From NCBI RefSeq assembly GCF_000970285.1, contig NZ_CP009516.1:847036-911035 (forward strand): a stretch of 64,000 nucleotides of DNA, in the 5' to 3' direction. This stretch comes from Methanosarcina horonobensis HB-1 = JCM 15518. Its GTDB lineage: Archaea; Halobacteriota; Methanosarcinia; Methanosarcinales; Methanosarcinaceae. The notes under the pieces are model-generated. The model was not told the origin of the DNA. It searched no databases and saw only the letters and a list, made by a program, of their open reading frames with translations. How positions within the stretch are numbered: position 1 is the first letter of the stretch; each line of letters opens with the position of its first letter. Below are positions 1 to 64,000 of this stretch, piece by piece. The position numbers and the translations under genes are program-made.

Positions 1-468
1 TATTGCAGTCTTGATCCCCAGCTCTGCAAGCATTCCTGAGAAAAAAACTCCTGAAGCCAGTCCGGCATTTAACAGGAAATTGAATTCTCCCAGGCTTTGC
101 TGGCTGTCTTTCCATTCGGCAAGCATGGAAAATGCCGCAGGAAAAAAAGCTCCGCAGCCCAGACCTTCTACAAAGCGTGAGATGCCAAGAATCCACAGGT
201 TGTCAGAAAACGAAATAAAAAGTCCGGAAACAACAGTAAGTGTGATTCCCAGCCCTACTACTCTCAAGTTTCCTATTCTGTCTGCAAGGATTCCGAACGG
301 GAGAAGGGTGAGCAGGGCTCCTACAAAATACCCTGAGTAAAGTAAGCTTGAGATGGCAGGACTCGCATTGCCCTCTCCTGCAAGTTCGGGAAGGACAGGA
401 ATTACTGCATTGGAAAGGCCCTGGATCGCAAAGACCGAAGAGTAAAGTATGAGTTTTTTCGAGTTCAT
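1..468 (-). CDS. MFS transporter, N-terminal part (runs off the window)
   Basis: The minus strand from the ATG at 468 is open to the window edge, so the C-terminal half is missing here. The visible 156 residues start MNSKKLILYSSVFAIQGLSN and contain the loop PFGILADRIGN, the major facilitator superfamily signature between helices 2 and 3. The protein is a close paralogue of the next gene (617-1750); the two align without gaps over their first 22 residues. MFS proteins are inner-membrane secondary transporters, and this subgroup resembles drug or sugar effluxers. The substrate cannot be told from the sequence. The family call is safe; the specificity is unknown. Confidence 0.85.
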   Translation of the reverse strand, partial: MNSKKLILYSSVFAIQGLSNAVIPVLPELAGEGNASPAISSLLYSGYFVGALLTLLPFGILADRIGNLRVVGLGITLTVVSGLFISFSDNLWILGISRFVEGLGCGAFFPAAFSMLAEWKDSQQSLGEFNFLLNAGLASGVFFSGMLAELGIKTAI

Positions 469-616
469 AGTTTTTAGTTTATGTTTTTTTCTGTTCTGCG
501 TTTTTGATCAATAATTTCTATAATTAGTTCTGTAATCAGCCAGTAAAGGATCATTGGTCAGATAATGTGGCTGCCGTGAAAGTATCCTGTAAATATATGA
601 ATACGGAGGCTGTTTT

Positions 617-1750
617 TTAGTCTCTCAGTAGAAGCGTCCCTGCGAGAACACAGCCGTTTACAATAAATAGTTCCTCAAAACTCAAGACTTCTGTAAGGAG
701 GCCCGCGACAATTGGAAGTAAGGAAAGCCCTGCATATATAGTTGTATTAAATAGTCCCATAGCAAGACCTCTATCAGCATTCATTCTTGCGACAGCCAGG
801 GCAAAACCCACCATTGCAATTCCTGATCCGCCTCCAAGGCTTGAAAAGCCAAGGAATGGATACTTTACCGCAAAAAAAACCCCAAGGACAGAAAAAACCA
901 GTCCTATCCAGATTATAGTTCTTTCCTTTACACTAAAACGTCCTGCAAGAAGAGAAGTTATCATAGCGCAGATATAGAGGCTCGCAATTGCACTTCCAAG
1001 CTGGACTTTTGATAAAGTTTCAAGGCTGTAATCAGGATAGTAGGCTATAAGAACTCCGATTACTCCGTTAAGCAGAAAAGAACTCAGCCATATTCCTGAA
1101 TTGCGGTGGGAAATAAGTCCTGCCACTTCCTTGAAAGAGTGTTTGAAATGGGCTTTTAAAGAGTTCGGGCCTGGAAGTAAGTCCGGTTTCTCTCCTGCTT
1201 TTTTCGAATTAATGAGTTCACCGCATCTGTGAAGAAGAGGAATTCCCGAAAGCAGAGCTATAGAAGTGAATATGAGAACAGCACCTTTAAGATAAATATC
1301 GGCAAGCAGCCCTGAGAATAAAGCTCCCGAAGCCAATCCTGCATTGAAAAGAAAGGTGAATTCTCCCATACAGCGCCCCGGGTCTTTACACCTTGAGAGT
1401 GTGGAATATGCCGCAGGAAAAAAAGCTCCGCAGGCAGAACCTTCAATGAACCTGGAAATAAGAAGGACCCACAGATTATCGGAGAAAAAGATAATCAGCC
1501 CTGAAATAACCGTAAAGACAATGCCGAGCCCTATTAATCTGAGGTTTCCGAATCTGTCAGCGAGAATTCCGAAAGGGAGCATTGTCGCAAGGGCTCCCAG
1601 AAAGTATCCTGAAAAGAGAAGGCTTGATGCAAACTCCCCATATGTACTGTGGTAAAGGGCTGCAAGTTCCGGAAGGATGGGGATTACGGCATTGGAAAGC
1701 CCCATGATTGCAAAAACCGCAACATAAATCAAGCGCCTATCGGGATGCAT
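617..1750 (-). CDS. MFS transporter, paralogue of the gene at 1-468
   Basis: A 377-residue polytopic membrane protein with about 12 hydrophobic segments and the MFS motif GILADRFGNLR after helix 2. A TTG further out (1768) would add six residues. I chose the ATG at 1750 (MHPDRRLIYVAVFAIMGLSN) because it aligns exactly with the start of the upstream paralogue. Helix 4-5 residues such as RFIEGSACGAFFPAAYS are also shared. The pair is a tandem duplication with a 150-base spacer and same-strand orientation, so co-transcription is possible. The substrate is unknown; an efflux role is the usual default for this subgroup but is only inference. Confidence 0.85.
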   Translation of the reverse strand: MHPDRRLIYVAVFAIMGLSNAVIPILPELAALYHSTYGEFASSLLFSGYFLGALATMLPFGILADRFGNLRLIGLGIVFTVISGLIIFFSDNLWVLLISRFIEGSACGAFFPAAYSTLSRCKDPGRCMGEFTFLFNAGLASGALFSGLLADIYLKGAVLIFTSIALLSGIPLLHRCGELINSKKAGEKPDLLPGPNSLKAHFKHSFKEVAGLISHRNSGIWLSSFLLNGVIGVLIAYYPDYSLETLSKVQLGSAIASLYICAMITSLLAGRFSVKERTIIWIGLVFSVLGVFFAVKYPFLGFSSLGGGSGIAMVGFALAVARMNADRGLAMGLFNTTIYAGLSLLPIVAGLLTEVLSFEELFIVNGCVLAGTLLLRD

Positions 1751-2794
1751 AGAACTTAAAACCCGCAATCTCGTATAAGTTTTTTATCGTATCTTTTCTT
1801 CAAGAATTTATTTTTTCTTTTTTGAAGGCTGCGGGTTTTTTCTTAAACGTAGATAAAATTTATATGCAAAGCATAAAATTATGAATTATGTTCCAGCATG
1901 ATATTTTTTATATTATATTAAACTGGTATGAAATGCATAGCTATTTATATAATTAATTTGAATAGGGGTTATGTGAGTAATGTGAGCGGGAAACTTTTTT
2001 CACATACCATACCCCCCACTCCCCATATGACCCCCCACTCCCCAACCCGCTCACACTACTTCTAATTATCCAGTTTTTTCTTCCTTTTTTCAGGTTTGAC
2101 CGCTTTTCTGTTTCATTTTTCTGTCGTTTCGGCGGGTTTTTTAGTAAAATAATTGCTTTTGTTTACCACTGGTTTCAATAGTTTGTTTTGCTTCTGCTAT
2201 GGATATAGCTTAATAATAAGGCACTTTTAGATGGTAGTTTCATCTTTGTAGGTTGTTTTGTTACGGAAATTCTGTTAATGTTAATTATTTTCAAGTTTTT
2301 TGTAATTTATTTTTCTATTTAAGAATGATGAAATTACTTGTTTATTATCTTTTCTATTTTTATCTCTATGTTCTAAAGCTGTTAATGCCATGAAAATTCT
2401 CTTTATCCTGTATTTATCTATTAATTGCATTTTTAGTCCTGCCGTAAGCATAAATAAAATAATACTGTTTTGAGGAAAACTCTTGAAGGTTCATTATTTG
2501 ATTAAAAATGAATCGGACAATGGGGTAATAATGGCACACAATAATGCGTACGGCAGTATGGAACTGATATTTTTTTTGCAGAAAACAATAGAAAAATACA
2601 TTAAATCCTGATTCTACCTTTGTAGAGATCAGGAACTCTTCAAGAGGTTAAGCATTCTGTAAGAAGCGTATTTGTAAGCAGAATACTGCTGAAAATACAG
2701 ATAGATCAGTACATATAGAAATAAAAAAGTGAGATGCGAAATTGGGAAATGGAATCATCCCTTAATTCGCGGGGTTCCATTGTCTTCTCTCGCC
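1751..2794. other. Gene-free AT-rich stretch with a C-rich repeat
   Basis: No convincing ORF. It holds a 10-bp inverted repeat TGTGAGCGGG (1981-1990) / CCCGCTCACA (2046-2055) enclosing two exact copies of ACCCCCCACTCCCC (2011-2024 and 2030-2043). The rest is AT-rich and I see nothing else in it. The end nearest 2795 should carry the 3' end of the pyrophosphatase transcript; a T-run on the minus strand near 2722-2730 could terminate it. Confidence 0.6.
1981..2055. repeat. Inverted repeat enclosing two 14-bp C-rich direct repeats
   Basis: TGTGAGCGGG at 1981-1990 is perfectly inverted at 2046-2055. Between them the 14-mer ACCCCCCACTCCCC occurs at 2011-2024 and 2030-2043. The C-tracts stand out against very AT-rich surroundings. 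Function unknown. Confidence 0.75.
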
Positions 2795-4810
2795 TTAAAA
2801 GAGGCCGCCGCCTATTAGAAGGGACGAGAAAAGAATTGCCACCATGTTCACAACTTTGATCAAAGCGTTAAGGGCAGGTCCTGCAGTGTCTTTGAAGGGA
2901 TCACCTACGGTATCTCCTACCACTGCGGCTTTATGGGCTTCTGAACCTTTTCCGCCGTGATTTCCATCTTCAATCAGTTTTTTTGCGTTGTCCCAGGCTC
3001 CTCCTCCGTTATCCATCATAAGGGCGAGCATGAATCCGACTACAATGAGCCCTATAAGAAGTCCTGCCAGTGCTTTAGGACCAAGGAAGAACCCCACAAG
3101 CAGAGGTATGATGACGGCAAGGAAGCCGGGCATTGCCATCTCATGGAGGGCTGCTTTTGTTACGATGTCAACACAGCGCCCGTACTCCGGCTTTGCGGTC
3201 CCTTCCATAATGCCAGGGATTTCTCTGAACTGCCTGCGGACTTCGTTTACTACTTCAAAGGCAGCTTTTCCTACTGCGCTCATTGTAACTGCACTGAACA
3301 CAAAAGGCAGGAGAGCTCCGAGAAGAAGGCCTGATAGCACCACAGGATCATCGAGGTTAAGGGACTGTCCGTCAAGGTTTACCTTGCTGCGGTAATCTGC
3401 AAAGAGGGCAAGTGCTCCCAGAGCTGCCGAGCCTATGGCATATCCTTTGGTAACAGCCTTGGTGGTGTTTCCCACGGCATCAAGGGCGTCCGTGACTTTT
3501 CTAACCTGAGCCGGAAGGTTTGCCATCTGGGCAATTCCGCCTGCATTGTCAGTAATAGGGCCGTAGGAGTCCAGAGCAACTATCATGCCTGTGGTTGAGA
3601 GCATTGCAACTGCTGCAATAGCAATTCCGTAAAGCCCTATTCCGGAGTCTGCCGCTCCTCCTACGATAAAATACGATATCAGAATACCTATAACAATTAC
3701 TACAGTAGGTATGAGAGTGCTTTCAAAACCTATGGATAGCCCTGAAATAATGTTGGTTGCAGCTCCTGTTTCTGAAGAGGCTGCAATTGTCTTCACCGGT
3801 CTGTAGCTTGTAGAAGTATAGTATTCGGTAATTATTACCATAAGCACCGTAATAACAATGCCTACGATCGTCGCAAAGAAAAATCTGATATCACCCATAA
3901 GGGAATCGGTTATGAAATAGAAAGCAATCAAGCTGAGAACTGCAGAGCCGCCTACACCTTTGTAGAGTGCCTGCATGATCTTTCCTTCTTTTCCTACCTT
4001 CACAAAGAAGACAGATATTATAGATGCAAAGATTGCGGCAGACCCGAGCATCAGCGGGTAAAGTATGGCGTTTTCGTAAACACTGATAATAAGGGATCCG
4101 AGAAGCATGGCAGCCAGCGAAGTTACCACATACGTTTCAAAGAGGTCTGCTCCCATCCCTGCACAGTCGCCCACATTGTCACCTACGTTGTCTGCAATAA
4201 CTCCTGCGTTTCTCGGATCATCTTCAGGGATTCCGGCTTCGACTTTTCCTACAAGGTCAGCCCCCACATCTGCAGCTTTTGTAAAGATTCCTCCTCCAAC
4301 TCTGGCAAAGAGACTGATCAGGCTGGCTCCGAAACCGAATCCTACAACCAGGTCAACGTTCCCATAGAGGATGTAAAAACTACTTGTTCCGAGAAGTGCA
4401 AGTCCTACTACTGCAAGTCCTGTTACAGCCCCCCCACGGAATGCAACTGACATGGCTTTCTCAAGCCCGCTTGATGCAGCGTTAGCAGTCCGGACGTTTG
4501 CCCTGACTGATACGCTCATTCCGATGTAACCTGCAGCAGCCGAACTTATGGCACCTGCCAGGAAACCGATGGCTATTTTCAGCCCGTCATCAAGCAAAAA
4601 GAGAATCAGTAACGAGAGAATGATAGAAACCATTGCAATCGTTTTGTACTGGCGGTTTAGGTAAGCCATGGCCCCTTCCTGAATTGCTCCGGCTATTTCC
4701 TTCATTCTCTTGTTGCCGGCATCTTCCTTCAGGATGCTTTTTGCGAAAAAAGCAGCGAAGACCAGACTTATAACGCCTGCTAAAGGAGCAATAAATATTA
4801 AACCTTCCAT
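2795..4810 (-). CDS. hppA: Membrane-bound pyrophosphatase, K+-independent type (likely H+-pumping)
   Basis: 671 residues, about 16 hydrophobic segments, the normal size for an ion-pumping membrane pyrophosphatase, which couples PPi hydrolysis to ion export. Substrate and Mg-binding motifs are intact: [11 protein letters not shown] near 181, DNVGDNVGD near 207, DNAGG near 421, and a C-terminal [12 protein letters not shown] and [14 protein letters not shown]. At the position that decides potassium dependence (GNTTKA, Lys451) it has lysine. In the family a lysine here replaces bound K+, giving K+-independent enzymes, which are generally H+ pumps. It is divergent from the second pyrophosphatase at 5798, about 1 kb away. 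Start is the ATG at 4810; no better alternative is visible. PPi generated by activation reactions such as acetyl-CoA synthetase would be the substrate. Confidence 0.95.
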
Positions 4811-5797
4811 AAATTTCCTATCCTTTGGTTTTGATACCCGTTCACATTAACATATTTTTTATGATCCCTTCCAGCGTTCCTATCCTTTAGCTTTAATTTC
4901 CCTCTCATTATCTCCATTTATCAAAGTCATACATGTACTTATTTTAAATTTATAATGATTTTTTCATATCAATTTAGTATTACTCAAAAGTATTATTTTT
5001 AAGTGTCAAAGCCTCATTTTTGACGAAAGCGTAAATAGTTATTTTTTATATAAACTTTTGTACCATTTTGCCCTGGCAAAGATTTGCTAACTTCTTACAA
5101 TAAGACGATTTTTTTCCCATCCCTGTGATTAATATGATTAAATAAGATTAAAAACTGCCTTGCAGGAAATATGTCAGAAAGAAAAAAAAGATCGGGCTAT
5201 GGGTTTGCGAACATAATCTCGAAACTGCTGGTTATTTTATTTGCTTTCTTTTCGATATTCTCTTGAAGACTTTTATTTTCAGACACAGTTCTCTAGAGAA
5301 ATAGGATAAGATCGGAAACAAGAACTAAGAAACTACTAAGAAACTACTTTTTTCCTTTTGCCCGGTTAATTCAGATATTTATTTATGCTGCTAATGCGGT
5401 AATAAGTTGCCGTATTCCCTCAGGTGCCTTGGGAAAATTCTGGTCCTTTGCCCTGAGAGTAATGGACAGAAATCAGTTATGAACAGGAACTGTTTGACCG
5501 CAGAAATCGCCTGTACCAATAAAAGTTATCCAATAAAGATAATTACTTGAGTTATAGGAACTGTCATGAGTTACAGAAACTGTTATATAGGACTGTAATA
5601 ACGTACCTGTTTAAAGCTAGAAATCTTTACTATGTAGGGGCTGAAATTCTAAGTTTCTCTGAATTTCAATACAGGATCAAGTATCAATTTATATACAAAG
5701 ACCCATTATTATCACAAAAGTACTTGGAGGATAAGTATCTGGATGATAACTATCTTAAAGTACTTGTAATGTGTTTTCTGGTAGGATGGTTGAAATT
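4811..5797. promoter_or_regulatory. Divergent intergenic region between two pyrophosphatase genes
   Basis: Nearly 1 kb, AT-rich, carrying both promoters. No plausible gene; an 87-codon open frame at 5547-5810 has low-complexity composition, overlaps the pyrophosphatase start and was rejected. Just upstream of the plus-strand gene, imperfect repeats of the type GGATAAGTATCT / GATAACTATCT (about 5730-5755) are flanked by AAGTACTTG at 5718-5726 and 5758-5766. Such a repeated element beside a start may be an operator, but this is inference. Confidence 0.4.
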
Positions 5798-7828
5798 ATG
5801 GATATATTAGTCTACCTTGCACCAATATGTGCCCTTATTGGTCTGATTTTTGCAGGTATATCCTACAAAAACGTCCAAAATGAAGGCGAAGGTAATGATC
5901 TCATTAAGAAAATTACTGCGTCAATTCACGGTGGAGCCATGGTTTATCTTAACAGGCAATACCGTGCGATCGCTGTTTTCGTTGTTATCCTTGCAATTAT
6001 AATCGCGTTAATTCTGCCAAACGGAGCTCTCACTGCGGCATGTTTTGTTTTCGGTGCAGTGCTTTCCGCAACAGCTGGATATGCAGGGATGCTTACGGCT
6101 ACTATTGCGAATGGAAGGACCACAAATGCTGCTACAAGAGGCATTGGCCCGGCTTTCAAGGTTTCATTTGCGTCCGGTACTGTTATGGGAATGAGTGTCG
6201 TAGGTCTCGGTCTTTTTGGACTGTCTATCTCGTTTATAATTCTCGGAAGTGCCTTTACAGACCTTGATATGCTTACTATCATAAACATTGTTGCGGGTTT
6301 TTCACTCGGAGCATCATCTATCGCTCTCTTTGCTCGTGTCGGTGGCGGTATATTCACCAAAGCTGCTGATGTCGGTGCAGACCTTGTAGGAAAAGTCGAA
6401 GCCGGAATCCCTGAAGATGATCCGAGAAACCCTGCTGTAATTGCTGACAATGTCGGAGACAATGTAGGAGACATAGCCGGGATGGGAGCTGACCTCTATG
6501 AATCATATGTAGGCTCGATCCTTGCAACGATGCTTCTTGCAGCATCAACAGCAGCAACTACTTTCCCTGGCATCCCTCTTGAGAATGTTGTTCTTGTTCC
6601 ACTGATAATTTCAGCTGTCGGAATTCTCGCATCTATTGTAGGGACATTTTTTGTCCGCACAAACAAGACTGAGTCTTCAGCAATCCATATGGCATTTAAT
6701 ATGGGGCTAATTGCTGCAATCGTGCTTACTGTCATTGCTGCATACTTCGTTACGTCCCAGTTGCTTGGAAAATACGGACTGAACGTCTTCTTTGCAACGG
6801 TTGCAGGCCTTGTCTCAGGCTTCCTCATAGGGCAGATCACGGAGCATTATACCTCATATGACAGAAAGCCTACTCTCAGAGTTGCACATTCCTGCCAGAC
6901 CGGTTCAGCTACAAACATCATCACAGGTTTTGCAAAGGGTATGGAATCCACTCTCTGGCCTGTTGTTATAATCAGCATTGCAATCTATATTGCATTCCAG
7001 CTCGCAGGGCTTTATGGCATAGCTATTGCAGCTGTAGGGATGCTTGCAACACTGGGGATCTCACTCTCCGTAGATGCATACGGTCCCGTAGCTGACAATG
7101 CAGGAGGCATTGCAGAAATGTCCCACCAGAAGAAAGAGGTTCGTCAGATTACCGACACTCTTGATGCGGTAGGAAACACTACGGCAGCCATTGGCAAAGG
7201 TTTTGCAATAGGTTCGGCAGCTCTCACCGCACTTGCCCTCTTCGCTTCGTATGGTATTGCAGTGGGTCTCAGCGCTATCGATGTTATGGACCCCAATGTA
7301 TTCATAGGGCTTACAATAGGTGCAATGCTCCCTTACCTCTTCTCATCAATGACCATTCTGGCTGTCGGAAATGCGGCAGGTGAAGTGGTTGTTGAAGTCA
7401 GGAGGCAGTTTAAAGAGATTAAAGGTTTGATGGAAGGCAAAGCTGATCCCGATTACGGCAAATGTATTGCAATCTCAACACATTCTGCTTTGAAAGAGAT
7501 GATTCCACCAGGACTTCTTGCAGTTATCGCTCCACTTTTAGTAGGGCTTGTCCTCGGTCCCGGAGCTCTTGGCGGACTTCTTGCAGGCTCTGTAGCTTCA
7601 GGTTTCATGATTGCAATTACAATGTCTAACGCAGGAGGTGCGTGGGACAATGCAAAGAAATTCATTGAACTTGGAAACTACGGCGGAAAAGGTTCTGATG
7701 CCCACAAAGCAGGTGTAACCGGTGATACTGTAGGTGATCCTTTCAAGGATACAGCAGGTCCTGCAATCAACATCCTCATTAAGCTCATGAGCATTGTGGC
7801 TGTTGTGTTTGCACCCTTATTTATGTGA
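5798..7828 (+). CDS. hppA: Membrane-bound pyrophosphatase, K+-dependent type (likely Na+-pumping)
   Basis: 676 residues from the ATG at 5798 ([15 protein letters not shown]), which has a GGATGG-like Shine-Dalgarno 8 bases upstream; ATG 5786 and GTG 5771 are possible but less well placed. It has all catalytic motifs of membrane pyrophosphatases ([11 protein letters not shown] near 191, DNVGDNVGD near 217, C-terminal [12 protein letters not shown] and [14 protein letters not shown]). The K+ determinant is alanine (GNTTAA, Ala463), marking the K+-dependent clade. The gate region reads ADLYESYV with Glu235 where Na+-transporting members such as the Thermotoga enzyme carry their ion-binding Glu. 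I recall that a Methanosarcina mazei enzyme of this clade was shown to be a Na+ pump, so Na+ transport is the best prediction. A T-rich run follows the stop (7842-7862). Confidence 0.95.
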
Positions 7829-8541
7829 TTTCCTTAATTTTTCCCTTTTTTTTATTTTTAGCTTGATCTCAGGTTATTTTTCAGGTTATAATCTGGTTTT
7901 TTTTCCAGTGTTTTTTTGCTTAAATCTGCGGAGGTCAGTTCTTTTCTGTGTTTCTCTGTTTTCTGGTTTCATATTGCTCTTTTTTGAGTATTTGAATTTT
8001 GAGTACCTGAAGAATGTGCCCTTTCTTCAGATACTCAGTTTTCTGGTTGATGGTTTTTTAATTAATTCTACATCTTGATTCTCAACAGCTTACTTTTTCC
8101 ACAGCTTAAGCTCCTTTACATACCGGGATAAATATCAGGAACAAAAATAGCATAGCATAAGCTCTTCGTTCCTTCCTGTCCCATAGGCAAGCCTCTTTCC
8201 TGTTTACACTATGATAAATTCTTCACACATGAGATTATTCACACACAATTTTTTTACACACGATAGGCTTTTCGTACACGATGGGTATTTATGTATCGAA
8301 TTGCCAAAAAGGAATACAGTTTCCTATTTGACAATAATAAGGTAAAAACCTTTCGGTTTTGTACGATATTCTGGAGAAATTTCCTCTTTAATCAAAAATA
8401 ATCTGTCATGACGTGAATTCAGCTTTTTTAACTTTGATCTAATTCTCTAAAAAATCCGATTCTTGATAATAAGTAAAAAAGATTTTTGTGAAGGAAGCAA
8501 AAGTTAGCCTTTTAAAGCAGTCCTTTTTCGGGAAGGAGAGT
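7829..8541. other. Gene-free stretch downstream of the second pyrophosphatase
   Basis: Convergent intergenic region. The first 35 bases are T-rich on the plus strand and probably serve as a U-tract terminator. The open frame at 7794-8078 is a hydrophobic low-complexity translation of T-rich DNA and was rejected. Around 8225-8285 there are three near-repeats of the type TTCACACA / TTACACAC / GTACACGA next to ATGAG, TTTT and GATGGG. No gene seen. Confidence 0.4.
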
Positions 8542-9000
8542 TCAGTTAACTCCCCTTACCTGAAGCAGCTGGAAATCGATTTCATCCGGAATTGTAGCAA
8601 GGAACACAAAGGTATTGTACCCCAGTTTCTGGACTTCTTTTATTGCATTCGCCTGAGTTTCATCCAGATCTCTCGAATTACTTACAATGCAGAAAGACTT
8701 TCTGTTTCCGGTGTTCACAAGGAAATTAAAAATCGTCCCATGGGTATTGAGGAAAGCAACCAGATTCTTAAGCTCTTCCCAGCTATTGCACATATGGAGA
8801 TTCCTGGACCCCATATTTTCCACATACCAGTCCCGGCTCACATAGGAGTAGGATGCATACTGTTCGTTCAGCTCATCGAAGGCCTTAGTGATTTTGTTAG
8901 AATCCTTTTTCAGGTTTACCCATTTCCAGTTCTGTGTTGTGAAATAGCGGGCTGCCACTATCTCAAAGATTGATTGTTTATCTTCATTTTCAAGTTTCAT
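8542..9000 (-). CDS. Conserved-looking hypothetical protein, 152 aa
   Basis: I do not recognise a named family. It lies 36 bases downstream of the pterin enzyme on the same strand, so it is probably in the same operon. No signal peptide or membrane segment. The order of elements is an N-terminal helix with AARYFTTQNWKW, a middle region rich in aromatic residues, and a C-terminal strand-helix-strand, KSFCIVSNSRD ... QANAIKEVQKLGY ... FVFLATIP. This loosely resembles the layout of the PD-(D/E)XK nuclease fold, but the expected E-x-K of the central strand reads IVS, so if related it would be inactive. That resemblance is only an impression. Start ATG 9000 has GTGAGAAA just upstream. Confidence 0.7.
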   Translation of the reverse strand: MKLENEDKQSIFEIVAARYFTTQNWKWVNLKKDSNKITKAFDELNEQYASYSYVSRDWYVENMGSRNLHMCNSWEELKNLVAFLNTHGTIFNFLVNTGNRKSFCIVSNSRDLDETQANAIKEVQKLGYNTFVFLATIPDEIDFQLLQVRGVN

Positions 9001-9036
9001 TTTCTCACGTCTCTCTTTTTGCCTGCTTTCCGTTAA

Positions 9037-10518
9037 TCAGAATACATCATCCTGGGCATAACTCCTGTTGAAGCGCAGAGCAATTTCGGCTTTTTCCAGT
9101 TCTCTTCCGAGATATGCAGCATGGTCAAGGCGCGAGACCAGCTCGAGTTCAAGCAATGTATCCATGACTTCCCTGGCACTCTCTCCTGCAATCGCGGCTT
9201 TCTCATGTTCAGCTACGATCAGTCCGCCGTTTCCGCTAATCCTATCCGGAACAATCCTGATGCGAATAGGGCCTGCAGGATCTGTACGCCAGTTTTTCGA
9301 AGCTCTGGCCATGATCACTTTTTCGGGAAGGAGGCTGTCAGGGCGCCTTCGTTTTTCCTTTATGCAAAGAAGGTCAATACCAAGATCCTTTGGGGAACTT
9401 TCCCTTATCCTGCAAAGCTGCATCATCTCTGAGGCTTTTTTCAGTTCTCCTATTGAGCCCTGAGCTTTATCGCTGTACTCCGGGGTAAAAAGGATACTTG
9501 CTCCGGTTTCTGTCCCTATTCCGCAGAGTGTAGCATTCACTCCTATTGTGTCAACATCCATTAGTTCCGTTACATTTCCAGCTCCGAAGAATAACGGAAC
9601 CTCAGGATACAACCTGTGAAACTGATGGTAGCGTACAATGGATTCGGTTATATTATGACCTACAGGGTCAAGGACAGGGTCAGCTATGATTTTTTCAATC
9701 CCGAGCCTGCGGGCAGCTTCGAGATTTCTTACCAGGCTCTCCAGGCTATTTCCTTCATCAGGAATTATAACTGCTGCAGTGCCTGCCTTTGCAACTGCCG
9801 GGCCTGCAGTTTCCATGTTCGTGCCGTTAAGGCTGAGAACTAGATCTGCTCCTGCTTCTATTCCTTCCTTTATCAGCTCAGGATCAAGGGTATCTATACT
9901 TATCGGGATGCATGTGAGGGATTTTGCGAGGGATACCGTATCTCGAACCTGCCCGGGAAGGGTGTTAAGTGTGGCCCCGAGGTCGATAATATCTACTCCA
10001 CGGGCGATAAAAGCTTCGATTTTTATCTCCAGATCCGCAGGTTTCAGCTCAGCTGCTCCTACAATCTCTCCCATAACTTTCATGCGGGAATCTCCTCCGA
10101 GTTTTACTTCTCCGAGAGTGAGGGGAGAAATGGCTTCTTCTTCTGCTTTCCTGATAAGCTCGAGAGCCATTTCCTTCCTCACATCTGCAAGGAGCTCACA
10201 GGCAGGAACCTTTTCGGAAAACTCAACTTCATCTGCAAAACGGAGTACAAAGCCTAGGTCATAAGCATGTTTCGGGCCCAGCTTGATTTTACAGTCCAGC
10301 TCATCCGATACCTTTGAAAAGTCCCCTGCTACAAGGCCGGGCAGCAGAATAAGGTTGTATTTTTTTGAGAATTCTGCCTCCTTAAAGGCTTTGATAAGCT
10401 TTTTAGGGGTAATAAAGGCAGCAATGTCTATATCTGCTACGAGGACGTCTGCTTTTTCTCCGACTACTTTCCTCACGGTATTTTCCGCAAGCCGTCCTGT
10501 TGCAATCAAAATCTTCAT
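9037..10518 (-). CDS. Dihydropteroate synthase-like protein (tetrahydromethanopterin pathway)
   Basis: 493 residues with a central TIM-barrel resembling dihydropteroate synthase: [10 protein letters not shown] near 148, [12 protein letters not shown] near 174, [28 protein letters not shown] near 206-235 and IIADPVLDP near 281. This matches the archaeal DHPS-related family found in methanogens and thought to act in tetrahydromethanopterin synthesis, joining the pterin unit to the aryl-ribosyl moiety in place of p-aminobenzoate. An N-terminal extension of about 140 residues ([17 protein letters not shown]...) and a C-terminal region of about 100 residues are family-specific and absent from bacterial FolP. 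The 152-aa gene follows 36 bases downstream. The family is certain; the exact reaction is from literature on relatives. Confidence 0.85.
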
Positions 10519-10721
10519 GTTTTTTAGATAGAATCGCTAATAAAAAAGAGTATCTATCTGGAAATCCTTTCAAAAAATAGGTTCTCGGTCAGGAAAAACT
10601 CGAACTTTTCGCCCTGAAGAGACTTTACTTCTCCGGGCTTCCGATTGCTCCCCGGAATATTCTAAGAATAACCTGAAGGAGCTCGAAAACCTGCGAGTCC
10701 GGGCTTTTGCCTGAACCTGAT

Positions 10722-11903
10722 TTAATTTATGAAATCAATAATCGATTCTTCGTGTTTTTTTCTGAGAGGTCCTGCAGTCTCTCCTTTTCTGGCTGCAAGT
10801 GATGCTCTTCCGAATCTCTTTTCCTGGATAGGATCAGCTTCGGCTCTGGACTCCAGGATTCCAGCTCCTGCCTGAGGGCCCAGGATCTGGGCAGACTGAA
10901 CACCTGTCATTATTGCCATTACCCGGACCTTGCCTTCGTAGTCTTCCCTTATTCTTGCGCCCCATATTACATTGGCACTCGAGGAAAGTTCATAGGTCAG
11001 CATGGAGGCAATTTCCTCAGCTTCCTTCAGGCTCAGGTCGGGCCCGCCTGTTACATGGACAAGGCTTCCGGTTGCACCTTTATAATCAACGTCAAGCAGG
11101 GGGTGGTTCAGGGCAGTCCGCACGACTTCAGTGCTCTTGTCCTGGCTCTTGGATTCCCCTACAAGCATTACGGCAACTCCGCCACAGCTCATGATTGTCC
11201 TGATGTCTGCATAGTCAAGATTGATCAGAGAGGGTACTGTAATAGTTTCAGTAATTCCCTTAACTGTTTCTGCAATTAACTGGTCCATTACTGAGAAAGC
11301 CTGGTCAATCGGAAGGTTGGGTACGTAATTGAGCAGCCTGTTATTGTCCAGGACGATTACAGTATCTGCTGCTCTGCGCAGGTCTTCAAGTCCTTCTTCG
11401 GCCTTGAATATGCGGGCTCTTTCGACCCTGAAGGGGCTTGAAACCATTCCTACAACGATTGCTCCCTGTTCTTTTGCGACTTCGGCAACTACCGGTGCAA
11501 CTCCTGTTCCAGTGCCTCCTCCAAGGCCTGCTGTAACGAAAACAAGGTCAACATCCTTTAAAACTTCCTCAAGAGTGCCTCTTGCAAGCTCTGCGGCTTT
11601 CTTTCCTGTTTCAGGATAGCCACCTGCTCCCAGGCCTCTTGTAAGAGTTTTTCCTACAAGGATTTTCTTGTCAGCCCTTACATTATCAAGATGCTGCTTG
11701 TCCGTGTTGATGCAGACTGTTTCTGCACCTTCAATCCCTATGTTGTAGAGACGGTTTACGGTATTGTTTCCTGCGCCCCCACACCCTACAATCATAATTC
11801 TCGGCTGTCCGAATTCTTCAAATTCTTCATCAGAGGAGGAGGTTTTTCGGTATTCCTTCTCTTTTTCGCTAAATTTCATTGCTTCCTGTACTATAGATTG
11901 CAA
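10722..11903 (-). CDS. ftsZ: Cell division GTPase FtsZ
   Basis: 393 residues. The nucleotide fold has [13 protein letters not shown] at 39-51, the tubulin signature GGGTGTG at 128-134 and the catalytic T7 loop NLDYAD at 228-233. It polymerises with GTP to form the division ring. I keep the TTG at 11903 as start: GAGGGG sits 6 bases upstream, and the opening SIVQEAM resembles the conserved N-terminal motif (xSIVxxA) of archaeal FtsZ1 proteins; ATG 11879 is the alternative. The C-terminal tail ends ESIIDFIN, a likely partner-binding tail. No second ftsZ or sepF is in the window. A G/C-rich imperfect palindrome lies upstream at about 11960-11981. Confidence 0.96.
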
Positions 11904-12919
11904 TTTATCCCCTCGGCTGGATTTCTTTTGTTACATTATCTTATTTTTTTTCTTTGACTCCCCACCCTCATATTGGGGGGTAAATTTTGCTAATATCAAG
12001 TAAACTGGGGATAACCTGTAAAAACCTGGTAAAAGATTTTCATCCGTTATCTTTAATAAGTTGTCACTCTACTGATCTTAAACATTTCGGACATATTTAA
12101 ACAGTGATTTTAAATTGTATATGAAGTTTAAATACGCCATCCATAAATTTCATATATTTTACTTTTTTCCTGCTTTCAGTCCTGAACTCTCAGGGCAAAA
12201 AGGCAGAACACTTGCACAACTTTTATATACATCAACCTGAATTTTTCTAGAAAGTCTCGTTTTTCAGGAAAGCTGTCCTGATCGCACATGTCAGGGCAAT
12301 TTTTATTTTCTTTCTTGTCTGTTATTTTACTGCCATGCTTCCCTCAAATTCTTGAATATGTAGTATCTATACCACGTTTTCTTTGAGACTTCTAAACTGG
12401 AATACTTGCAATTTAATGAAACTGTTTATATTATTACTATTTAAGTAGAATTCTCATCTTAAAAACTTTTTCGGTATCTTTCGAAGATTTTGAGCCTCTT
12501 GCTTATTTTTTCCAGTACTGAGAAATAACTGCGCATAAGTGTTTATATAAATTTAAGTTCAATATTTTGAACTTCCTGCTAATCTTTTAAATTTTATTTA
12601 TCCATAACATACTCGATTTATTAATCCAATATATCAGCTCTAAATAACATATTTTGATTAATAAAAGGACAATAAGAAAGATCTGATACTTTTAAAACGA
12701 TAATAGGGGAGCTTAGTATAAAGTTCACTATACATTAAACCTCGTAATGTGATCCCGGAAATTTCGGGAAAGCTTTAAGACTGCAAAACCGTTTTTATCT
12801 TGAGTCGCTTTACCTTAATTCTTAGTGAAATTGGACTCAGGAAAAGTTTTAAGTTATTTATTAACTTTCCTATATCTTCCTCAAAAGTTCCCATTTCTTT
12901 TGATTCAGGAGTCAGAAAC
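11904..12919. other. Divergent gene-free region between ftsZ and the HAD gene
   Basis: About 1 kb of AT-rich DNA carrying the promoters of ftsZ (minus) and the HAD phosphatase (plus). It holds a hairpin-capable CCCCACCCTCATATTGGGG (about 11961-11979), a short hairpin TCCTGA/TCAGG near 12273-12293 before a T-tract, and a palindrome TCCCGGAAATTTCGGGA at about 12753-12769. In-frame codons upstream of 12920 are open back to 12800, but the sequence there looks non-coding. No gene seen. Confidence 0.4.
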
Positions 12920-13597
12920 GTGTTAAAAGCATTAATTTTTGATATGGATGGGGTTTTAGTAGATTCCATGCCTTTTCATGCAGCAGCCTGGAAGAAGGCT
13001 TTCCTTGATATGGGTATGAAAATTCAGGATGAGGATATCTATGCAATCGAGGGTTCAAATCCCAGAAACGGTCTTCCCCTGCTGATCAGAAAAGCCAGAA
13101 AAGAGCCGGATGATTTTGACTTTGAAACGATCACGACAATTTACAGGCAAGAGTTTAAACGAATTTTCGAACTGAAGGCTTTCGATGGAATGAAAGAGTG
13201 CCTTGAACTTCTTAAATCACGTTATCTGCTTTCAGTAGTCTCAGGTTCTGATCACTTTATCGTTCACGGGATTCTTGACCAGCTTTTTCCCGGGATATTT
13301 GATGCTGTTGTCACAGGAGACGATGTTCTGAACTCAAAGCCCCATCCGGATCCTTTTCTTAAAGCGGTTGAACTTCTTAATGTCGGAAAAAAAGAGTGTA
13401 TTGTGATCGAAAATGCCACTCTGGGTGTAGAAGCTGCAAAAAAAGCTGACATTTACTGCATAGGCGTCCCCACATACGTAAAACCTTCAGAGCTTAATAA
13501 AGCGGATCTTGTGGTGGGAGATCATAAAAAATTGATGGAACATCTCCTTAGCCTTGAGACTTTATTCAGCCCTGAACTTGTTCTCAGGCGCAGGTGA
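12920..13597 (+). CDS. HAD-family phosphatase (beta-phosphoglucomutase-like)
   Basis: 225 residues starting at GTG 12920, which has AGGAG 8 bases upstream; the open frame back to 12800 lacks a ribosome site and was excluded. Motif I is FDMDGVLVDS (Asp nucleophile and acid/base Asp), motif II VVSGSD, motif III Lys in NSKPHPDPF, and motif IV IENATLGVEAAKKA, where the usual second acidic residue pair is replaced by E-N. The alpha-helical cap lies between motifs I and II (roughly residues 16-80), as in the phosphoglucomutase/phosphoglycolate group. Substrates of this group are small phosphorylated sugars; which one is not evident. It stands alone, divergent from ftsZ. Confidence 0.85.
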   Translation: MLKALIFDMDGVLVDSMPFHAAAWKKAFLDMGMKIQDEDIYAIEGSNPRNGLPLLIRKARKEPDDFDFETITTIYRQEFKRIFELKAFDGMKECLELLKSRYLLSVVSGSDHFIVHGILDQLFPGIFDAVVTGDDVLNSKPHPDPFLKAVELLNVGKKECIVIENATLGVEAAKKADIYCIGVPTYVKPSELNKADLVVGDHKKLMEHLLSLETLFSPELVLRRR

Positions 13598-13720
13598 TAA
13601 AAGAAATTCCGTAGAAGCTTTACCTACCTGTAAAAAGCTTATTAATTAGTAATTTTAATTAGTATTCGTCAATTCTTTTTAATTAATATTTTGTAGAAAA
13701 AGAGTGTGGCCCCTGAGGGG

Positions 13721-15634
13721 TCACAGCAGTCTTACTGTTTCGAGGTTTGTGAGAGCGCGGGTCTCTATCTTCAGTTTCTTATATACGGAACTTGCAAGGT
13801 CCACACAGGCTTTTTCGTCTCCGTGTTCGGTGAATACTCTTTCCGGACGGGGCTGCATTCTTTTAACGTACTCCATAAGCTGCCTCCTGTCCGAGTGGCC
13901 TGAGAAGCCGTCTACAACCTGCACTTCTATGTTCATTTTCAGCATTTCGGTGCTTCCGTTCTTTCCTGTCATTGGGATTTCTTTCCATCCCTTCTGGATC
14001 CTGCGCCCTACTGTCCCGTCAGCCTGGTAACCTACGAATACGAGGGTATTACGCGGGTCTTCGGCAAAGGCCCTGAAATAGTCCATAACAGGTCCTCCAT
14101 TCATCATACCCGAGGTTGAAAGAATTACACAGGGGTGAGGGTTCTGGATAATCTTCTGGCGTGCTTCATGAGAGTCAACGGGTTTGAAGCATTCGGACAG
14201 GAAGGGATTCTGTCCTTTCTGGAAGATCAGTTTCCTTAAATCGTTATTAAGGTACTCGGGATGGGTTGCATGGATTGCAGTTGCCTCCCAGATCATTCCA
14301 TCAAGGTAGACCGGAACTTCAGGGATAAGCCCTTTCCTTATGGACTCTTCGAGCACAATCATAACTTCCTGGCTTCTGCCCACCGCAAAAGCAGGGATAA
14401 GTGCGATTCCTCCGCGCTCAATGGTATTCTTTACGACCATCTGCAGATGCTTTTCTGCATCCTTGAGTGCAGGCTGGAAGGCATTGGAATTTCCATAAGT
14501 AGCCTCACTGATAACCGTTTCAACCCTTGGGAACTTATTGACCGCAGGGTCAAAAAGCCTGGTTTTCTCATACTTGTAATCTCCTGTAAAGACCACATTA
14601 TGTAGTCCGTCTCCTATATGGAAGTGGGAAATTGCCGAGCCCAGGATATGACCTGCATTGTGGAAAGTCAATTTTATGTCAGGGGCGATGTCTGTTACTT
14701 CTTCGTAGTCCAAAGGTATGGTGTGTTTGAGGGTCTTTGCTACCATCCCTGATTCGTAGGGAATCTTCTTCCCTTCTTTAGCTGCCACATCGATGTAATC
14801 GAGCTGGAGCAGCACCATGAGGTCCCTTGTGGGAGGCGTACAGTAGACAGGCCCTTCGTACCCGTACTTAAAGAGCAGGGGAACGAGTCCCTGGTGGTCA
14901 AGATGAGCATGAGTTACTATCACGGCGTCTATCTGGTTTAACGGGAAAACTTCAGGAACATAAAGAAAAGGCGTCATATTTTCATCAGAACCCACATTAA
15001 CTCCGCAGTCAATCAGGATTCTGGACTCAGGAGTAGAAAGCAAAAAGCAGCTTCTACCTACTTCTTTACATCCCCCGAGGGCTGTAACCCTTACCCACTG
15101 GTCTTTTGAGGTACACTCCCTGTGAATTTTCCTCCCCACTGTCTTCAAGATTTCCTTTCTTTCTTTGAGGTTGTTCCTCATGAACTCCCTGATGTTTTTC
15201 ACTGTACGGGACTTAATAGGAGGAGTCCTGACAACTTTGGGAATCCAGCCGATCTGCTTCGTAATCTCTCTAAGGGTTGCGCCATGTTTTCCTATTACAA
15301 GCCCGGGCTTTTCGGCTTCGATGATTACTTCCCCGGAATCGGGGTCAAAATAATAGCTCGAGATTACGGATTCTTTTGGAACAACTTCTTCAATTATAGA
15401 AATAGAGTCCTCAGGAGTTGCAAGCACCCTGGGGTCAGGACGCATGGCTATCCGCGTTCTGAGTTCTTTTGCCAGGTTGCGGATTATATTCCCGTCGTCT
15501 GCGAATTTTCTGGGCTCTTCTGTGTACAGGACAAGCTGAGGGCCTTCGAATTCGACGTCGGTAATGGTTACTCCTGCAGGTAGATTTTTCTCAATTTTGT
15601 GTTTGAGGTCTAATAGCACGTCTTCTATAGGCAT
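13721..15634 (-). CDS. fttA: Transcription termination factor / ribonuclease FttA (aCPSF1), KH plus beta-CASP
   Basis: 637 residues. The N-terminal part carries KH-type RNA-binding repeats with GLVIGKHG at 111-118; the metallo-beta-lactamase core follows, with HAHLDH (242-247) binding zinc, AGHILGSA, FTGDYKY, then the beta-CASP region with SEATYGN, AFAVGRSQE, STSGMMNGGP, and a final GFSGHSDR and EHGD. This is the archaeal CPSF73 homologue; family members cleave RNA and, as FttA, trigger transcription termination across archaea. The full length and all zinc ligands are present, so it should be active. It is followed on the other strand by the HAD gene and preceded by psmB. Confidence 0.95.
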   Translation of the reverse strand: MPIEDVLLDLKHKIEKNLPAGVTITDVEFEGPQLVLYTEEPRKFADDGNIIRNLAKELRTRIAMRPDPRVLATPEDSISIIEEVVPKESVISSYYFDPDSGEVIIEAEKPGLVIGKHGATLREITKQIGWIPKVVRTPPIKSRTVKNIREFMRNNLKERKEILKTVGRKIHRECTSKDQWVRVTALGGCKEVGRSCFLLSTPESRILIDCGVNVGSDENMTPFLYVPEVFPLNQIDAVIVTHAHLDHQGLVPLLFKYGYEGPVYCTPPTRDLMVLLQLDYIDVAAKEGKKIPYESGMVAKTLKHTIPLDYEEVTDIAPDIKLTFHNAGHILGSAISHFHIGDGLHNVVFTGDYKYEKTRLFDPAVNKFPRVETVISEATYGNSNAFQPALKDAEKHLQMVVKNTIERGGIALIPAFAVGRSQEVMIVLEESIRKGLIPEVPVYLDGMIWEATAIHATHPEYLNNDLRKLIFQKGQNPFLSECFKPVDSHEARQKIIQNPHPCVILSTSGMMNGGPVMDYFRAFAEDPRNTLVFVGYQADGTVGRRIQKGWKEIPMTGKNGSTEMLKMNIEVQVVDGFSGHSDRRQLMEYVKRMQPRPERVFTEHGDEKACVDLASSVYKKLKIETRALTNLETVRLL

Positions 15635-15744
15635 TAAGAATCTTCCTTTTTGTCAAAAAATCAAAAAGTATCTGGATGTTGAAAAAATAATATTTGAAAA
15701 AGGTGTTAGTTTATATATTTAAAATAAAAAACCAACAGAAATTA

Positions 15745-16377
15745 TTAGTTTAATGAAGCCCTTCTGGATTTTACTTCTTCAGGATCCAACCTTTTGAATG
15801 CCTCCTTTGTAATTACGACTACATCGATATTTTCTCCGGAAGCTGAGTCTCTTTTCGTTGCATTGTGGATCGCCCGGATCGCAAGGTCAAGACCTTCTTT
15901 TACAGCCATATCCTCTTTGTACTGGTCTTCCAGTACTCCGTAAGCCATGGGAGAACCTGAACCGGTTGCCGAAATCCTTGTCTCTTCAATACTTCCTCCC
16001 AGCGGATCCAGCGAGTATATTGCGGGTCCGTTTTTGTCGACCCCTCCTATAAGGAGCTGAACCATCATGGGATAATAGCGGTTAGCATTTAAGAAGTTCG
16101 ACATCAAAGTGGCAATTCCTTTGATTGTCATGGATTCGTTCCTGCGCATTTTGTAGAGCTGTGACTCCACACTTACCAATCGCACAAGCTGCTGGGCATC
16201 CCCTACCGAACCGGCAGTGGTCATCCCTACCAGGTCATCGATCTGGTAAACTTTCTTTGCAGTTTTGCTTGCGATGAAATGCCCCATTGTGGCTCGCTGT
16301 TCACTTGCGAGCACAATTCCGTCGGTACAAACTACTCCTACGGTAGTTGTGCCCTTTAAATATTTGTCATTATCCAT
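15745..16377 (-). CDS. psmB: Proteasome subunit beta
   Basis: 210 residues. The short propeptide MDNDKYLKG is followed by TTTVGV, so autocleavage before Thr10 exposes the catalytic N-terminal threonine of the 20S proteasome. The lysine equivalent and the [13 protein letters not shown] stretch are in place. I prefer ATG 16377 to ATG 16383 because the ribosome site GAGG sits 8 bases from it and would abut the outer ATG. The gene would form the inner rings with an alpha subunit encoded elsewhere. Confidence 0.96.
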
Positions 16378-16649
16378 AAACATACCCTCATAATAAGCTG
16401 AAAATGAGAAAATGGCGCTAAAAAAAATGTTTTGGTTGAGGTGAGCATTTTTAGCTTAAATCGCAGGATTTAGCAATCCATTATCTCATTATTAATATCG
16501 CTATATATAAGTTTTCCTCCTTATTTTCTAAATGCGTTTGCATTTAAAATCGGAAGATTAATTCGATAAAATAATTTCTCTGTTTTTTAAATAATTTCTC
16601 TGTTTTTTATCACTGAACATCATTCATTATTGCTGCAGAAATCCGAAAT

Positions 16650-17162
16650 TTAGCTTGAAAGCCTTTCTACTTCTTCAGCCAGTTTCTTTACCCTCTGAAT
16701 TACATGTTCAGATACATTTTTTTTACGCATGAGCTCTAATCTTTCCTGTATCGTTATTCTGTTTGTTCCTTTTACAAGGTTGTCTGCATGCGCAACGATC
16801 TTTTCCTCCAGACGCCTGGGGAAATAATCGTCTTCAGGAAGTCCTAATTCTTTTGCTTCTTCTTTTGAGATCCCGGCTCCGATGTGCCTTTTTATTATTT
16901 CGGCAACTTCAGGTTCGATTCCTTTGCCTGTAGCCAGCCTGAACCCTTCAACTGCATGAGCAATCTCATGTGTCCTGCACCTTCCAGAATCATGCAAAAG
17001 AGCCCCTGCTTCTACAAGCTCCAGATCCACATCCCGTCCTGCTGCTTTTATTTTTTCTGCAATCTCTACTGCCAGTGAGGCAACCTCTTTACAGTGCTCG
17101 ATTACATTCGGGGTACAGCCAGATTCTTCAAGCAACTTTATTGCTTCGGCTCGTGTGGTCAA
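16650..17162 (-). CDS. HD-domain metal-dependent hydrolase (TIGR00295-like)
   Basis: 170 residues. HD-domain ligands are His23 (VIEHCKEVA), the His-Asp pair in GALLHDSGR, His in IAHAVEGF and RHIGAG, and a final Asp in VAHADNLV. The arrangement matches the small archaeal HDIG-type family. Such proteins hydrolyse phosphate esters of nucleotides or cyclic nucleotides; the true substrate is not known. Start TTG 17162 has AAGGGA upstream. It begins 10 bases after the tfe stop, so the two are almost surely co-transcribed. Confidence 0.85.
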   Translation of the reverse strand: MTTRAEAIKLLEESGCTPNVIEHCKEVASLAVEIAEKIKAAGRDVDLELVEAGALLHDSGRCRTHEIAHAVEGFRLATGKGIEPEVAEIIKRHIGAGISKEEAKELGLPEDDYFPRRLEEKIVAHADNLVKGTNRITIQERLELMRKKNVSEHVIQRVKKLAEEVERLSS

Positions 17163-17172
17163 GATAAATCCC

Positions 17173-17676
17173 TTATACGGAACTCAAAGCTTCTACACGC
17201 TTTTTCAGGGCTCCCACAAACTGGGAGTTATCGTAGAAGACCAGGTCTTCCCCGCACATTGGGCAGAGAAATTCTGTTTCCGTTGCTTCGTCAAAAAGAA
17301 GGCGAACACAACCCTGCGGGCAAACGTAAAACACATTATTTTCTTCGAAATCAAGACGAGTCTTCAGATTCCTCAGCAGTTTTTTCTTTTCTCTCATAAG
17401 CTGATGCTCTATATCGGTGAAGTCCAGATGCCAGAGATAAGTCAGCCATCCGCTGTTAGAATCTCTTTCCCTTACAACTATTGCAAATTTATTTTCATAA
17501 AGTATAAAAAGAGTTCTTCTCACGGTATTCAGCAGAACTCCGGTCTTATTAGCAATTTCTTCATCCGTGACATTGCCTTCGGGCATCTGTTCTATCATTT
17601 TAAGCCCATCATCCCCTACAAGGCTCCTGAGGTATCCTCTAATTACCTTGTCATTCAAATCGACCAAAGTGTTCAC
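17173..17676 (-). CDS. tfe: Transcription initiation factor TFE (alpha subunit)
   Basis: 167 residues with an N-terminal winged helix (VTDEEIANKTGVLLNTVRRTL) and a C-terminal zinc ribbon formed by CPQGC and CPMCG. This is the archaeal homologue of the TFIIE alpha subunit, which helps RNA polymerase melt promoters with TBP and TFB. The linker contains a charged helix (REKKKLLRNLKTRL). Start is GTG 17676 with AAGGGA 8 bases upstream. It is immediately followed by the HD-domain gene in the same transcript. Confidence 0.95.
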   Translation of the reverse strand: MNTLVDLNDKVIRGYLRSLVGDDGLKMIEQMPEGNVTDEEIANKTGVLLNTVRRTLFILYENKFAIVVRERDSNSGWLTYLWHLDFTDIEHQLMREKKKLLRNLKTRLDFEENNVFYVCPQGCVRLLFDEATETEFLCPMCGEDLVFYDNSQFVGALKKRVEALSSV

Positions 17677-17787
17677 CTCGCAAATCCCTTATATGAATCG
17701 AACATACCAGTATTAAAGTTTACATTAAAAGTTTTCTCTAAAAGACTGTTCATTTCTGGAAAAAACTGTACTTTCGGCAACTGAGCC

Positions 17788-18987
17788 TTATGCTTCTCCT
17801 GCAGGGCTCAGGGATTCTCTTTCTTCTTTCGTTTGATCTGCAATAAATGTCTTTATCCTCTCTGCCCCTCCTTCGAGAGATCGGACTGCCTCATCTCTTG
17901 TTGAGGCGAATGCAAACAGCGAAGTTAAAGGCCAGTCGGGCTCGATAACAGTTCCCTGGGACGGAATATCCGCGCTTTTTTCCCTAAGAATGAATTCCAT
18001 GAGTTTTCTGTCTATAAAAAGTTCTCGATCCGAGTAAAGAACTCCTCTAACGGCAAATAGTTTTGCTTCTGGTTTTTCCGGAAGTTCCCCTCTAAAGCAG
18101 CCGACATGGGCTTCAAAGAGATTAATTCCCATTGCCTTCTCAACAGTATCCAGACTTCCCTGGAATCTCGGGTTTACTTCAAGTACTACAGGTCCTTTTT
18201 CAGTCACCAGAAAGTCAACCCCATTTGAACCAAGAAGTCCGAGTTCAAGCACCAGTTCTTCTGCAAGAGTTTCCATTTCCTTCGCGTACTCTGTTCTGAA
18301 AGGAGTTATGTTTCCGCAGTAGGCAAATGGCAGCTTCGAGAGCCAGGATGTCCCTATCAGCTGTTCATTTACGGCAACTGCCAGAGATTCGTCTTTTGTA
18401 GAAAGCAAAGAGACGCTTGCAGGTTTTCCTTCCAGAAACTGCTGAACCAAGATTTCTTTTTCTGTGAACCCCTGATCCATCCTGGATAACTCTTCTAAAA
18501 CTGCCAGCATTTCCTGCCTGTTCTTTGCAACCCTGTTAAATATTCCTCCTCCTCCTGTAGCAGGTTTGAGAATTACAGGGTATTCGATTGTGTCAAGCTC
18601 ATCAGGAGAATAACAGCAAGGGTGTGGTATCCCCAGAGCTTCAAGCCTTTTTGCAAGGTGTGATTTGTTTGAAGCTTCCTGTGCTGCTTCAGGGCTGCTG
18701 GCAAGTACCGGGCAGGGGAAACTGTGCATATTCAGCGTCTCCATTCCAGAGCCGGTTACGATGGCGTCAAAGCCAAGCCCGAAGGCTTTCATCTGAGCTA
18801 TTATCCAGTTAGGGTCAAGCTGACGGAGTTCTCCTGAAGTCCTGCACTCAAGAAGAGCTGATGCATATGCACATTCCTGCAGGTCAAGATCGCGAAAAGC
18901 ATCTATAGAGCAGACAGTATAACCTGCCCTGCTTGCAGAGCAGACAATGTTTCGAGTGTCAAACCCAATTACAAGGATATTTTGCAT
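17788..18987 (-). CDS. ATP-grasp domain protein (carboligase-like, COG2232 type)
   Basis: 399 residues from ATG 18987 (MQNILVIGFDTRN), which has GAGGAAAA directly upstream; the open frame to 19056 would overlap nmd3 and was dropped. The fold reads as a pre-ATP-grasp domain (1-110), then ATP-binding PVILKPATGGGGIFN, a later FLVTEKGPVVLEVNPRFQGSLD with the Mg-binding E-x-N, and a C-terminal region. Enzymes of this group ligate a carboxylate to an amine or thiol using ATP; methanogens use several for coenzyme synthesis (F420, methanopterin, methanofuran). The substrate here cannot be read off. It starts 22 bases after the nmd3 stop, suggesting one operon. Confidence 0.8.
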   Translation of the reverse strand: MQNILVIGFDTRNIVCSASRAGYTVCSIDAFRDLDLQECAYASALLECRTSGELRQLDPNWIIAQMKAFGLGFDAIVTGSGMETLNMHSFPCPVLASSPEAAQEASNKSHLAKRLEALGIPHPCCYSPDELDTIEYPVILKPATGGGGIFNRVAKNRQEMLAVLEELSRMDQGFTEKEILVQQFLEGKPASVSLLSTKDESLAVAVNEQLIGTSWLSKLPFAYCGNITPFRTEYAKEMETLAEELVLELGLLGSNGVDFLVTEKGPVVLEVNPRFQGSLDTVEKAMGINLFEAHVGCFRGELPEKPEAKLFAVRGVLYSDRELFIDRKLMEFILREKSADIPSQGTVIEPDWPLTSLFAFASTRDEAVRSLEGGAERIKTFIADQTKEERESLSPAGEA

Positions 18988-19009
18988 TTTTCCTCTTTTT
19001 CTGGATTTT

Positions 19010-20074
19010 TCATTTTTCCTGCGGAACTTCGGAGTGTGCCAGTGCAAAGATTCCATACTCTGTTTTCAGAACGGGGATTTCGCTGCCTGCCTCTGCGTTG
19101 AAGAACATTGGTTTTTTTATTGCAACAGTTTCATAGGTTTCAGGATCAAGCACAAGAATTGCATTCCCTTCAATTGAGACCAGAACTGTAAGGACTGCAT
19201 CCCCAATGTTTGCAATTTTCTCTGCACCTTTAAGTTCTTCAGGAGTTGAGATAAATCGAGAGCCGTCTTCAAGGCTTATCCCGTGGACCTTCTTGCCTGA
19301 ACTTCGTATCTGGATAATTCTCCCTCTAAACTTTATTACGTCCCCTGGTCTGAACTCTGGAAGGCGCATGGCAAAAGTAATTCTGTACAGATTTTTCCCA
19401 TCTTTCATGCCAACAAGAGTTGGGGATTCGGAAAAACTGCCTCCCAGCTCAGAGATGATCATGCGGCAGACCTGCCTGCTGGCATTCATTGAGCCCATGT
19501 AAAGATCAACGCCTTCTTTTTGCTCCTGGTAGTCACTTATAAATGCAAGGCGGTCACCTTTTTTCTTCATGCTATTCATGGCTTCCCTGGCTATTAAAGT
19601 ACAGCGCCTTTTTTCTTCTTCAGTAGGGAACCTGCCTGCTGCCCTTACCTGGATGATTGCTTCAAAATATCCTCCGGACTCACGGCTGCACATATCGCAG
19701 GCTGTCCGCTGAACCCTTACTTCGGTTTCAGCTTCTGCATGGACTGGCTCGTCTTTTACAACCGCATCTACTTCAGCTTTCACCCTGTATATGTAAGGTG
19801 TAATTTCCTTCGGTTCCAGGTAGAGTTCTACATCTCCGGCTTCACTGTGGATAAAAAGGGTGTTTTCTACGGCTTTCAGCACCACTTCTTCCAGATTGCC
19901 TGCATCTTCCCAGCGGCTCCTGTGGAAATATGCTCCGCAGCTGGAACAGATCCTTACATGGAGTACAAGGGGTAGCTCGATTAGTCTGAAGCTTTCAAAG
20001 AAACAGTCCCTGCAAATGGAATCAAATAGTTTGTCGCATTCTGTGCCACATTTGGGGCATGTAATGAAATTCAT
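19010..20074 (-). CDS. NMD3-family ribosome-associated zinc protein
   Basis: 354 residues with the NMD3 N-terminal zinc motifs: FITCPKCGTEC, CRDC, ICSSCGAYFHRS and CDMCSRESGGYFEAIIQVR. In eukaryotes NMD3 is the export adaptor of the 60S subunit; the archaeal form is thought to take part in large-subunit maturation or anti-association. The C-terminal half includes an OB-like strand region (PGDVIKFRGRIIQIRSSGKKVHGISL). The ATP-grasp gene lies 22 bases downstream on the same strand. Confidence 0.9.
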   Translation of the reverse strand: MNFITCPKCGTECDKLFDSICRDCFFESFRLIELPLVLHVRICSSCGAYFHRSRWEDAGNLEEVVLKAVENTLFIHSEAGDVELYLEPKEITPYIYRVKAEVDAVVKDEPVHAEAETEVRVQRTACDMCSRESGGYFEAIIQVRAAGRFPTEEEKRRCTLIAREAMNSMKKKGDRLAFISDYQEQKEGVDLYMGSMNASRQVCRMIISELGGSFSESPTLVGMKDGKNLYRITFAMRLPEFRPGDVIKFRGRIIQIRSSGKKVHGISLEDGSRFISTPEELKGAEKIANIGDAVLTVLVSIEGNAILVLDPETYETVAIKKPMFFNAEAGSEIPVLKTEYGIFALAHSEVPQEK

Positions 20075-20437
20075 TTATAATCCTTACTGATAATCTTCTT
20101 GGAGTAATAGCTTTCAAAATATTCAGAAAATAATTTTTTGAGTATTGCCGAGCAGTTCACCTTTTAAGTACTCTCATGTTATTTAAGAATAGCTGGATCT
20201 GCAATTCTCTCTTTATTTATGTATTGGTGTCTGGACTGAAATACATTCTTAGACCAGCCGTCGATGCATTGAATTTCTAAATAATTGTTAAAAAAATATA
20301 TATTTTATAAACATGTTAAATAGGCTTTTTCATTATATAAACATTTGTATAATTTTATCCGGCATCGATAGCCTCTGGCGTTTCGTATCCTTACAGGGCA
20401 TGAAAATTTCAACGAATTTTTGAGATTATTTTCTCTA
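20075..20437. other. Gene-free AT-rich stretch
   Basis: Holds the nmd3 promoter region on the minus strand and the 3' end of the flippase operon. Long A/T runs near 20288-20345. I see no gene or strong structure. Confidence 0.3.
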
Positions 20438-20779
20438 TTATATATTGAATATTATCACACCAGATACAATAAGCCCTATGGCAATTATTTTATTAATGTC
20501 TATTTTCTCACAGAGCACCAATTTCGAAAGGATAAGTACCAGAACGAATTTTAAAGAGGTAGTCGTATAAAATAATTTTAATGGAATTTCCTTAAGTGCA
20601 TATACTGTAAAAATAGTCACCACTATATACAAAAAATATGCAGTAAATGTACAGGGATTTATATACGCTGAAATAAGTTTTTTTTGAGAAGACTGTTTTG
20701 CTCCCATCTTCAAAAGGATCTGACTGATACCTGTGAATGCGATTACCAGTATCAAATAAAATGTAGAAGAAGTAATCAC
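20438..20779 (-). CDS. EmrE/ArnF-like small membrane transporter subunit
   Basis: 113 residues, four predicted membrane helices (about 6-22, 42-62, 70-90, 95-112). It looks like the small drug/metabolite transporters, including the ArnE/ArnF pair that flips a lipid-linked aminosugar. Its ATG overlaps the stop of the preceding gene by four bases (20776-20779), indicating translational coupling and a heterodimer with it. The upstream glycosyltransferase suggests that the cargo is a polyprenyl-phosphate sugar. The family is fairly sure; the cargo is inferred. Confidence 0.75.
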   Translation of the reverse strand: MITSSTFYLILVIAFTGISQILLKMGAKQSSQKKLISAYINPCTFTAYFLYIVVTIFTVYALKEIPLKLFYTTTSLKFVLVLILSKLVLCEKIDINKIIAIGLIVSGVIIFNI

Positions 20780-21159
20780 GTTTCTTCTCCTAAACTGCGC
20801 GATAGTATTAAAATCCCCAGGGAGATGATAATTAACCCCAAAACATTATATCTGGTGATCTGTTCGTGGAATAGAATTGCAGAGAAGAATAATATCACAA
20901 AATTGACCAGACTTATAAAAGGATAAGCATATGAAAGTGGGTAGTGTATCAATGCCTGCTGCCAGATTACCGCCTGCAGCACAAGAAATACCAGGGAGAG
21001 TAAATAATAGATATTTGCGATTGTAATAAAAGGTGAAGCCTCTTTTATTGTTATTGCAGCGTATTTCCCACAAATTCCACTGCCTGCCTGAAAAAGTATG
21101 GAAAAGATTATCAGACTAAAGTAAAAGATCTGCTTTTTCTCAGGCTTAATTTTGCTCAA
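20776..21159 (-). CDS. EmrE/ArnE-like small membrane transporter subunit
   Basis: 127 residues with four hydrophobic segments (about 12-30, 45-64, 76-95, 104-120) and the motif QQALIHYPLSYAYPFISLVN, typical of EamA/SMR half-transporters. It overlaps the glycosyltransferase by 14 bases and the second small subunit by 4, forming a tight three-gene operon. It probably works as a dimer with the neighbour to flip a lipid-linked sugar across the membrane for glycan or lipid decoration at the cell surface. Confidence 0.75.
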   Translation of the reverse strand: MSKIKPEKKQIFYFSLIIFSILFQAGSGICGKYAAITIKEASPFITIANIYYLLSLVFLVLQAVIWQQALIHYPLSYAYPFISLVNFVILFFSAILFHEQITRYNVLGLIIISLGILILSRSLGEET

Positions 21160-21907
21160 AGCATCCCTCGCAGGATTTAACTGCTTTTTTCTTTGACTGT
21201 TTTTCCAAACTTCGCCTTAAACGGAAAATCTGGGAGCCCATCCCTAAAATGTCTTTTTTCAGGTTTACTTTAGTTGCTCCTCCATGCCTCCAGACTACGG
21301 GGAATTCTTTAATTTTAAATCCCCAAGATTGTGCAAGAACCATGAGTTCGGTATCCCAGAACCAGTGCTTATCCTGAACTGTATCAATCAGTTCAAACAA
21401 AGGGGCTTTTTTAAAAGCCTTAAATCCACACTGGTGATCATACAGCTTTGAGTGCAAAAAAATACGTACCAGGAAATTGTATCCCTTACTGGCTATATCT
21501 CTTTTTAAGGGCCTTTTGACATTGCTCTGAGGCATCATTCTGGAACCTGTTGCAAAATCATATCCTTCTAATGATATTGACTCTATAAGTTCCTTCAGGT
21601 GGCTCATATCAGTTGCAAGATCCACATCAATATAACAGAGGACATCCCCAGATGCATACTTTAAAGCTCTATTCAAGGCCATGCCGCGTCCCTGTCGTGA
21701 ATCCGAGTGAAGATGGCTCACATAGCTGTGCTCCATAGCAAGATTATCAGCTACTCTATCTGTCCCATCACTGCTTCCATCTTCTGCTATGATAATTTCA
21801 AACGAAGAAGTAATATCCTTAAGAGTTTCTGCAGTTTGGTTTACCGTTTTTTCTATTCTTGCTACTTCGTTATATGCCGGTAATATTAATGAAACCTGTG
21901 TAATAAT
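21146..21907 (-). CDS. Family 2 glycosyltransferase (polyprenyl-phosphate sugar type), atypical start
   Basis: Reading upstream of the first in-frame ATG (21736) recovers the missing GT2 N-terminus: VSLILPAYNE, then AEDGSSDGT, so the true protein is about 253 residues. Conserved GT2 features follow: CYIDVDLATD (DxD), FATGSRM, CGFKAFKK and WFWDTELMVLAQ. This is the dolichyl/undecaprenyl-phosphate glycosyltransferase subgroup. The frame opens after a TAA at 21916-21914 and contains no ATG, GTG or TTG before the conserved strand. AAGGTG (21916-21911) sits beside ATT codons at 21907 and 21904, so initiation at ATT or loss of the original start codon must be assumed. Two flippase-like genes overlap downstream. 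A perfect 13-bp hairpin lies 32 bases upstream. Confidence 0.75.
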   Translation of the reverse strand: MITQVSLILPAYNEVARIEKTVNQTAETLKDITSSFEIIIAEDGSSDGTDRVADNLAMEHSYVSHLHSDSRQGRGMALNRALKYASGDVLCYIDVDLATDMSHLKELIESISLEGYDFATGSRMMPQSNVKRPLKRDIASKGYNFLVRIFLHSKLYDHQCGFKAFKKAPLFELIDTVQDKHWFWDTELMVLAQSWGFKIKEFPVVWRHGGATKVNLKKDILGMGSQIFRLRRSLEKQSKKKAVKSCEGCFEQN

Positions 21908-21938
21908 AACACCTTAATAATCTTTGAATATTGGTCGT

Positions 21939-21967
21939 TTGGCCTATAGAGTTACTCTATAGGCCAA
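21939..21967. promoter_or_regulatory. Perfect 13-bp hairpin upstream of the glycosyltransferase operon
   Basis: TTGGCCTATAGAG (21939-21951), loop TTA, CTCTATAGGCCAA (21955-21967). It lies in the presumed 5' leader or core promoter of the minus-strand glycosyltransferase operon. Neither side is followed by a strong T-run, so it is more likely an operator or leader structure than a terminator. Confidence 0.6.
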
Positions 21968-22334
21968 CAATTTTCATAGTTTATATCAATAAAAATCGGC
22001 TCATTCTATTTAAATTAATTTATTATCATTTCTTGTTTACGTGTTTTTTATGCTTTATTTTTTATTTTTTAGATTGGTTTTTCCGATTTCTTGAACCAGT
22101 ATTTTTAATAGTTATGTAAAATTGATCTAAAAATAGTAGTATAGTCAAAAAGAGAACAATATAATTTGAAATTATCCGGAGAATAGAACTCAGAATCTAT
22201 ACAGTGAAACAGAACTAAGAATTCGTGTAAAGTTTAAGTATAAATTCATTAATTAAAGAGCCAAAGTAGGAAATCCTCCTCCCTGTGGGAGTAAAACCCA
22301 AAAAATCGCCTGTGGCTGTTATTATGAAGTACAA

Positions 22335-22376
22335 AATTTTCTAAAAATGAGTAAAGTACCCGTGCAGGAAGCACGG
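22335..22376 (-). terminator. Probable terminator of the cdh operon
   Basis: On the minus strand, 30 bases past the cdhE stop, CCGTGC-TTCCT-GCACGG (22376-22360) forms a 6-bp hairpin. It is followed by a T-rich stretch ending in TCATTTTTAG. Archaeal termination mainly needs the U-tract; the hairpin may also protect the 3' end. Confidence 0.55.
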
Positions 22377-22405
22377 ATGCTTTCAGGTCTAAATTGTTTT
22401 CGGAT

Positions 22406-23815
22406 TTATTTCTTTGGAGGCCAGTTCTTTTCCATCCAGCCTGGGAGTCTTCCTGAGTCCATTGGGCCTACTTTGACGCTTGCCCCGAGCTTGTCCTCGA
22501 GGTCACCCTGGAGGCGAGCTGCCAGACCCGGAGTGATAACGGTGTTGTGGTTTACAGCCGTCTTGAGGTCGAAACCTGCCTTGTCAAATGCATCCTTTAC
22601 TTTGTCCGCGGTCAGCTGTCCACCGGCAACTGCAGCTTCCACACCGATACCGTCGGTGTTAACTGCAAGCAGCCAGCAGTCTATTCCGTTTGAGGACAGG
22701 TCGCTCTCTACTGTATAGTAGGTCAGGGCGAAGTTTGTTGTAAAGAGTACCGGTGAGTCCGCAGTTGGGTTTCCTACCTTGTACATCTTCGAGTCCACAG
22801 CAACAGGAGACCTCGGGTCGGTATAGATGGTCTCGGCCAGGTGCACTTCGGGCATTGTGGCATAGGGCTCCATGCTGTGCAGGATCATTATGTCGCCGTA
22901 CCTGATGGTAAAGACTGAAGCCATCACGGTTTCCCAGTAGGAGGCACTTACAGGGTCTGCAATTCCGGCCATCCAGGCAGTGAACGGGAGCGCCATGATC
23001 GGGTATGCGATCTCGGTGTCGCCCATAATGCCTGCTCTCCTGATCTTGAGGAAGTTTGTGAAGGTGTCCTTCAGGCCCTTGCCTGTCGGGTAAGTTCCCG
23101 GGTCAAGGACAATGTCCTTAATTCCTGCCTCTGCAAAGGTCTTTGCAAGGGTCTTGAGGGCATCAAGGTCATTGAAAGCTGAAACAACAACAGGCACCTT
23201 GTACTCAAGGGCAAGTTCTCCAATTTCTTTCCAGTTGTCCTTGTTTGCGGCATAGAGCAGTGGGTTCTTATCCTTTGCTGCTTCCAGGCCTGCCTTAAGG
23301 ACTGCCGGGTTGAAGGAACAGAAGATCATGGGTATACCGACTTCTGCAACCTTCTTGACAGCTGCTGCAAACTTTACCGGGTCATTGGAAACGGCTCGGA
23401 TTGCCACACCGTCGAGGAGGAGGTTGCGTCCGACATAGAACTTCTTGTAGCCAGCTATCTGCTTGACTCTGGCAACAAGGGCAGCTTCTTCCATGTTGTC
23501 TGCCACATCAAAGAACATCTTTGTCTTGTTGAAGAATGTGAGCTTGTGGCGATACAGGACATCGTCCCCACCAATATTGACTGCTTTTTCGCCTGCTCCG
23601 ATGGTTACCTGGCGAATTTCCGGAGCAAGAAGCCTGTCAAGTTCTGCAAGTTTCTTTGCAAACTTCTTTTCCTTAACCAGGGGTGGGCAGTCTGACGTCT
23701 TACCTGACCTGTCAATCAGCTTGGAGGCAAAAGCCATACAGGTAGCTTCACCACATTCTCCACAGTTTGTCTGTGGCAGGTACTTGTAAGCTTCTAATGG
23801 GCTGTTTATTTTCAT
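22406..23815 (-). CDS. cdhE: ACDS complex gamma subunit (corrinoid/Fe-S protein large subunit)
   Basis: 469 residues. The N-terminal 4Fe-4S motif is CGECGEATCMAFA followed by DCPPL (about residues 18-46), and the rest is the TIM-barrel and corrinoid-binding region of the corrinoid iron-sulfur protein. With CdhD it carries the methyl group between tetrahydrosarcinapterin and the acetyl-CoA synthase A-cluster during acetate cleavage or CO2 fixation. It starts 3 bases after the cdhD stop and ends the operon. Full length, no oddities. Confidence 0.97.
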   Translation of the reverse strand: MKINSPLEAYKYLPQTNCGECGEATCMAFASKLIDRSGKTSDCPPLVKEKKFAKKLAELDRLLAPEIRQVTIGAGEKAVNIGGDDVLYRHKLTFFNKTKMFFDVADNMEEAALVARVKQIAGYKKFYVGRNLLLDGVAIRAVSNDPVKFAAAVKKVAEVGIPMIFCSFNPAVLKAGLEAAKDKNPLLYAANKDNWKEIGELALEYKVPVVVSAFNDLDALKTLAKTFAEAGIKDIVLDPGTYPTGKGLKDTFTNFLKIRRAGIMGDTEIAYPIMALPFTAWMAGIADPVSASYWETVMASVFTIRYGDIMILHSMEPYATMPEVHLAETIYTDPRSPVAVDSKMYKVGNPTADSPVLFTTNFALTYYTVESDLSSNGIDCWLLAVNTDGIGVEAAVAGGQLTADKVKDAFDKAGFDLKTAVNHNTVITPGLAARLQGDLEDKLGASVKVGPMDSGRLPGWMEKNWPPKK

Positions 23816-23818
23816 GTT

Positions 23819-25132
23819 TTACACCTCCGCTCCGATCCATTTGGCAATGTCAACCTGTTCGGTGTCGATCATACCGAAGAGGGTCTGAGTGATCTGCTTC
23901 AGGACAGCAACCGATGTTGGGTGCATCATCATGAAGAGGTCATTTCCTGCAATTGCAAGTGAGAGACCTGTGACGATTTCCCAGATAGGACCTCTGTACT
24001 CTCTCGGGCCCCAGTCAGAATCTTCCTTAAGCGGTGAGCTGACCATCCAGGACTCACGGGCACCCCATGCATTTGTGGTACCTGAAGACATCGGGAATGT
24101 CAGTTCATCGTCACCCATGAGTGCTGCAAGTCTTATGCGCTCCATGTTGGTGTAAGCGTAGTCCAGACCGTATCCGAGGGCAGCAGTGGTCGGGTCCATG
24201 ATGATCCTGTCCCTTGGGACGTTGCACTGCTTCATGAGCTTCCTGTTAAGCTCCTTCTGGGCATTCATGTCCAGCTGGGTCCAGGAAAGGACGTCGTGGT
24301 CGTACTTTATTGCTGCTTCTGCAATTGCTGCATAGTCCAGGTTCAGGCTTGCAGATGCAAGGAGACAGCGCTCGCCTTCTGCAACTTCTGCTGCTCTTGC
24401 GAGGACTTCGGGGTCTTTCTGTGGGTTTCCTGATCCACCAATTGCTATTGGCACATCAACAGCCTGCAGAACTTCTTCTACTGTCTTTGCTGCTTCTTTT
24501 GCAGGAGTGTCTTTAATAAGCGGGTCGGTTGAGATCAGGTGGATGGTAATCATGTCTGCGTTGAACTTCTCAACGTTCTTTTTTGCCCATTCTCCCGGGC
24601 TGTCCATGACTTCATCATAGTTCTCCTTGACAGCCTTTGCAAGTCCGATCCTCATGTCGAACACGTCGATAGTGACCTGGTTCCTGTTCGGCATCGGGGC
24701 GTCTGGGAAGAACGGAAGGGCTTTTTCTCCACCCACCACTACTCTCTTTCCACGGCTTCCGCCGTCTGCAGAGGTGTTGCCTATGGGTACTTCCTGGATC
24801 TGAGTTGTCCATTCTGCTATGTTAGCAACATCAAACTTTGCAGGAATGAGATCTTTGAGTTTCGGGGCTGCCAGAGCCGGGGAAACTGCAGGAGCAGCTG
24901 CAGGTGCACCAATGCCAACAGGGTAGCCAAACATGCCTGCAAGTCTTGCAAAGTGCTGGGCAAGTATTGCACTCTCCTGCCCTAGAGCTGCGGCAAGCAT
25001 CGGGTCAAAGCCGCCTCCGAGTCCACCGAGATCAATCTCAATGTCCCCTTCAATAGTCACACCTTCGAGGGCTTCTACATCCATTCCCGCGAACATGCTT
25101 GTTATATCTGATAACTTCATTTTCTTTGCCAT
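23819..25132 (-). CDS. cdhD: ACDS complex delta subunit (corrinoid/Fe-S protein small subunit)
   Basis: 437 residues. After an N-terminal part with an Ala/Pro-rich linker (about residues 70-95: [20 protein letters not shown]), a TIM barrel follows with [35 protein letters not shown] and [16 protein letters not shown]. It pairs with CdhE in the methyl-carrying corrinoid protein. The start ATG (25132) has GGTGAGG upstream. A 249-base gap separates it from cooC, larger than other gaps in the operon; a TATA-like stretch there could be an internal promoter. Confidence 0.97.
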
Positions 25133-25381
25133 GTAAACCTCACCGTTTCCGTAATTTTTGCCGTTTTTGTGAGTGACTTTATAATAAAGGATATAATACA
25201 GGATGAGTTTCCAGATTTTTTCCCTGGTCTCAGAACAGGGACCGAGGCAGAACCGGGTTCTGCTCCGTACTTTATGATTATTCCTGATAACGTTTCAAGC
25301 CCAGGAAAAGGGCAAGGTAATCCTTTTCTCTTTTACCGGTACGGTTTTCTGCAAATCCACAGGTTCAAAAGGAAGCTGGGG

Positions 25382-26143
25382 TCAGAACCCCAGTTTTTGT
25401 ACAATTTTTTCAATTTCTTTTGCAGCAACCGAATCGTCCGGGATTTCGAAGAGAGGTATACCTTTTATGTCCATTTCCTCGATTTTAGGGTCGAGAGGAA
25501 TCGTACCTAACAGGCTAAGTTTCAGGTCGCCGGCCAGTTTAACGAGCTCTTCCCGGTTAGTATCTGTAACTTTGTTTGCAATAACGTGAATTCTGCCAAC
25601 ATTTGAATCCAGTTCACTCACAAGTTCATGAATTCTTTCGGCAGTTCGGAATCCCCTGCGTGAGGCGTCAGTTACAACAATAAGGTCATCAATATCCCGG
25701 ATAATCTTCCGGCTGAAATGCTCAAGCCCGGCCTCCGCATCAATGATAACTATATCATAGTTCACGATCAGTTTGTCCATTATGCCGCGGAGGAGGTTGT
25801 TTACGTAGCAGTAGCAGCCTGAACCTTCGGGCCTGCCCATTACCAGCAGGTCGTATCCCGGCATCTCCTCTATGATCTCGTAGACCTTACTTTTTAGTAC
25901 TGACTCTTTATTCATATCGGGGTTGTCAGGCCTTGGTTTGGTAATTTCTGCTTGTAAAAACTCCTTTGCGTCCCCGATTGTTTTTACGTTCTCAGCACCA
26001 AGGGTTTCGGGCAGATTAGTATCTGCATCTGCATCAACTGCCAGTATGAACTTCCCTTTTTTTGAAAGGTAGCGGATCAGAAGAGCCGCTACTGCTGTTT
26101 TACCTGTCCCACCTTTTCCCGTTATTGCAATTACTTTTGTCAC
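25382..26143 (-). CDS. cooC: CooC-type nickel-insertion ATPase for CODH/ACS
   Basis: 253 residues from GTG 26143 (the preferred start, with AAGGGG 6 bases upstream; an outer GTG at 26194 would nearly touch cdhC). The first residues hold the deviant P-loop GKGGTGKT, followed by DADADTNLPETLG; a later GSGCYCYVNNLLR contains the Cys-x-Cys that in CooC proteins binds metal at the dimer interface. This MinD/ParA-like ATPase assists maturation of the nickel clusters. It sits between cdhC and cdhD, consistent with joint expression with its clients. Confidence 0.92.
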   Translation of the reverse strand: MTKVIAITGKGGTGKTAVAALLIRYLSKKGKFILAVDADADTNLPETLGAENVKTIGDAKEFLQAEITKPRPDNPDMNKESVLKSKVYEIIEEMPGYDLLVMGRPEGSGCYCYVNNLLRGIMDKLIVNYDIVIIDAEAGLEHFSRKIIRDIDDLIVVTDASRRGFRTAERIHELVSELDSNVGRIHVIANKVTDTNREELVKLAGDLKLSLLGTIPLDPKIEEMDIKGIPLFEIPDDSVAAKEIEKIVQKLGF

Positions 26144-26198
26144 AGAATACCCCTTTGGATTGTTTTTCGGTTTTAGGCAATCGCCTGTCGTCACTCAG

Positions 26199-27608
26199 TT
26201 ACTTCTTTTCCTTCTTCTCGCTTATGATCATCCTGTCAATTGTGATCTTTGCGTTCTTGAAGGTCAGCTTTATTCCACCAGCTGAACCTCCGGACATCAT
26301 CGGCATTGCAGGCATCTGGAAGCCAGCTGCAGGCATCATCATCGGAGCTGCTGCAACAGCTACTTCCTCTTCCTCTTCCTCTTCTTCCTCTTCCTCTTCG
26401 GCTGCTGCCCAGGTGGCAACTACCGGGTGGCCCTTCTCCTCGAGGAAGGCTTTCAGGGACTGGATGTCAGTTGCATCTTTCTCGGTTGCGATCTTGTCTT
26501 TGAGGTCAGCAGGGATGGTCTCATCAATCTTCTCCTTGAGCATCGAGGGGAGCCAGACAACTCTGTTCCAGCCACCGTCAGCCTGGATGAACTTCGGGGA
26601 GTAGAAATAGTTGATACCAATACCGAGGAAACCTACTATCTGCTTTCCGCCACCGGTCTGACCGGCCATTGTAGAGAAGCCGATACCGTTTGGTGCCATT
26701 CCCTGGTATTCTCTGTTAACCCAGCCGATACCGTCGACTTCAGGGATATAGAACCCGACTACTTCGAAGCAGCCGCAGGATGTGTGAGGTGCATCGAAGA
26801 AGGAGTGGAGTTTGATCTTATCGAATTCACCGGCAGAGAGTTTCTTAGCAATATCGTTCACACCGGAATATTCACCCTTCTCGGCATCAATAAGGTCACC
26901 CTTGGCAATTTCAAACTGCGGACCTTCCGGGTCGACTTTTGCTGCTGCACGGCCGTCGAACCAGTTGATTGCACCACAGAGTGAGACTCTGTCAGGAGAT
27001 ACCACGCAAACGTTGGTCGGAGCAAAGGACTGACAGAGAGTGCACCCGTAGAAGACATCAACATCTTCGTCATGCAGGTCTTTTGTCCTTGCGTCTCTTG
27101 CCTTGAAAATCTCCTTTGCAGCTTCGAGCTGCTTCTTTACTTCTTCTTCATCGGTGTAGAATGTCACCTGCATCTTCTCGATAAAGGGCAGTTCTGTCTT
27201 GAAAAGCATCATAACGGCTTTTCCGAAGGGCTCAAAGGAGTCCATCTTTGCAGCTGTGTCCTTTGAAACTCTCATCCATACATCGTACCTCTGGTTCAGG
27301 TGCATAATGCCCTGGCAGTAGTTGATGAAGTCGTGGACACGCCTTTCTACGACAGATTCGAGGTCAGGCTCGACAAGTTCTCCGCCAATGTTAAAGACCA
27401 TTGCCCATGGGTAGGTCTTTCCTTCTTCGAGCTGCTTGAGGTCTGGCCCGACAATTGTTACTTTGTCGTCCTCGATTGCATCCATATCTGCTGCACGGAC
27501 AAGTTCCAGACCGATAGACTTGGGGCCACCGAGCTCTACGAACATTCCTTCTTTCCTTACTCTTTCTCCTTCAAACATTGGGGAAATCTCAAATGGGAAT
27601 TCTGCCAT
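26199..27608 (-). CDS. cdhC: ACDS complex beta subunit (acetyl-CoA synthase, A-cluster)
   Basis: 469 residues. A-cluster cysteines are in FYGCTLCQSFAPTNVC and SLCGAINW (about residues 186-250), followed by SCGCFEVVGFYIPEVDGIGW and GQTGGGKQIVGFLGIG. It makes acetyl-CoA from CO, a methyl group and CoA, or splits it. Near the C-terminus there is a run of 12 glutamates followed by an Ala/Met/Pro-rich linker (VAVAAAPMMMPAAG), a flexible tether before a conserved tail ending ISEKKEKK. The archaeal form lacks the bacterial N-terminal domain, as expected at this length. Confidence 0.97.
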   Translation of the reverse strand: MAEFPFEISPMFEGERVRKEGMFVELGGPKSIGLELVRAADMDAIEDDKVTIVGPDLKQLEEGKTYPWAMVFNIGGELVEPDLESVVERRVHDFINYCQGIMHLNQRYDVWMRVSKDTAAKMDSFEPFGKAVMMLFKTELPFIEKMQVTFYTDEEEVKKQLEAAKEIFKARDARTKDLHDEDVDVFYGCTLCQSFAPTNVCVVSPDRVSLCGAINWFDGRAAAKVDPEGPQFEIAKGDLIDAEKGEYSGVNDIAKKLSAGEFDKIKLHSFFDAPHTSCGCFEVVGFYIPEVDGIGWVNREYQGMAPNGIGFSTMAGQTGGGKQIVGFLGIGINYFYSPKFIQADGGWNRVVWLPSMLKEKIDETIPADLKDKIATEKDATDIQSLKAFLEEKGHPVVATWAAAEEEEEEEEEEEEVAVAAAPMMMPAAGFQMPAMPMMSGGSAGGIKLTFKNAKITIDRMIISEKKEKK

Positions 27609-27632
27609 TGTGCTTTCGCCTCCTAAATAAAA

Positions 27633-28145
27633 TTATAATGCCTCAATTAATTCATCCAGTGCAGCATAGTGATCTGCCTTGCTAAGGTTCCCGAAAGACA
27701 TTGTTGCGTTCTGGATGTAGCTTCTGTCAATTGCGATTGATTTTACACTGGAAAAGTTCTTTGTTCCGGACAGTACCTGGTTGACGTAGTATTTTATGTG
27801 CCCCAGGACTATGATTGTGTCATATGTCCCGTTGCCGTCAAGTCCTGGCCAGGCAGGATCTGTTACGTAGAAACCCAGCTGGTGAAGGTTGATGTACTTG
27901 GCATTCACGTCCTTGCCCACAAAGCCGGGCATAGAACTTCCGGTAGCTGCAATTGGAATGTTTGCTTTCTGTGCAATCTTTACTGCCCTGTCCAGGAGTT
28001 CCGGGTCAAGGACTTTGGTCCCTACCACAAGAAGCGGCCTCTTTGCCTTTGAAATTAGCTTGGCTGCTATCTCAGGGGTGGTTGCTTTGGCAGTTGTCAC
28101 TCCGTAGCTGGTAAAGAGTTTGGTGTTCTTGGTAGTGTCTACCAT
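27633..28145 (-). CDS. cdhB: ACDS complex epsilon subunit
   Basis: 170 residues from ATG 28145 ([15 protein letters not shown]), which has AAGGGGG 7 bases upstream; the outer TTG 28163 would sit inside cdhA. The sequence has [19 protein letters not shown] and a Rossmann-like alternation as in the epsilon subunit that tightly associates with CdhA and is thought to help electron transfer to flavins. It begins 2 bases after the cdhA stop, so translation is coupled. Confidence 0.95.
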
Positions 28146-28147
28146 TT

Positions 28148-30565
28148 TCAGGCCCCCTTGCAAAGTCTCTTGAGGTTAGTTGGCTGTGCTGAGACGTCGA
28201 ATTTAATCTTCGGGCCGGAGATGATCTTCTTCCTCTTCCAGTCAATTTCCCAGCCGTGCTCTGATTCGAGCCTCTTCAGGAGCTCTTCACGCTTGGCAAG
28301 CGGGAGGTCGGCTTCGTTCCTGACGAACTTCCACCAGTCTTCTGGCTCTACACCGAGGTACTTCTTTGAAAGCTCCATCCAGTGGGTCAGCTTTATGGCT
28401 CTTCCCATGTTGTTGTCAGATGGGCGGATGCATGCCTTTGCCATCATCGGGATTGCTTCCTGCCAGCTCTCTGCTGTGGTCAGGAGGAATTCAGGTGCTG
28501 GTGGGATGTTCATCTCTGAGCCGTCTCTGCCATCGAATACTTTCCACTTGGACTCGTCATAGTTCTTGGCAATCAGAGCTCTCCTGTACTTGGAGCTGTG
28601 CGGGCCGAGCACTGCAGGAATACCGTATATATTACATCCGGTACCGATTGCAGCTGCCTTCTGTGAGTATGCACCCCAGGCAAGTCCGCATGCACCAACA
28701 CGGTTAAGTGTGTAGTCTGCAATTTCTGCCAGGTTTCCTGCAAGGACTCTGCCTGCGAAGATACCGGCAACTTTCTCAGCAGCTCCACTGATGTGTGCGT
28801 TGGACACGCAGGAACCTGTGTTAATCAGTCCACCACCTGAGAATGTACCCGGGAACCTCTCGTAAAGGGTCTTGCCGTCCTCATCCTTGTACATACCGAT
28901 GTCCATTGCGGAACACCCGCTTACTGCGAGGAGATAGTTTCTCTTCAGGAACTCTTCGGCAATGTTGTAGACATCTTTGGTACCGGCTGGGTAGTTCGGA
29001 CATCCGATAATTGCGATGATACCTGGGGTAGTTCCCATAACGAGGTTCAGGCCTTCTTTCCTGATTTCCGCGTCACTTACCTGTCCTCTGCCGGCTCTGA
29101 CCAATCCTTTCTCTTCGCTGATGGCCTTCTGTGCAGCCTTCTCGAGCACGTTCAGGATTGGGATTTCCTTCTTACAGACCTGTTCGCAGCGGCGGCACCC
29201 GATACAGAGATCGTGAAGGGTTTCAAGGTACTCGTAGCTTCCCTTGGCTGCGGATTCCAGGGCTTCGGGGATGTCGAGCTCTTCTGGACATGCAAGCAGG
29301 CATTCTCCACACTTTGCACACTTTTCGACGTATGTCTTGAATTCCTCATCACTCGGAATTGCTGTGATGCCTTCTGCATCGCGGATTGGAGCCATTGTCT
29401 GGGCAATCTTCGGGACGAGTTCTCCAAGTTTGTCATAGTCAAGCATTACACAACCCGGAATTGCTCCGGATTTGAGCTCCTCGACTATTGAATCCACATC
29501 GGCATCTGTGCGGTCCGGCAATCCCATCATAATCTTTTCGTTGGAAGCGATCACAGGGATCTTGAGTTTCATAGATTCGGCTAAGACGTCACCACGGACA
29601 CACTGTTCGTCGGTAACAATGACATCAGGCATGCCGGAGCGGATTACCTTCAGTTCCTTAGCCAGTGACCCTACGATCTTTGCGTATGGAGCTCTCCTGT
29701 CAGCTTCCTTGTACCTTGTCATGTCGAACGAGGTACAGCAAAGCCCTGCAATTTCCATCTTGTCGGTCAGGTTGTTTTCTTCCATGTAGTCCATGATGTA
29801 GGTTACACCGGCTACGTTGTGCCCGATTGCAACTATAAGGGGCTTGGACTTGTCAATGGATCCCATACCAACTTCAATGAGGGGGGCTTCGGGGTCAGCT
29901 TTCGGGTAGTCATATGCTGAGACCTGGGCGATATCGGAGACTTCCATACCAACGTGGTCAAGACTGCCGCTGAAGAGGGCTTTTGAATCATAGTCAATCT
30001 CTGCGCTTTCCTGGCCTGCGTGGATGGTTGCAAGGAGCTGGGTGAGCTGTTCTTCAACATACTCCATTGGAGCCCTGCATTCTCCGAGGGTCTTTGGACT
30101 GAGTCCGGTGCAGATTGTGACGTTAGGGGTCAGGACATTTGATTCTCCAAGGTTGAGTGGGAGATCTTCGCCAAAGACTTCTATTACATGGTCAAGCAGG
30201 TGACGGCCGTGGGCAGCGTGACAGGCAGTACCTGTAATTACACGGAGGAAGAATTCCCTACCCGTGTGTCCTGCCATGTCAATACCGCAGGCACCTCTCT
30301 TGTTTCCTGAAAGGTCACATGGTCCGTAGGTACAGTAGCAGCACTGGTCACACATAGGGGTCAGAACAGGCTCGTAGCGGTCAAGAAGAAGCAGATTCCA
30401 GCTTCGGTAGGATGCCAAGCCTGCGTAAGCAGTGGGACCCATCGGGCCTAACTCTTTTGCTTTTTCTTCAGCAGCCTCCTTTGCTGCCCCTACAATGTTG
30501 TTAATAGTGATCTGAACGGATTCAAGATCTTCTATAGAAAAACTCCCGGTAGTTAGTTTGCTCAT
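28148..30565 (-). CDS. cdhA: ACDS complex alpha subunit (CO dehydrogenase)
   Basis: 805 residues. The D- and B-cluster cysteines are at 72, 75, 76, 78, 83 and 93 ([12 protein letters not shown] ... GACG). Two ferredoxin-like 4Fe-4S motifs follow in the middle, [12 protein letters not shown] and [11 protein letters not shown], a feature of the archaeal enzyme. The C-terminal part carries the C-cluster (Ni-Fe-S) ligands, with [16 protein letters not shown] and [11 protein letters not shown]. The enzyme oxidises CO or reduces CO2 as part of the five-subunit complex used in acetate metabolism. RBS AGGAGG precedes the start. The transcript has a long leader, described separately. Confidence 0.98.
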
Positions 30566-30963
30566 TTGAGCTTTACCTCCTAAATTTGTTTAAAGTCGAC
30601 TTCGCCAAGACGATTGCAATTATGATATAACGGCATATTCTTAATGATTATACATTATATATTTTGCCGTCTGATTTAAAGTTACAACCGTTTAAATGAC
30701 GTTTTCTGGTAAAACACTTTAAGCTCTCTATTTGGTCTTTAAACGTTTTACCAACGTTTTTTGAAATAAAAGCGTTTTTATAGGGAATATTTTCTTGTAA
30801 AAGTCGTTTTTAGGGCATTAGTCTTCTTCTATACACTTTTTTACGCCCTATGTCTCAAAAAAACCGTTTTTACCAACGATTGAGACCTTAATCTTGAGCA
30901 GAGGTCGCTACCGATGGATAATAAACACTAATTAAGTGACTAAATGTACCAAATCTATATAAC
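30566..30963 (-). promoter_or_regulatory. cdhA promoter and long structured leader
   Basis: A TATA box on the minus strand (GTTATATAG, 30963-30955) predicts transcription from about 30933, giving a leader of roughly 370 nt. I recall a leader of this size and a regulatory role for it in Methanosarcina cdh genes. The leader holds a hairpin GTCTCAA (30852-30858) / TTGAGAC (30880-30886) enclosing CGTT-TTTACC-AACG, and a second copy of the inner motif CGTTTTACCAACG at 30744-30756. Several further CGTTTTTA-like copies lie between 30686 and 30818. Confidence 0.65.
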
Positions 30964-32071
30964 ATTTTCTAATTTGTAACACCCTATTTCGAGAAGGGTA
31001 AAAATGAAATGTAGAGGCTCATTCTTCTCTAAAAAAATAACAGAGACTCTCTCTGCAAGAAAAGTGCTTAATGCCTAAGCATAGTGGTTTTCAAATATGG
31101 CATTCTTAAGCTTCAGCAGTTTTTTCCTTTGATTTTAATATTTGTTATTAATTATTTCATTTTTTCATACTAAAAACAAATAATTTTAAAGATTCCTTTT
31201 ATATAAATAACAAATTTCGCATGAATAAAACTCAAATTAGTTCTTTCTATCTTTTAATATATTATTCATAATAATTATTGGATTTATTATACTTCAGCAT
31301 CTAATGAAAATATCAAAACTTATTTATATCGGGACATTCTTCTGCGCACTTTACAAAGTAAACGCTGTAAACCGTTTTCACGATTTTTTCCTGGAAAAAG
31401 ATAAATATGATTCTCTCACTTGAATATTAGTTGATAAATTCTTTAGTTTAAATAATATTCATTCCAATTTAAAAACATTTTTTATTAAATATATCACTTT
31501 AAATCAATTCGCAGTAATTTAAGTAGCTAACAGGCACTTTAAATATACTGCTGTGTACTCGGTATTGAGATATCATAAGTTATAATAGAGTTAAGCGGCT
31601 TTGAGATTTCAAACTCCTTGATTTCTGAATTTAGGGGGATTAAAGCCCAAGCAATTTGATTACTGATGCATTAAGTAATCCTTTTGCTTGCAGGTTTTTC
31701 AAAACCGGGCTTGAAGTAAGGGGCTCCAGATTTGAGGGTTTTGGTTAGTATAATATGGATTTCTAAAATTGATTAGAGTTTAAGTTGATTAGAGTTTAAG
31801 TTGATTAAAATCTAAGCTATTCCTGGCAGTCCTTTAACAGTCTTATTCAAGGCATAAATCCAGAATATGAATTTTTTTATAGTTAGTTTACTTACTGGCA
31901 TTTGTTCCTGAGCTTACAATTGGATAATATTCTTGTGTTTAGACGCCATTCTTGTATTTAATAGTGTTCTGGCATCTTTTGAGGCAGTATAAGTTTTTAT
32001 AAGCTGCCTTATTAATCAAACATTTTTATTCAATAATTTTATACTGGATTAAGATAGAGAGTAATTAGAAC
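30964..32071. other. Gene-free region upstream of the cdh promoter and of the rhomboid gene
   Basis: More than 1.1 kb of AT-rich DNA without a credible gene. Extra TATA-like boxes on the minus strand (TTTATATAAA near 31198-31208) could be further cdh promoters. A 16-bp tandem repeat is at 31769-31816. A plus-strand TATA-like stretch (TTTTTATAAGC, about 31991-32002) probably serves the rhomboid gene. Confidence 0.4.
31769..31816. repeat. Three tandem copies of a 16-bp unit
   Basis: TTGATTAGAGTTTAAG at 31769-31784 and 31785-31800 is exact; the third copy 31801-31816 (TTGATTAAAATCTAAG) differs at two positions. It lies about 250 bases upstream of the rhomboid gene. Confidence 0.85.
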
Positions 32072-32740
32072 ATGTTTAATCGCGATACACCATATGAGTC
32101 CAGAAGCAGAATGGCTGATAGAATCAAAAGTTCTGTCTCTGCAAGTCCGTCAATGGCAATCATTTCTCTATGTGTAATTTCTTTCTTTCTGGAAATGGTT
32201 CCTGGCATAGGACCTCTCTATATAAACGCTTTTCAATTTGACCCGGATTCTCTCTTTACAAGACCCTGGACGCTTGTCACATACATTTTCCTGCACACCG
32301 GATTATGGCATCTTTTTTTTAATATGATTGTCCTGTACTTTTTCGGGACTGCACTCGAGCGAAGGGTGGGAAATAAGCAGCTTCTCGGAATCTTCTTTAC
32401 TGCAGGAGTTCTATCTGCAATAGGGTATACTTTCTTAAGCCGGCCTATTTTCGGGATATTCCCCGGTCCTATGGTTGGAGCAAGCGGAGCTATTTACGGA
32501 GTCTTTGCAGCTCTTACCGTACTTGAGCCGAATCTCAGGGTATATGTTTACTTTATCCCAATGCGTCTAAAGCATGCTTTACTGCTCTTTGCTATTTTTG
32601 ATTTTCTGATGGTCAACTCGTCAGATATGATAGCTCATACTGCCCATCTAAGCGGGCTCTTTGTCGGGCTGTATATGGGTTTCCGTATGAAGAAAATACA
32701 TGAGAAGTACATGAGAACAAGGTATCCCGGCAGGTGGTGA
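32072..32740 (+). CDS. Rhomboid-family intramembrane serine protease
   Basis: 222 residues, six membrane helices. The catalytic serine is Ser138 in GASG (136-139) and the histidine is in AHTAHLSG (His192 the likely base). The HLFFNM motif (80-85) that shapes the active site is also present. Rhomboids cut membrane proteins within or next to their transmembrane helix. Substrates in archaea are unknown. The stop overlaps the next gene by 7 bases, so the two are translationally coupled. Confidence 0.92.
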   Translation: MFNRDTPYESRSRMADRIKSSVSASPSMAIISLCVISFFLEMVPGIGPLYINAFQFDPDSLFTRPWTLVTYIFLHTGLWHLFFNMIVLYFFGTALERRVGNKQLLGIFFTAGVLSAIGYTFLSRPIFGIFPGPMVGASGAIYGVFAALTVLEPNLRVYVYFIPMRLKHALLLFAIFDFLMVNSSDMIAHTAHLSGLFVGLYMGFRMKKIHEKYMRTRYPGRW

Positions 32741-33165
32741 GACTGGAAGAGGGGACTTTTTCTCAGGATAAGTACTATCACCCGAGGCCAGGTCCCGGGG
32801 AAAAAGTCCCGATCCAGATCTTAAACTTCAGGCGGGTCTTTGCAGCCTGGTCTCCAAAGCTGAAAAGCACTCTTTTTTTTGAAAAAGCCCCTGAAGAGTC
32901 TGAACAAGAAGGACTTAAAAGAGTAAGGGAGGTTGTCCTCCTTCAGGTCTATGACTGGCTCTCGGGGAGGGAAGGAATAATAGAACTTACGAACGCGGAG
33001 TTCGAACAGTTCATGGAGGTCTACGAAGCTTTTCTTCAAAAATTAGGAGAAATCCAGTACAGCAGGCCGAAGAAAGGAAGAAAAACTGAAAACCTCTTTG
33101 AACTTCGGGAATCTTCTTTCATTATTCGGGAAGTTAAAAAAGGCCTTTTTTCCGATAAATTATAA
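32734..33165 (+). CDS. Hypothetical cytosolic protein, 143 aa, coupled to the rhomboid gene
   Basis: I do not recognise the family. It starts at GTG 32734 (or the adjacent GTG 32737), overlapping the rhomboid stop. There is no signal peptide or membrane segment. The sequence is charged with a hydrophobic middle (VREVVLLQVYDWLSGREGIIELTNAEFEQFMEVYEAF broken by acidic residues), predicted largely helical, and a basic patch SRPKKGRK. The overlap suggests a functional partnership with the protease, for example as regulator or substrate adaptor, but the sequence gives no direct proof. Confidence 0.75.
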   Translation: MVRLEEGTFSQDKYYHPRPGPGEKVPIQILNFRRVFAAWSPKLKSTLFFEKAPEESEQEGLKRVREVVLLQVYDWLSGREGIIELTNAEFEQFMEVYEAFLQKLGEIQYSRPKKGRKTENLFELRESSFIIREVKKGLFSDKL

Positions 33166-33604
33166 TTCTATAAAATATATCTCGTGTTCTATAGTTAAAA
33201 AAATGTTTAATTTTGAGGGCTCAACTATACCTCAGGACTTCCCTTTTCCGGGACAGGTCAGAATTTCCAGTCAAGGCTCTCACGCAGGACAAAATTACAG
33301 CCTTTTATTGCCAAAGTATGCAAATGTTTTACTACAGAAAAGCAAATATTTAGATATTATCAGATTATTACCCGAACTGCCGTGTATAAGATTTTAAACC
33401 TGAAAAACCGCAGCTGTAAGTTCATGTATCTATGCTGAAGCTTCGGCTTTCAGAAGATTTAAACAAAGAATCCAGGCGGCAGACGTGAGATAGCTACTGA
33501 AAACTTTACTGCCTTCACAGGTCAATTCTCCCTGAATCATTGGGAGATTAAAGAAAAAAGATGCAGGTTGAGTAAAACTGTAAGGATCACAGAGGACATT
33601 GATA
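33166..33604. other. Gene-free stretch before the NYN gene
   Basis: AT-rich; a 99-codon open frame at 33098-33397 overlaps the preceding gene, has no ribosome site and was rejected. It ends with the ribosome site AGAGGA at 33591-33596. Nothing else recognised. Confidence 0.3.
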
Positions 33605-34186
33605 ATGAAGCCTGTAAAAAGCGGACTTGATTCCATTTCTAGATACCTCCGTACGAAGAAAGAAGTCGGCAGGAGGAAAATAGGACTTCTGGTAGATGGA
33701 CCGAACATCCTCAGAAAAGAGTTTGATGTAAACCTTGAGGAGATACGGGACGTTCTGAAGGACTACGGGAATATCAAGATCGGACGCGTTTTCCTGAACC
33801 AGTATGCTTCGGACAAACTTGTCGAGGCTATTGAAAACCATGGACTTGAACCCATCATCTGTTCCAGTGATGTGGATGTACGCCTCGCAGTAGAGGGTAT
33901 GGAACTTGTTTACAATCCCAATATAGATACCCTTGCAATTGTAACCCGCGATGCGGATTTCAAGCCTCTCCTGAACAAAGCAAACGAACACGGGAAAGAG
34001 ACTATTATCTTCGGGGTTGAGCCCGGATTTTCCACGGCACTCAAGAACTCTGCGGATTATGTCATTCTCATGGACAAAAACCACATGAGCGGTTATGATG
34101 ACGAAGTCGATAAGGAAAAACTTGATACCTCGGAGTTCGAGGAGTATCAGGAAGATGAATATGAAGAATCTGTGGAAAAGACCTGA
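33605..34186 (+). CDS. NYN-domain protein (TIGR00288-like), putative RNase
   Basis: 193 residues from ATG 33605, which has AGAGGA 8 bases upstream. The NYN (PIN-like) core shows the acidic metal site: IGLLVDGPNIL (first Asp), SSDVDVRLAVEGMEL and AIVTRDADFKPLL. In the family this fold cleaves RNA, often tRNA or structured RNA, though the archaeal subgroup is uncharacterised. The C-terminal 30 residues are strongly acidic (DTSEFEEYQEDEYEES), a likely disordered tail. It is convergent with the marker 12 gene. Confidence 0.88.
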   Translation: MKPVKSGLDSISRYLRTKKEVGRRKIGLLVDGPNILRKEFDVNLEEIRDVLKDYGNIKIGRVFLNQYASDKLVEAIENHGLEPIICSSDVDVRLAVEGMELVYNPNIDTLAIVTRDADFKPLLNKANEHGKETIIFGVEPGFSTALKNSADYVILMDKNHMSGYDDEVDKEKLDTSEFEEYQEDEYEESVEKT

Positions 34187-34229
34187 TTCTTGATCCGATT
34201 CTTCTCTTTAAGGGATACTCTCTCGCTTA

Positions 34230-35207
34230 TCACGGATAATCGACATCTACCCCGAGAATCTGTTTTTCTCCGGCAAAAACATCCCTGGCTATTTCGGCAC
34301 AGCCAATTGCAGCATGCCATTTCCCGAGGCTGAGGCAGTCCTGACCCAGGTGTTTGCAGATTTTTTTCCGTACATACTCTACTTCACCTACCGAACCTGC
34401 AAGAAAAACCGTTCCGGTAACCCCATAATCTTTAAGGAGAAGTTGCATTGAAGCGATTTCCATAGCTGCAAAAAGGGCTATGGTATCAAGAGCAAGCAGG
34501 GCAGGCTCTTCCCCTTTTTCGGCTGCATCGAGAAGTTCTTCCCTGTCTTTATATGGAGTCATTTTCAGGGTCCCTGCTTCTATGAAAGCCTGATTTGCTG
34601 TCTGGAGCCTGTCATCAACGTCTCTGATAGCCTGCAGGTCAAGAGGTCCGTGGTGAACTCCAGGAGCAAAAATGCAGGCGTCTATTGCCCCGATTACTTT
34701 ACCCGAAGCAACTGCAAGGGTCACGGTATTGGAACTGATATCGGAAACCACGAAGTCTTCGTAGCCCAGGCACCGGATATGATATGCAATCCCCAGTTTT
34801 TCCGGGCTTGTGAGGTGGGAAAAGACTTTCATTCTTGGGTCTACCTTACTTCTAACGTGAAGGCCAGGAATTGCTACTGCCGGAACTCCGGAATTTCTGA
34901 CTGCATCAAAGACTCTTGTGCCTCCTCCTGTCTTTTTTCCTGCACCTTCCATACTCTGGAGTCCTCTTCCTTCAAGTTTCCTCACATCTTTGATCTCGGA
35001 AAAGCCGTCTCCCATAGAGTAGGTCAGAGCAATCAAATCGATATCTTCTACTTTGATTCCAAACTCTTTTTCAATAGATGACAGGATTTCTTTTTCTGAC
35101 ATTGCAGCAGCTTCAGCCCTTCCGAGTTCAAAGGTAAGAACCTTTTCACCCTCAATAAGCGCAAAACGCATTGCTGTTGTTCCGTGGTCAACTCCTATGA
35201 ATGCCAA
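34230..35207 (-). CDS. Methanogenesis marker protein 12 (ASKHA-fold)
   Basis: 325 residues. The N-terminal FIGVDHGTTAMRFALIEG is the phosphate-1 loop of the acetate/sugar kinase-hsp70-actin fold, followed by LTYSMGDGFSEI, a middle SDISSNTVTLAVASGKV and a C-terminal GTVFLAGSVGE. The family is restricted to methanogens (marker protein 12); its role is unknown, with small-molecule kinase or 2-hydroxyacyl-CoA-dehydratase-activator-like functions proposed by fold. It is 24 bases upstream of the start codon context of the DUF2103 gene's end, so the two form one operon. Confidence 0.85.
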   Translation of the reverse strand: MAFIGVDHGTTAMRFALIEGEKVLTFELGRAEAAAMSEKEILSSIEKEFGIKVEDIDLIALTYSMGDGFSEIKDVRKLEGRGLQSMEGAGKKTGGGTRVFDAVRNSGVPAVAIPGLHVRSKVDPRMKVFSHLTSPEKLGIAYHIRCLGYEDFVVSDISSNTVTLAVASGKVIGAIDACIFAPGVHHGPLDLQAIRDVDDRLQTANQAFIEAGTLKMTPYKDREELLDAAEKGEEPALLALDTIALFAAMEIASMQLLLKDYGVTGTVFLAGSVGEVEYVRKKICKHLGQDCLSLGKWHAAIGCAEIARDVFAGEKQILGVDVDYP

Positions 35208-35230
35208 ACAGTAATCTCTCCTTTAAAGCC

Positions 35231-35635
35231 TCAGAGGGCAGTTTTTAATATCTCATTCAGTTCGTTCATGATTCTGTCCCCCTCCTCAGCGGTACCAACC
35301 GTTGTCACCAGTCTTACTTCCTGAAAACTTCTGCCTTCAGAGAGTAATAGCCTGAGGTTTCCCCTGGCGTCAGCTCGCAGGACTTTTCCAGCAAGTTTTC
35401 CCCCTGCTACACCTTTTACGGAAATTACGGATGGAATTACTTTTTTTATTTCAGGGTGCTGGCTTACAAGCTTTACTAGTTTTTTTCCAGCTCTTCCCCC
35501 AATGATTGTAGTATGAGTTCCACCAAGTTTATTCTTTGAAGAAGTTTGAGCGTTTTCCTGTAAGCTATCCTTATTCTCTGTCATTTTAGTCAAACCGGCT
35601 GACTTTACTTTTTTCAGTCCAATCTCTTTTTTCAT
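35231..35635 (-). CDS. DUF2103 protein (predicted metal-binding)
   Basis: 134 residues. The conserved part is GTHTTIIGGRAGKKLVKLVSQHP, PSVISVKGVAGGKLAGKVLRADARGNLRLLL (broken by basic residues) and a C-terminal helical segment. This matches the small archaeal DUF2103 family, function unknown. The first 35 residues are low-complexity and poorly conserved in feel; ATG 35584 (MTENKDSL) is an alternative start. Neither start has a clear ribosome site. It precedes the marker 12 gene in the same direction with a 23-base gap. Confidence 0.7.
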   Translation of the reverse strand: MKKEIGLKKVKSAGLTKMTENKDSLQENAQTSSKNKLGGTHTTIIGGRAGKKLVKLVSQHPEIKKVIPSVISVKGVAGGKLAGKVLRADARGNLRLLLSEGRSFQEVRLVTTVGTAEEGDRIMNELNEILKTAL

Positions 35636-35941
35636 TATATGGACTGCCTTTTCTCTATTCTCAGAAAAGTCTTCCTTTGTTTGTTCTTTTTATATTTATA
35701 ATGTGTATCTATTTATGCAGTGAAGGCGTTCAGTGCAGGCGTAAAAAAATTTCTGGCAAGTACTCTTCAGGCTATATATCTCCTGGCTGTAAAATTTTAT
35801 GTAAAACAATTGCCATTCAGGCAAGAACCTGTAAAAAGAGAACTCCAGATACTCAGGCACTCTATATGATGTGCCTGGTTCTGGATTATTTTCTGGCTTT
35901 TTTAAAGCTTCTCTTCCGTAAAATCCGGTGATTAATAAAAA
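35636..35941. other. Short gene-free stretch
   Basis: Between the ACT-protein stop and the DUF2103 start. An 84-codon plus-strand frame here is Cys- and Ile-rich with no ribosome site, and was rejected. Confidence 0.3.
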
Positions 35942-36391
35942 TCAGATCTTTTCAAGTTCTTTCATGCCAATTAGCTTTATATTGCTCTCTTCCAGTGTTT
36001 TTATTGCCTTCTCTATTTCGTTTACCCGAACAATAAGAAGGGCTTTCTGATCCCTGGTAACAAAAGCATAGGCGTAATCAAGGTTAATATTCGCTTCTCC
36101 GAAAACTTCCGCAATCTTTGACATGCTGCCGGGGACGTCTTCCATTTCAATACCCAGAACACTGGTTTCCGAGACTGTGAACCCGGCTTCATGGAGCACG
36201 CGGTGAGCATAATCCGACCTGTCCACAACCATACGAATGATCCCGAAGTCTCCTGACTCGGCAATGGTAAACGCTCTTATGTTTATGCCGGCACTCTTCA
36301 ATTTATTTGCCACGCTTGCAAGTCTGCCAGGTTTGTTTTCCGCAAAAAGGGAAATTTGTTTTATCACTTTGTTTTCCATTCCAGCACCCAT
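35942..36391 (-). CDS. Tandem ACT-domain protein
   Basis: 149 residues made of two ACT domains: QISLFAENKPGRLASVANKL (about 12-31) and SVLGIEMEDVPGSMSKIAEVFGEANINLD (about 77-105, interrupted by variable residues). ACT domains bind amino acids and regulate enzymes allosterically. Genes like this often sit beside phenylacetate-CoA-ligase homologues in methanogens, as here (350 bases downstream of paaK), so it probably senses an aromatic or branched-chain amino acid for that pathway. Start ATG 36391 has GGGAT 8 bases upstream; ATG 36379 is also possible. Confidence 0.85.
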   Translation of the reverse strand: MGAGMENKVIKQISLFAENKPGRLASVANKLKSAGINIRAFTIAESGDFGIIRMVVDRSDYAHRVLHEAGFTVSETSVLGIEMEDVPGSMSKIAEVFGEANINLDYAYAFVTRDQKALLIVRVNEIEKAIKTLEESNIKLIGMKELEKI

Positions 36392-36741
36392 GTACTTTTA
36401 TCCCGTGTTCCTTTAGATTTTATCTTTTTTCAATCAAATTGATCAAGATACATTAATTTTTTCTCTTTTCCTGCTTTTTCAGTTCCTTTTTAGCTTATCT
36501 TCTTTTCCCAATATTTTCCTCTGAATATAATATAAGTTTCTGTCTATTTTTAAGTTTACATATGGGCTATTTTAAAGATATAAAGAACCGTTCCGGATTT
36601 AAAAGAGGAGTTTAAAAGGAACTGGAAAAAGGAATTTCCTGAATGAAGATATTTTTACATCTTTTTTCAAGTATTCCTCTCTTTTTCTGGAAACCTGAGT
36701 TTTTTGACCTTTTTACTTTCAGATTTCAAGCTGTAAAATCT
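36392..36741. other. Gene-free stretch between the paaK-like and ACT genes
   Basis: About 350 bases, AT-rich with T-tracts on the minus strand near 36655-36690. An own promoter for the ACT gene is plausible here (TATATTATATTCAG-like on the minus strand near 36521-36534). Confidence 0.3.
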
Positions 36742-38046
36742 TTAGATCTTTCGCTTGTCTATGACTTTCTTTGATTTGCCTTCAGAGCGCGGCAGAGAGC
36801 CGTGTTCCACAAGTTCTACCTCAACTGCAAGGTTCAGCACGCTCTTTAAAGCACTTGCAATCTTCTTTTTAAGTGCTATCATGTCCGACATTTTGTCACT
36901 GAAGGCAGACTCGTGCATCTCGATCTGGACTTTCATCGAATCGAGGGGACCTATTCTATCCACAATGATCATAAAGTGGTTCCCTACTTCAGGAATATTC
37001 ATCAAAACCGACTCGACCTGACCAGGGAAAACATTTATGCCGCGTACGATTATCATATCATCAGAGCGCCCGCTGATGCGTGTGATCCTCGGGTGTGTCC
37101 TGCCGCATTTGCAGGGTTCCGAGAGTTTTCTGGTAAGGTCCTTGATTTTGTAGCGGATAAGGGGGTTTGCTTCTTTAGCGAGAGTGGTAATTACAAGTTC
37201 CCCTGTTTCTCCGTCAGGCATGGGCTCTCCGGTTTCGGGGTCAAGAATCTCCACCAGGAACAGGTCTCCCCATACATGGATACCACACTGCTCGTCACAC
37301 TCCGTAAAGAGAGGGCCGCTAAGTTCGGAGGTTCCGTAAATGTCATAGGCTTTAATCCCTGACTCGTCTTCTATCCGTCTCTTGAGCTCTTCAGACCAGG
37401 GTTCAGCCCCGAAAAACCCCATCTTTAATTTTGTGTCGTCCCTTAAGCTGATTCCTTCTTTCCTTGCAGTTTCAATCATGTATAAAAAGTAAGAGGGAGT
37501 GCAGGCTATAGCTGTTGTACCGAGGTCTTTCATAAGTTCAAGCTGGCGTTCGGTATTCCCCGAACTTGTGGGGAGTACGGTTGCACCCAGTTTTTCACTT
37601 CCATAATGAGCTCCGAGTCCGCCTGTAAAAAGTCCGTACCCGTAGCTTACCTGGAGAATATCATCTTTTCCCATGCCTACGGAGGTAAAAGCCCTGGCAA
37701 GTGACTCTGCCCAGTCATCAATGTCCTTGTGGGTATATCCGACTACAGTCGGTTTGCCTGTGGTGCCCGATGAAGCGTGGAAGCGGGCAAGCTTTGAATT
37801 GGGGACACAAAACATTCCGGTAGGATAGGTATCTCTGAGATCCTGCTTATATGTAAAAGGTAACTTCCTGACATCTTCGAGAGTCTGGATGTCTTCCGGG
37901 CTAACCCCGTGTTCGTCAAACCTTTTTCTGTAAAAAGGAGAGTTCTCATACACGTAATGTACAAGTTTTTTCAATTTCTCTTCCTGCAACTTTTTCAAGT
38001 CGTCTACAGGCATTGTCTCGATTTCAGGATCCCAGTATTCTGGCAT
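36742..38046 (-). CDS. paaK: Phenylacetate-CoA ligase-like acyl-CoA synthetase
   Basis: 434 residues from ATG 38046 (MPEYWDPEIETM); GTG 38055 is the alternative. Adenylate-forming motifs: FHASSGTTGKPTVVGYT (P-loop), YDIYGTSELSGPL, GELVITTLAKEANPLIRYKIKD and a C-terminal GRSDDMIIVRGINVFPGQVE. The enzyme makes an aryl- or acyl-CoA from the acid, ATP and CoA, releasing AMP and PPi. In methanogens it is usually tied to arylacetate handling via indolepyruvate oxidoreductase. PPi produced would feed the membrane pyrophosphatases. The ACT-domain gene follows on the same strand. Confidence 0.9.
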   Translation of the reverse strand: MPEYWDPEIETMPVDDLKKLQEEKLKKLVHYVYENSPFYRKRFDEHGVSPEDIQTLEDVRKLPFTYKQDLRDTYPTGMFCVPNSKLARFHASSGTTGKPTVVGYTHKDIDDWAESLARAFTSVGMGKDDILQVSYGYGLFTGGLGAHYGSEKLGATVLPTSSGNTERQLELMKDLGTTAIACTPSYFLYMIETARKEGISLRDDTKLKMGFFGAEPWSEELKRRIEDESGIKAYDIYGTSELSGPLFTECDEQCGIHVWGDLFLVEILDPETGEPMPDGETGELVITTLAKEANPLIRYKIKDLTRKLSEPCKCGRTHPRITRISGRSDDMIIVRGINVFPGQVESVLMNIPEVGNHFMIIVDRIGPLDSMKVQIEMHESAFSDKMSDMIALKKKIASALKSVLNLAVEVELVEHGSLPRSEGKSKKVIDKRKI

Positions 38047-38478
38047 TTTTTTCACTCTCTTTGTTCTTTATTTTGAGACCTTTTGGTTTCAGGCCGCGTC
38101 TCTTTCGGCTTTCTCTTATGTATATTTTTCATTTCATGTCCCTTTAAGGTCATGCTGTAACAATGATATCCCTGATTTTGCATCAGTTTTTCGTCGGAAC
38201 ATTAGGCTTTCCGGCGGATGCGAACTTCCGGCAGATATGATAATGGAAGATTAAGTTGGATCCTCATATAAATAATAGTTGTTGTTATCGATTGAAAAAA
38301 GCTCTTTTTCAAATTAAATTGAGAAAGATAAGAGTAATGCGCGAAATCTGAAACAGGAATATTTCAGGTTAGAACTAGGAATAATACGCTAAACTGAAAT
38401 AGTGTTTAAAAATAATAATTTTCAGTGAGGGATAATAATTGTTGTTGTTTGGATTTTCTTTAGTATTATCTATCTTCG
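38047..38478. other. Gene-free stretch upstream of the paaK-like gene
   Basis: AT-rich, about 430 bases; carries the paaK promoter and the 3' end of the DHH transcript. No structure that I can defend. Confidence 0.3.
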
Positions 38479-39483
38479 TTATTCATTTTCGTTGATTTCT
38501 ACCTCATCCTCGGAAATCTCTTTTGCCGTTGTCCCGAGAGAGTTCTCAAGGATTTTCTTTGTCATCTCCCTGCATTTATGCAGTACTTCTTCCATGTTGG
38601 CGATTATATCTATTCCTGCAGCTCCTGAATGCCCGCCTCCGGTGCCGTTATATTCGTTACTGATGTCTTCCATCAGTTGACCAAGATTGACTCCGGCATT
38701 TACAGCATCGCGTTTTGCCCTTGCACTTACTCTTACACTTTCTCCTTTTGTAGTGCCAACAAAAGCCACATCAGCTCCTATATTGATAAGCATGGAAGAT
38801 GCAGAGCCTCCGAAGGAACTCACATGAGAAGAAGCTATAAGCATGTCTCCTACCCTGTCGAGTTCAACCCTGCTTGCTGCTTTCAGGATAGCTATGCGCA
38901 TTGAAATATCCTGGGGGGTGGCAGCCATCAGGTCAAGCACTTCCCCGTACTCAACTCCACTGGCCTCAATAATTTTTGCCACTGTTCGGAAAGTATCAAC
39001 AGATGCGTGCTTAAAATGCCCGGTATCCGTAACTATTCCTGTAAGCATGCCGATTCCCATCCTGCGATTAATCGGCGCTCCCATTGCTTTTAAGATATCA
39101 TAGACTATCTCAACAGTTGAGGTCGTGTTCCTGTGCAGGTAAAACTCTGCATTTTCGGTAAGAGCAGTTGTTGTATGGTGGTCAATTACACAGTAAGTGG
39201 TCAGCTCTATATCGTTTAACTGAGCTTTTGTCGAAGTATCGACCACAACAACGAAACCGTAATTTGCAGGGTCAGGCTTATCCACTATCTCAATTCCGAG
39301 CCTCTCTATAAGAACGGACGCTACACGGTTGCAACCGTCTACGAGTCCTACTGTACCTCCTAAAGCCTCGGAAAGAGCAAACGCACTGCTAACAGCGTCC
39401 GGGTCTGCATTCCTGTGACACAAATATAAAATGTTTCGATAGTCAAGGAGCCGGTTAAAAAACTCCGCTTCATCAACTTGCAT
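38479..39483 (-). CDS. DHH/DHHA1-family phosphoesterase (NrnA-like)
   Basis: 334 residues. DHH motifs: CHRNADPDAVSSAFAL (I), VVVVDTSTKAQ (II), CVIDHHTTT (III), GIVTDTGHFKHAS (IV); the DHHA1 domain ends with GTGGGHSGAAGI. The family binds Mn and hydrolyses short RNA, pAp or cyclic dinucleotides; relatives include nanoRNase NrnA and archaeal RecJ-like exonucleases. The acidic C-terminal tail (DEVEINENE) is probably disordered. Prefoldin beta lies 122 bases upstream on the same strand. Confidence 0.88.
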   Translation of the reverse strand: MQVDEAEFFNRLLDYRNILYLCHRNADPDAVSSAFALSEALGGTVGLVDGCNRVASVLIERLGIEIVDKPDPANYGFVVVVDTSTKAQLNDIELTTYCVIDHHTTTALTENAEFYLHRNTTSTVEIVYDILKAMGAPINRRMGIGMLTGIVTDTGHFKHASVDTFRTVAKIIEASGVEYGEVLDLMAATPQDISMRIAILKAASRVELDRVGDMLIASSHVSSFGGSASSMLINIGADVAFVGTTKGESVRVSARAKRDAVNAGVNLGQLMEDISNEYNGTGGGHSGAAGIDIIANMEEVLHKCREMTKKILENSLGTTAKEISEDEVEINENE

Positions 39484-39605
39484 TGTCCACTCTGGCTACC
39501 GTTTTTTATGGGTTTCGAAATACCCGGAATCCCGGGACTTCGGCACAATATCCGTTACAGCTACAGTTTGTCCTGTATTCTATACATACAGAAAAAAATA
39601 AAAAG

Positions 39606-39959
39606 TTATTGTGCTCTGGATCCAAGTGCCTGCTGGATCTGCTCCTGAAGCTGTTTGAAACGGGTAGTAAGCCTTTCTTCCTGCCTGGAGATAGACTGAA
39701 GCCTGAGTGAGAGGGTTTCTTCCCTGTCTTTAAGTTTTGAAACGGACTCCTCTTTGCTCGTTTTTATTACCAGTTCTCCGACATTCCGGTAAATCACCGC
39801 GTCGTCAGCCAGTCTTTCCAATTCATCAAGAGCCATTTTGGACTCTTTTTGCATAGCTTCAATCTGAGATTTCTGCATGGTCAGAGCCTGAACCTGCTGC
39901 TGTACCTGCTGAAGCTGTGCTATCTGGTTCTGGATTTGAGGAGGTAATTCTGCAGTCAT
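39606..39959 (-). CDS. pfdB: Prefoldin subunit beta
   Basis: 117 residues, almost entirely coiled coil with Gln-rich heptads at both ends (IQNQIAQLQQVQQQVQAL and RFKQLQEQIQQALGSRAQ) and a short central hairpin (DDAVIYRNVGELVIKTS). This is the archaeal prefoldin beta subunit, which with alpha forms the hexameric chaperone that hands unfolded proteins to the thermosome. Length is normal. Confidence 0.95.
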   Translation of the reverse strand: MTAELPPQIQNQIAQLQQVQQQVQALTMQKSQIEAMQKESKMALDELERLADDAVIYRNVGELVIKTSKEESVSKLKDREETLSLRLQSISRQEERLTTRFKQLQEQIQQALGSRAQ

Positions 39960-40303
39960 GTAATTTTCACCTGAGTCCTCAATAAACCTGAAGGGATTTT
40001 AATGTTTCTGTCCTTACAGCTTCCGAAAATTCTCTTTGCCACAGAATAGAATTAAAAGCTCCTGCCAAAAACTTAAACAACAAGTTCTACTTAAATAAAG
40101 ACATTCAAACAATCAAACTTATATAAAAGAGATGATGTGAAAAAACATACTCAAAACATTGTCCGTAACCAGAAGATACGCATTGAACCTACTGATCTAT
40201 AAACTTCAAAGATCTTTTGGCAAAGGATAATCATAAATGGACATTTATAATATACCATATTAAACAGGATTCAGATTTAAACAGGATTCAGGAGATTTCT
40301 TAA
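39960..40303. promoter_or_regulatory. Divergent promoter region of pfdB and the M42 peptidase
   Basis: TATA-like AAACTTATATAA (about 40108-40119) and ATTTATAATATACC (40243-40256) precede the M42 gene. The 15-mer TTAAACAGGATTCAG occurs twice (40260-40274 and 40278-40292 region), directly before the ribosome site AGGAG. No gene. Confidence 0.4.
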
Positions 40304-41389
40304 ATGGAAAAAAATACGGAAAAAGGCGGAAAGCTTGAAGAAATAAAATCTCTTCTAGAAAAGTTCACAAACGCCCATGGAATTTCCGGCTTTGAAGACG
40401 AGGTCCGGAAACTGCTTGAAAAAGAGCTTGAGCCCTATGTCGATAGCATGCGGGAGGATACTATGGGGAACCTCATTGCTGTTAAAGAGGGAAAAGGGCC
40501 TTCTGTAATGCTGGCTGCTCATATGGATGAAATAGGACTGATGGTCAGGTACATTGATGATAATGGGTTCCTTCGTTTTGTCGGGATAGGAGGATGGTTT
40601 GACCAGACTCTTCTCAACCAGAGGGTCATGATTCACGGCAAAAAGGGCTCTATCCCCGGAGTTATAGGCTCCAAGCCTCCTCATGTGATGAAAGACGAAG
40701 ACAGGAAAAAGCCCGTGAAACTTGAGGATATGTTTATTGATATAGGAGCAAAAGACATGGAGGATGCCGGAAATCTGGGAGTCGAGATAGGCACGACAGC
40801 TTCAATCGATCAGGAATTCGTGCCTCTGGCAAATGGAAAGGTTACCTCCAAGGCTTTTGATGACCGTGCAGGAATTGTAATTCTCCTTGAAGTCATGAAA
40901 CAGCTCCACGAACGCAAAATTGAGGCAAATGTCTATGCTGTCGGCACGGTTCAGGAAGAAGTAGGTCTCAAAGGAGCAAGAACCTGTGCATTCGGGATCT
41001 GTCCGGATGTCGCCCTTGCCCTTGATACCACTATCCCTGGAGATCACCCGGGTATCAGCAAAACCGATTCAGCTCTTGAACTGGGAAAAGGGCCCGTAAT
41101 TACCGTAGCAGATGCTTCCGGAAGAGGTCTTATAGCCCATCCCCAGATTCTCAGGTGGCTCAGGGAAACAGCTGATAAAAATGAGATCCCCTATCAGCTG
41201 GGAGTTGGTTCAGGCGGCACCACGGATGCTACATCAATACACCTTACAAAAGAAGGCATTCCTACAGGTACGGTCAGCATAGCCACACGTTATATTCACT
41301 CTCCTGTAGAAGTCCTGGATATGGCAGATATAGAGGCTTGCGTTTCTCTCATTGTGAAAGCAATAGAAAATGTAAAAGCGTACTTCTAA
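40304..41389 (+). CDS. M42-family metallopeptidase (TET aminopeptidase / endoglucanase-like)
   Basis: 361 residues. The co-catalytic metal site is complete: His73 and Asp75 in AAHMDEIGLM, Asp186 in KAFDDRAG, Glu218/Glu219 in GTVQEEVGLKG, Asp241 in ALDTTIPGD and a His in RYIHSPVE near the end. M42 proteins form large tetrahedral aminopeptidase particles that finish the breakdown of peptides released by the proteasome; annotation as endoglucanase is historical. ATG 40304 has AGGAG 9 bases upstream. Terminator hairpin at 41460-41498. Confidence 0.92.
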   Translation: MEKNTEKGGKLEEIKSLLEKFTNAHGISGFEDEVRKLLEKELEPYVDSMREDTMGNLIAVKEGKGPSVMLAAHMDEIGLMVRYIDDNGFLRFVGIGGWFDQTLLNQRVMIHGKKGSIPGVIGSKPPHVMKDEDRKKPVKLEDMFIDIGAKDMEDAGNLGVEIGTTASIDQEFVPLANGKVTSKAFDDRAGIVILLEVMKQLHERKIEANVYAVGTVQEEVGLKGARTCAFGICPDVALALDTTIPGDHPGISKTDSALELGKGPVITVADASGRGLIAHPQILRWLRETADKNEIPYQLGVGSGGTTDATSIHLTKEGIPTGTVSIATRYIHSPVEVLDMADIEACVSLIVKAIENVKAYF

Positions 41390-41889
41390 AGGCTACTTAG
41401 TTTCTCTAGCTTTGATTACTCAATAGGACTGGTTTCCAGAGTTAAATTTTTGCATCAAAACAGCACCAGCAGAACTGAACCAACAGAACCGGTGCTGTGC
41501 AGGTTTTTTCGTCCTCATTGTTCATGATATAGGTTCCTGGTTATATTTTTCATGCTCTTCACATTACTTTCAACTTTTTTTCATCATGCAGATTAAAATT
41601 GTGATAGGACTTTTTGGTCAAAGTCTTTAGACATCGAATATTGATTTTATTAAATACCTGATTCTTCTTGCTAATTCAGAATCTCAATAAAGAAATGCAA
41701 AAATTACTCTATTTTGGAAATAAATAGAGAAGAATTAATATGTATAACTATACTTAAATATGAAAATCAGGAATATTACTAAATGAGTTGAATCTATTCT
41801 TTTATTCATCACATTTAATTAAATCCAAAACGAAAGAAAAAATATGTAAAAAGTGATTTGGCGAGAGATTTTAAGGGATTTCCACAGAT
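41390..41889. other. Intergenic region, M42 to FemAB-like gene
   Basis: After the M42 terminator the DNA is AT-rich. A TATA-like TATACTTAAATATG near 41750-41763 may drive the FemAB-like gene. No other gene. Confidence 0.35.
41460..41509 (+). terminator. Hairpin terminator after the M42 gene
   Basis: ACAGCACC (41460-41467) pairs perfectly with GGTGCTGT (41491-41498), followed by GCAGG and a T6 run (41504-41509). It is 70 bases past the M42 stop. Confidence 0.65.
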
Positions 41890-43029
41890 GTGGAGATAAC
41901 TATTGAATATGAAGGGGGGTCTTTAATAATTTGCAGGAAGGTAACAGTCGAAGATAAAGAACAATGGAATAACGTTGTTAAAGAAAGTCTTAACGGAACC
42001 TTTTATCATACCTGGGAATGGAACGAGGTTATAGAAAAAGGATTAAACTCCGAAGCTTTGTCAGTAGCGGTAGAAGACGATGAAGAGAATAAATTAATAG
42101 GGATCTTTCCGTTTTTTATAAGAAATCTTTTTGAAGACTACAAGATCAACAAATATTTTCCAGATATTTCAAAGAACTTTCAAATAGGATGTTCTCCTCA
42201 TCATAAATTATATAGCTTTGGAGGTCCCTGTGTCCTTTCCAGTATTACCAATAGCGAAGAGATTTATAAGCTAATGTTTGATTTTGTTAACACATATAGC
42301 AAAAAGAAGAAAAATATTATTTATCATTTGATATATCCTTACCATAATTGTCTTGATTCTGCGCTCATTCAAAATGGATATACTAGGACCGGAATAAAAA
42401 AAACTGCTATAATAAATATCGATAAAGACCTCAAGGAAATATGCAAGGGATTTAAAAAACAATTTAGCAAGGACATAAGGCGAGCTTCAAGAAACGGGGT
42501 AATTATATACGAAAGTCGGAACTATAAGGAAGATATAGACCTTTACTATAATCAATTCCAGAAACTATTAATTGACAGAATCATTGAAAGAACTGGAAAT
42601 AGTTATAGGAGAGTATCACCCGCCTTAGTGCCATATTCTTATTTTGAAAAACTCCGTGACATCCTTTTTCCGCAAAAAATGGCAAGATTATTCTTCGCAG
42701 AATATAATGGAGTAAAAGTTGGAGCATTAATAAACTTTTATTATAAAGATACGATATACTTAGGTCACACCTCAGTATTGAGGGGCGAATATAACGATCT
42801 TAACGCTTATAAGCTCTTAATCTGGCACAGTATAGTGGACGGAAAGAAAAATGGCTTTAAAAACCTGGATTTAACGGGTCTTCATCATAATGAATTAGAC
42901 GGTCAATATCGATTTAAAATGGGATTTGACGGTCAAATCAAAGAGATAGGAGTATATAAATCGTACAGATATAATGAAATTAAACATGCAAAAGCAATTA
43001 TTAATGAATTGAGAAAGTTGAAGTCTTAA
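41890..43029 (+). CDS. FemAB/GNAT-like aminoacyltransferase family protein
   Basis: 379 residues. The layout is that of the FemAB fold (two GNAT domains): FYHTWEWNEVIEKG near 38-51, IGIFPFF, YSFGGPCV, a basic KQFSKDIRRASRNGV, then ARLFFAEYNGVKVGALINF and a final LDLTGLHHNELDGQYRFKMGFDG. In bacteria such enzymes add amino acids to lipid II, but wider members modify sugars, lipids or peptides (including exopolysaccharide and archaeal surface polymers). Methanosarcina has no murein, so the acceptor must differ. The gene is more AT-rich than its neighbours and lone, suggesting acquisition. GTG 41890 is the only start near the N-terminus. Confidence 0.75.
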   Translation: MEITIEYEGGSLIICRKVTVEDKEQWNNVVKESLNGTFYHTWEWNEVIEKGLNSEALSVAVEDDEENKLIGIFPFFIRNLFEDYKINKYFPDISKNFQIGCSPHHKLYSFGGPCVLSSITNSEEIYKLMFDFVNTYSKKKKNIIYHLIYPYHNCLDSALIQNGYTRTGIKKTAIINIDKDLKEICKGFKKQFSKDIRRASRNGVIIYESRNYKEDIDLYYNQFQKLLIDRIIERTGNSYRRVSPALVPYSYFEKLRDILFPQKMARLFFAEYNGVKVGALINFYYKDTIYLGHTSVLRGEYNDLNAYKLLIWHSIVDGKKNGFKNLDLTGLHHNELDGQYRFKMGFDGQIKEIGVYKSYRYNEIKHAKAIINELRKLKS

Positions 43030-43763
43030 TCATCATTTTATAAATTTTACCCTTTAATCTTGTCATGAGAATAGAAGGCGTCTCTTCAAATAGAGATACT
43101 CTTTTAATTATTTGATAAAGCAATTACCCTGAAAATTAATTACTCCAGGCAAAAATCTATTCTAGGCAAAAAACGTCGATTTTCAGTAAGAGCTTTCAGA
43201 TAAAACATGTTCAATATCTACTTTATTTAGAAAATGGTCCTAATTATTCATTTAAAACAGTGAGAAGTCTTATTTCCCGCGACTCTTTCATTTACAGTTA
43301 AGCAGCTTTTTTGTTAACTGTTTGAACCGTATATTTTTCAACATCTGTATTGACATTTGATTCCAGAAGAGAACCGGATTCCCTGGTTAAATCCGTTGCG
43401 ACGTCACCAAGCACTCTCTGAAGAAAATCTCCCAAGGGGATCGGTGAGTTCTATACACCATAAGTTTTTTAGATTTTCAGTTATCCAAGATCGATTTTTC
43501 GAATGGTAATCTTTTAAAATAAATATATTGTTAACTGGAAACTAAAAATACTATGGTCTACCTATTGGAGAGAAGTTTCGAAGAGCCCGGGATAAATCTG
43601 GAAATATTCCGAAAGGAGCGGGGCTTTGAGATAAAATATATGTAGTATGTATAAATAAAATGAGCTTTGCAAAACAGGACGTAATTATATAAAATAGTAG
43701 TAATACTATATCTCCTGTTCTGCAGAACCAATCTATCCAAATAAAAACCAAGACTGAGGGATT
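43030..43763. other. Intergenic region upstream of cimA
   Basis: Mostly AT-rich. It contains the small minus-strand frame at 43298-43435 described separately. A stretch at about 43555-43615 is richer in G+C. No plus-strand gene; the 60-66-codon minus frames at 43551-43751 look spurious. Confidence 0.35.
43298..43435 (-). other. Short open frame, possible gene remnant
   Basis: From TTG 43435 the minus strand reads 45 codons, GDFLQRVLGDVATDLTRES then a Ser/Glu- and Val-rich end, to TAA. Composition looks protein-like and G+C is higher than the flanks, but there is no clear ribosome site and I recognise no family. It may be the C-terminal end of a decayed gene. Confidence 0.25.
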
Positions 43764-45251
43764 ATATTATTCGAAAACATCCGCTTTCTGGATACCACTT
43801 TGAGAGACGGTGAACAAACACCTGGCGTAGCTCTGACCAGAGAGAAGAAACTCTTAATTGCCAGAGCCCTTGATGAGATGAAAGTCAATGTAATCGAAGC
43901 AGGCTCTGCAATTACTTCCGCAGGTGAAAGGGAATCCATCAAGGCTGTAGCGAATGCTGGCCTCAATGCCGAGATCTGCAGCTACTGCAGGATTGTAAAA
44001 ATGGACGTTGACCATGCTCTTGAATGCGATGTCGATTCAATCCATCTTGTATCTCCGGTTTCTGACCTGCATATCAGGACGAAAATCAAAAAGGACCGGG
44101 ATGCAGTAAGGCAGATTGCAGCTGAGGTAACCGAGTATGCTAAAGACCACGGTCTGATCGTGGAGTTAAGTGGAGAAGACGCATCAAGGGCAGACCTTGA
44201 ATTTTTAAAAGCCATTTACTCAGACTGTATAGATGCCGGAGCTGACAGGTTATGCTTCTGTGATACCGTAGGTCTTCTGGTGCCTGAAAAAACGACCGAA
44301 ATCTTCCGGGACCTGTCTTCCTCCCTGAAAGCCCCTATTAGCATTCACTGCCACAACGACTTTGGTTTAGCAACTGCAAATACAGTCGCTGCGCTTGCGG
44401 CAGGAGCAAAACAAGCCCATGTGACAATTAATGGTTTAGGTGAAAGAGCCGGAAATGCCTCTCTTGAAGAAGTTGTAATGAGCCTTGAATGGCTGTATAA
44501 ATATGATACCGGCATCAAGCACGAGCAGATATACCGGATTTCAAGGCTTGTAAGCCGTCTTACCGGGATTCCCGTTTCCCCCAATAAAGCCCTTGTAGGA
44601 GGAAATGCTTTCACTCACGAGGCAGGGATTCATGTTCATGGGCTTCTGGCCGACAAGGCAACCTATGAACCCATGAGTCCTGAATACATCGGGCGGCAGC
44701 GCCAGATCGTGCTTGGAAAACACGCGGGAAGGAGCTCCATCACCCTTGCTTTAAAGGAAATGGGGCTTGAGGCTGATGAGGCCCAGACCGAGGAAATCTT
44801 CAATAGAGTCAAGCAGATGGGCGACCAGGGCAAACATATCACTGATGCCGACCTGCAGACCATCGCAGAAACCGTGCTTGATATTTACAAAGAACCTATT
44901 GTAAAATTAGAAGAGTTCACCATCGTATCCGGAAACCGGGTGACTCCAACTGCTTCCATAAAGCTCAATGTAAAAGACAAAGAAATCGTACAGGCTGGAA
45001 TCGGAAACGGACCTGTGGATGCTGTGATCAACGCTATCCGGAGAGCCGTAAGTTCCTGTGCTGAAGACGTAATCCTTGAAGAGTACCATGTAGACTCGAT
45101 TACCGGCGGAACTGACGCTCTTGTGGAGGTAAGGGTAAAACTTTCCAAGAACGGAAAGGTAATTACCGCAAGCGGGGCAAGAACGGACATTATAATGGCC
45201 TCTGTAGAAGCCGTAATGAACGGGATGAACCGACTTATCCGGGTAGAGTAA
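43764..45251 (+). CDS. cimA: (R)-citramalate synthase (CimA)
   Basis: About 495 residues. The catalytic strand [18 protein letters not shown] lies at the very start; [23 protein letters not shown] and HEAGIHVHG follow, then a LeuA-type allosteric C-terminal domain. The wording ([28 protein letters not shown]) follows Methanocaldococcus CimA rather than LeuA, so the enzyme probably condenses pyruvate and acetyl-CoA to citramalate for isoleucine. The frame opens after TGA 43755-43757 and has no ATG/GTG/TTG until TTG 43800, which would cut off the conserved strand. GAGGG (43756-43760) suggests initiation at ATA 43764 or ATT 43761. ilvB, ilvN and ilvC follow. Confidence 0.82.
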
Positions 45252-45561
45252 GTCACAAAAGGATGTGGAACTTCAAAGGTTTCTCAGGAGGACTCTTCTG
45301 TCCTCTCTTCTTTTTCTGTTTGAAGAAATTTTTGAAATAGGGATCTCTGGCACTCTGAAAACCCGGAGAAACCCTCATCCATTATATAACATGATTGATT
45401 ATGATGTACTTGCGAAATTCGCAATCAAAAAAGTGTGAGTGTGAGAGATAAGATAGATAAAAAGTATTTCTTATAAACACTCCCTTAACTGGAAAGGTGC
45501 TCACCTGAAACGTGAGTATCCAGTTAGACCAAATCTCATGAAATAAGTAAGGAGATAAATA
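45252..45561 (+). promoter_or_regulatory. ilvB promoter, palindromic operator and structured leader
   Basis: TATA box TTATATAA (45382-45389). The perfect palindrome TTGCGAA-A-TTCGCAA (45410-45424) lies about 25 bases downstream, where transcription should start, an ideal repressor site. Further on, outer arms TAACTGGA (45486-45493) / TCCAGTTA (45519-45526) enclose a second stem TGCTCAC (45498-45504) / GTGAGTA (45512-45518) with a 7-nt loop. A mini-frame ATG AAA TAA (45538-45546) precedes the ribosome site AAGGAG. A transcribed leader hairpin of this kind suggests translational or attenuation control. Confidence 0.6.
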
Positions 45562-47253
45562 ATGACAACCGGGTCAACAGAAAAAGTCAACGGCGCAAAG
45601 GCTCTTATAAAGTGCCTCGAAAAGGAAGGGGTTGACACTCTCTTCGGATACCCCGGAGGGCAGATCATTCCTTTCTACAACGAACTCTATGATTCAGATC
45701 TGCGCCACATACTTGTACGCCACGAACAGGCAGCAGCTCATGCTGCGGACGGGTACGCCCGTGCTACTGGAAAGACCGGGGTCTGTGTATCTACTTCAGG
45801 TCCCGGAGCAACCAACCTGGTAACAGGTATTGCTACTGCATATATGGACTCAGTGCCAATTGTAGCCTTAACCGGTCAGGTACCAAGATCCCTTATAGGA
45901 AATGACGCCTTCCAGGAAGCAGATATTACGGGCATTACTCAGCCGATTACCAAGCACAACTATCTCGTACAGGATCCGCAAGAAATCCCGAGGATCGTAA
46001 AAGAAGCTTTCCATATCGCATCTACCGGAAGGCCTGGCCCGGTGTTGATTGACCTTCCAAAGGATGTACAGAATATAGAGATTGACTTACAGTATCCTGA
46101 CAGGGTAGAGCTCAGGGGCTATAAGCCAACTTACAAAGGAAATACCCAGCAGATTAAGCGAGCTGCCGAAGAGATTGCAAACTCCTGCAGGCCTATAATC
46201 TATGCAGGAGGAGGAGTTATAAGCTCGAATGCGAGTGCAGAGCTCGTTGAACTTGCCGAAACTATCGTGGCTCCGGTTACAACCACACTTATGGGTATAA
46301 GCTGTATCCCCACCGAGCATCCCCTTTACGTCGGAATGCTGGGAATGCACGGGTGCAAATACGCAAACTATGCAATTCAGGAGTCCGATCTTATTATTGC
46401 TGTGGGAGCAAGGTTTGACGACCGTGTGACAGGTAAACTCGAGTCTTTTGCCCCAAATGCCAGAGTTATCCACATTGATGTTGACCCTGCCGAGATTTCC
46501 AAGAATGTAAAGGTACATATCCCCATTGTCGGGGACGCAAAGCAGGTACTCAAATCCCTGATTAAATATGTCCAGTGCTGCAAATCCGCGGAATGGATTG
46601 AAAAGGTAAACCAGTGGAAGAAAGAATACCCTCTTGCCTACAGGAAGTCTCAGGATACCATAATGCCTCAGTTTGTTATTGAGCAGATCTCCGAAGCCTG
46701 CAAAGACGCAATAATAGTTACCGAAGTCGGACAGCACCAGATGTGGGCTGCTCAGTTCTTCAAATACAGCAAACCCAGAACCTTCCTTACCTCAGGCGGG
46801 CTTGGCACGATGGGATATGGATTCCCTGCAGCCATGGGAGCCAAGGTCGGCAGGCCGGACAAAACTGTTATCAATATCGCAGGAGACGGCTCTTTCCAGA
46901 TGAACTCCCAGGAGCTCGCAACTGTGGTCCAGAACGACATCCCGGTTGTTTCCGTGGTCCTGAATAACGGTTATCTCGGTATGGTCAGGCAGTGGCAGGA
47001 ACTCTTCTATGACCGGAGGTACTCCTACACCTTCATCAAAGGCAGTGTTGACTTCGTAAAGCTGGCTGAGGCCTACGGAGCCCTCGGACTGCGCGCAGAA
47101 AAGCCGTCTGAGGTCAGGCCTGCAATCGAAGAGGCTGTCAAATCCGGAAGACCGGCAGTTGTTGAGGTTATTGTCGAGTGCGAAGCAAATGTCTATCCGA
47201 TGGTTCCGGCAGGAGCTGCAATTAACGAGATCATCGACCTGGAGGAACACTGA
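45562..47253 (+). CDS. ilvB: Acetolactate synthase large subunit
   Basis: 563 residues, thiamine-diphosphate enzyme. The catalytic glutamate is Glu55 in [15 protein letters not shown]; the TPP-Mg motif is [16 protein letters not shown]...LNN near residue 437; the FAD region includes [10 protein letters not shown]. It condenses two pyruvates to acetolactate (valine, leucine) or pyruvate with 2-oxobutyrate (isoleucine, from the citramalate made by CimA). AAGGAG 8 bases upstream of the ATG. The stop shares one base with the ilvN start, so the pair is translationally coupled. Confidence 0.97.
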
Positions 47254-47738
47254 TGAAACACACACTTGCAGTCCTTGTGGAAAATAAGTCAGGTGTGCTC
47301 TCGAGAGTTGCTTCTCTTTTCTCAAGGCGCGGATATAATATCGACAGCCTTGCCGTGGGAGTTACCGAAGACCCTGACATATCGAGAATAACCATTGTCG
47401 TGCATGGGGACGACCATGTGCTCGAACAGGTAACAAAGCAGCTCAACAAGCTAATTGACGTTATCAAGGTCTCGGATATCGGGACTGACGATGCAGTTGA
47501 GCGGGAACTCGCCCTTATTAAAGTTTCAGCTGATGTGGACACAAGGGCAGAGATTATGCAGATTGCAAATATCTTCAGGGCCAGGATAGTGGACGTTGCC
47601 CCGAAGTCCATGACTGTTGAGGTAACAGGTGACGAAAGCAAAATTCAGGCAATCGAAAAACTTCTCCGCCAGTTCGGGATCAAGGAAATGGTCAGGACAG
47701 GCAAGATTGCAATGGTGCGCGGACCAAAGAAGGTTTAA
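47253..47738 (+). CDS. ilvN: Acetolactate synthase regulatory small subunit
   Basis: 161 residues. The ACT domain [25 protein letters not shown]... covers residues 2-75 and the C-terminal domain follows with [27 protein letters not shown]. The small subunit activates IlvB and gives valine feedback inhibition. Its ATG overlaps the ilvB stop (TGATG). The length fits archaeal and bacterial IlvN. Confidence 0.96.
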
Positions 47739-48110
47739 ATATTAAGGATAGGTAAAGAGAGTTAGCTGCTCAATTATTTTTCACAGATTGTGGCAGCCGG
47801 AAGCCTTTTCAAACTCCAAAGGTCTTCTTAAAAACGCTCCGGGTTTCCGGCCTCTCTTTCCCTTTAAAAGACCGCCCGGGTCCGAGACAGTAATTTTTCG
47901 AAAATCAGTTTAATTCTCGGGAAATTTGTTGTTTGTAAATCTGAGCACCCTCTCAAATAATGCAGAGGATCTGATTGCAAGATTAAGTTCCAAATCAGAA
48001 TTAGATTCTAAAATTGAATCTCAATTAAATTCCAATTTAAATCACAAATTAATTACAAAATTAAGGGATTAAAGGATAATCGGTTAGAAAATCTATCAGG
48101 AGAGTCAAGA
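47739..48110 (+). promoter_or_regulatory. ilvN-ilvC spacer with two interleaved hairpins
   Basis: GCCGGAAGCC (47796-47805) pairs with GGTTTCCGGC (47842-47851), and GGTCTT (47821-47826) with AAGACC (47878-47883). The two stems interlock, so they would be either a pseudoknot or mutually exclusive folds. After 47930 the DNA is very AT-rich up to ilvC, with four imperfect repeats of the type AAATTGAATCTCAATTAAATTCCAA. A terminator/attenuator between ilvN and ilvC is plausible. Confidence 0.4.
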
Positions 48111-49118
48111 ATGGCAACGATAATTTATGACGATGAAACAACTTTTGATGCACTTAAGGATAAGACCATCGCAATAATGGGTTATGGAAGCCAGGGCCAC
48201 GCCCATGCCAGAAACCTTCACGAATCCGGGCTTAATGTTGTTGTCGGTCTCAGGCAGGGCAGTTCCAGCTGGGCAAAAGCCGAGTCTGACGGCCTGAAGG
48301 TCATGACTGTTGAAGATGCCGCCAGAGATGCAGACGTTATCATGATCCTTCTCCCTGACGAAAAGCAGGCTTCTGTTTACTATTCTCAGATTGAGCCCAA
48401 CCTTAAAGCCGGAAATGCCCTTGTTTTTGCCCACGGCTTCAATATCCACTACAACCAGATAGTGCCCCCAAAAGATGTGGACGTCTTCATGGTTGCCCCC
48501 AAAGGTCCGGGACACATTGTCAGGAGAACCTACACTGAAGGTATCGGGGTCCCGGGTCTGATTGCAGTCTACCAGGACGCAACCGGAAAAGCCAGGGACC
48601 TCGCTCTTTCTTACGCCAAGGGTATAGGCGCAACAAGGGCAGGGGTTTACGAGACAACCTTCCGTGAAGAAACAGAAACCGACCTTTTCGGAGAACAGGT
48701 TGACCTTTGCGGCGGGCTTTCAGCACTTATCAAAACAGCTTTTGAGGTTCTTGTGGAAGCAGGGTACCAGCCTGAAATGGCTTACTTTGAAACCTGCCAC
48801 GAAGTTAAACTCATTGTTGACCTTATCTATGAAGGCGGACTTGAGAGGATGTGGCACTCTGTTTCCAACACTGCCGAATATGGAGGCATGACCGTTGGCC
48901 CGAGAATCATCAATGAAGAGTCCCGCGAAGCTATGTACGAAGCTCTTGAGAGAATCCAGAACGGAGAGTTTGCAAAAGAGTTTGTCCTCGAAGGCATGGT
49001 CAACCACCCTGTGCTTAAAGCCATGGAACGCCAGGAAAAGGAACACCAGCTTGAAATTGTGGGAAAACAGATCCGCGCAAACATCCCCTGGCTCAACAAA
49101 AAGATTGATGACGACTAA
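48111..49118 (+). CDS. ilvC: Ketol-acid reductoisomerase, class I
   Basis: 335 residues. The N-terminal NADPH fold has [14 protein letters not shown] and the specificity loop [11 protein letters not shown], where Arg and Ser residues recognise the 2'-phosphate. Catalytic acidic residues are in [12 protein letters not shown] and a C-terminal [17 protein letters not shown]. It isomerises and reduces acetolactate in valine and isoleucine synthesis. Class I length. AGGAG is 8 bases before the ATG. A likely terminator follows at 49143-49172. Confidence 0.97.
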
Positions 49119-49142
49119 CGTAAGTTACTTTCTTTGTTTTAT

Positions 49143-49176
49143 GCCAGGTCAGGCAATGGGCCTGGCGCTCTTTTTT
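49143..49176 (+). terminator. Hairpin terminator after ilvC
   Basis: GCCAGG (49143-49148) pairs with CCTGGC (49161-49166), followed by GCTC and a run of six T's. It begins 25 bases past the ilvC stop, fitting intrinsic-like termination. Confidence 0.6.
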
Positions 49177-49543
49177 CTGACAACTCTTTTTTCAGTTACT
49201 GGCTTATCTGGCTACAGGTTTTTCTTACTCTACGCTTTTTGGTAAGCACTCACCATTTTCCTGACTCTTTGTCGGCAGTGTGCCTATTTTTTGTAAAATT
49301 TACTCTATACGACAATGTATTAAAAGTCCTGTAAATTTGTTCTACACATGATACATAGGTTTTTAGGCTAAAATCTGAACATAACTCCGATTTCTGGCCG
49401 GATTTTTACGGATAAAAGCTCTCGAAGGGTATGTTATATTCATGTTTAAATAAAATCTGAGTTACGAATATTCTCTATAAAGGTTCGCATTTTGAGGTAT
49501 TTTTTGAGTTTTTGACAGGAAAAACTGATAATCTCCTGCTAAA

Positions 49544-49574
49544 ATACGAACGTTTTGTCATAGAACGTTCGTAT
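49544..49574. promoter_or_regulatory. Perfect inverted repeat ATACGAACGTT
   Basis: Arms 49544-49554 and 49564-49574 are exact reverse complements. The half-site recurs at 58920-58930, in the promoter of the NHLP peptide gene. A dimeric regulator binding site is possible. Confidence 0.5.
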
Positions 49575-49796
49575 ATTGAAGAATTCTGTAAAATTACATT
49601 TTTACGAAAATACATAGGTTTACTATAAAACATGTGCATAAATAAAACTATAAAGAAAAGAATAGAGATCCAATCTCATTTTACAGAACTTTCGGCACAT
49701 TGCTGACTGCACGGAATCACAAAAAGAAAAGCTTAAATTTTATTCATAATTACACATATCCAGTTATTGTCAACAACGATTCAATTTGGTTATGCT

Positions 49797-51263
49797 ATGA
49801 ACAGTACAATTACGTGGCTACACATTTCTGACACTCATTTTTGCAAAGAAAAGCATGATTTCGATAGCATGAGAGTTATTGATCGTTTTTTCGAGGACTT
49901 ATATTTTATGAAAACTAATTATAATCTATATCCTGATCTAATTTTTTTTACCGGTGATGTAGTATATAGTTGTACTGAGTCGACTCTCGAAAGTCAATAT
50001 AAGGAAGCTCAAGAATTCCTTGATAAAATACTAAGAACATTTTCAATTAAAAGCAATAATAATGTTTTTATCGTACCAGGAAATCATGATGTTGACCGTG
50101 TTTCAATATCACCCGAGCAAACATCTTGGTTGGATGATCAAGTAAAAAAAAACAGAATAGAAGCAAGCTTAAATGTCAATATAATGATACAAAAAAACAC
50201 TCCGCAATTTCAAAGGTATATGGAACGTCTTAATAAGTATAAGAAATTTTTAGAAGTAAACGATTATAAGCATCTTCTTGAAGATCCTGATCGTTTGACA
50301 TATTCAACAGTACGTGACATCAATGGATTTAATGTGGGAATTGTAGGATTGAACTCTGTTTGGTCTTCGCGAGGTGGTAGTGATGAAGATAGAGGAAGGT
50401 TATGGCTTGGAACTTATCAAATATCAAAAGCTTGCAATAAAATAAAAAACACTACATTTTCAATAGTTATTAGCCATCATCCACCAGATTGGTTTACATT
50501 TATGGAAGAAAAACTTATGTGCAAATATATTAGAAATGAATTTCAATTCTATCTTTTTGGACATGAGCACGAAGAATGGGTTACACCTATCGAAAATTAC
50601 ATCCGCATAACTTCTGGAGCTCTTTACAATGGTTTCGAACAAAAGCATGGATACAATTTTGTAAGGTTATATCCTCATGAAAATCGAGGAGAAATATTTT
50701 TACGAACTTATAACGGTGCCAGATGGATACCAGATATCATTGGGAATGAGACCGACAATGAAGGTAGATGGAATCTACAGGGAATATTCAACGAATCCTT
50801 TCCTATTCTAAGGAAAAACGATGAGAACAATTCATCCAAAGAAAGCAAAAATTCCGAATCAAATAAAGTAACTAATGTTAAAGAATCTGAAAAAATATCA
50901 AATAAAGCTGAAAGAAAAGATATTGAAAATAGGCTTGAGATATTTTATGCTCCTGCACAAAATGCTATAATGGTAGCGAATAAATTTATAAAAGAGCCTC
51001 AAAATCTAAAGACATTGTCTGAAATATGCAAGCATAAGAGAGGCTATGAACATCAAGATATGACTCCATTCGAAAGAGCAAGTATATACGTAGTCGAAGA
51101 ACTCAAACTGATTGCAAATTATCGTTTCCTAGCTAAAAAAGATACAATCAAATCATTTGAAAAATATGTGTATGAAGAAGAAAGCGAAGAAAATTACTTA
51201 GAACTATCAAGACTTATAAATAGGGATATAGAGGATTATCAAGAAAGTTTAAACAATATCTGA
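49797..51263 (+). CDS. Calcineurin-like metallophosphoesterase with unknown C-terminal region
   Basis: 488 residues from ATG 49797; TTG 49767 would add ten residues without a good ribosome site. The two-metal phosphoesterase site is complete: SDTHF (12-14), FFTGDVV, PGNHDVD, SHHPPDW and FGHEHEEW. After about residue 330 comes a Ser/Glu/Lys-rich linker (NNSSKESKNSESNK) and a helical C-terminal region of about 130 residues, FYAPAQNAIMVANKFI ... HQDMTPFERASIY, that I do not recognise. The gene is lone and AT-rich, unlike ilvC, which suggests transfer. Standalone calcineurin-like enzymes with extra domains occur in phage-defence islands, but nothing here proves such a role. Confidence 0.8.
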   Translation: MNSTITWLHISDTHFCKEKHDFDSMRVIDRFFEDLYFMKTNYNLYPDLIFFTGDVVYSCTESTLESQYKEAQEFLDKILRTFSIKSNNNVFIVPGNHDVDRVSISPEQTSWLDDQVKKNRIEASLNVNIMIQKNTPQFQRYMERLNKYKKFLEVNDYKHLLEDPDRLTYSTVRDINGFNVGIVGLNSVWSSRGGSDEDRGRLWLGTYQISKACNKIKNTTFSIVISHHPPDWFTFMEEKLMCKYIRNEFQFYLFGHEHEEWVTPIENYIRITSGALYNGFEQKHGYNFVRLYPHENRGEIFLRTYNGARWIPDIIGNETDNEGRWNLQGIFNESFPILRKNDENNSSKESKNSESNKVTNVKESEKISNKAERKDIENRLEIFYAPAQNAIMVANKFIKEPQNLKTLSEICKHKRGYEHQDMTPFERASIYVVEELKLIANYRFLAKKDTIKSFEKYVYEEESEENYLELSRLINRDIEDYQESLNNI

Positions 51264-51529
51264 AATCGGGTATTTGCATGCCTGAACATCCGGATTTAAC
51301 TTTTTTGTAAATTATTATCTTGGCTTTAATTCCACAAAGTTCAAAAAATAAAGTCTAAATTTGAAGAAAACATTTAAATATTAAGCATTTTTTCTACAAT
51401 TATTCAAGATTACATAAATATCATGTATTTGTGTGTAAAATTAGCAATAAACTGTACAAATAAAAAAATCAAGTTGTTTTTTGAGAGGGGTCCGGAATGT
51501 AAATTATCGAACAAACATAAGGAGGAGTA

Positions 51530-52825
51530 ATGTACCAGCATCCTAAGGACTTTCTGTTAGATTTATATGAATCTTGTCTTAATGCTATTCGGGGCGAAAA
51601 AGTAGTTCCAGCGCATCTGCCGGAGCCTCCGAAAGGCCGAACCATCGTTGTTGGTGCCGGTAAAGCAGCCGCTGCTATGGCTCAAGCTGTCGAAGCCCAC
51701 TATGCTGGGACTATAGACAATGGACTCGTCGTTACACGCCATGGGCATGGAATGCCATTGAAAAAGATTAAACTTGTCGAAGCCGACCATCCAGTGCCCG
51801 GCGAAGCTGGGAAGAAAGCGGCAGAAGATATTCTCAACCTTGCAAGTAGGCTTAAATCTAATGATCTGCTCTTGTGTCTTTTTTCCGGTGGCAGTTCCGC
51901 GTTACTGACGCTGCCTGCTCCTGGTATTGAGTTGAGCGATTTACAAAAAGTAAATGAAGCTTTGTTGAATGAGAGAGCAACTATCCATGAGATCAACTGC
52001 GTCCGGAAACATTTGTCAGCGATCTCAGGCGGGCGTTTGGCACGCGCTGCAAATGGAGCGCGCGTTGTTTCGCTCATTATTTCAGATGTTCCTGATGATG
52101 ACCTCTCAGTGATCGCTTCGGGGCCTACCGTCGGTGACCCAACAACGTTCGCTGACGCTCTAGGGGTTTTGGAACGTTATAATATCTTCACGCCGCCTTC
52201 TATTTTGGTTTTTCTAAAGGAAGCGAGGGAGGAAACCGTCAAGCCCGAAGATCCGATTTTTAAACGAGTCACCAATATTTTGATTGCTACCCCCCAAGAT
52301 GCGCTAGAGGCCGCAGCCGCCTATGCGAGGCATCAATGTATCACACCACATATTCTCGGAAACGCCATTGAGGGCGAAGCGCACGATGTGGCTTTGGTAA
52401 TGGCGGGAATAACGAAACAGGTTCTCAATTTCAACCAACCTTTTTCCGCCCCTTGTGTGATTTTGTCAGGTGGGGAAACAACAGTAACTGTTAAAGGTAA
52501 AGGAAAAGGCGGGCGCAATACCGAATTTCTTCTTTATTTCCTAATGGCAATGAAAGGCAACCCGCATGTGTACGCGATTTCATGTGACACCGACGGCACT
52601 GATGGGACTGAAGATAACGCGGGTGCTTTTATGCTTCCGGATATGTATAAGGAAGCAAAGGCTTTTGACGTGATGCCTATAAAATATGCGAGTGATAATG
52701 ACTCATACAGTTTTTTTAAGCGATGCAATGGATTAGTTTTTACCAACCCTACACGCACGAATGTAAGTGACTTTCGAGCAATATATATCCAAGGTAAAGC
52801 TGTTCAGTTGCAAAAAAAATTATGA
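51530..52825 (+). CDS. Glycerate 2-kinase (GckA/TtuD, MOFRL family)
   Basis: 431 residues. N-terminal nucleotide-binding-like part with IVVGAGKAAAAMAQAVE (39-55) and LCLFSGGSSALLTLPAPG, then DVPDDDLSVIASGPTVGDPTTF; the C-terminal MOFRL domain has ILSGGETTVTVKGKGKGGRNTEF and SCDTDGTDGTEDNAGA. These are hallmark motifs of the type II glycerate kinases that make 2-phosphoglycerate from D-glycerate. AAGGAGG precedes ATG 51530. G+C content and wording differ from adjacent AT-rich genes, suggesting acquisition from bacteria. It has no pathway neighbours here. Confidence 0.9.
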   Translation: MYQHPKDFLLDLYESCLNAIRGEKVVPAHLPEPPKGRTIVVGAGKAAAAMAQAVEAHYAGTIDNGLVVTRHGHGMPLKKIKLVEADHPVPGEAGKKAAEDILNLASRLKSNDLLLCLFSGGSSALLTLPAPGIELSDLQKVNEALLNERATIHEINCVRKHLSAISGGRLARAANGARVVSLIISDVPDDDLSVIASGPTVGDPTTFADALGVLERYNIFTPPSILVFLKEAREETVKPEDPIFKRVTNILIATPQDALEAAAAYARHQCITPHILGNAIEGEAHDVALVMAGITKQVLNFNQPFSAPCVILSGGETTVTVKGKGKGGRNTEFLLYFLMAMKGNPHVYAISCDTDGTDGTEDNAGAFMLPDMYKEAKAFDVMPIKYASDNDSYSFFKRCNGLVFTNPTRTNVSDFRAIYIQGKAVQLQKKL

Positions 52826-53418
52826 TCTGAAAGACGTAAAAATTCATAGTTTTTGTGTTCTATCCTGAAATTATTTCACTTTGAAACTTCTAGTAAGTTC
52901 TATATGAATGAATTTTATAAAATTCAAAACTACGGCTGTTTTTCGATATCAGGAGCCATATAAAAAACTGCCTATGTGTTTCTTACTATTTTTTCGCATT
53001 TGTGTGGGTATCGAAGGAAACAAGCATATTCCTATATACTATGGAACAATCGAAAAAACAGAAACATAGGCATTTATGGAAAATTTTGCCTGGAAAGGGC
53101 AATTTTCATTATAAAAATTGAGCGATAAAACAGGAATTATACTTTAAGTGTTACGTTTTTTAATAAAAGTATATTAGTTTCACATACTGAGAGCAAAACG
53201 GAATTTTTCTGAAATCTATAGGAAATCTGTGACTTCTAGATTATACATAAATTCCAATAAAATCTATGCATCATATATTCGAATTTACAGAACTTTCAAT
53301 ATACTGCCTTTTTGTCTGGATTGCTTACCTGTCTGCGGTAAAGTTTCATAATTTAATGTTGATACTTTAACCGAAGGCTTACAAATCCAAAACTTAGAAC
53401 TCAATCTGGAGAATAAGC
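52826..53418. other. Intergenic region with a long imperfect inverted repeat
   Basis: AT-rich with an inverted repeat of about 22-28 bases: TGCCTATGTGTTTCT...TTTTTTCG (52969-52996) versus CGAAAAAACAGAAACATAGGCA (53051-53072, given here as two parts CGAAAAAACA and GAAACATAGGCA). This could be a small mobile-element relic or a folded RNA. The nitroreductase ribosome site TGGAG closes the region. Confidence 0.4.
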
Positions 53419-53961
53419 ATGGCAGTAACGGGAGAAAGCAAAATCATAGATACGATCCTTAACAGACGGAGTGTCCGTGAGTTTACGGACAGGCAGATCA
53501 GCAAGGAAGAAATCAGCACAATACTCAACGCAGGCCGCTGGGCTCCTTCCGGTTTGAACAACCAGCCCTGGCGCTTTGTTGTTGTCAGAGGCCCAAAAAC
53601 CATCCATCAGCTTTCTGAATGTACTCATTATTCTGGCATTGTTGCGGGAGCTCCTCTGCTCATTGCAGCCTTTCTGGACACCGAAAGTTCTTACAACAGA
53701 ACAAAAGACGTCCAGGCGGTAGGGGCTTCCATCCAGAATATGCTCCTTACCTGCTGTGAACTCGGCCTGGGTGCGGTCTGGCTGGGAGAAATCCTGAATC
53801 AGCATGAGAAGGTTAATTCGATCCTGGGCTGTCCGCCAAAACTCGAACTCATGGCAGTGCTTGCCATCGGGGAACCTGCTCCCGGAAAACGCAGTTCTGC
53901 ACGGAAAGCCCTTTCTGAACTTGTGTTTGAAGAAAGATATGGAGAGAAGTGGGAAGAGTAA
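53419..53961 (+). CDS. Nitroreductase-family FMN protein
   Basis: 180 residues. FMN-binding residues are in ILNRRSVREFTDR (Arg-Arg-Ser near 16-18) and APSGLNNQPWRFVVV; later VQAVGASIQNMLLTCCELGLGAVWLGEI carries the Cys-rich family helix. Nitroreductase-like proteins reduce quinones, nitro compounds or serve as flavin reductases; the physiological role is open. Start ATG 53419 with TGGAG upstream. A perfect hairpin follows the stop (53981-54000). Confidence 0.88.
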   Translation: MAVTGESKIIDTILNRRSVREFTDRQISKEEISTILNAGRWAPSGLNNQPWRFVVVRGPKTIHQLSECTHYSGIVAGAPLLIAAFLDTESSYNRTKDVQAVGASIQNMLLTCCELGLGAVWLGEILNQHEKVNSILGCPPKLELMAVLAIGEPAPGKRSSARKALSELVFEERYGEKWEE

Positions 53962-53980
53962 TATACTTAATTCAGTACAA

Positions 53981-54000
53981 AACCCGGAGGTTTCCGGGTT
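53981..54000 (+). terminator. Hairpin after the nitroreductase gene
   Basis: AACCCGGA-GGTT-TCCGGGTT, an 8-bp perfect stem with a 4-base loop, 20 bases past the stop. A T-rich stretch (CATTTTTTGG) follows 14 bases later. Confidence 0.6.
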
Positions 54001-54589
54001 ATCCTGGGAAATGCTCATTTTTTGGTCAATTTCCTTTGAATTAATTGTGGTTACCGGTGCTGATCAAACCTGATACTGGTATCTGTTACTTTTTTCTTAG
54101 AGAATGTATTTTTTTATTCTTTTTGGTAATACAAATTTTTAATATAATAACATTAAATACTATAAAGCTAAAGAAAAGTATTAAATATAAGCTAGTCATA
54201 CATATAATCTGTCTAGCGAACAGACGCAAAATAGAAAACGCCTCCTAAATCTATACACGAACTTGCAGTGCTGGAATTCCTCACCTGTAGTGCAGGCAGG
54301 TGTGGAGTTTCAGGTGCAAGGGAAGGTTAAGAAAAATTCCGGTAATTTGCGCAGAAAAATCTTTTCGGGTATTTTCCCGGGCATATGTTCTGAAAAAAGG
54401 TAATGCATCTGAGTTTTTTATGGAAAAGTCAGATTGGTTATAATTTATACTGTTGCATGGCTAACTATCATTCTGATAATTTCAAGTCGGCAAAACTATC
54501 TTTTAGCTCATCAAATCGATAATGGAATGCCATACCCGATTTGAAATTTTTATGAAAAATTGAGAATATTTGTTCTTTGATTGAGGAGC

Positions 54590-54644
54590 GAACTACCCCG
54601 CCCTGCTTTCTGATGAAAGCGAGGACTGAGCTTCCTTCGAGTAT
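54590..54644 (-). ncRNA. Putative omega-RNA scaffold at the TnpB right end
   Basis: Position directly 3' of tnpB on the same strand, with the terminal hairpin GCTTTC-ATCA-GAAAGC (54620-54605) followed by a GGGCGGGG block. TnpB nucleases use RNA from this place, the guide being the sequence just past the right end (near 54590 or lower coordinates). Extent and guide are inferred. Confidence 0.45.
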
Positions 54645-55892
54645 TTACGTCATTTGTGGATAAGGCTCGAAGAACCTTATCGACGTCGGCAAACCTGTTT
54701 GTCGAAGATTATCAGAGAATTTCTGATAGCCTGTCCACAAGGCATTCTGTGATAGGAAATTTGTCATGATATTGATTGCACTATTGCGATCTCTATCAAT
54801 GTAGTTTCCGCAATCACATTCCATATTTCGTTTCCAGAGTGGCATATCGTGGATTTTCCCACAGACATAACACGTTTTGGAAGTATAGCTTTCATCAATT
54901 TTTATTACCTTTTTACCTATAAGTTCTGCTTTATAGGCTAAAAATTCGATGAAGCGAGATAAATATCCTTGATTTTGAATGGATCTATTCATAGCTCTTT
55001 TTCTTTTTCCTTTAAGTTTTTTGGATTGAGCCATGTTTTTAACTTTCAGATTCCCAACAATAATAGTATTAGCCTTAGTATTATTGACCATTTTCTTTGA
55101 CAGTTTATGCTGGAAATCCCTCAGTTGATTAGATTTTTTCCTTTCCATTATCCTGTAATTTCCATGAAGTTTTACCCATTTCCTACTTTTCTTTTTACAA
55201 TGATCCTTTCGGGATTTGATTTTATCCATTTTTGGTTGCCAATATTTGTCAGGTCTGGGACTTTTTATTTCATGAAATTTTCCTTTAAGATTGATACAGG
55301 TTACTATTTTTGTTATTCCTGCATCTATAGTCTGATAACAACCATTATCAATATATTCAGGTGTGGCTACTTCATAAGTAACAGAAATATAGAAATCTCC
55401 TTTAGCATGGAAAGGGTCGTCATTATAGATCTCAATTTGTTTTATATTTTCAAATTTTTTCCCTATATAAAAAACAAGTTTGGTGTCATTTATTTTATGA
55501 GAGAAAGAAATGACACTACCACTCTGATAAAATCCGCTTTGATTATAAGGAATTGTTTGAAAATATTTCCTGTTTTTGAAATTTGGAGGTCTGGCATTTA
55601 GATCTCCGTTTTTCCTGAGAGCAAAAAAAGATCTATGATCCGCATCAAGTTTTTTAAGAACTCCCTGTAAAGTCTTTGAATAAACCGCTTTATATTCAGG
55701 ATTTCTTTTCTTGAGATCTGGCAATTTGTTTTGTTGATCTACATACTTGATGTTCTTTCTTTCAAGTTTCCATGCATCTTTTCTTTCGGCTAAAGCCAGG
55801 TTATACAGAGAACAACATTTATCTGAAAGTTCCCACAGGACTTTCAATTGTTCATCTGTTGGATAAATCTTAACTTTTGCCGTTAAATGCAT
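54645..55892 (-). CDS. tnpB: TnpB RNA-guided endonuclease (OrfB), rearranged RuvC site
   Basis: 415 residues. RuvC-I is TIDAGITK (Asp190), the zinc finger CYVCG (341-345) and CDCG (359-362), and RuvC-III IDRDRNSA (Asp366/Asp368). At the RuvC-II site, where most TnpBs have V-E-D-L, this protein reads TIIVGNLKVKNM, with Gly280 in place of the catalytic Glu. A glutamate appears instead at 334 in KIDESYTSKTC, where the common form is D-P-x-x-T-S. A displaced glutamate of this kind has been described for some TnpBs and Fanzor proteins, so it may still cut; otherwise it is a dead, RNA-guided binding protein. No tnpA accompanies it. Confidence 0.9.
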   Translation of the reverse strand: MHLTAKVKIYPTDEQLKVLWELSDKCCSLYNLALAERKDAWKLERKNIKYVDQQNKLPDLKKRNPEYKAVYSKTLQGVLKKLDADHRSFFALRKNGDLNARPPNFKNRKYFQTIPYNQSGFYQSGSVISFSHKINDTKLVFYIGKKFENIKQIEIYNDDPFHAKGDFYISVTYEVATPEYIDNGCYQTIDAGITKIVTCINLKGKFHEIKSPRPDKYWQPKMDKIKSRKDHCKKKSRKWVKLHGNYRIMERKKSNQLRDFQHKLSKKMVNNTKANTIIVGNLKVKNMAQSKKLKGKRKRAMNRSIQNQGYLSRFIEFLAYKAELIGKKVIKIDESYTSKTCYVCGKIHDMPLWKRNMECDCGNYIDRDRNSAINIMTNFLSQNALWTGYQKFSDNLRQTGLPTSIRFFEPYPQMT

Positions 55893-56115
55893 AATAGTAT
55901 ATAAGCAGAAGGTATATATAAGTAGGCCTTCAGAATCAGAAAAAGTTAATTGTTTAGAAGTTGACGGCTTTCATCCCCCACCTGCCAACCTGCGGCTGTC
56001 GAGGAAGGAGACTTCCCGCCTTAGAGTTAAATTTATAAGCTATTTAGCACTATAAACAGCCAGTTAACTGATTACTGTCTCAAGAATCCATTAACTGATC
56101 TGAACTTTTCATAAT

Positions 56116-56187
56116 AGGTCTGTGGTGTAGAGGATATCACTGGAGCCTCCGGAGCTCCGAACCTGGGTTCGATTCCCAGCAGACCTG
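56116..56187 (+). tRNA. tRNA-Arg (anticodon CCG)
   Basis: Cloverleaf by eye: acceptor AGGTCTG / CAGACCT (7 bp), D-arm GTGT...TCAC, anticodon stem GGAGC / GCTCC with loop CTCCGGA (anticodon CCG), T-arm CTGGG-TTCGATT-CCCAG, discriminator G. The CCA is not encoded, as usual in archaea. A TATA-like TTTATAAG lies about 85 bases upstream. Reads codon CGG. Confidence 0.93.
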
Positions 56188-56329
56188 TTTACTTTTAACT
56201 GCCTATTTAAGGTCTGGTTTTACTTCAATTTTCTTTTGGACAAAACTTTTAAAGTCTAAAATGAAATATAAAAAACAAGACATCAGTTTTATAAGAAAAC
56301 AGGATATCAGTTTTAAAGGTGCTTATATA

Positions 56330-56509
56330 ATGGCTAGAAGATTAAATCGCCGCTTTCTGCGCGCTGGAAGGAGACTATCTTTAGTTCAGTTAATTCTCAT
56401 AGCAATAATACTTTACTTTTTGCTGCGAATTCTTTTGCCTCTTGTGTGGACTTTTATTTTAGTTCTTGCTTTAATTATACTTTTGAAAGTAGTGCTGGAA
56501 AATCTATAA
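56330..56509 (+). CDS. Small basic membrane protein, 59 aa
   Basis: MARRLNRRFLRAGRRLS is strongly basic, followed by two adjoining hydrophobic segments (about 18-37 and 40-56) separated by a Pro/Trp turn. ATG 56330 has AGGTG 9 bases upstream; an outer frame from 56261 repeats the phrase QDISF and lacks a ribosome site. I know no function. Its 3' end plus trailer is duplicated at 60175-60230, so this locus took part in a rearrangement. Confidence 0.6.
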   Translation: MARRLNRRFLRAGRRLSLVQLILIAIILYFLLRILLPLVWTFILVLALIILLKVVLENL

Positions 56510-56753
56510 TTAATTTTTGATGCATTTCAGATTCTACATTTTTGCTACTTTGGTCCAAGCAATCTATCAAGAAGAAACCAGACAGTTCTTGGCACTACTT
56601 TTTTGGTGATCAAAATTTGAACCCGGCATTCATGCAGGTTTACAGACCATAAAGCGCACTTTTTGCCAAAACACTGTAGAAGAAAAGTATTGGCTTATTA
56701 ACCATTAACCCTTCCTAAACCTCATCTATCCCGTAGCAAGGTAGATTTTATTA

Positions 56754-58235
56754 TCACTTATTAATTGTTGGGTTGATGGGCATTTTAAAGATTCGCTTCT
56801 CGGTCACATACTTAATGATGCCTTTCAGAAACTCCTTGTCATCCTTGCTCAAGTCACAAAAGAGATGGATCAGCCCTTCGAACATTGCCTTCGTTTCGCG
56901 ACAATACAGGGGCTCAGGTCTGTGCATATCCCCAGTATGTGCCTTGTTGTTGTAGAAGCAGCCGCCTCCGCAGAAATAGCGCGCCCAGCAACTCCAGCAT
57001 TCTGGCAAATGATCCACGACCGCCCTCCAATAGTCGTTTAACCCTTCAATATGGTAGTCTGCAATATTCCCAAAACGCAATTCCTCTATCCCCACAAACC
57101 TGTGGCAGGGATAGATATCTCCGTCTGCGGAGATGGCGACCATACCTTTACCAATTCCGCATCCATAGTAGCGTTTCTGCCCGAAATCCATTTCTGCCAT
57201 GACGTGCAAGAGACCCGGCAGATAATTTTTATCGATCGCTCTTGCCCTTATAGCGGCGAGCAATTGCTCCGTTTCCTTGCGATTAAACGCCAGCATCCGT
57301 TGCAAGGCTTCTTCTCTGGCCGAGGGAATATCTGCGAGCTGCGTGTTCAGAAGCACGGGGGAAGCCTTGGTAATAAAGCAGGTTGTGAATCCAGCTCGCT
57401 CCATTCCCTCTTTGACCCGAAAAGGGTCGGCCTCACCACAAAGTGTTGCTCGACCCGTCAGGTGGGGGATAACCGCCCGCAACTTTTGGATATTTGCGGA
57501 GACCTTATCATACGATCCCTTACCGTTCTTGAAGGGACGCTGACTGTTTTGGTATTCGGACGGACCGTCAAAGCTGATAAAGGTTCTTATCTTTTCTTCC
57601 TTGAGAAATGTGATGATCTCCTCATTCAACAACGAACCGTTAGTTGTGATGCTGAAGAAGACCTGCTTCCCTTTTCTCATTCCCTGTCTTTTGGCGAAAG
57701 GCACGATTTTTCTCATCAAGGAAAAGTTCATCAAGGGTTCTCCCCCGAAAAAACTGATACTTACGCTTTCGGCTTTTTTGGAATTTTCCATCAGCCAGTC
57801 AACCGCTCGGAACGCTGTTTCTTCCGTCATCATTCCTTTCCCAGCATAATGCCCCCCGCCACCATAGCAATAGACACAGCGCATATTGCACTCTTGCGCA
57901 AGGAAAAGGGAGATGTTAACCACCGGATACTCGAATTCCTCGCATGATCCTATCGACTCGCCATCCGCCACAGCCTCGGACGTCTCATCCTCCTCTCCGG
58001 CAACCAGCTTTAATTTGCGCAACTCCTCCATGGCGGATTCCGGAATCAGACAGCCGAAAGCTGAATCCACCTTCTTGATCATAGATGCCAACCGGGCGGA
58101 GATTGGGGAGACTGCCTTATTGCCCACGTCGACCAGATAATGTGCATTATCATGTTCGAAAATATGGTATTCTCGCAACACGACGTTGCCGAAGTACCTC
58201 CGCCCTTCATACTCTATTTCGTAAGAGCCTAACAT
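56754..58235 (-). CDS. Radical SAM/SPASM peptide maturase
   Basis: 493 residues. Residues 1-80 form a small N-terminal domain (EYHIFEHDNAHYLVDVGNKAV) typical of peptide maturases. The radical SAM motif is CNMRCVYC (Cys116, 120, 123), with FFGGEPLMN (163-170) downstream. The SPASM domain has the complete seven-cysteine pattern: Cys359, 377, 413, 416, 422, 426, 445, binding two auxiliary 4Fe-4S clusters. Such enzymes cross-link or otherwise modify a peptide. Next to an NHLP-leader precursor (58570-58869) it forms a RiPP pair. AAGGAGG precedes the ATG. Base composition is visibly richer in G+C than flanking genes, indicating acquisition. The exact chemistry is unknown. Confidence 0.9.
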   Translation of the reverse strand: MLGSYEIEYEGRRYFGNVVLREYHIFEHDNAHYLVDVGNKAVSPISARLASMIKKVDSAFGCLIPESAMEELRKLKLVAGEEDETSEAVADGESIGSCEEFEYPVVNISLFLAQECNMRCVYCYGGGGHYAGKGMMTEETAFRAVDWLMENSKKAESVSISFFGGEPLMNFSLMRKIVPFAKRQGMRKGKQVFFSITTNGSLLNEEIITFLKEEKIRTFISFDGPSEYQNSQRPFKNGKGSYDKVSANIQKLRAVIPHLTGRATLCGEADPFRVKEGMERAGFTTCFITKASPVLLNTQLADIPSAREEALQRMLAFNRKETEQLLAAIRARAIDKNYLPGLLHVMAEMDFGQKRYYGCGIGKGMVAISADGDIYPCHRFVGIEELRFGNIADYHIEGLNDYWRAVVDHLPECWSCWARYFCGGGCFYNNKAHTGDMHRPEPLYCRETKAMFEGLIHLFCDLSKDDKEFLKGIIKYVTEKRIFKMPINPTINK

Positions 58236-58569
58236 CTTCCTCCTTCCGCTCCAAAATAATCAATCTATCAAATCTCCTCCTATCTGATACGATGCGAGGC
58301 ACTTTTGCACACCCAGTTCTGACGGACTAAAAGGTCCGGGCAATATGCAGGAACTGCATCCGGGAAAGGAGGTTTCCGCGCCAAGTGGTTTCAATCTTTA
58401 AGAAAACTGCGGATCAACAGAATTGCCCTCCGCGGACGTGAGGATACTTACGGCTTGAGGGTAACGGCAACCATCAAGGGTTCTGATCGCGGTTCTGATC
58501 GCAATTATCATTTCCGCAATGTAGTTTCAAGCTGGGTTAGGGCATCTTCTATCCCAAGCCTCCGATAAA
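58236..58569. other. Spacer between NHLP precursor and maturase
   Basis: 334 bases, G+C-rich compared with the surroundings and similar to the maturase gene. It holds an exact tandem repeat of GGTTCTGATCGC (58479-58490, 58491-58502). A short minus-strand frame, IEDALTQLETTLRK followed by TGA, near 58515-58560, has no start of its own and looks like the broken end of another gene. Confidence 0.4.
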
Positions 58570-58869
58570 TTAGGTAATTCCCTCGCCTTGCCAACAACTA
58601 CAACCTATGACATGGAATCCACTGTTTTGCGCAATTAATAGAAGCTTTGCACTCTTGAATTCTTCTGAAACCGGCTTCAATGGTATGATCATATGGACCA
58701 ATTTTTCGGTGTTCTCTACTGCCCGCACCTCCAAACCCGCCGGCACGTCAACTCCTTCTTCCTTAAGCACAGCCATCGTGTCTGCGAGTAACCGCTGTTT
58801 GAAGGACTCGTCATTCCAAGCTTTAGTAATAACCTGACCTATCTTTTTGCCTTGTTCTTGCTTATTCAT
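58570..58869 (-). CDS. NHLP-leader RiPP precursor peptide
   Basis: 99 residues from ATG 58869, which has GGGGGG 5 bases upstream; the outer start at 58914 has none. Residues 5-66 are the nitrile-hydratase-like leader family (TIGR03793 type): GKKIGQVITKAWNDESFKQ, then LKEEGVDVPAGLEVRAVENT and LVHMIIPL. After a short linker the core region is SGFHVIGCSCWQGEGIT with Cys90, Cys92 and Trp93. The maturase lies downstream on the same strand. No peptidase or exporter is adjacent, so processing must use proteins encoded elsewhere or none. Together this is a RiPP biosynthetic unit rare in archaea. Confidence 0.88.
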   Translation of the reverse strand: MNKQEQGKKIGQVITKAWNDESFKQRLLADTMAVLKEEGVDVPAGLEVRAVENTEKLVHMIIPLKPVSEEFKSAKLLLIAQNSGFHVIGCSCWQGEGIT

Positions 58870-59952
58870 TATACCCCCCTCTTTAGAATTTTCTTTTACC
58901 TTAAAGAAACACAACTATAAACGTTCGTATTTACAATAAGTTTTTAGAAATTTCAGCATTTATAGCTGCAATATCTCGTTAGGTTGTATCATTGTTGTAT
59001 TATAAAACTATGATTATATTAATTTAATTAATATTCCTTAAGCTTTCCCATATAATATTTTTGAGAAAGAACATGATTCTACCTTCGTGCAAAGAATCGA
59101 TTCAAATGTAAAGTACATAAAGTCACTTTAGGTTTGTAATATTAAGCATAAGATCCAGTCAATAGTGTCCTAATGTAAATATAGTATGAGAAAATTTTAT
59201 TTACTACTTATAACTCTTGAAGAGAATTGAGGCTCATAGGCATAGGAGTTGTAACGCTAACTAAAAAAAATGAAAAGAAAAGCTGATTTGGTATTTTTAA
59301 TTGAACACGTGTTTTAATGTATCTTGAGTGACTCTCAAATTCCAACGTGCAAATTTATAAACACTTCTGGAAACAACTGTTTATGGATCTAATGTAGCAG
59401 TAAAACAGTCGAATCCTCGAAGAGTTCATGTACCTCAAATAACGTTTTTTTCTTTACAATCAGTAAATAAAGATAGCAGATCTTTTTTAATTTTTAATAT
59501 GATTATAAAGTCCTGCAAAATGTACGCTTTTATCGTATAAGCTTTCAATCATATTCAGGTTTTAAGATAAAACCTGTGCATTGCTAAATGTGGCTTGACA
59601 ACTTAAAGCGAATTATTTTGGGATAAAACACTGCTTTCTCTTTCCCTAGCTCTTGTTAAACTGTCATCAATACGAGAGTTTACAGTTTTACATATTGGCC
59701 CAGTACCAGCTAAGCTGTCGCCAAGGTGAAAACGAATATGCTTCCATTAAACATCACTAAGTTCTTCGAAATGTATGATCTCCCCCATATAATATAAGAT
59801 TGGATTACATATTATTTTGAAACAGGGTCATCGATAACCCCATATCAAAAGTAAAAAAGTATGAGATACACATAGGAGCACTTTCTATATCTCTTCTGTT
59901 AGCGTTTTTACTCACTCAAAAAGTATATGAAAATATGATTTATTGGTTTTTT
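58870..59952. other. Long gene-free AT-rich region upstream of the RiPP genes
   Basis: Contains the promoter of the NHLP gene: a TATA-like TTTATAG on the minus strand (58919-58913 region) immediately preceded by ATACGAACGTT (58930-58920). A 48-codon minus frame at 59603-59746 (IRFHLGDSLAGTGP ... RARERES) has no start codon and might be a relic. The rest shows no gene. Confidence 0.4.
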
Positions 59953-60115
59953 ATTAAAAAAAACCAGATCTCTCAGGTTTCACTTTTCTCTCACTCGTCA
60001 ATTGCTTTTGCAGCTTTCTTGCCTGAATTCATTGCACTTATACGGTTGCTGCGCCTGTAACAACGTCTCCGCCGGCCAAGACTCCGCACCTGGAGGTTGC
60101 ACCGGCTCATGTAGG
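59953..60115 (-). pseudogene. Duplicated, frameshifted 3' end of the gltA-like gene
   Basis: On the minus strand the fragment reads GATSRCGVLAGGDVVTGAAT, then a one-base deletion shifts the frame, after which ISAMNSGKKAAKAIDE is recovered in another phase. This matches the C-terminus of the intact gltA-like gene (60899-62308: GATSKCGVFAGGDVVTGAAT...). The fragment also includes a degenerate copy of the terminator hairpin (59961-59980 versus 60879-60900). It ends abruptly near 60110. Confidence 0.85.
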
Positions 60116-60381
60116 GAAAACCTACATCAGGTAAGTTTTTAAAAAATTCCTTTTTTCTCAGTTTTCTCTAGAGTGATTATACTTTTGAAAGTGGTACTGG
60201 AAAATTCTTATTAATTTTGATGCGTCTTACCTGCTCTATAAATTGCGCGACTTCTGGCAAACGCTTCGAAATAACAACAAGTATTTCTATTATTTAGTAC
60301 AATTTTTATTAATCTAAATATTCAAACCTCTGAAGCATTACTTATCTTTTGAATAAGACAGGCTGTTGAAAAGTATACTGT
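60116..60381. other. Spacer upstream of the Nudix pseudogene
   Basis: Holds the duplicated membrane-protein fragment (60171-60232), then AT-rich DNA with TATA-like stretches before the Nudix start. No gene. Confidence 0.35.
60171..60232 (+). repeat. Duplicated 3' end of the small membrane protein gene
   Basis: The stretch containing ATTATACTTTTGAAAGT, CTGGAAAAT and TTAATTTTGATGC matches the 3' end and trailer of the gene at 56330-56509 (56472-56525) with a few substitutions. It follows the gltA fragment directly, so the two fragments mark a duplication junction. Confidence 0.8.
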
Positions 60382-60789
60382 ATGCTAAAGACAAAGAAAA
60401 AAAGACGAAGCACCGCGATTATTGAAACTCCCAGGGGCATACTGGTAGTTGCTGGTAGAAGAGGACTATATGTTCTCCCTGGGGGAGGGACGAATAAAGG
60501 AGAATCAATAACTCAAGCAGCTGTTAGAGAATTGAAAGAGGAAACGGGATTAATTGCAACTAATGTCAGATTTCTTTTCCAGCATGTAGGGCATGTGCAA
60601 AGAGCATACTCAGGTGTGTACTTTAAAGACTACCACGCCGTATGATTAATAAATGCAAACGGTATTGCGCGACCACTCAATGAAGTAAAATATGTGAATT
60701 ATTATTCTCCGGGTTCAAAAATCAAGCTTTCCAGAACAACAAAAGAAATAATTGATAGATTTTATGAGTTTAAAAGGACGGAGATCTGA
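60382..60789 (+). pseudogene. Nudix hydrolase gene with an in-frame TGA
   Basis: ATG 60382 opens a Nudix protein: LVVAGRRGLYVLPGGGTNKG and the intact Nudix box GESITQAAVRELKEETGLI (G-x5-E-x7-REL-x-EE-x-GL). After 87 codons TGA (60643-60645) stops the frame, but the same frame then continues LINANGIARPLNEVKYVNYY to TGA 60789, completing a normal Nudix fold of about 135 residues. So this is a nonsense-mutated gene rather than a short protein; UGA is not recoded in Methanosarcina as far as I know. The truncated product would lack the last strands and helix. Confidence 0.75.
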
Positions 60790-60870
60790 AACACGCATGT
60801 TGTACTGTTGGGACTCTAAATGAATCCGGACTATAAAATAGAGTATAGAATAATTAGTAGATTTTCAAAC

Positions 60871-60900
60871 TTAAAAAAGAAACCAGATCTCTCTGGTTTC
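60871..60900 (-). terminator. Terminator of the sudB-gltA operon, overlapping the stop codon
   Basis: On the minus strand GAAACCAGA-GAGA-TCTGGTTTC (60900-60879) is a 9-bp perfect stem with a 4-base loop, followed by TTTTTTAAG. The stem begins inside the gltA stop codon region. A degenerate copy occurs at 59961-59980. Confidence 0.75.
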
Positions 60901-62308
60901 ACTCTTCTTTCAAATACTCGTCAATTGCTTTTGCCGCCTTTTTGCCTGCGCCCATTGCACTGATTACAGTCGCTGCACCTGTGACCACGTCTCCGCCTGC
61001 AAAGACTCCGCATTTGGAGGTTGCGCCGGTTTCCTCGTCGGCAACCACAGTACCTCTTTTGTTCTGCTCAAGGCCTTCCGAGCCTTTGAAAATGATCGGG
61101 TTAGGCGAGGTGCCTATAGCAATAATCACAACGTCTGCTGGCACAAGGAATTCCGAACCCTCTACAATGACAGGGCTTCTTCTGCCTGACTTATCGGGCT
61201 CGCCGAGCTCCATTTCTATGCATTCGACGCCCGTAACATTGAACTTCTCGTCGCCAAGGATGCGGACAGGGTTTGTAAGAAGCCTGAAGGTAATGCCTTC
61301 TTCTTTGGCATGCTCGATCTCTTCGCGGCGGGCGGGCATCTCGTCTTCTCCGCGGCGATAGACTATGCTTACCTCTTCTGCGCCCAGGCGGAGTGCGGAG
61401 CGGGCTGCGTCCATTGCAACGTTTCCACCTCCTACAACCACAACATGCTTGCCGTGCCTGACCCTGGTATCATAATCGGGGTCATAGGCTTTCATGAGGT
61501 TTACGCGAGTCAGGAACTCGTTTGCAGAGTATACGCCGTTTAAGTTTTCGCCTTCTATCCCCATGAAGTTAGGAAGCCCTGCGCCAGTGCCCAGGAAAAC
61601 GGCATCGAAATCATCGCAGAGTTCGTCAAGAGTTTTGATCCTGCCTATAATATAATTTGGTTTGAACTCTACACCGAGCTTTTCTATGTACTCCACTTCC
61701 TGCCGTACAATTTCTTTTGGCAGCCTGAACTCGGGGATGCCGTAACTCAGGACTCCCCCGGCTTTGTGCAGGGATTCAAAGATTGTTACTTTATGTCCCA
61801 GTTTTGCCAGGTCTGCTGCGGCAGTAAGTCCGGCAGGACCGGAACCAACAACTGCAACCTTCTTGCCTGTGGGGGATATAGCCTCAGGAGTCTTAACACC
61901 TTTTTCGCGCTCATAATCCGCACAGAAGCGCTCAAGCCTTCCGATTGCAACAGGCTGCCCCTTCTTCCCAAGTACGCAGCGGGCTTCGCACTGTGTCTCC
62001 TGAGGGCAGACGCGGCCGCAGATTGCAGGAAGGGTATTTGTTTCTTTGATTTTCTCGATCGCTCCTTCGAAGTTCTCCTCACAAACCAGTTGAATAAAAC
62101 CCGGAATATCCACATTCACAGGGCAGCCCTCAACACATTTCGGGTCTTTGCAGGCAAGACATCTGGAAGCTTCGGCAAGAGCATCTTCTTTCGTGTAGCC
62201 AAGGGCTACTTCACTGAAGTTTTTTCTGCGTTCTTCTGCAGGCTGCTCTGGCATAGGGGTCCTTTCTTTCTTTGATTTTCCCGGTTTTTCTCCATGTAAT
62301 TCTTGCAT
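60899..62308 (-). CDS. gltA: GltA-type NADPH oxidoreductase (glutamate synthase small subunit-like, SudA/NfnB)
   Basis: 469 residues from ATG 62308, with GGAAGAG 7 bases upstream; the longer frame to 62398 would overlap the partner gene. N-terminal Fe-S motifs CLACKDPKCVEGCPVNV and CGRVCPQETQCEARC bind 4Fe-4S clusters; FAD motif VVGSGPAGLTAAADLAKLG; NADPH motif VVVGGGNVAMDAARSALRLG; C-terminal GVFAGGDVVTGAATV. With the neighbour it forms a flavoprotein pair found as sulfide dehydrogenase, NADH-dependent ferredoxin:NADP+ oxidoreductase or glutamate synthase component. The exact role in this organism cannot be decided. The gap to the partner is 16 bases. Confidence 0.9.
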   Translation of the reverse strand: MQELHGEKPGKSKKERTPMPEQPAEERRKNFSEVALGYTKEDALAEASRCLACKDPKCVEGCPVNVDIPGFIQLVCEENFEGAIEKIKETNTLPAICGRVCPQETQCEARCVLGKKGQPVAIGRLERFCADYEREKGVKTPEAISPTGKKVAVVGSGPAGLTAAADLAKLGHKVTIFESLHKAGGVLSYGIPEFRLPKEIVRQEVEYIEKLGVEFKPNYIIGRIKTLDELCDDFDAVFLGTGAGLPNFMGIEGENLNGVYSANEFLTRVNLMKAYDPDYDTRVRHGKHVVVVGGGNVAMDAARSALRLGAEEVSIVYRRGEDEMPARREEIEHAKEEGITFRLLTNPVRILGDEKFNVTGVECIEMELGEPDKSGRRSPVIVEGSEFLVPADVVIIAIGTSPNPIIFKGSEGLEQNKRGTVVADEETGATSKCGVFAGGDVVTGAATVISAMGAGKKAAKAIDEYLKEE

Positions 62309-62324
62309 TTTTATCTCTTCCTTC

Positions 62325-63170
62325 TCAGTGCAGTCCGCACCTGCATTCTTCTTCGTATTTTTCCACAGCTTTTGCTTCTTCGCCACGGTACATTGCAAGC
62401 CTGTTCATTAGCTGGACGAAATCGACCTTTCTTGCGTCAAATTCAGGCCCGTCAACGCAGGTAAACTTCGTTTCTCCGCCGACCGTAACCCTGCAGCCTC
62501 CGCACATCCCTGTTCCGTCCACCATTATGGAGTTCAAGCTGACAAGGATTTCCACATTATAGGGAAAAGCAACCCCTGCCCCTACTTTCATCATGATCGG
62601 GGGTCCGATAATTACAACCCTCGCAACCTTTTCGCCGCTGTCCAGGATACTTTTCATAATATCGGTCACAAACCCGTGGTGCCCTTTTGACCCGTCATCG
62701 GTTGCTATGTACACTTCGGAACTGGCTTTCTCCATTTCGTCTTCAAGGATGAGAAGGTCCTTGTTTCGGGCTCCGATAATTGAAATTACCCTGTTGCCTG
62801 CACTCACATAAGCCTTTGCCTGAGGGTAAATAGGGGCAACTCCTACCCCTCCTCCTACAAGAATTACAGTGCCGAGCTTTCTGACGTCAGCAGGGGTTCC
62901 GAGGGGCCCGACAAAGTCCTCAAGGGAATCACCTGCAGAAAGCTTTGCAAGCTGTTTTGTAGTTTTGCCCATTTCCTGAAAAATTACAGTAACCGTGCCT
63001 GTCTCTCTCTCAAAATCCGCAATTGTAAGAGGAACTCTTTCCCCCCTTTCATCAATCCTGAGGATTATGAACTGTCCGGCTTTTGCAGCCTTTGCTACAT
63101 CAGGAGCATCTATTACCATTTTGTGCACCGATGGAGCGATTTCTTCCTTTTCCAGTATTCTATATGCCAT
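62325..63170 (-). CDS. SudB/NfnA-type FAD/NAD-binding oxidoreductase subunit
   Basis: 281 residues. An FAD domain (RVPLTIADFERE near 50-61), an NAD domain with VILVGGGVGVAPIYPQAKA, and C-terminal 2Fe-2S cysteines in GTGMCGGCRVTVGGETKFTCVDGPEFD. This is the dihydroorotate dehydrogenase electron-transfer-subunit (PyrK)-like family that pairs with GltA-type proteins. The C-terminal tail ends EEECRCGLH. It leads the operon with gltA and has five 17-bp tandem repeats upstream. Confidence 0.9.
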   Translation of the reverse strand: MAYRILEKEEIAPSVHKMVIDAPDVAKAAKAGQFIILRIDERGERVPLTIADFERETGTVTVIFQEMGKTTKQLAKLSAGDSLEDFVGPLGTPADVRKLGTVILVGGGVGVAPIYPQAKAYVSAGNRVISIIGARNKDLLILEDEMEKASSEVYIATDDGSKGHHGFVTDIMKSILDSGEKVARVVIIGPPIMMKVGAGVAFPYNVEILVSLNSIMVDGTGMCGGCRVTVGGETKFTCVDGPEFDARKVDFVQLMNRLAMYRGEEAKAVEKYEEECRCGLH

Positions 63171-63633
63171 GAGATCACATTTTCCTGAGTAAAAGCATAT
63201 CTTCTGAACAAATGATAGGGTAAATTTAAATGTAACTGAACTTTATACTGGTTCCTGTCCCGTTAGGGTTCCTATCCTGTGAGGGTTCCTATCCTGTGAG
63301 GGTTCCTATCCTGTGAGGGTTCCTGTCCCCTTACCTTTACGTATGGACGTTCTCCTTATACTGATTAATGGAATATATATTCTCCCAACTAATTTTAATT
63401 ATTTTACCTGGTTTGCACTTACGTTCTCAGTTTGATTATACATATCTGCTCTTAAACGCTGCTTTTTTATATCTTTCTTAAAAAGAAAGCTACTATTTTC
63501 ATTTCTTTTACCTTTCTACAAAAAATTTAATAAATCTAAAGGGTGTAATAAATTTAAGGGTAAATTCCCAAACTCGGCTGATCCGTGGGTTGGATTGGTG
63601 TAAAGGAGGGGTCAAACAAAGGTACTGCAAACA
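63171..63633. promoter_or_regulatory. Promoter region of the sudB-gltA operon with tandem repeats
   Basis: Includes the five-unit 17-bp repeat (63251-63335). TATA-like ATATATATTC near 63370-63380 and AT-rich DNA follow. No gene until the small frames at 63634. Confidence 0.5.
63251..63335. repeat. Five tandem 17-bp units
   Basis: Units start at 63251, 63268, 63285, 63302 and 63319. The three central ones are identical (GTTCCTATCCTGTGAGG); the outer two diverge in their second halves. It lies 80-165 bases upstream of the sudB start. Confidence 0.9.
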
Positions 63634-63744
63634 ATGGCTGTAGCCGAAGCTGTAGAGGTTAATATCCTGAAGAAAGGAAAAGTCCATTCTGAGAATATTT
63701 GCAGGATGGGTTATTTTCTTTTTGAAGGCAAAATAAAAAGATGA
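63634..63744 (+). CDS. Possible 36-aa peptide
   Basis: ATG 63634 opens MAVAEAVEVNILKKGKVHSE and ends with an aromatic/basic tail (MGYFLFEGKIKR). A GGAGGGG lies 28 bases upstream, too far for a normal ribosome site; AAAGGT is closer. No family recognised. It precedes a second, better-supported small gene. Confidence 0.35.
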   Translation: MAVAEAVEVNILKKGKVHSENICRMGYFLFEGKIKR

Positions 63745-63815
63745 TCTGAAGTTATGAATCCAAGTGTTTGGAATAAATCTTTCAATATAAATGTATTATA
63801 AAAGGAGATAAAGAT

Positions 63816-63956
63816 ATGCCAGAAGAACGAAGAGAAGGGGAAAAGGGAGAAAAGCTGGAGAAAAGAGAAGGAGAAGAGACCGCAGACGTTGATCCGATTC
63901 ATCCAACCGAAGCAAGGGGCGGCAAGAAAAGATCGCTCCTCGATACTTGCAAGTAA
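63816..63956 (+). CDS. Small charged protein, 46 aa
   Basis: ATG 63816 has AAGGAG 7 bases upstream, a good site. The peptide begins MPEERREGEKGEKLEKREGE, then TADVDPIHPTEA, a basic RGGKKR and a C-terminal LLDTCK. It is too short for most gene callers. The alternating charged start suggests a single helix; a lone C-terminal cysteine could bind metal or be modified. I do not recognise it. It may share a transcript with the preceding 36-codon frame. Confidence 0.55.
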   Translation: MPEERREGEKGEKLEKREGEETADVDPIHPTEARGGKKRSLLDTCK

Positions 63957-64000
63957 TTTTAATATGTCTTTAATACTTTTCTATTTTTTTAACCTGAATC

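Follow-up and report, generated by a model that had tools for sequence, protein, structure and literature searches.

The window analysed here, a 64,000-nt stretch of a closed 5.02-Mb genome whose nearest named relatives are Methanosarcina, very probably encodes an RNA-guided TnpB with the Fanzor-type arrangement of the active site (the Ealt layout, in its non-DPG form), which would act through a D190/E334/D368 triad and which lies in an IS605-type element without tnpA. Because the glutamate missing from RuvC-II has a replacement at the second place known from Fanzors and related TnpBs, we take the protein to be, most probably, an ordinary RNA-guided DNA nuclease that maintains its small transposon at its site. 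Judged by its sequence, it belongs to a known kind, the Ealt non-DPG TnpBs, already described.

Active-site layout of the TnpB protein

The open reading frame at 54645–55892 (minus strand, as are all features of the element given below) encodes 415 aa from an ATG start without internal stops and was assigned as tnpB from the reading frame itself, Pfam, NCBIfam and alignment. The protein matches PF01385, PF07282 and PF12323 above cut-off (OrfB_IS605, Cas12f1-like TNB and HTH_OrfB domains) and NCBIfam guided_TnpB at 203.7 bits against a cut-off of 100, and thus has the OrfB_IS605 domain, TNB zinc ribbon and RuvC fold by which a TnpB is recognised. D190 lies in the RuvC-I DAG motif (TIDAGIT; codon at 55323–55325, invariant in two alignments) and D368 in RuvC-III (YIDRDRNSAI; 54789–54791, also invariant). 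A sequence-only reading of this DNA had held that the RuvC-II glutamate is replaced by glycine and that a glutamate 54 residues further on is a candidate substitute. Both observations stand: G280 (GGG, 55053–55055), at the canonical position, falls within NTIIVGNLKVKNM (IIVGN, no glutamate), and E334 (GAA, 54891–54893), the alternative catalytic glutamate by the Ealt definition (PMC10711439), within VIKIDESYTSKTCYVC (IDESYTSKTC), with 334 − 280 = 54. The same reading was right that E334 takes the place of the proline of a D-P-x-x-T-S motif, because E-type relatives have D/N-P-x-x-T-S at that place. Six residues separate E334 from the zinc ribbon's first CxxC (E334-SYTSKT-CYVC, the first cysteine being C341), and D190, D368 and the CxxC pairs are all retained.

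Yoon and co-workers defined two active-site layouts, Ecan, in which the glutamate precedes the zinc finger by about 50 residues, and Ealt, in which it does so by six (ExxxxxxCxxC), and divided Ealt proteins into a DPG group (Fanzors and pro-Fanzors) and a non-DPG, DΦG group (PMC10711439). The E334-SYTSKT-C341 spacing matches the Ealt definition exactly. Like the non-DPG Ealt TnpBs of that study, the protein has a glutamate six residues before CxxC, none at the canonical RuvC-II site and a RuvC-I motif other than DPG; unlike them, it reads DAG, with an alanine outside the paper’s Φ list (DLG, DIG, DAG or DTG are found among relatives, DLG/DIG in the close ones), and it comes from a methanogen, in a copy that has no tnpA. 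Before a TnpB without a RuvC-II glutamate is called dead, the residue six places N-terminal to its zinc finger should be read.

The two layouts exclude each other among relatives; the sequence-only reading had suggested looking for covariation of E334 with loss of Glu280. Counting relatives from the host's family in which positions 280 and 334 were both readable, all 42 with G280 also have E334, while none of the 25 with E280 does (P, R, K or Q at 334); position 280 is G in all Ealt relatives and E in all Ecan ones. Every aligned relative has one of the two glutamates and one only, with the sole exception of the very divergent L064, in which a glutamate lies two columns off. Proteins from viral contigs divide likewise into 10 G/E (Ealt) and 66 E/non-E (Ecan). 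D190, G280, E334 and D368 are invariant across 23 Ealt sequences with identity down to 26%, so that the motif pattern is not due to chance. In a FastTree phylogeny built after removal of the diagnostic columns and their neighbours, 25 Ealt sequences are set apart from the rest by a single split (SH support 0.70), and the same split with one Ecan sister, L112, added has an SH support of 0.997. Since the Ealt sequences fall on one side, this pattern suggests one ancient switch kept by selection rather than many independent events, repeated co-evolution or local repair, and E334 is a fixed family trait and not the rescue of a residue lost in the Methanosarcina protein. The special character that the first reading implied for this TnpB is accordingly lower than suggested, E334 being fixed family-wide.

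Seven of the viral-contig Ealt TnpBs (L101, L104, L106, L132, L150, L151 and L158) read TTQxNxLTG instead of TSKxCxxCG, and in these the relocated glutamate is kept while the first zinc-ribbon CxxC is seemingly lost.

An AlphaFold2 model of the protein (26-sequence alignment, pLDDT 84.2, pTM 0.66) has E334 following immediately on the final RuvC strand (328–333), with D190 closing strand 186–190 and D368 opening helix 367–382. In a structural study of Fanzor, the catalytic glutamate sits on the loop that connects the fifth strand with the TNB domain, and the modelled position of E334 fits the same place by topology. The highest TM-score (by query length) among PDB structures was that of mimivirus Fanzor2 (L79 / ISvMimi1, 9b0l; 0.70), followed by ISDra2 (8h1j; 0.66), and a phmmer alignment with 9b0l puts E334 opposite a glutamate. 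The two proteins are thus alike in fold, Ealt layout and glutamate position, but share only about 20% sequence identity, and the Fanzor lineage has DPG and an IS607-type context. Taken with the ExxxxxxCxxC spacing and the mutual exclusivity of E280 and E334, the model topology gives good support to the earlier idea of a relocation as in Fanzor-related TnpBs.

Element boundaries, target site and predicted guide RNA

The tnpB gene lies in an insertion element of 1439 bp at 54588–56026, TnpB-only and of IS605 type, whose ends were placed by comparison with copies at other genomic locations, where flanks and guides differ. In L202 and L210, which represent the same tRNA-upstream region in other Methanosarcina, the element is absent and TTTAA is joined to TCCTCAATCAAA, that is, it runs straight into the first 12 bases of the predicted guide. 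Since this junction consists of exactly the two flanks, the element must span 54588–56026, and it was inserted 3’ of TTTAA without target duplication, as an IS605-type element requires. The TTTAA target site, predicted to be the TAM, is at 56027–56031 by copies and empty sites alike. The left end, with a subterminal palindrome (55955–56026), was recognised by its match to the left ends of the tnpA-carrying copies L003/L004, to which it is 95% identical over about 80 bp. A possible archaeal TATA box, CTTATATATA (55913–55922), may be read 20–30 nt ahead of the tnpB start.

The element had also been described as adjoining tRNA-Arg(CCG). The tRNA gene is indeed close (56115–56188, 88 bp past the left end at 56026), but its adjacency appears incidental, the target having been TTTAA. 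Integration directed by the tRNA was rejected, since the insertion point is a TTTAA on the upstream side of the tRNA, 88 bp away, and relatives retain an intact empty site there. The sequence TTTATAAGCTATTTAGCACTATAAACAGCCAGTTAACT (56031–56060), upstream of tRNA-Arg(CCG), shows strong conservation in Methanosarcina and resembles the promoter of the tRNA gene; the element sits just outside it.

At the other end, the right end and predicted omega RNA scaffold (54588–54707) overlaps the 3’ end of tnpB and terminates in GGGGTAGTTCGC. A structure of 37 pairs is common to the final 130 nt of 12 related elements; in it, 94.5% of cells are paired (83.1% when shuffled) and 51 cells are doubly changed (shuffled mean 15.0), with a covariation score of 0.361 against 0.147 in the comparison and at most 0.083 when slid. 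This covarying structure ends at the element boundary, and part of the predicted scaffold lies inside the 3’ end of tnpB; an omega RNA usually overlaps that end of the gene. The covarying right-end RNA supports an RNA-guided function. The sole match in an Rfam search was the tRNA.

Adjacent flanking DNA outside the element would supply the guide, predicted from the empty sites L202 and L210 to be the 20 nt TCCTCAATCAAAGAACAAAT (54568–54587); it begins at 54587 and runs downward (TCCTCAATCAAAGAAC). The TAM with the first 11 guide bases (TTTAATCCTCAATCAA) has no match with zero or one mismatch elsewhere in the genome, and the natural target of the predicted guide is therefore probably the element’s own empty site.

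We infer the following scheme for cleavage, for the use of E334 and of the guide, and for mobilisation in trans. D190, E334 and D368 would form the RuvC metal-binding triad, with E334 taking over the work of the missing glutamate by analogy with Fanzor. The 3’ part of the tnpB transcript and the right end would fold into the omega RNA, guided by flanking DNA (TCCTCAATCAAA...), and the RNA–protein complex would cleave the empty site (TTTAA plus guide match) left by excision or present on an element-free allele, whereupon repair would copy the element back, as extrapolated from ISDra2 (PMC8612924) and SisTnpB1 (PMC10640517). Mobilisation itself would depend on TnpA supplied in trans by sister elements of the same genome. 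SisTnpB1 of Sulfolobus islandicus is likewise archaeal, of IS605 type and served by a TTTAA TAM, and is itself an active RNA-guided cutter, but it has a canonical glutamate, E271, which mutation has shown to be needed (PMC10640517). ISDra2 TnpB shares the element layout and a right-end RNA with a guide from the flank, and cutting of the donor joint has been proposed for it; it differs in having the canonical glutamate, a TTGAT motif and tnpA (PMC8612924).

Sister copies and canonical-type elements with similar ends

A Y1 HUH TnpA is absent from 54588–56026, as the first reading had noted. Three copies in the same genome (L003, L004 and L005) exceed it in length by about 400 bp and encode a Y1 transposase overlapping the tnpB start (Pfam Y1_Tnp, 140 bits); the present copy is therefore a tnpA-less derivative, like L022, L025 and L026. 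Besides these three tnpA genes the genome has other Y1 genes, about 31% identical, and L219, which was the one looked at, lies between unrelated sequences. A scan of genome contigs found only six close relatives.

The same genome holds ten or more near-identical copies of an Ecan TnpB about 30% identical to the Ealt one: L010–L019 encode proteins of about 384 aa that are 97–98% identical to each other, with L020 at 84%. These canonical-E elements (L010–L020, on G000:C1; left ends at about 1363–1433 and right ends at about 2668–2714 in locus coordinates) have no tnpA, nor would one fit between left end and tnpB, which lie roughly 140 bp apart. Their left ends are 85–87% identical to those of the Ealt elements over about 75 bp, the last 36–48 bp of their right ends are 90–97% identical, and the TTTAA site is common to both; this identity falls inside the range found when Ealt elements are compared with one another (80–95%). 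The left end is present at 20 canonical-type and four Ealt-type places. Two stretches of about 65 bp (G000:C1:77447–77513 and 2038719–2038781), in which a 31-bp left-end stretch passes straight into a right-end stretch, are minimal ghost elements.

Because Ecan and Ealt elements share their ends and TTTAA, both layouts seem to use one transposase, which is the simplest reading of these sequences. We lean slightly towards the fuller claim that one genome maintains two opposite catalytic layouts with interchangeable ends and a single TTTAA, and that a TnpA carried by Ealt elements alone moves both. A limited literature search found no published report of ends or a transposase shared by Ealt and Ecan elements, and we regard the presence of both layouts with common ends and TTTAA in one genome as mildly new. 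If true, the genome would offer a natural experiment in which two catalytic layouts can be compared directly, with the same transposase and the same TAM. An archaeal Ealt TnpB family in Y1-type elements, with defined ends, a predicted TAM and RNA scaffold, and canonical TnpBs with the same ends beside it, is a setting in which the effect of the relocated glutamate on cutting (for example, single-strand side cleavage) can be asked with other variables nearly constant.

Condition of this copy and other readings

The dN/dS ratio of tnpB is about 0.14–0.16, which shows purifying selection; as an average over long branches, it is also compatible with recent decay. At positions that are otherwise fixed, the protein has only a few changes of its own (H86, R87, I134, T188 and I305), all outside the catalytic residues. 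G280 is followed by N (GN), most relatives having GD and some GK or GE, and the right end reads GTTCGC rather than the GTTCAC of all compared relatives. On account of the GTTCGC end and the GN in RuvC-II, this particular copy may be impaired.

A stronger form of this doubt is that the copy is recently inactivated or immobile, keeping an inherited fold and motifs but transposing or cutting poorly owing to its GTTCGC end and lack of tnpA. The right end is unique among the copies compared, the nearest sister in the same genome (L002, 78% identity) has an in-frame TAA, and another copy (1325255–1326094) is broken into pieces. We nevertheless think this explanation unlikely, as the reading frame is full-length and free of stops, comparison with the nearest intact relative gives a dN/dS of 0.14, the scaffold is largely intact, and the catalytic and zinc positions are unchanged.

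The sequence-only reading had offered as its own alternative a nuclease-dead regulator, that is, an RNA-guided repressor like TldR which binds its target without cutting, and the absence of the canonical glutamate is indeed common to both (PMC13418256). TldRs, however, have lost nuclease function and are tied to other genes (PMC13418256), whereas here the known alternative site is filled in every relative, the D190/E334/D368 triad is complete and invariant, the zinc ribbon with its CxxC pairs is intact, and both mobile-element ends and the guide-RNA scaffold are present. The copies are scattered with differing flanks and guides, so that no stable link to a non-transposon gene is seen; the guide matches only the element’s own empty site, and there is no linked cargo or partner gene. 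We consider a dead repressor very improbable and reject it. Least credible of all, and likewise rejected, is that this is a Fanzor-lineage (pro-Fanzor) protein in an archaeon, beyond a mere Ealt TnpB: Ealt is common to both and, by TM-score, Fanzor2 9b0l comes nearest among solved structures, but RuvC-I reads DAG (DLG/DIG in relatives) and not DPG, and the element family has a Y1 TnpA and not the IS607 serine recombinase, pro-Fanzors being described as cyanobacterial IS607 TnpBs (PMC10711439).

Two genes near the element deserve mention on their own account. The one at 56754–58235 (minus strand) encodes a radical SAM/SPASM protein whose best match, below cut-off, is the rSAM_nif11 maturase, and the one beside it at 58570–58914 (minus strand) an NHLP leader peptide RiPP precursor (TIGR03793, above cut-off); together they are likely to be a peptide-modification cassette in a methanogen.
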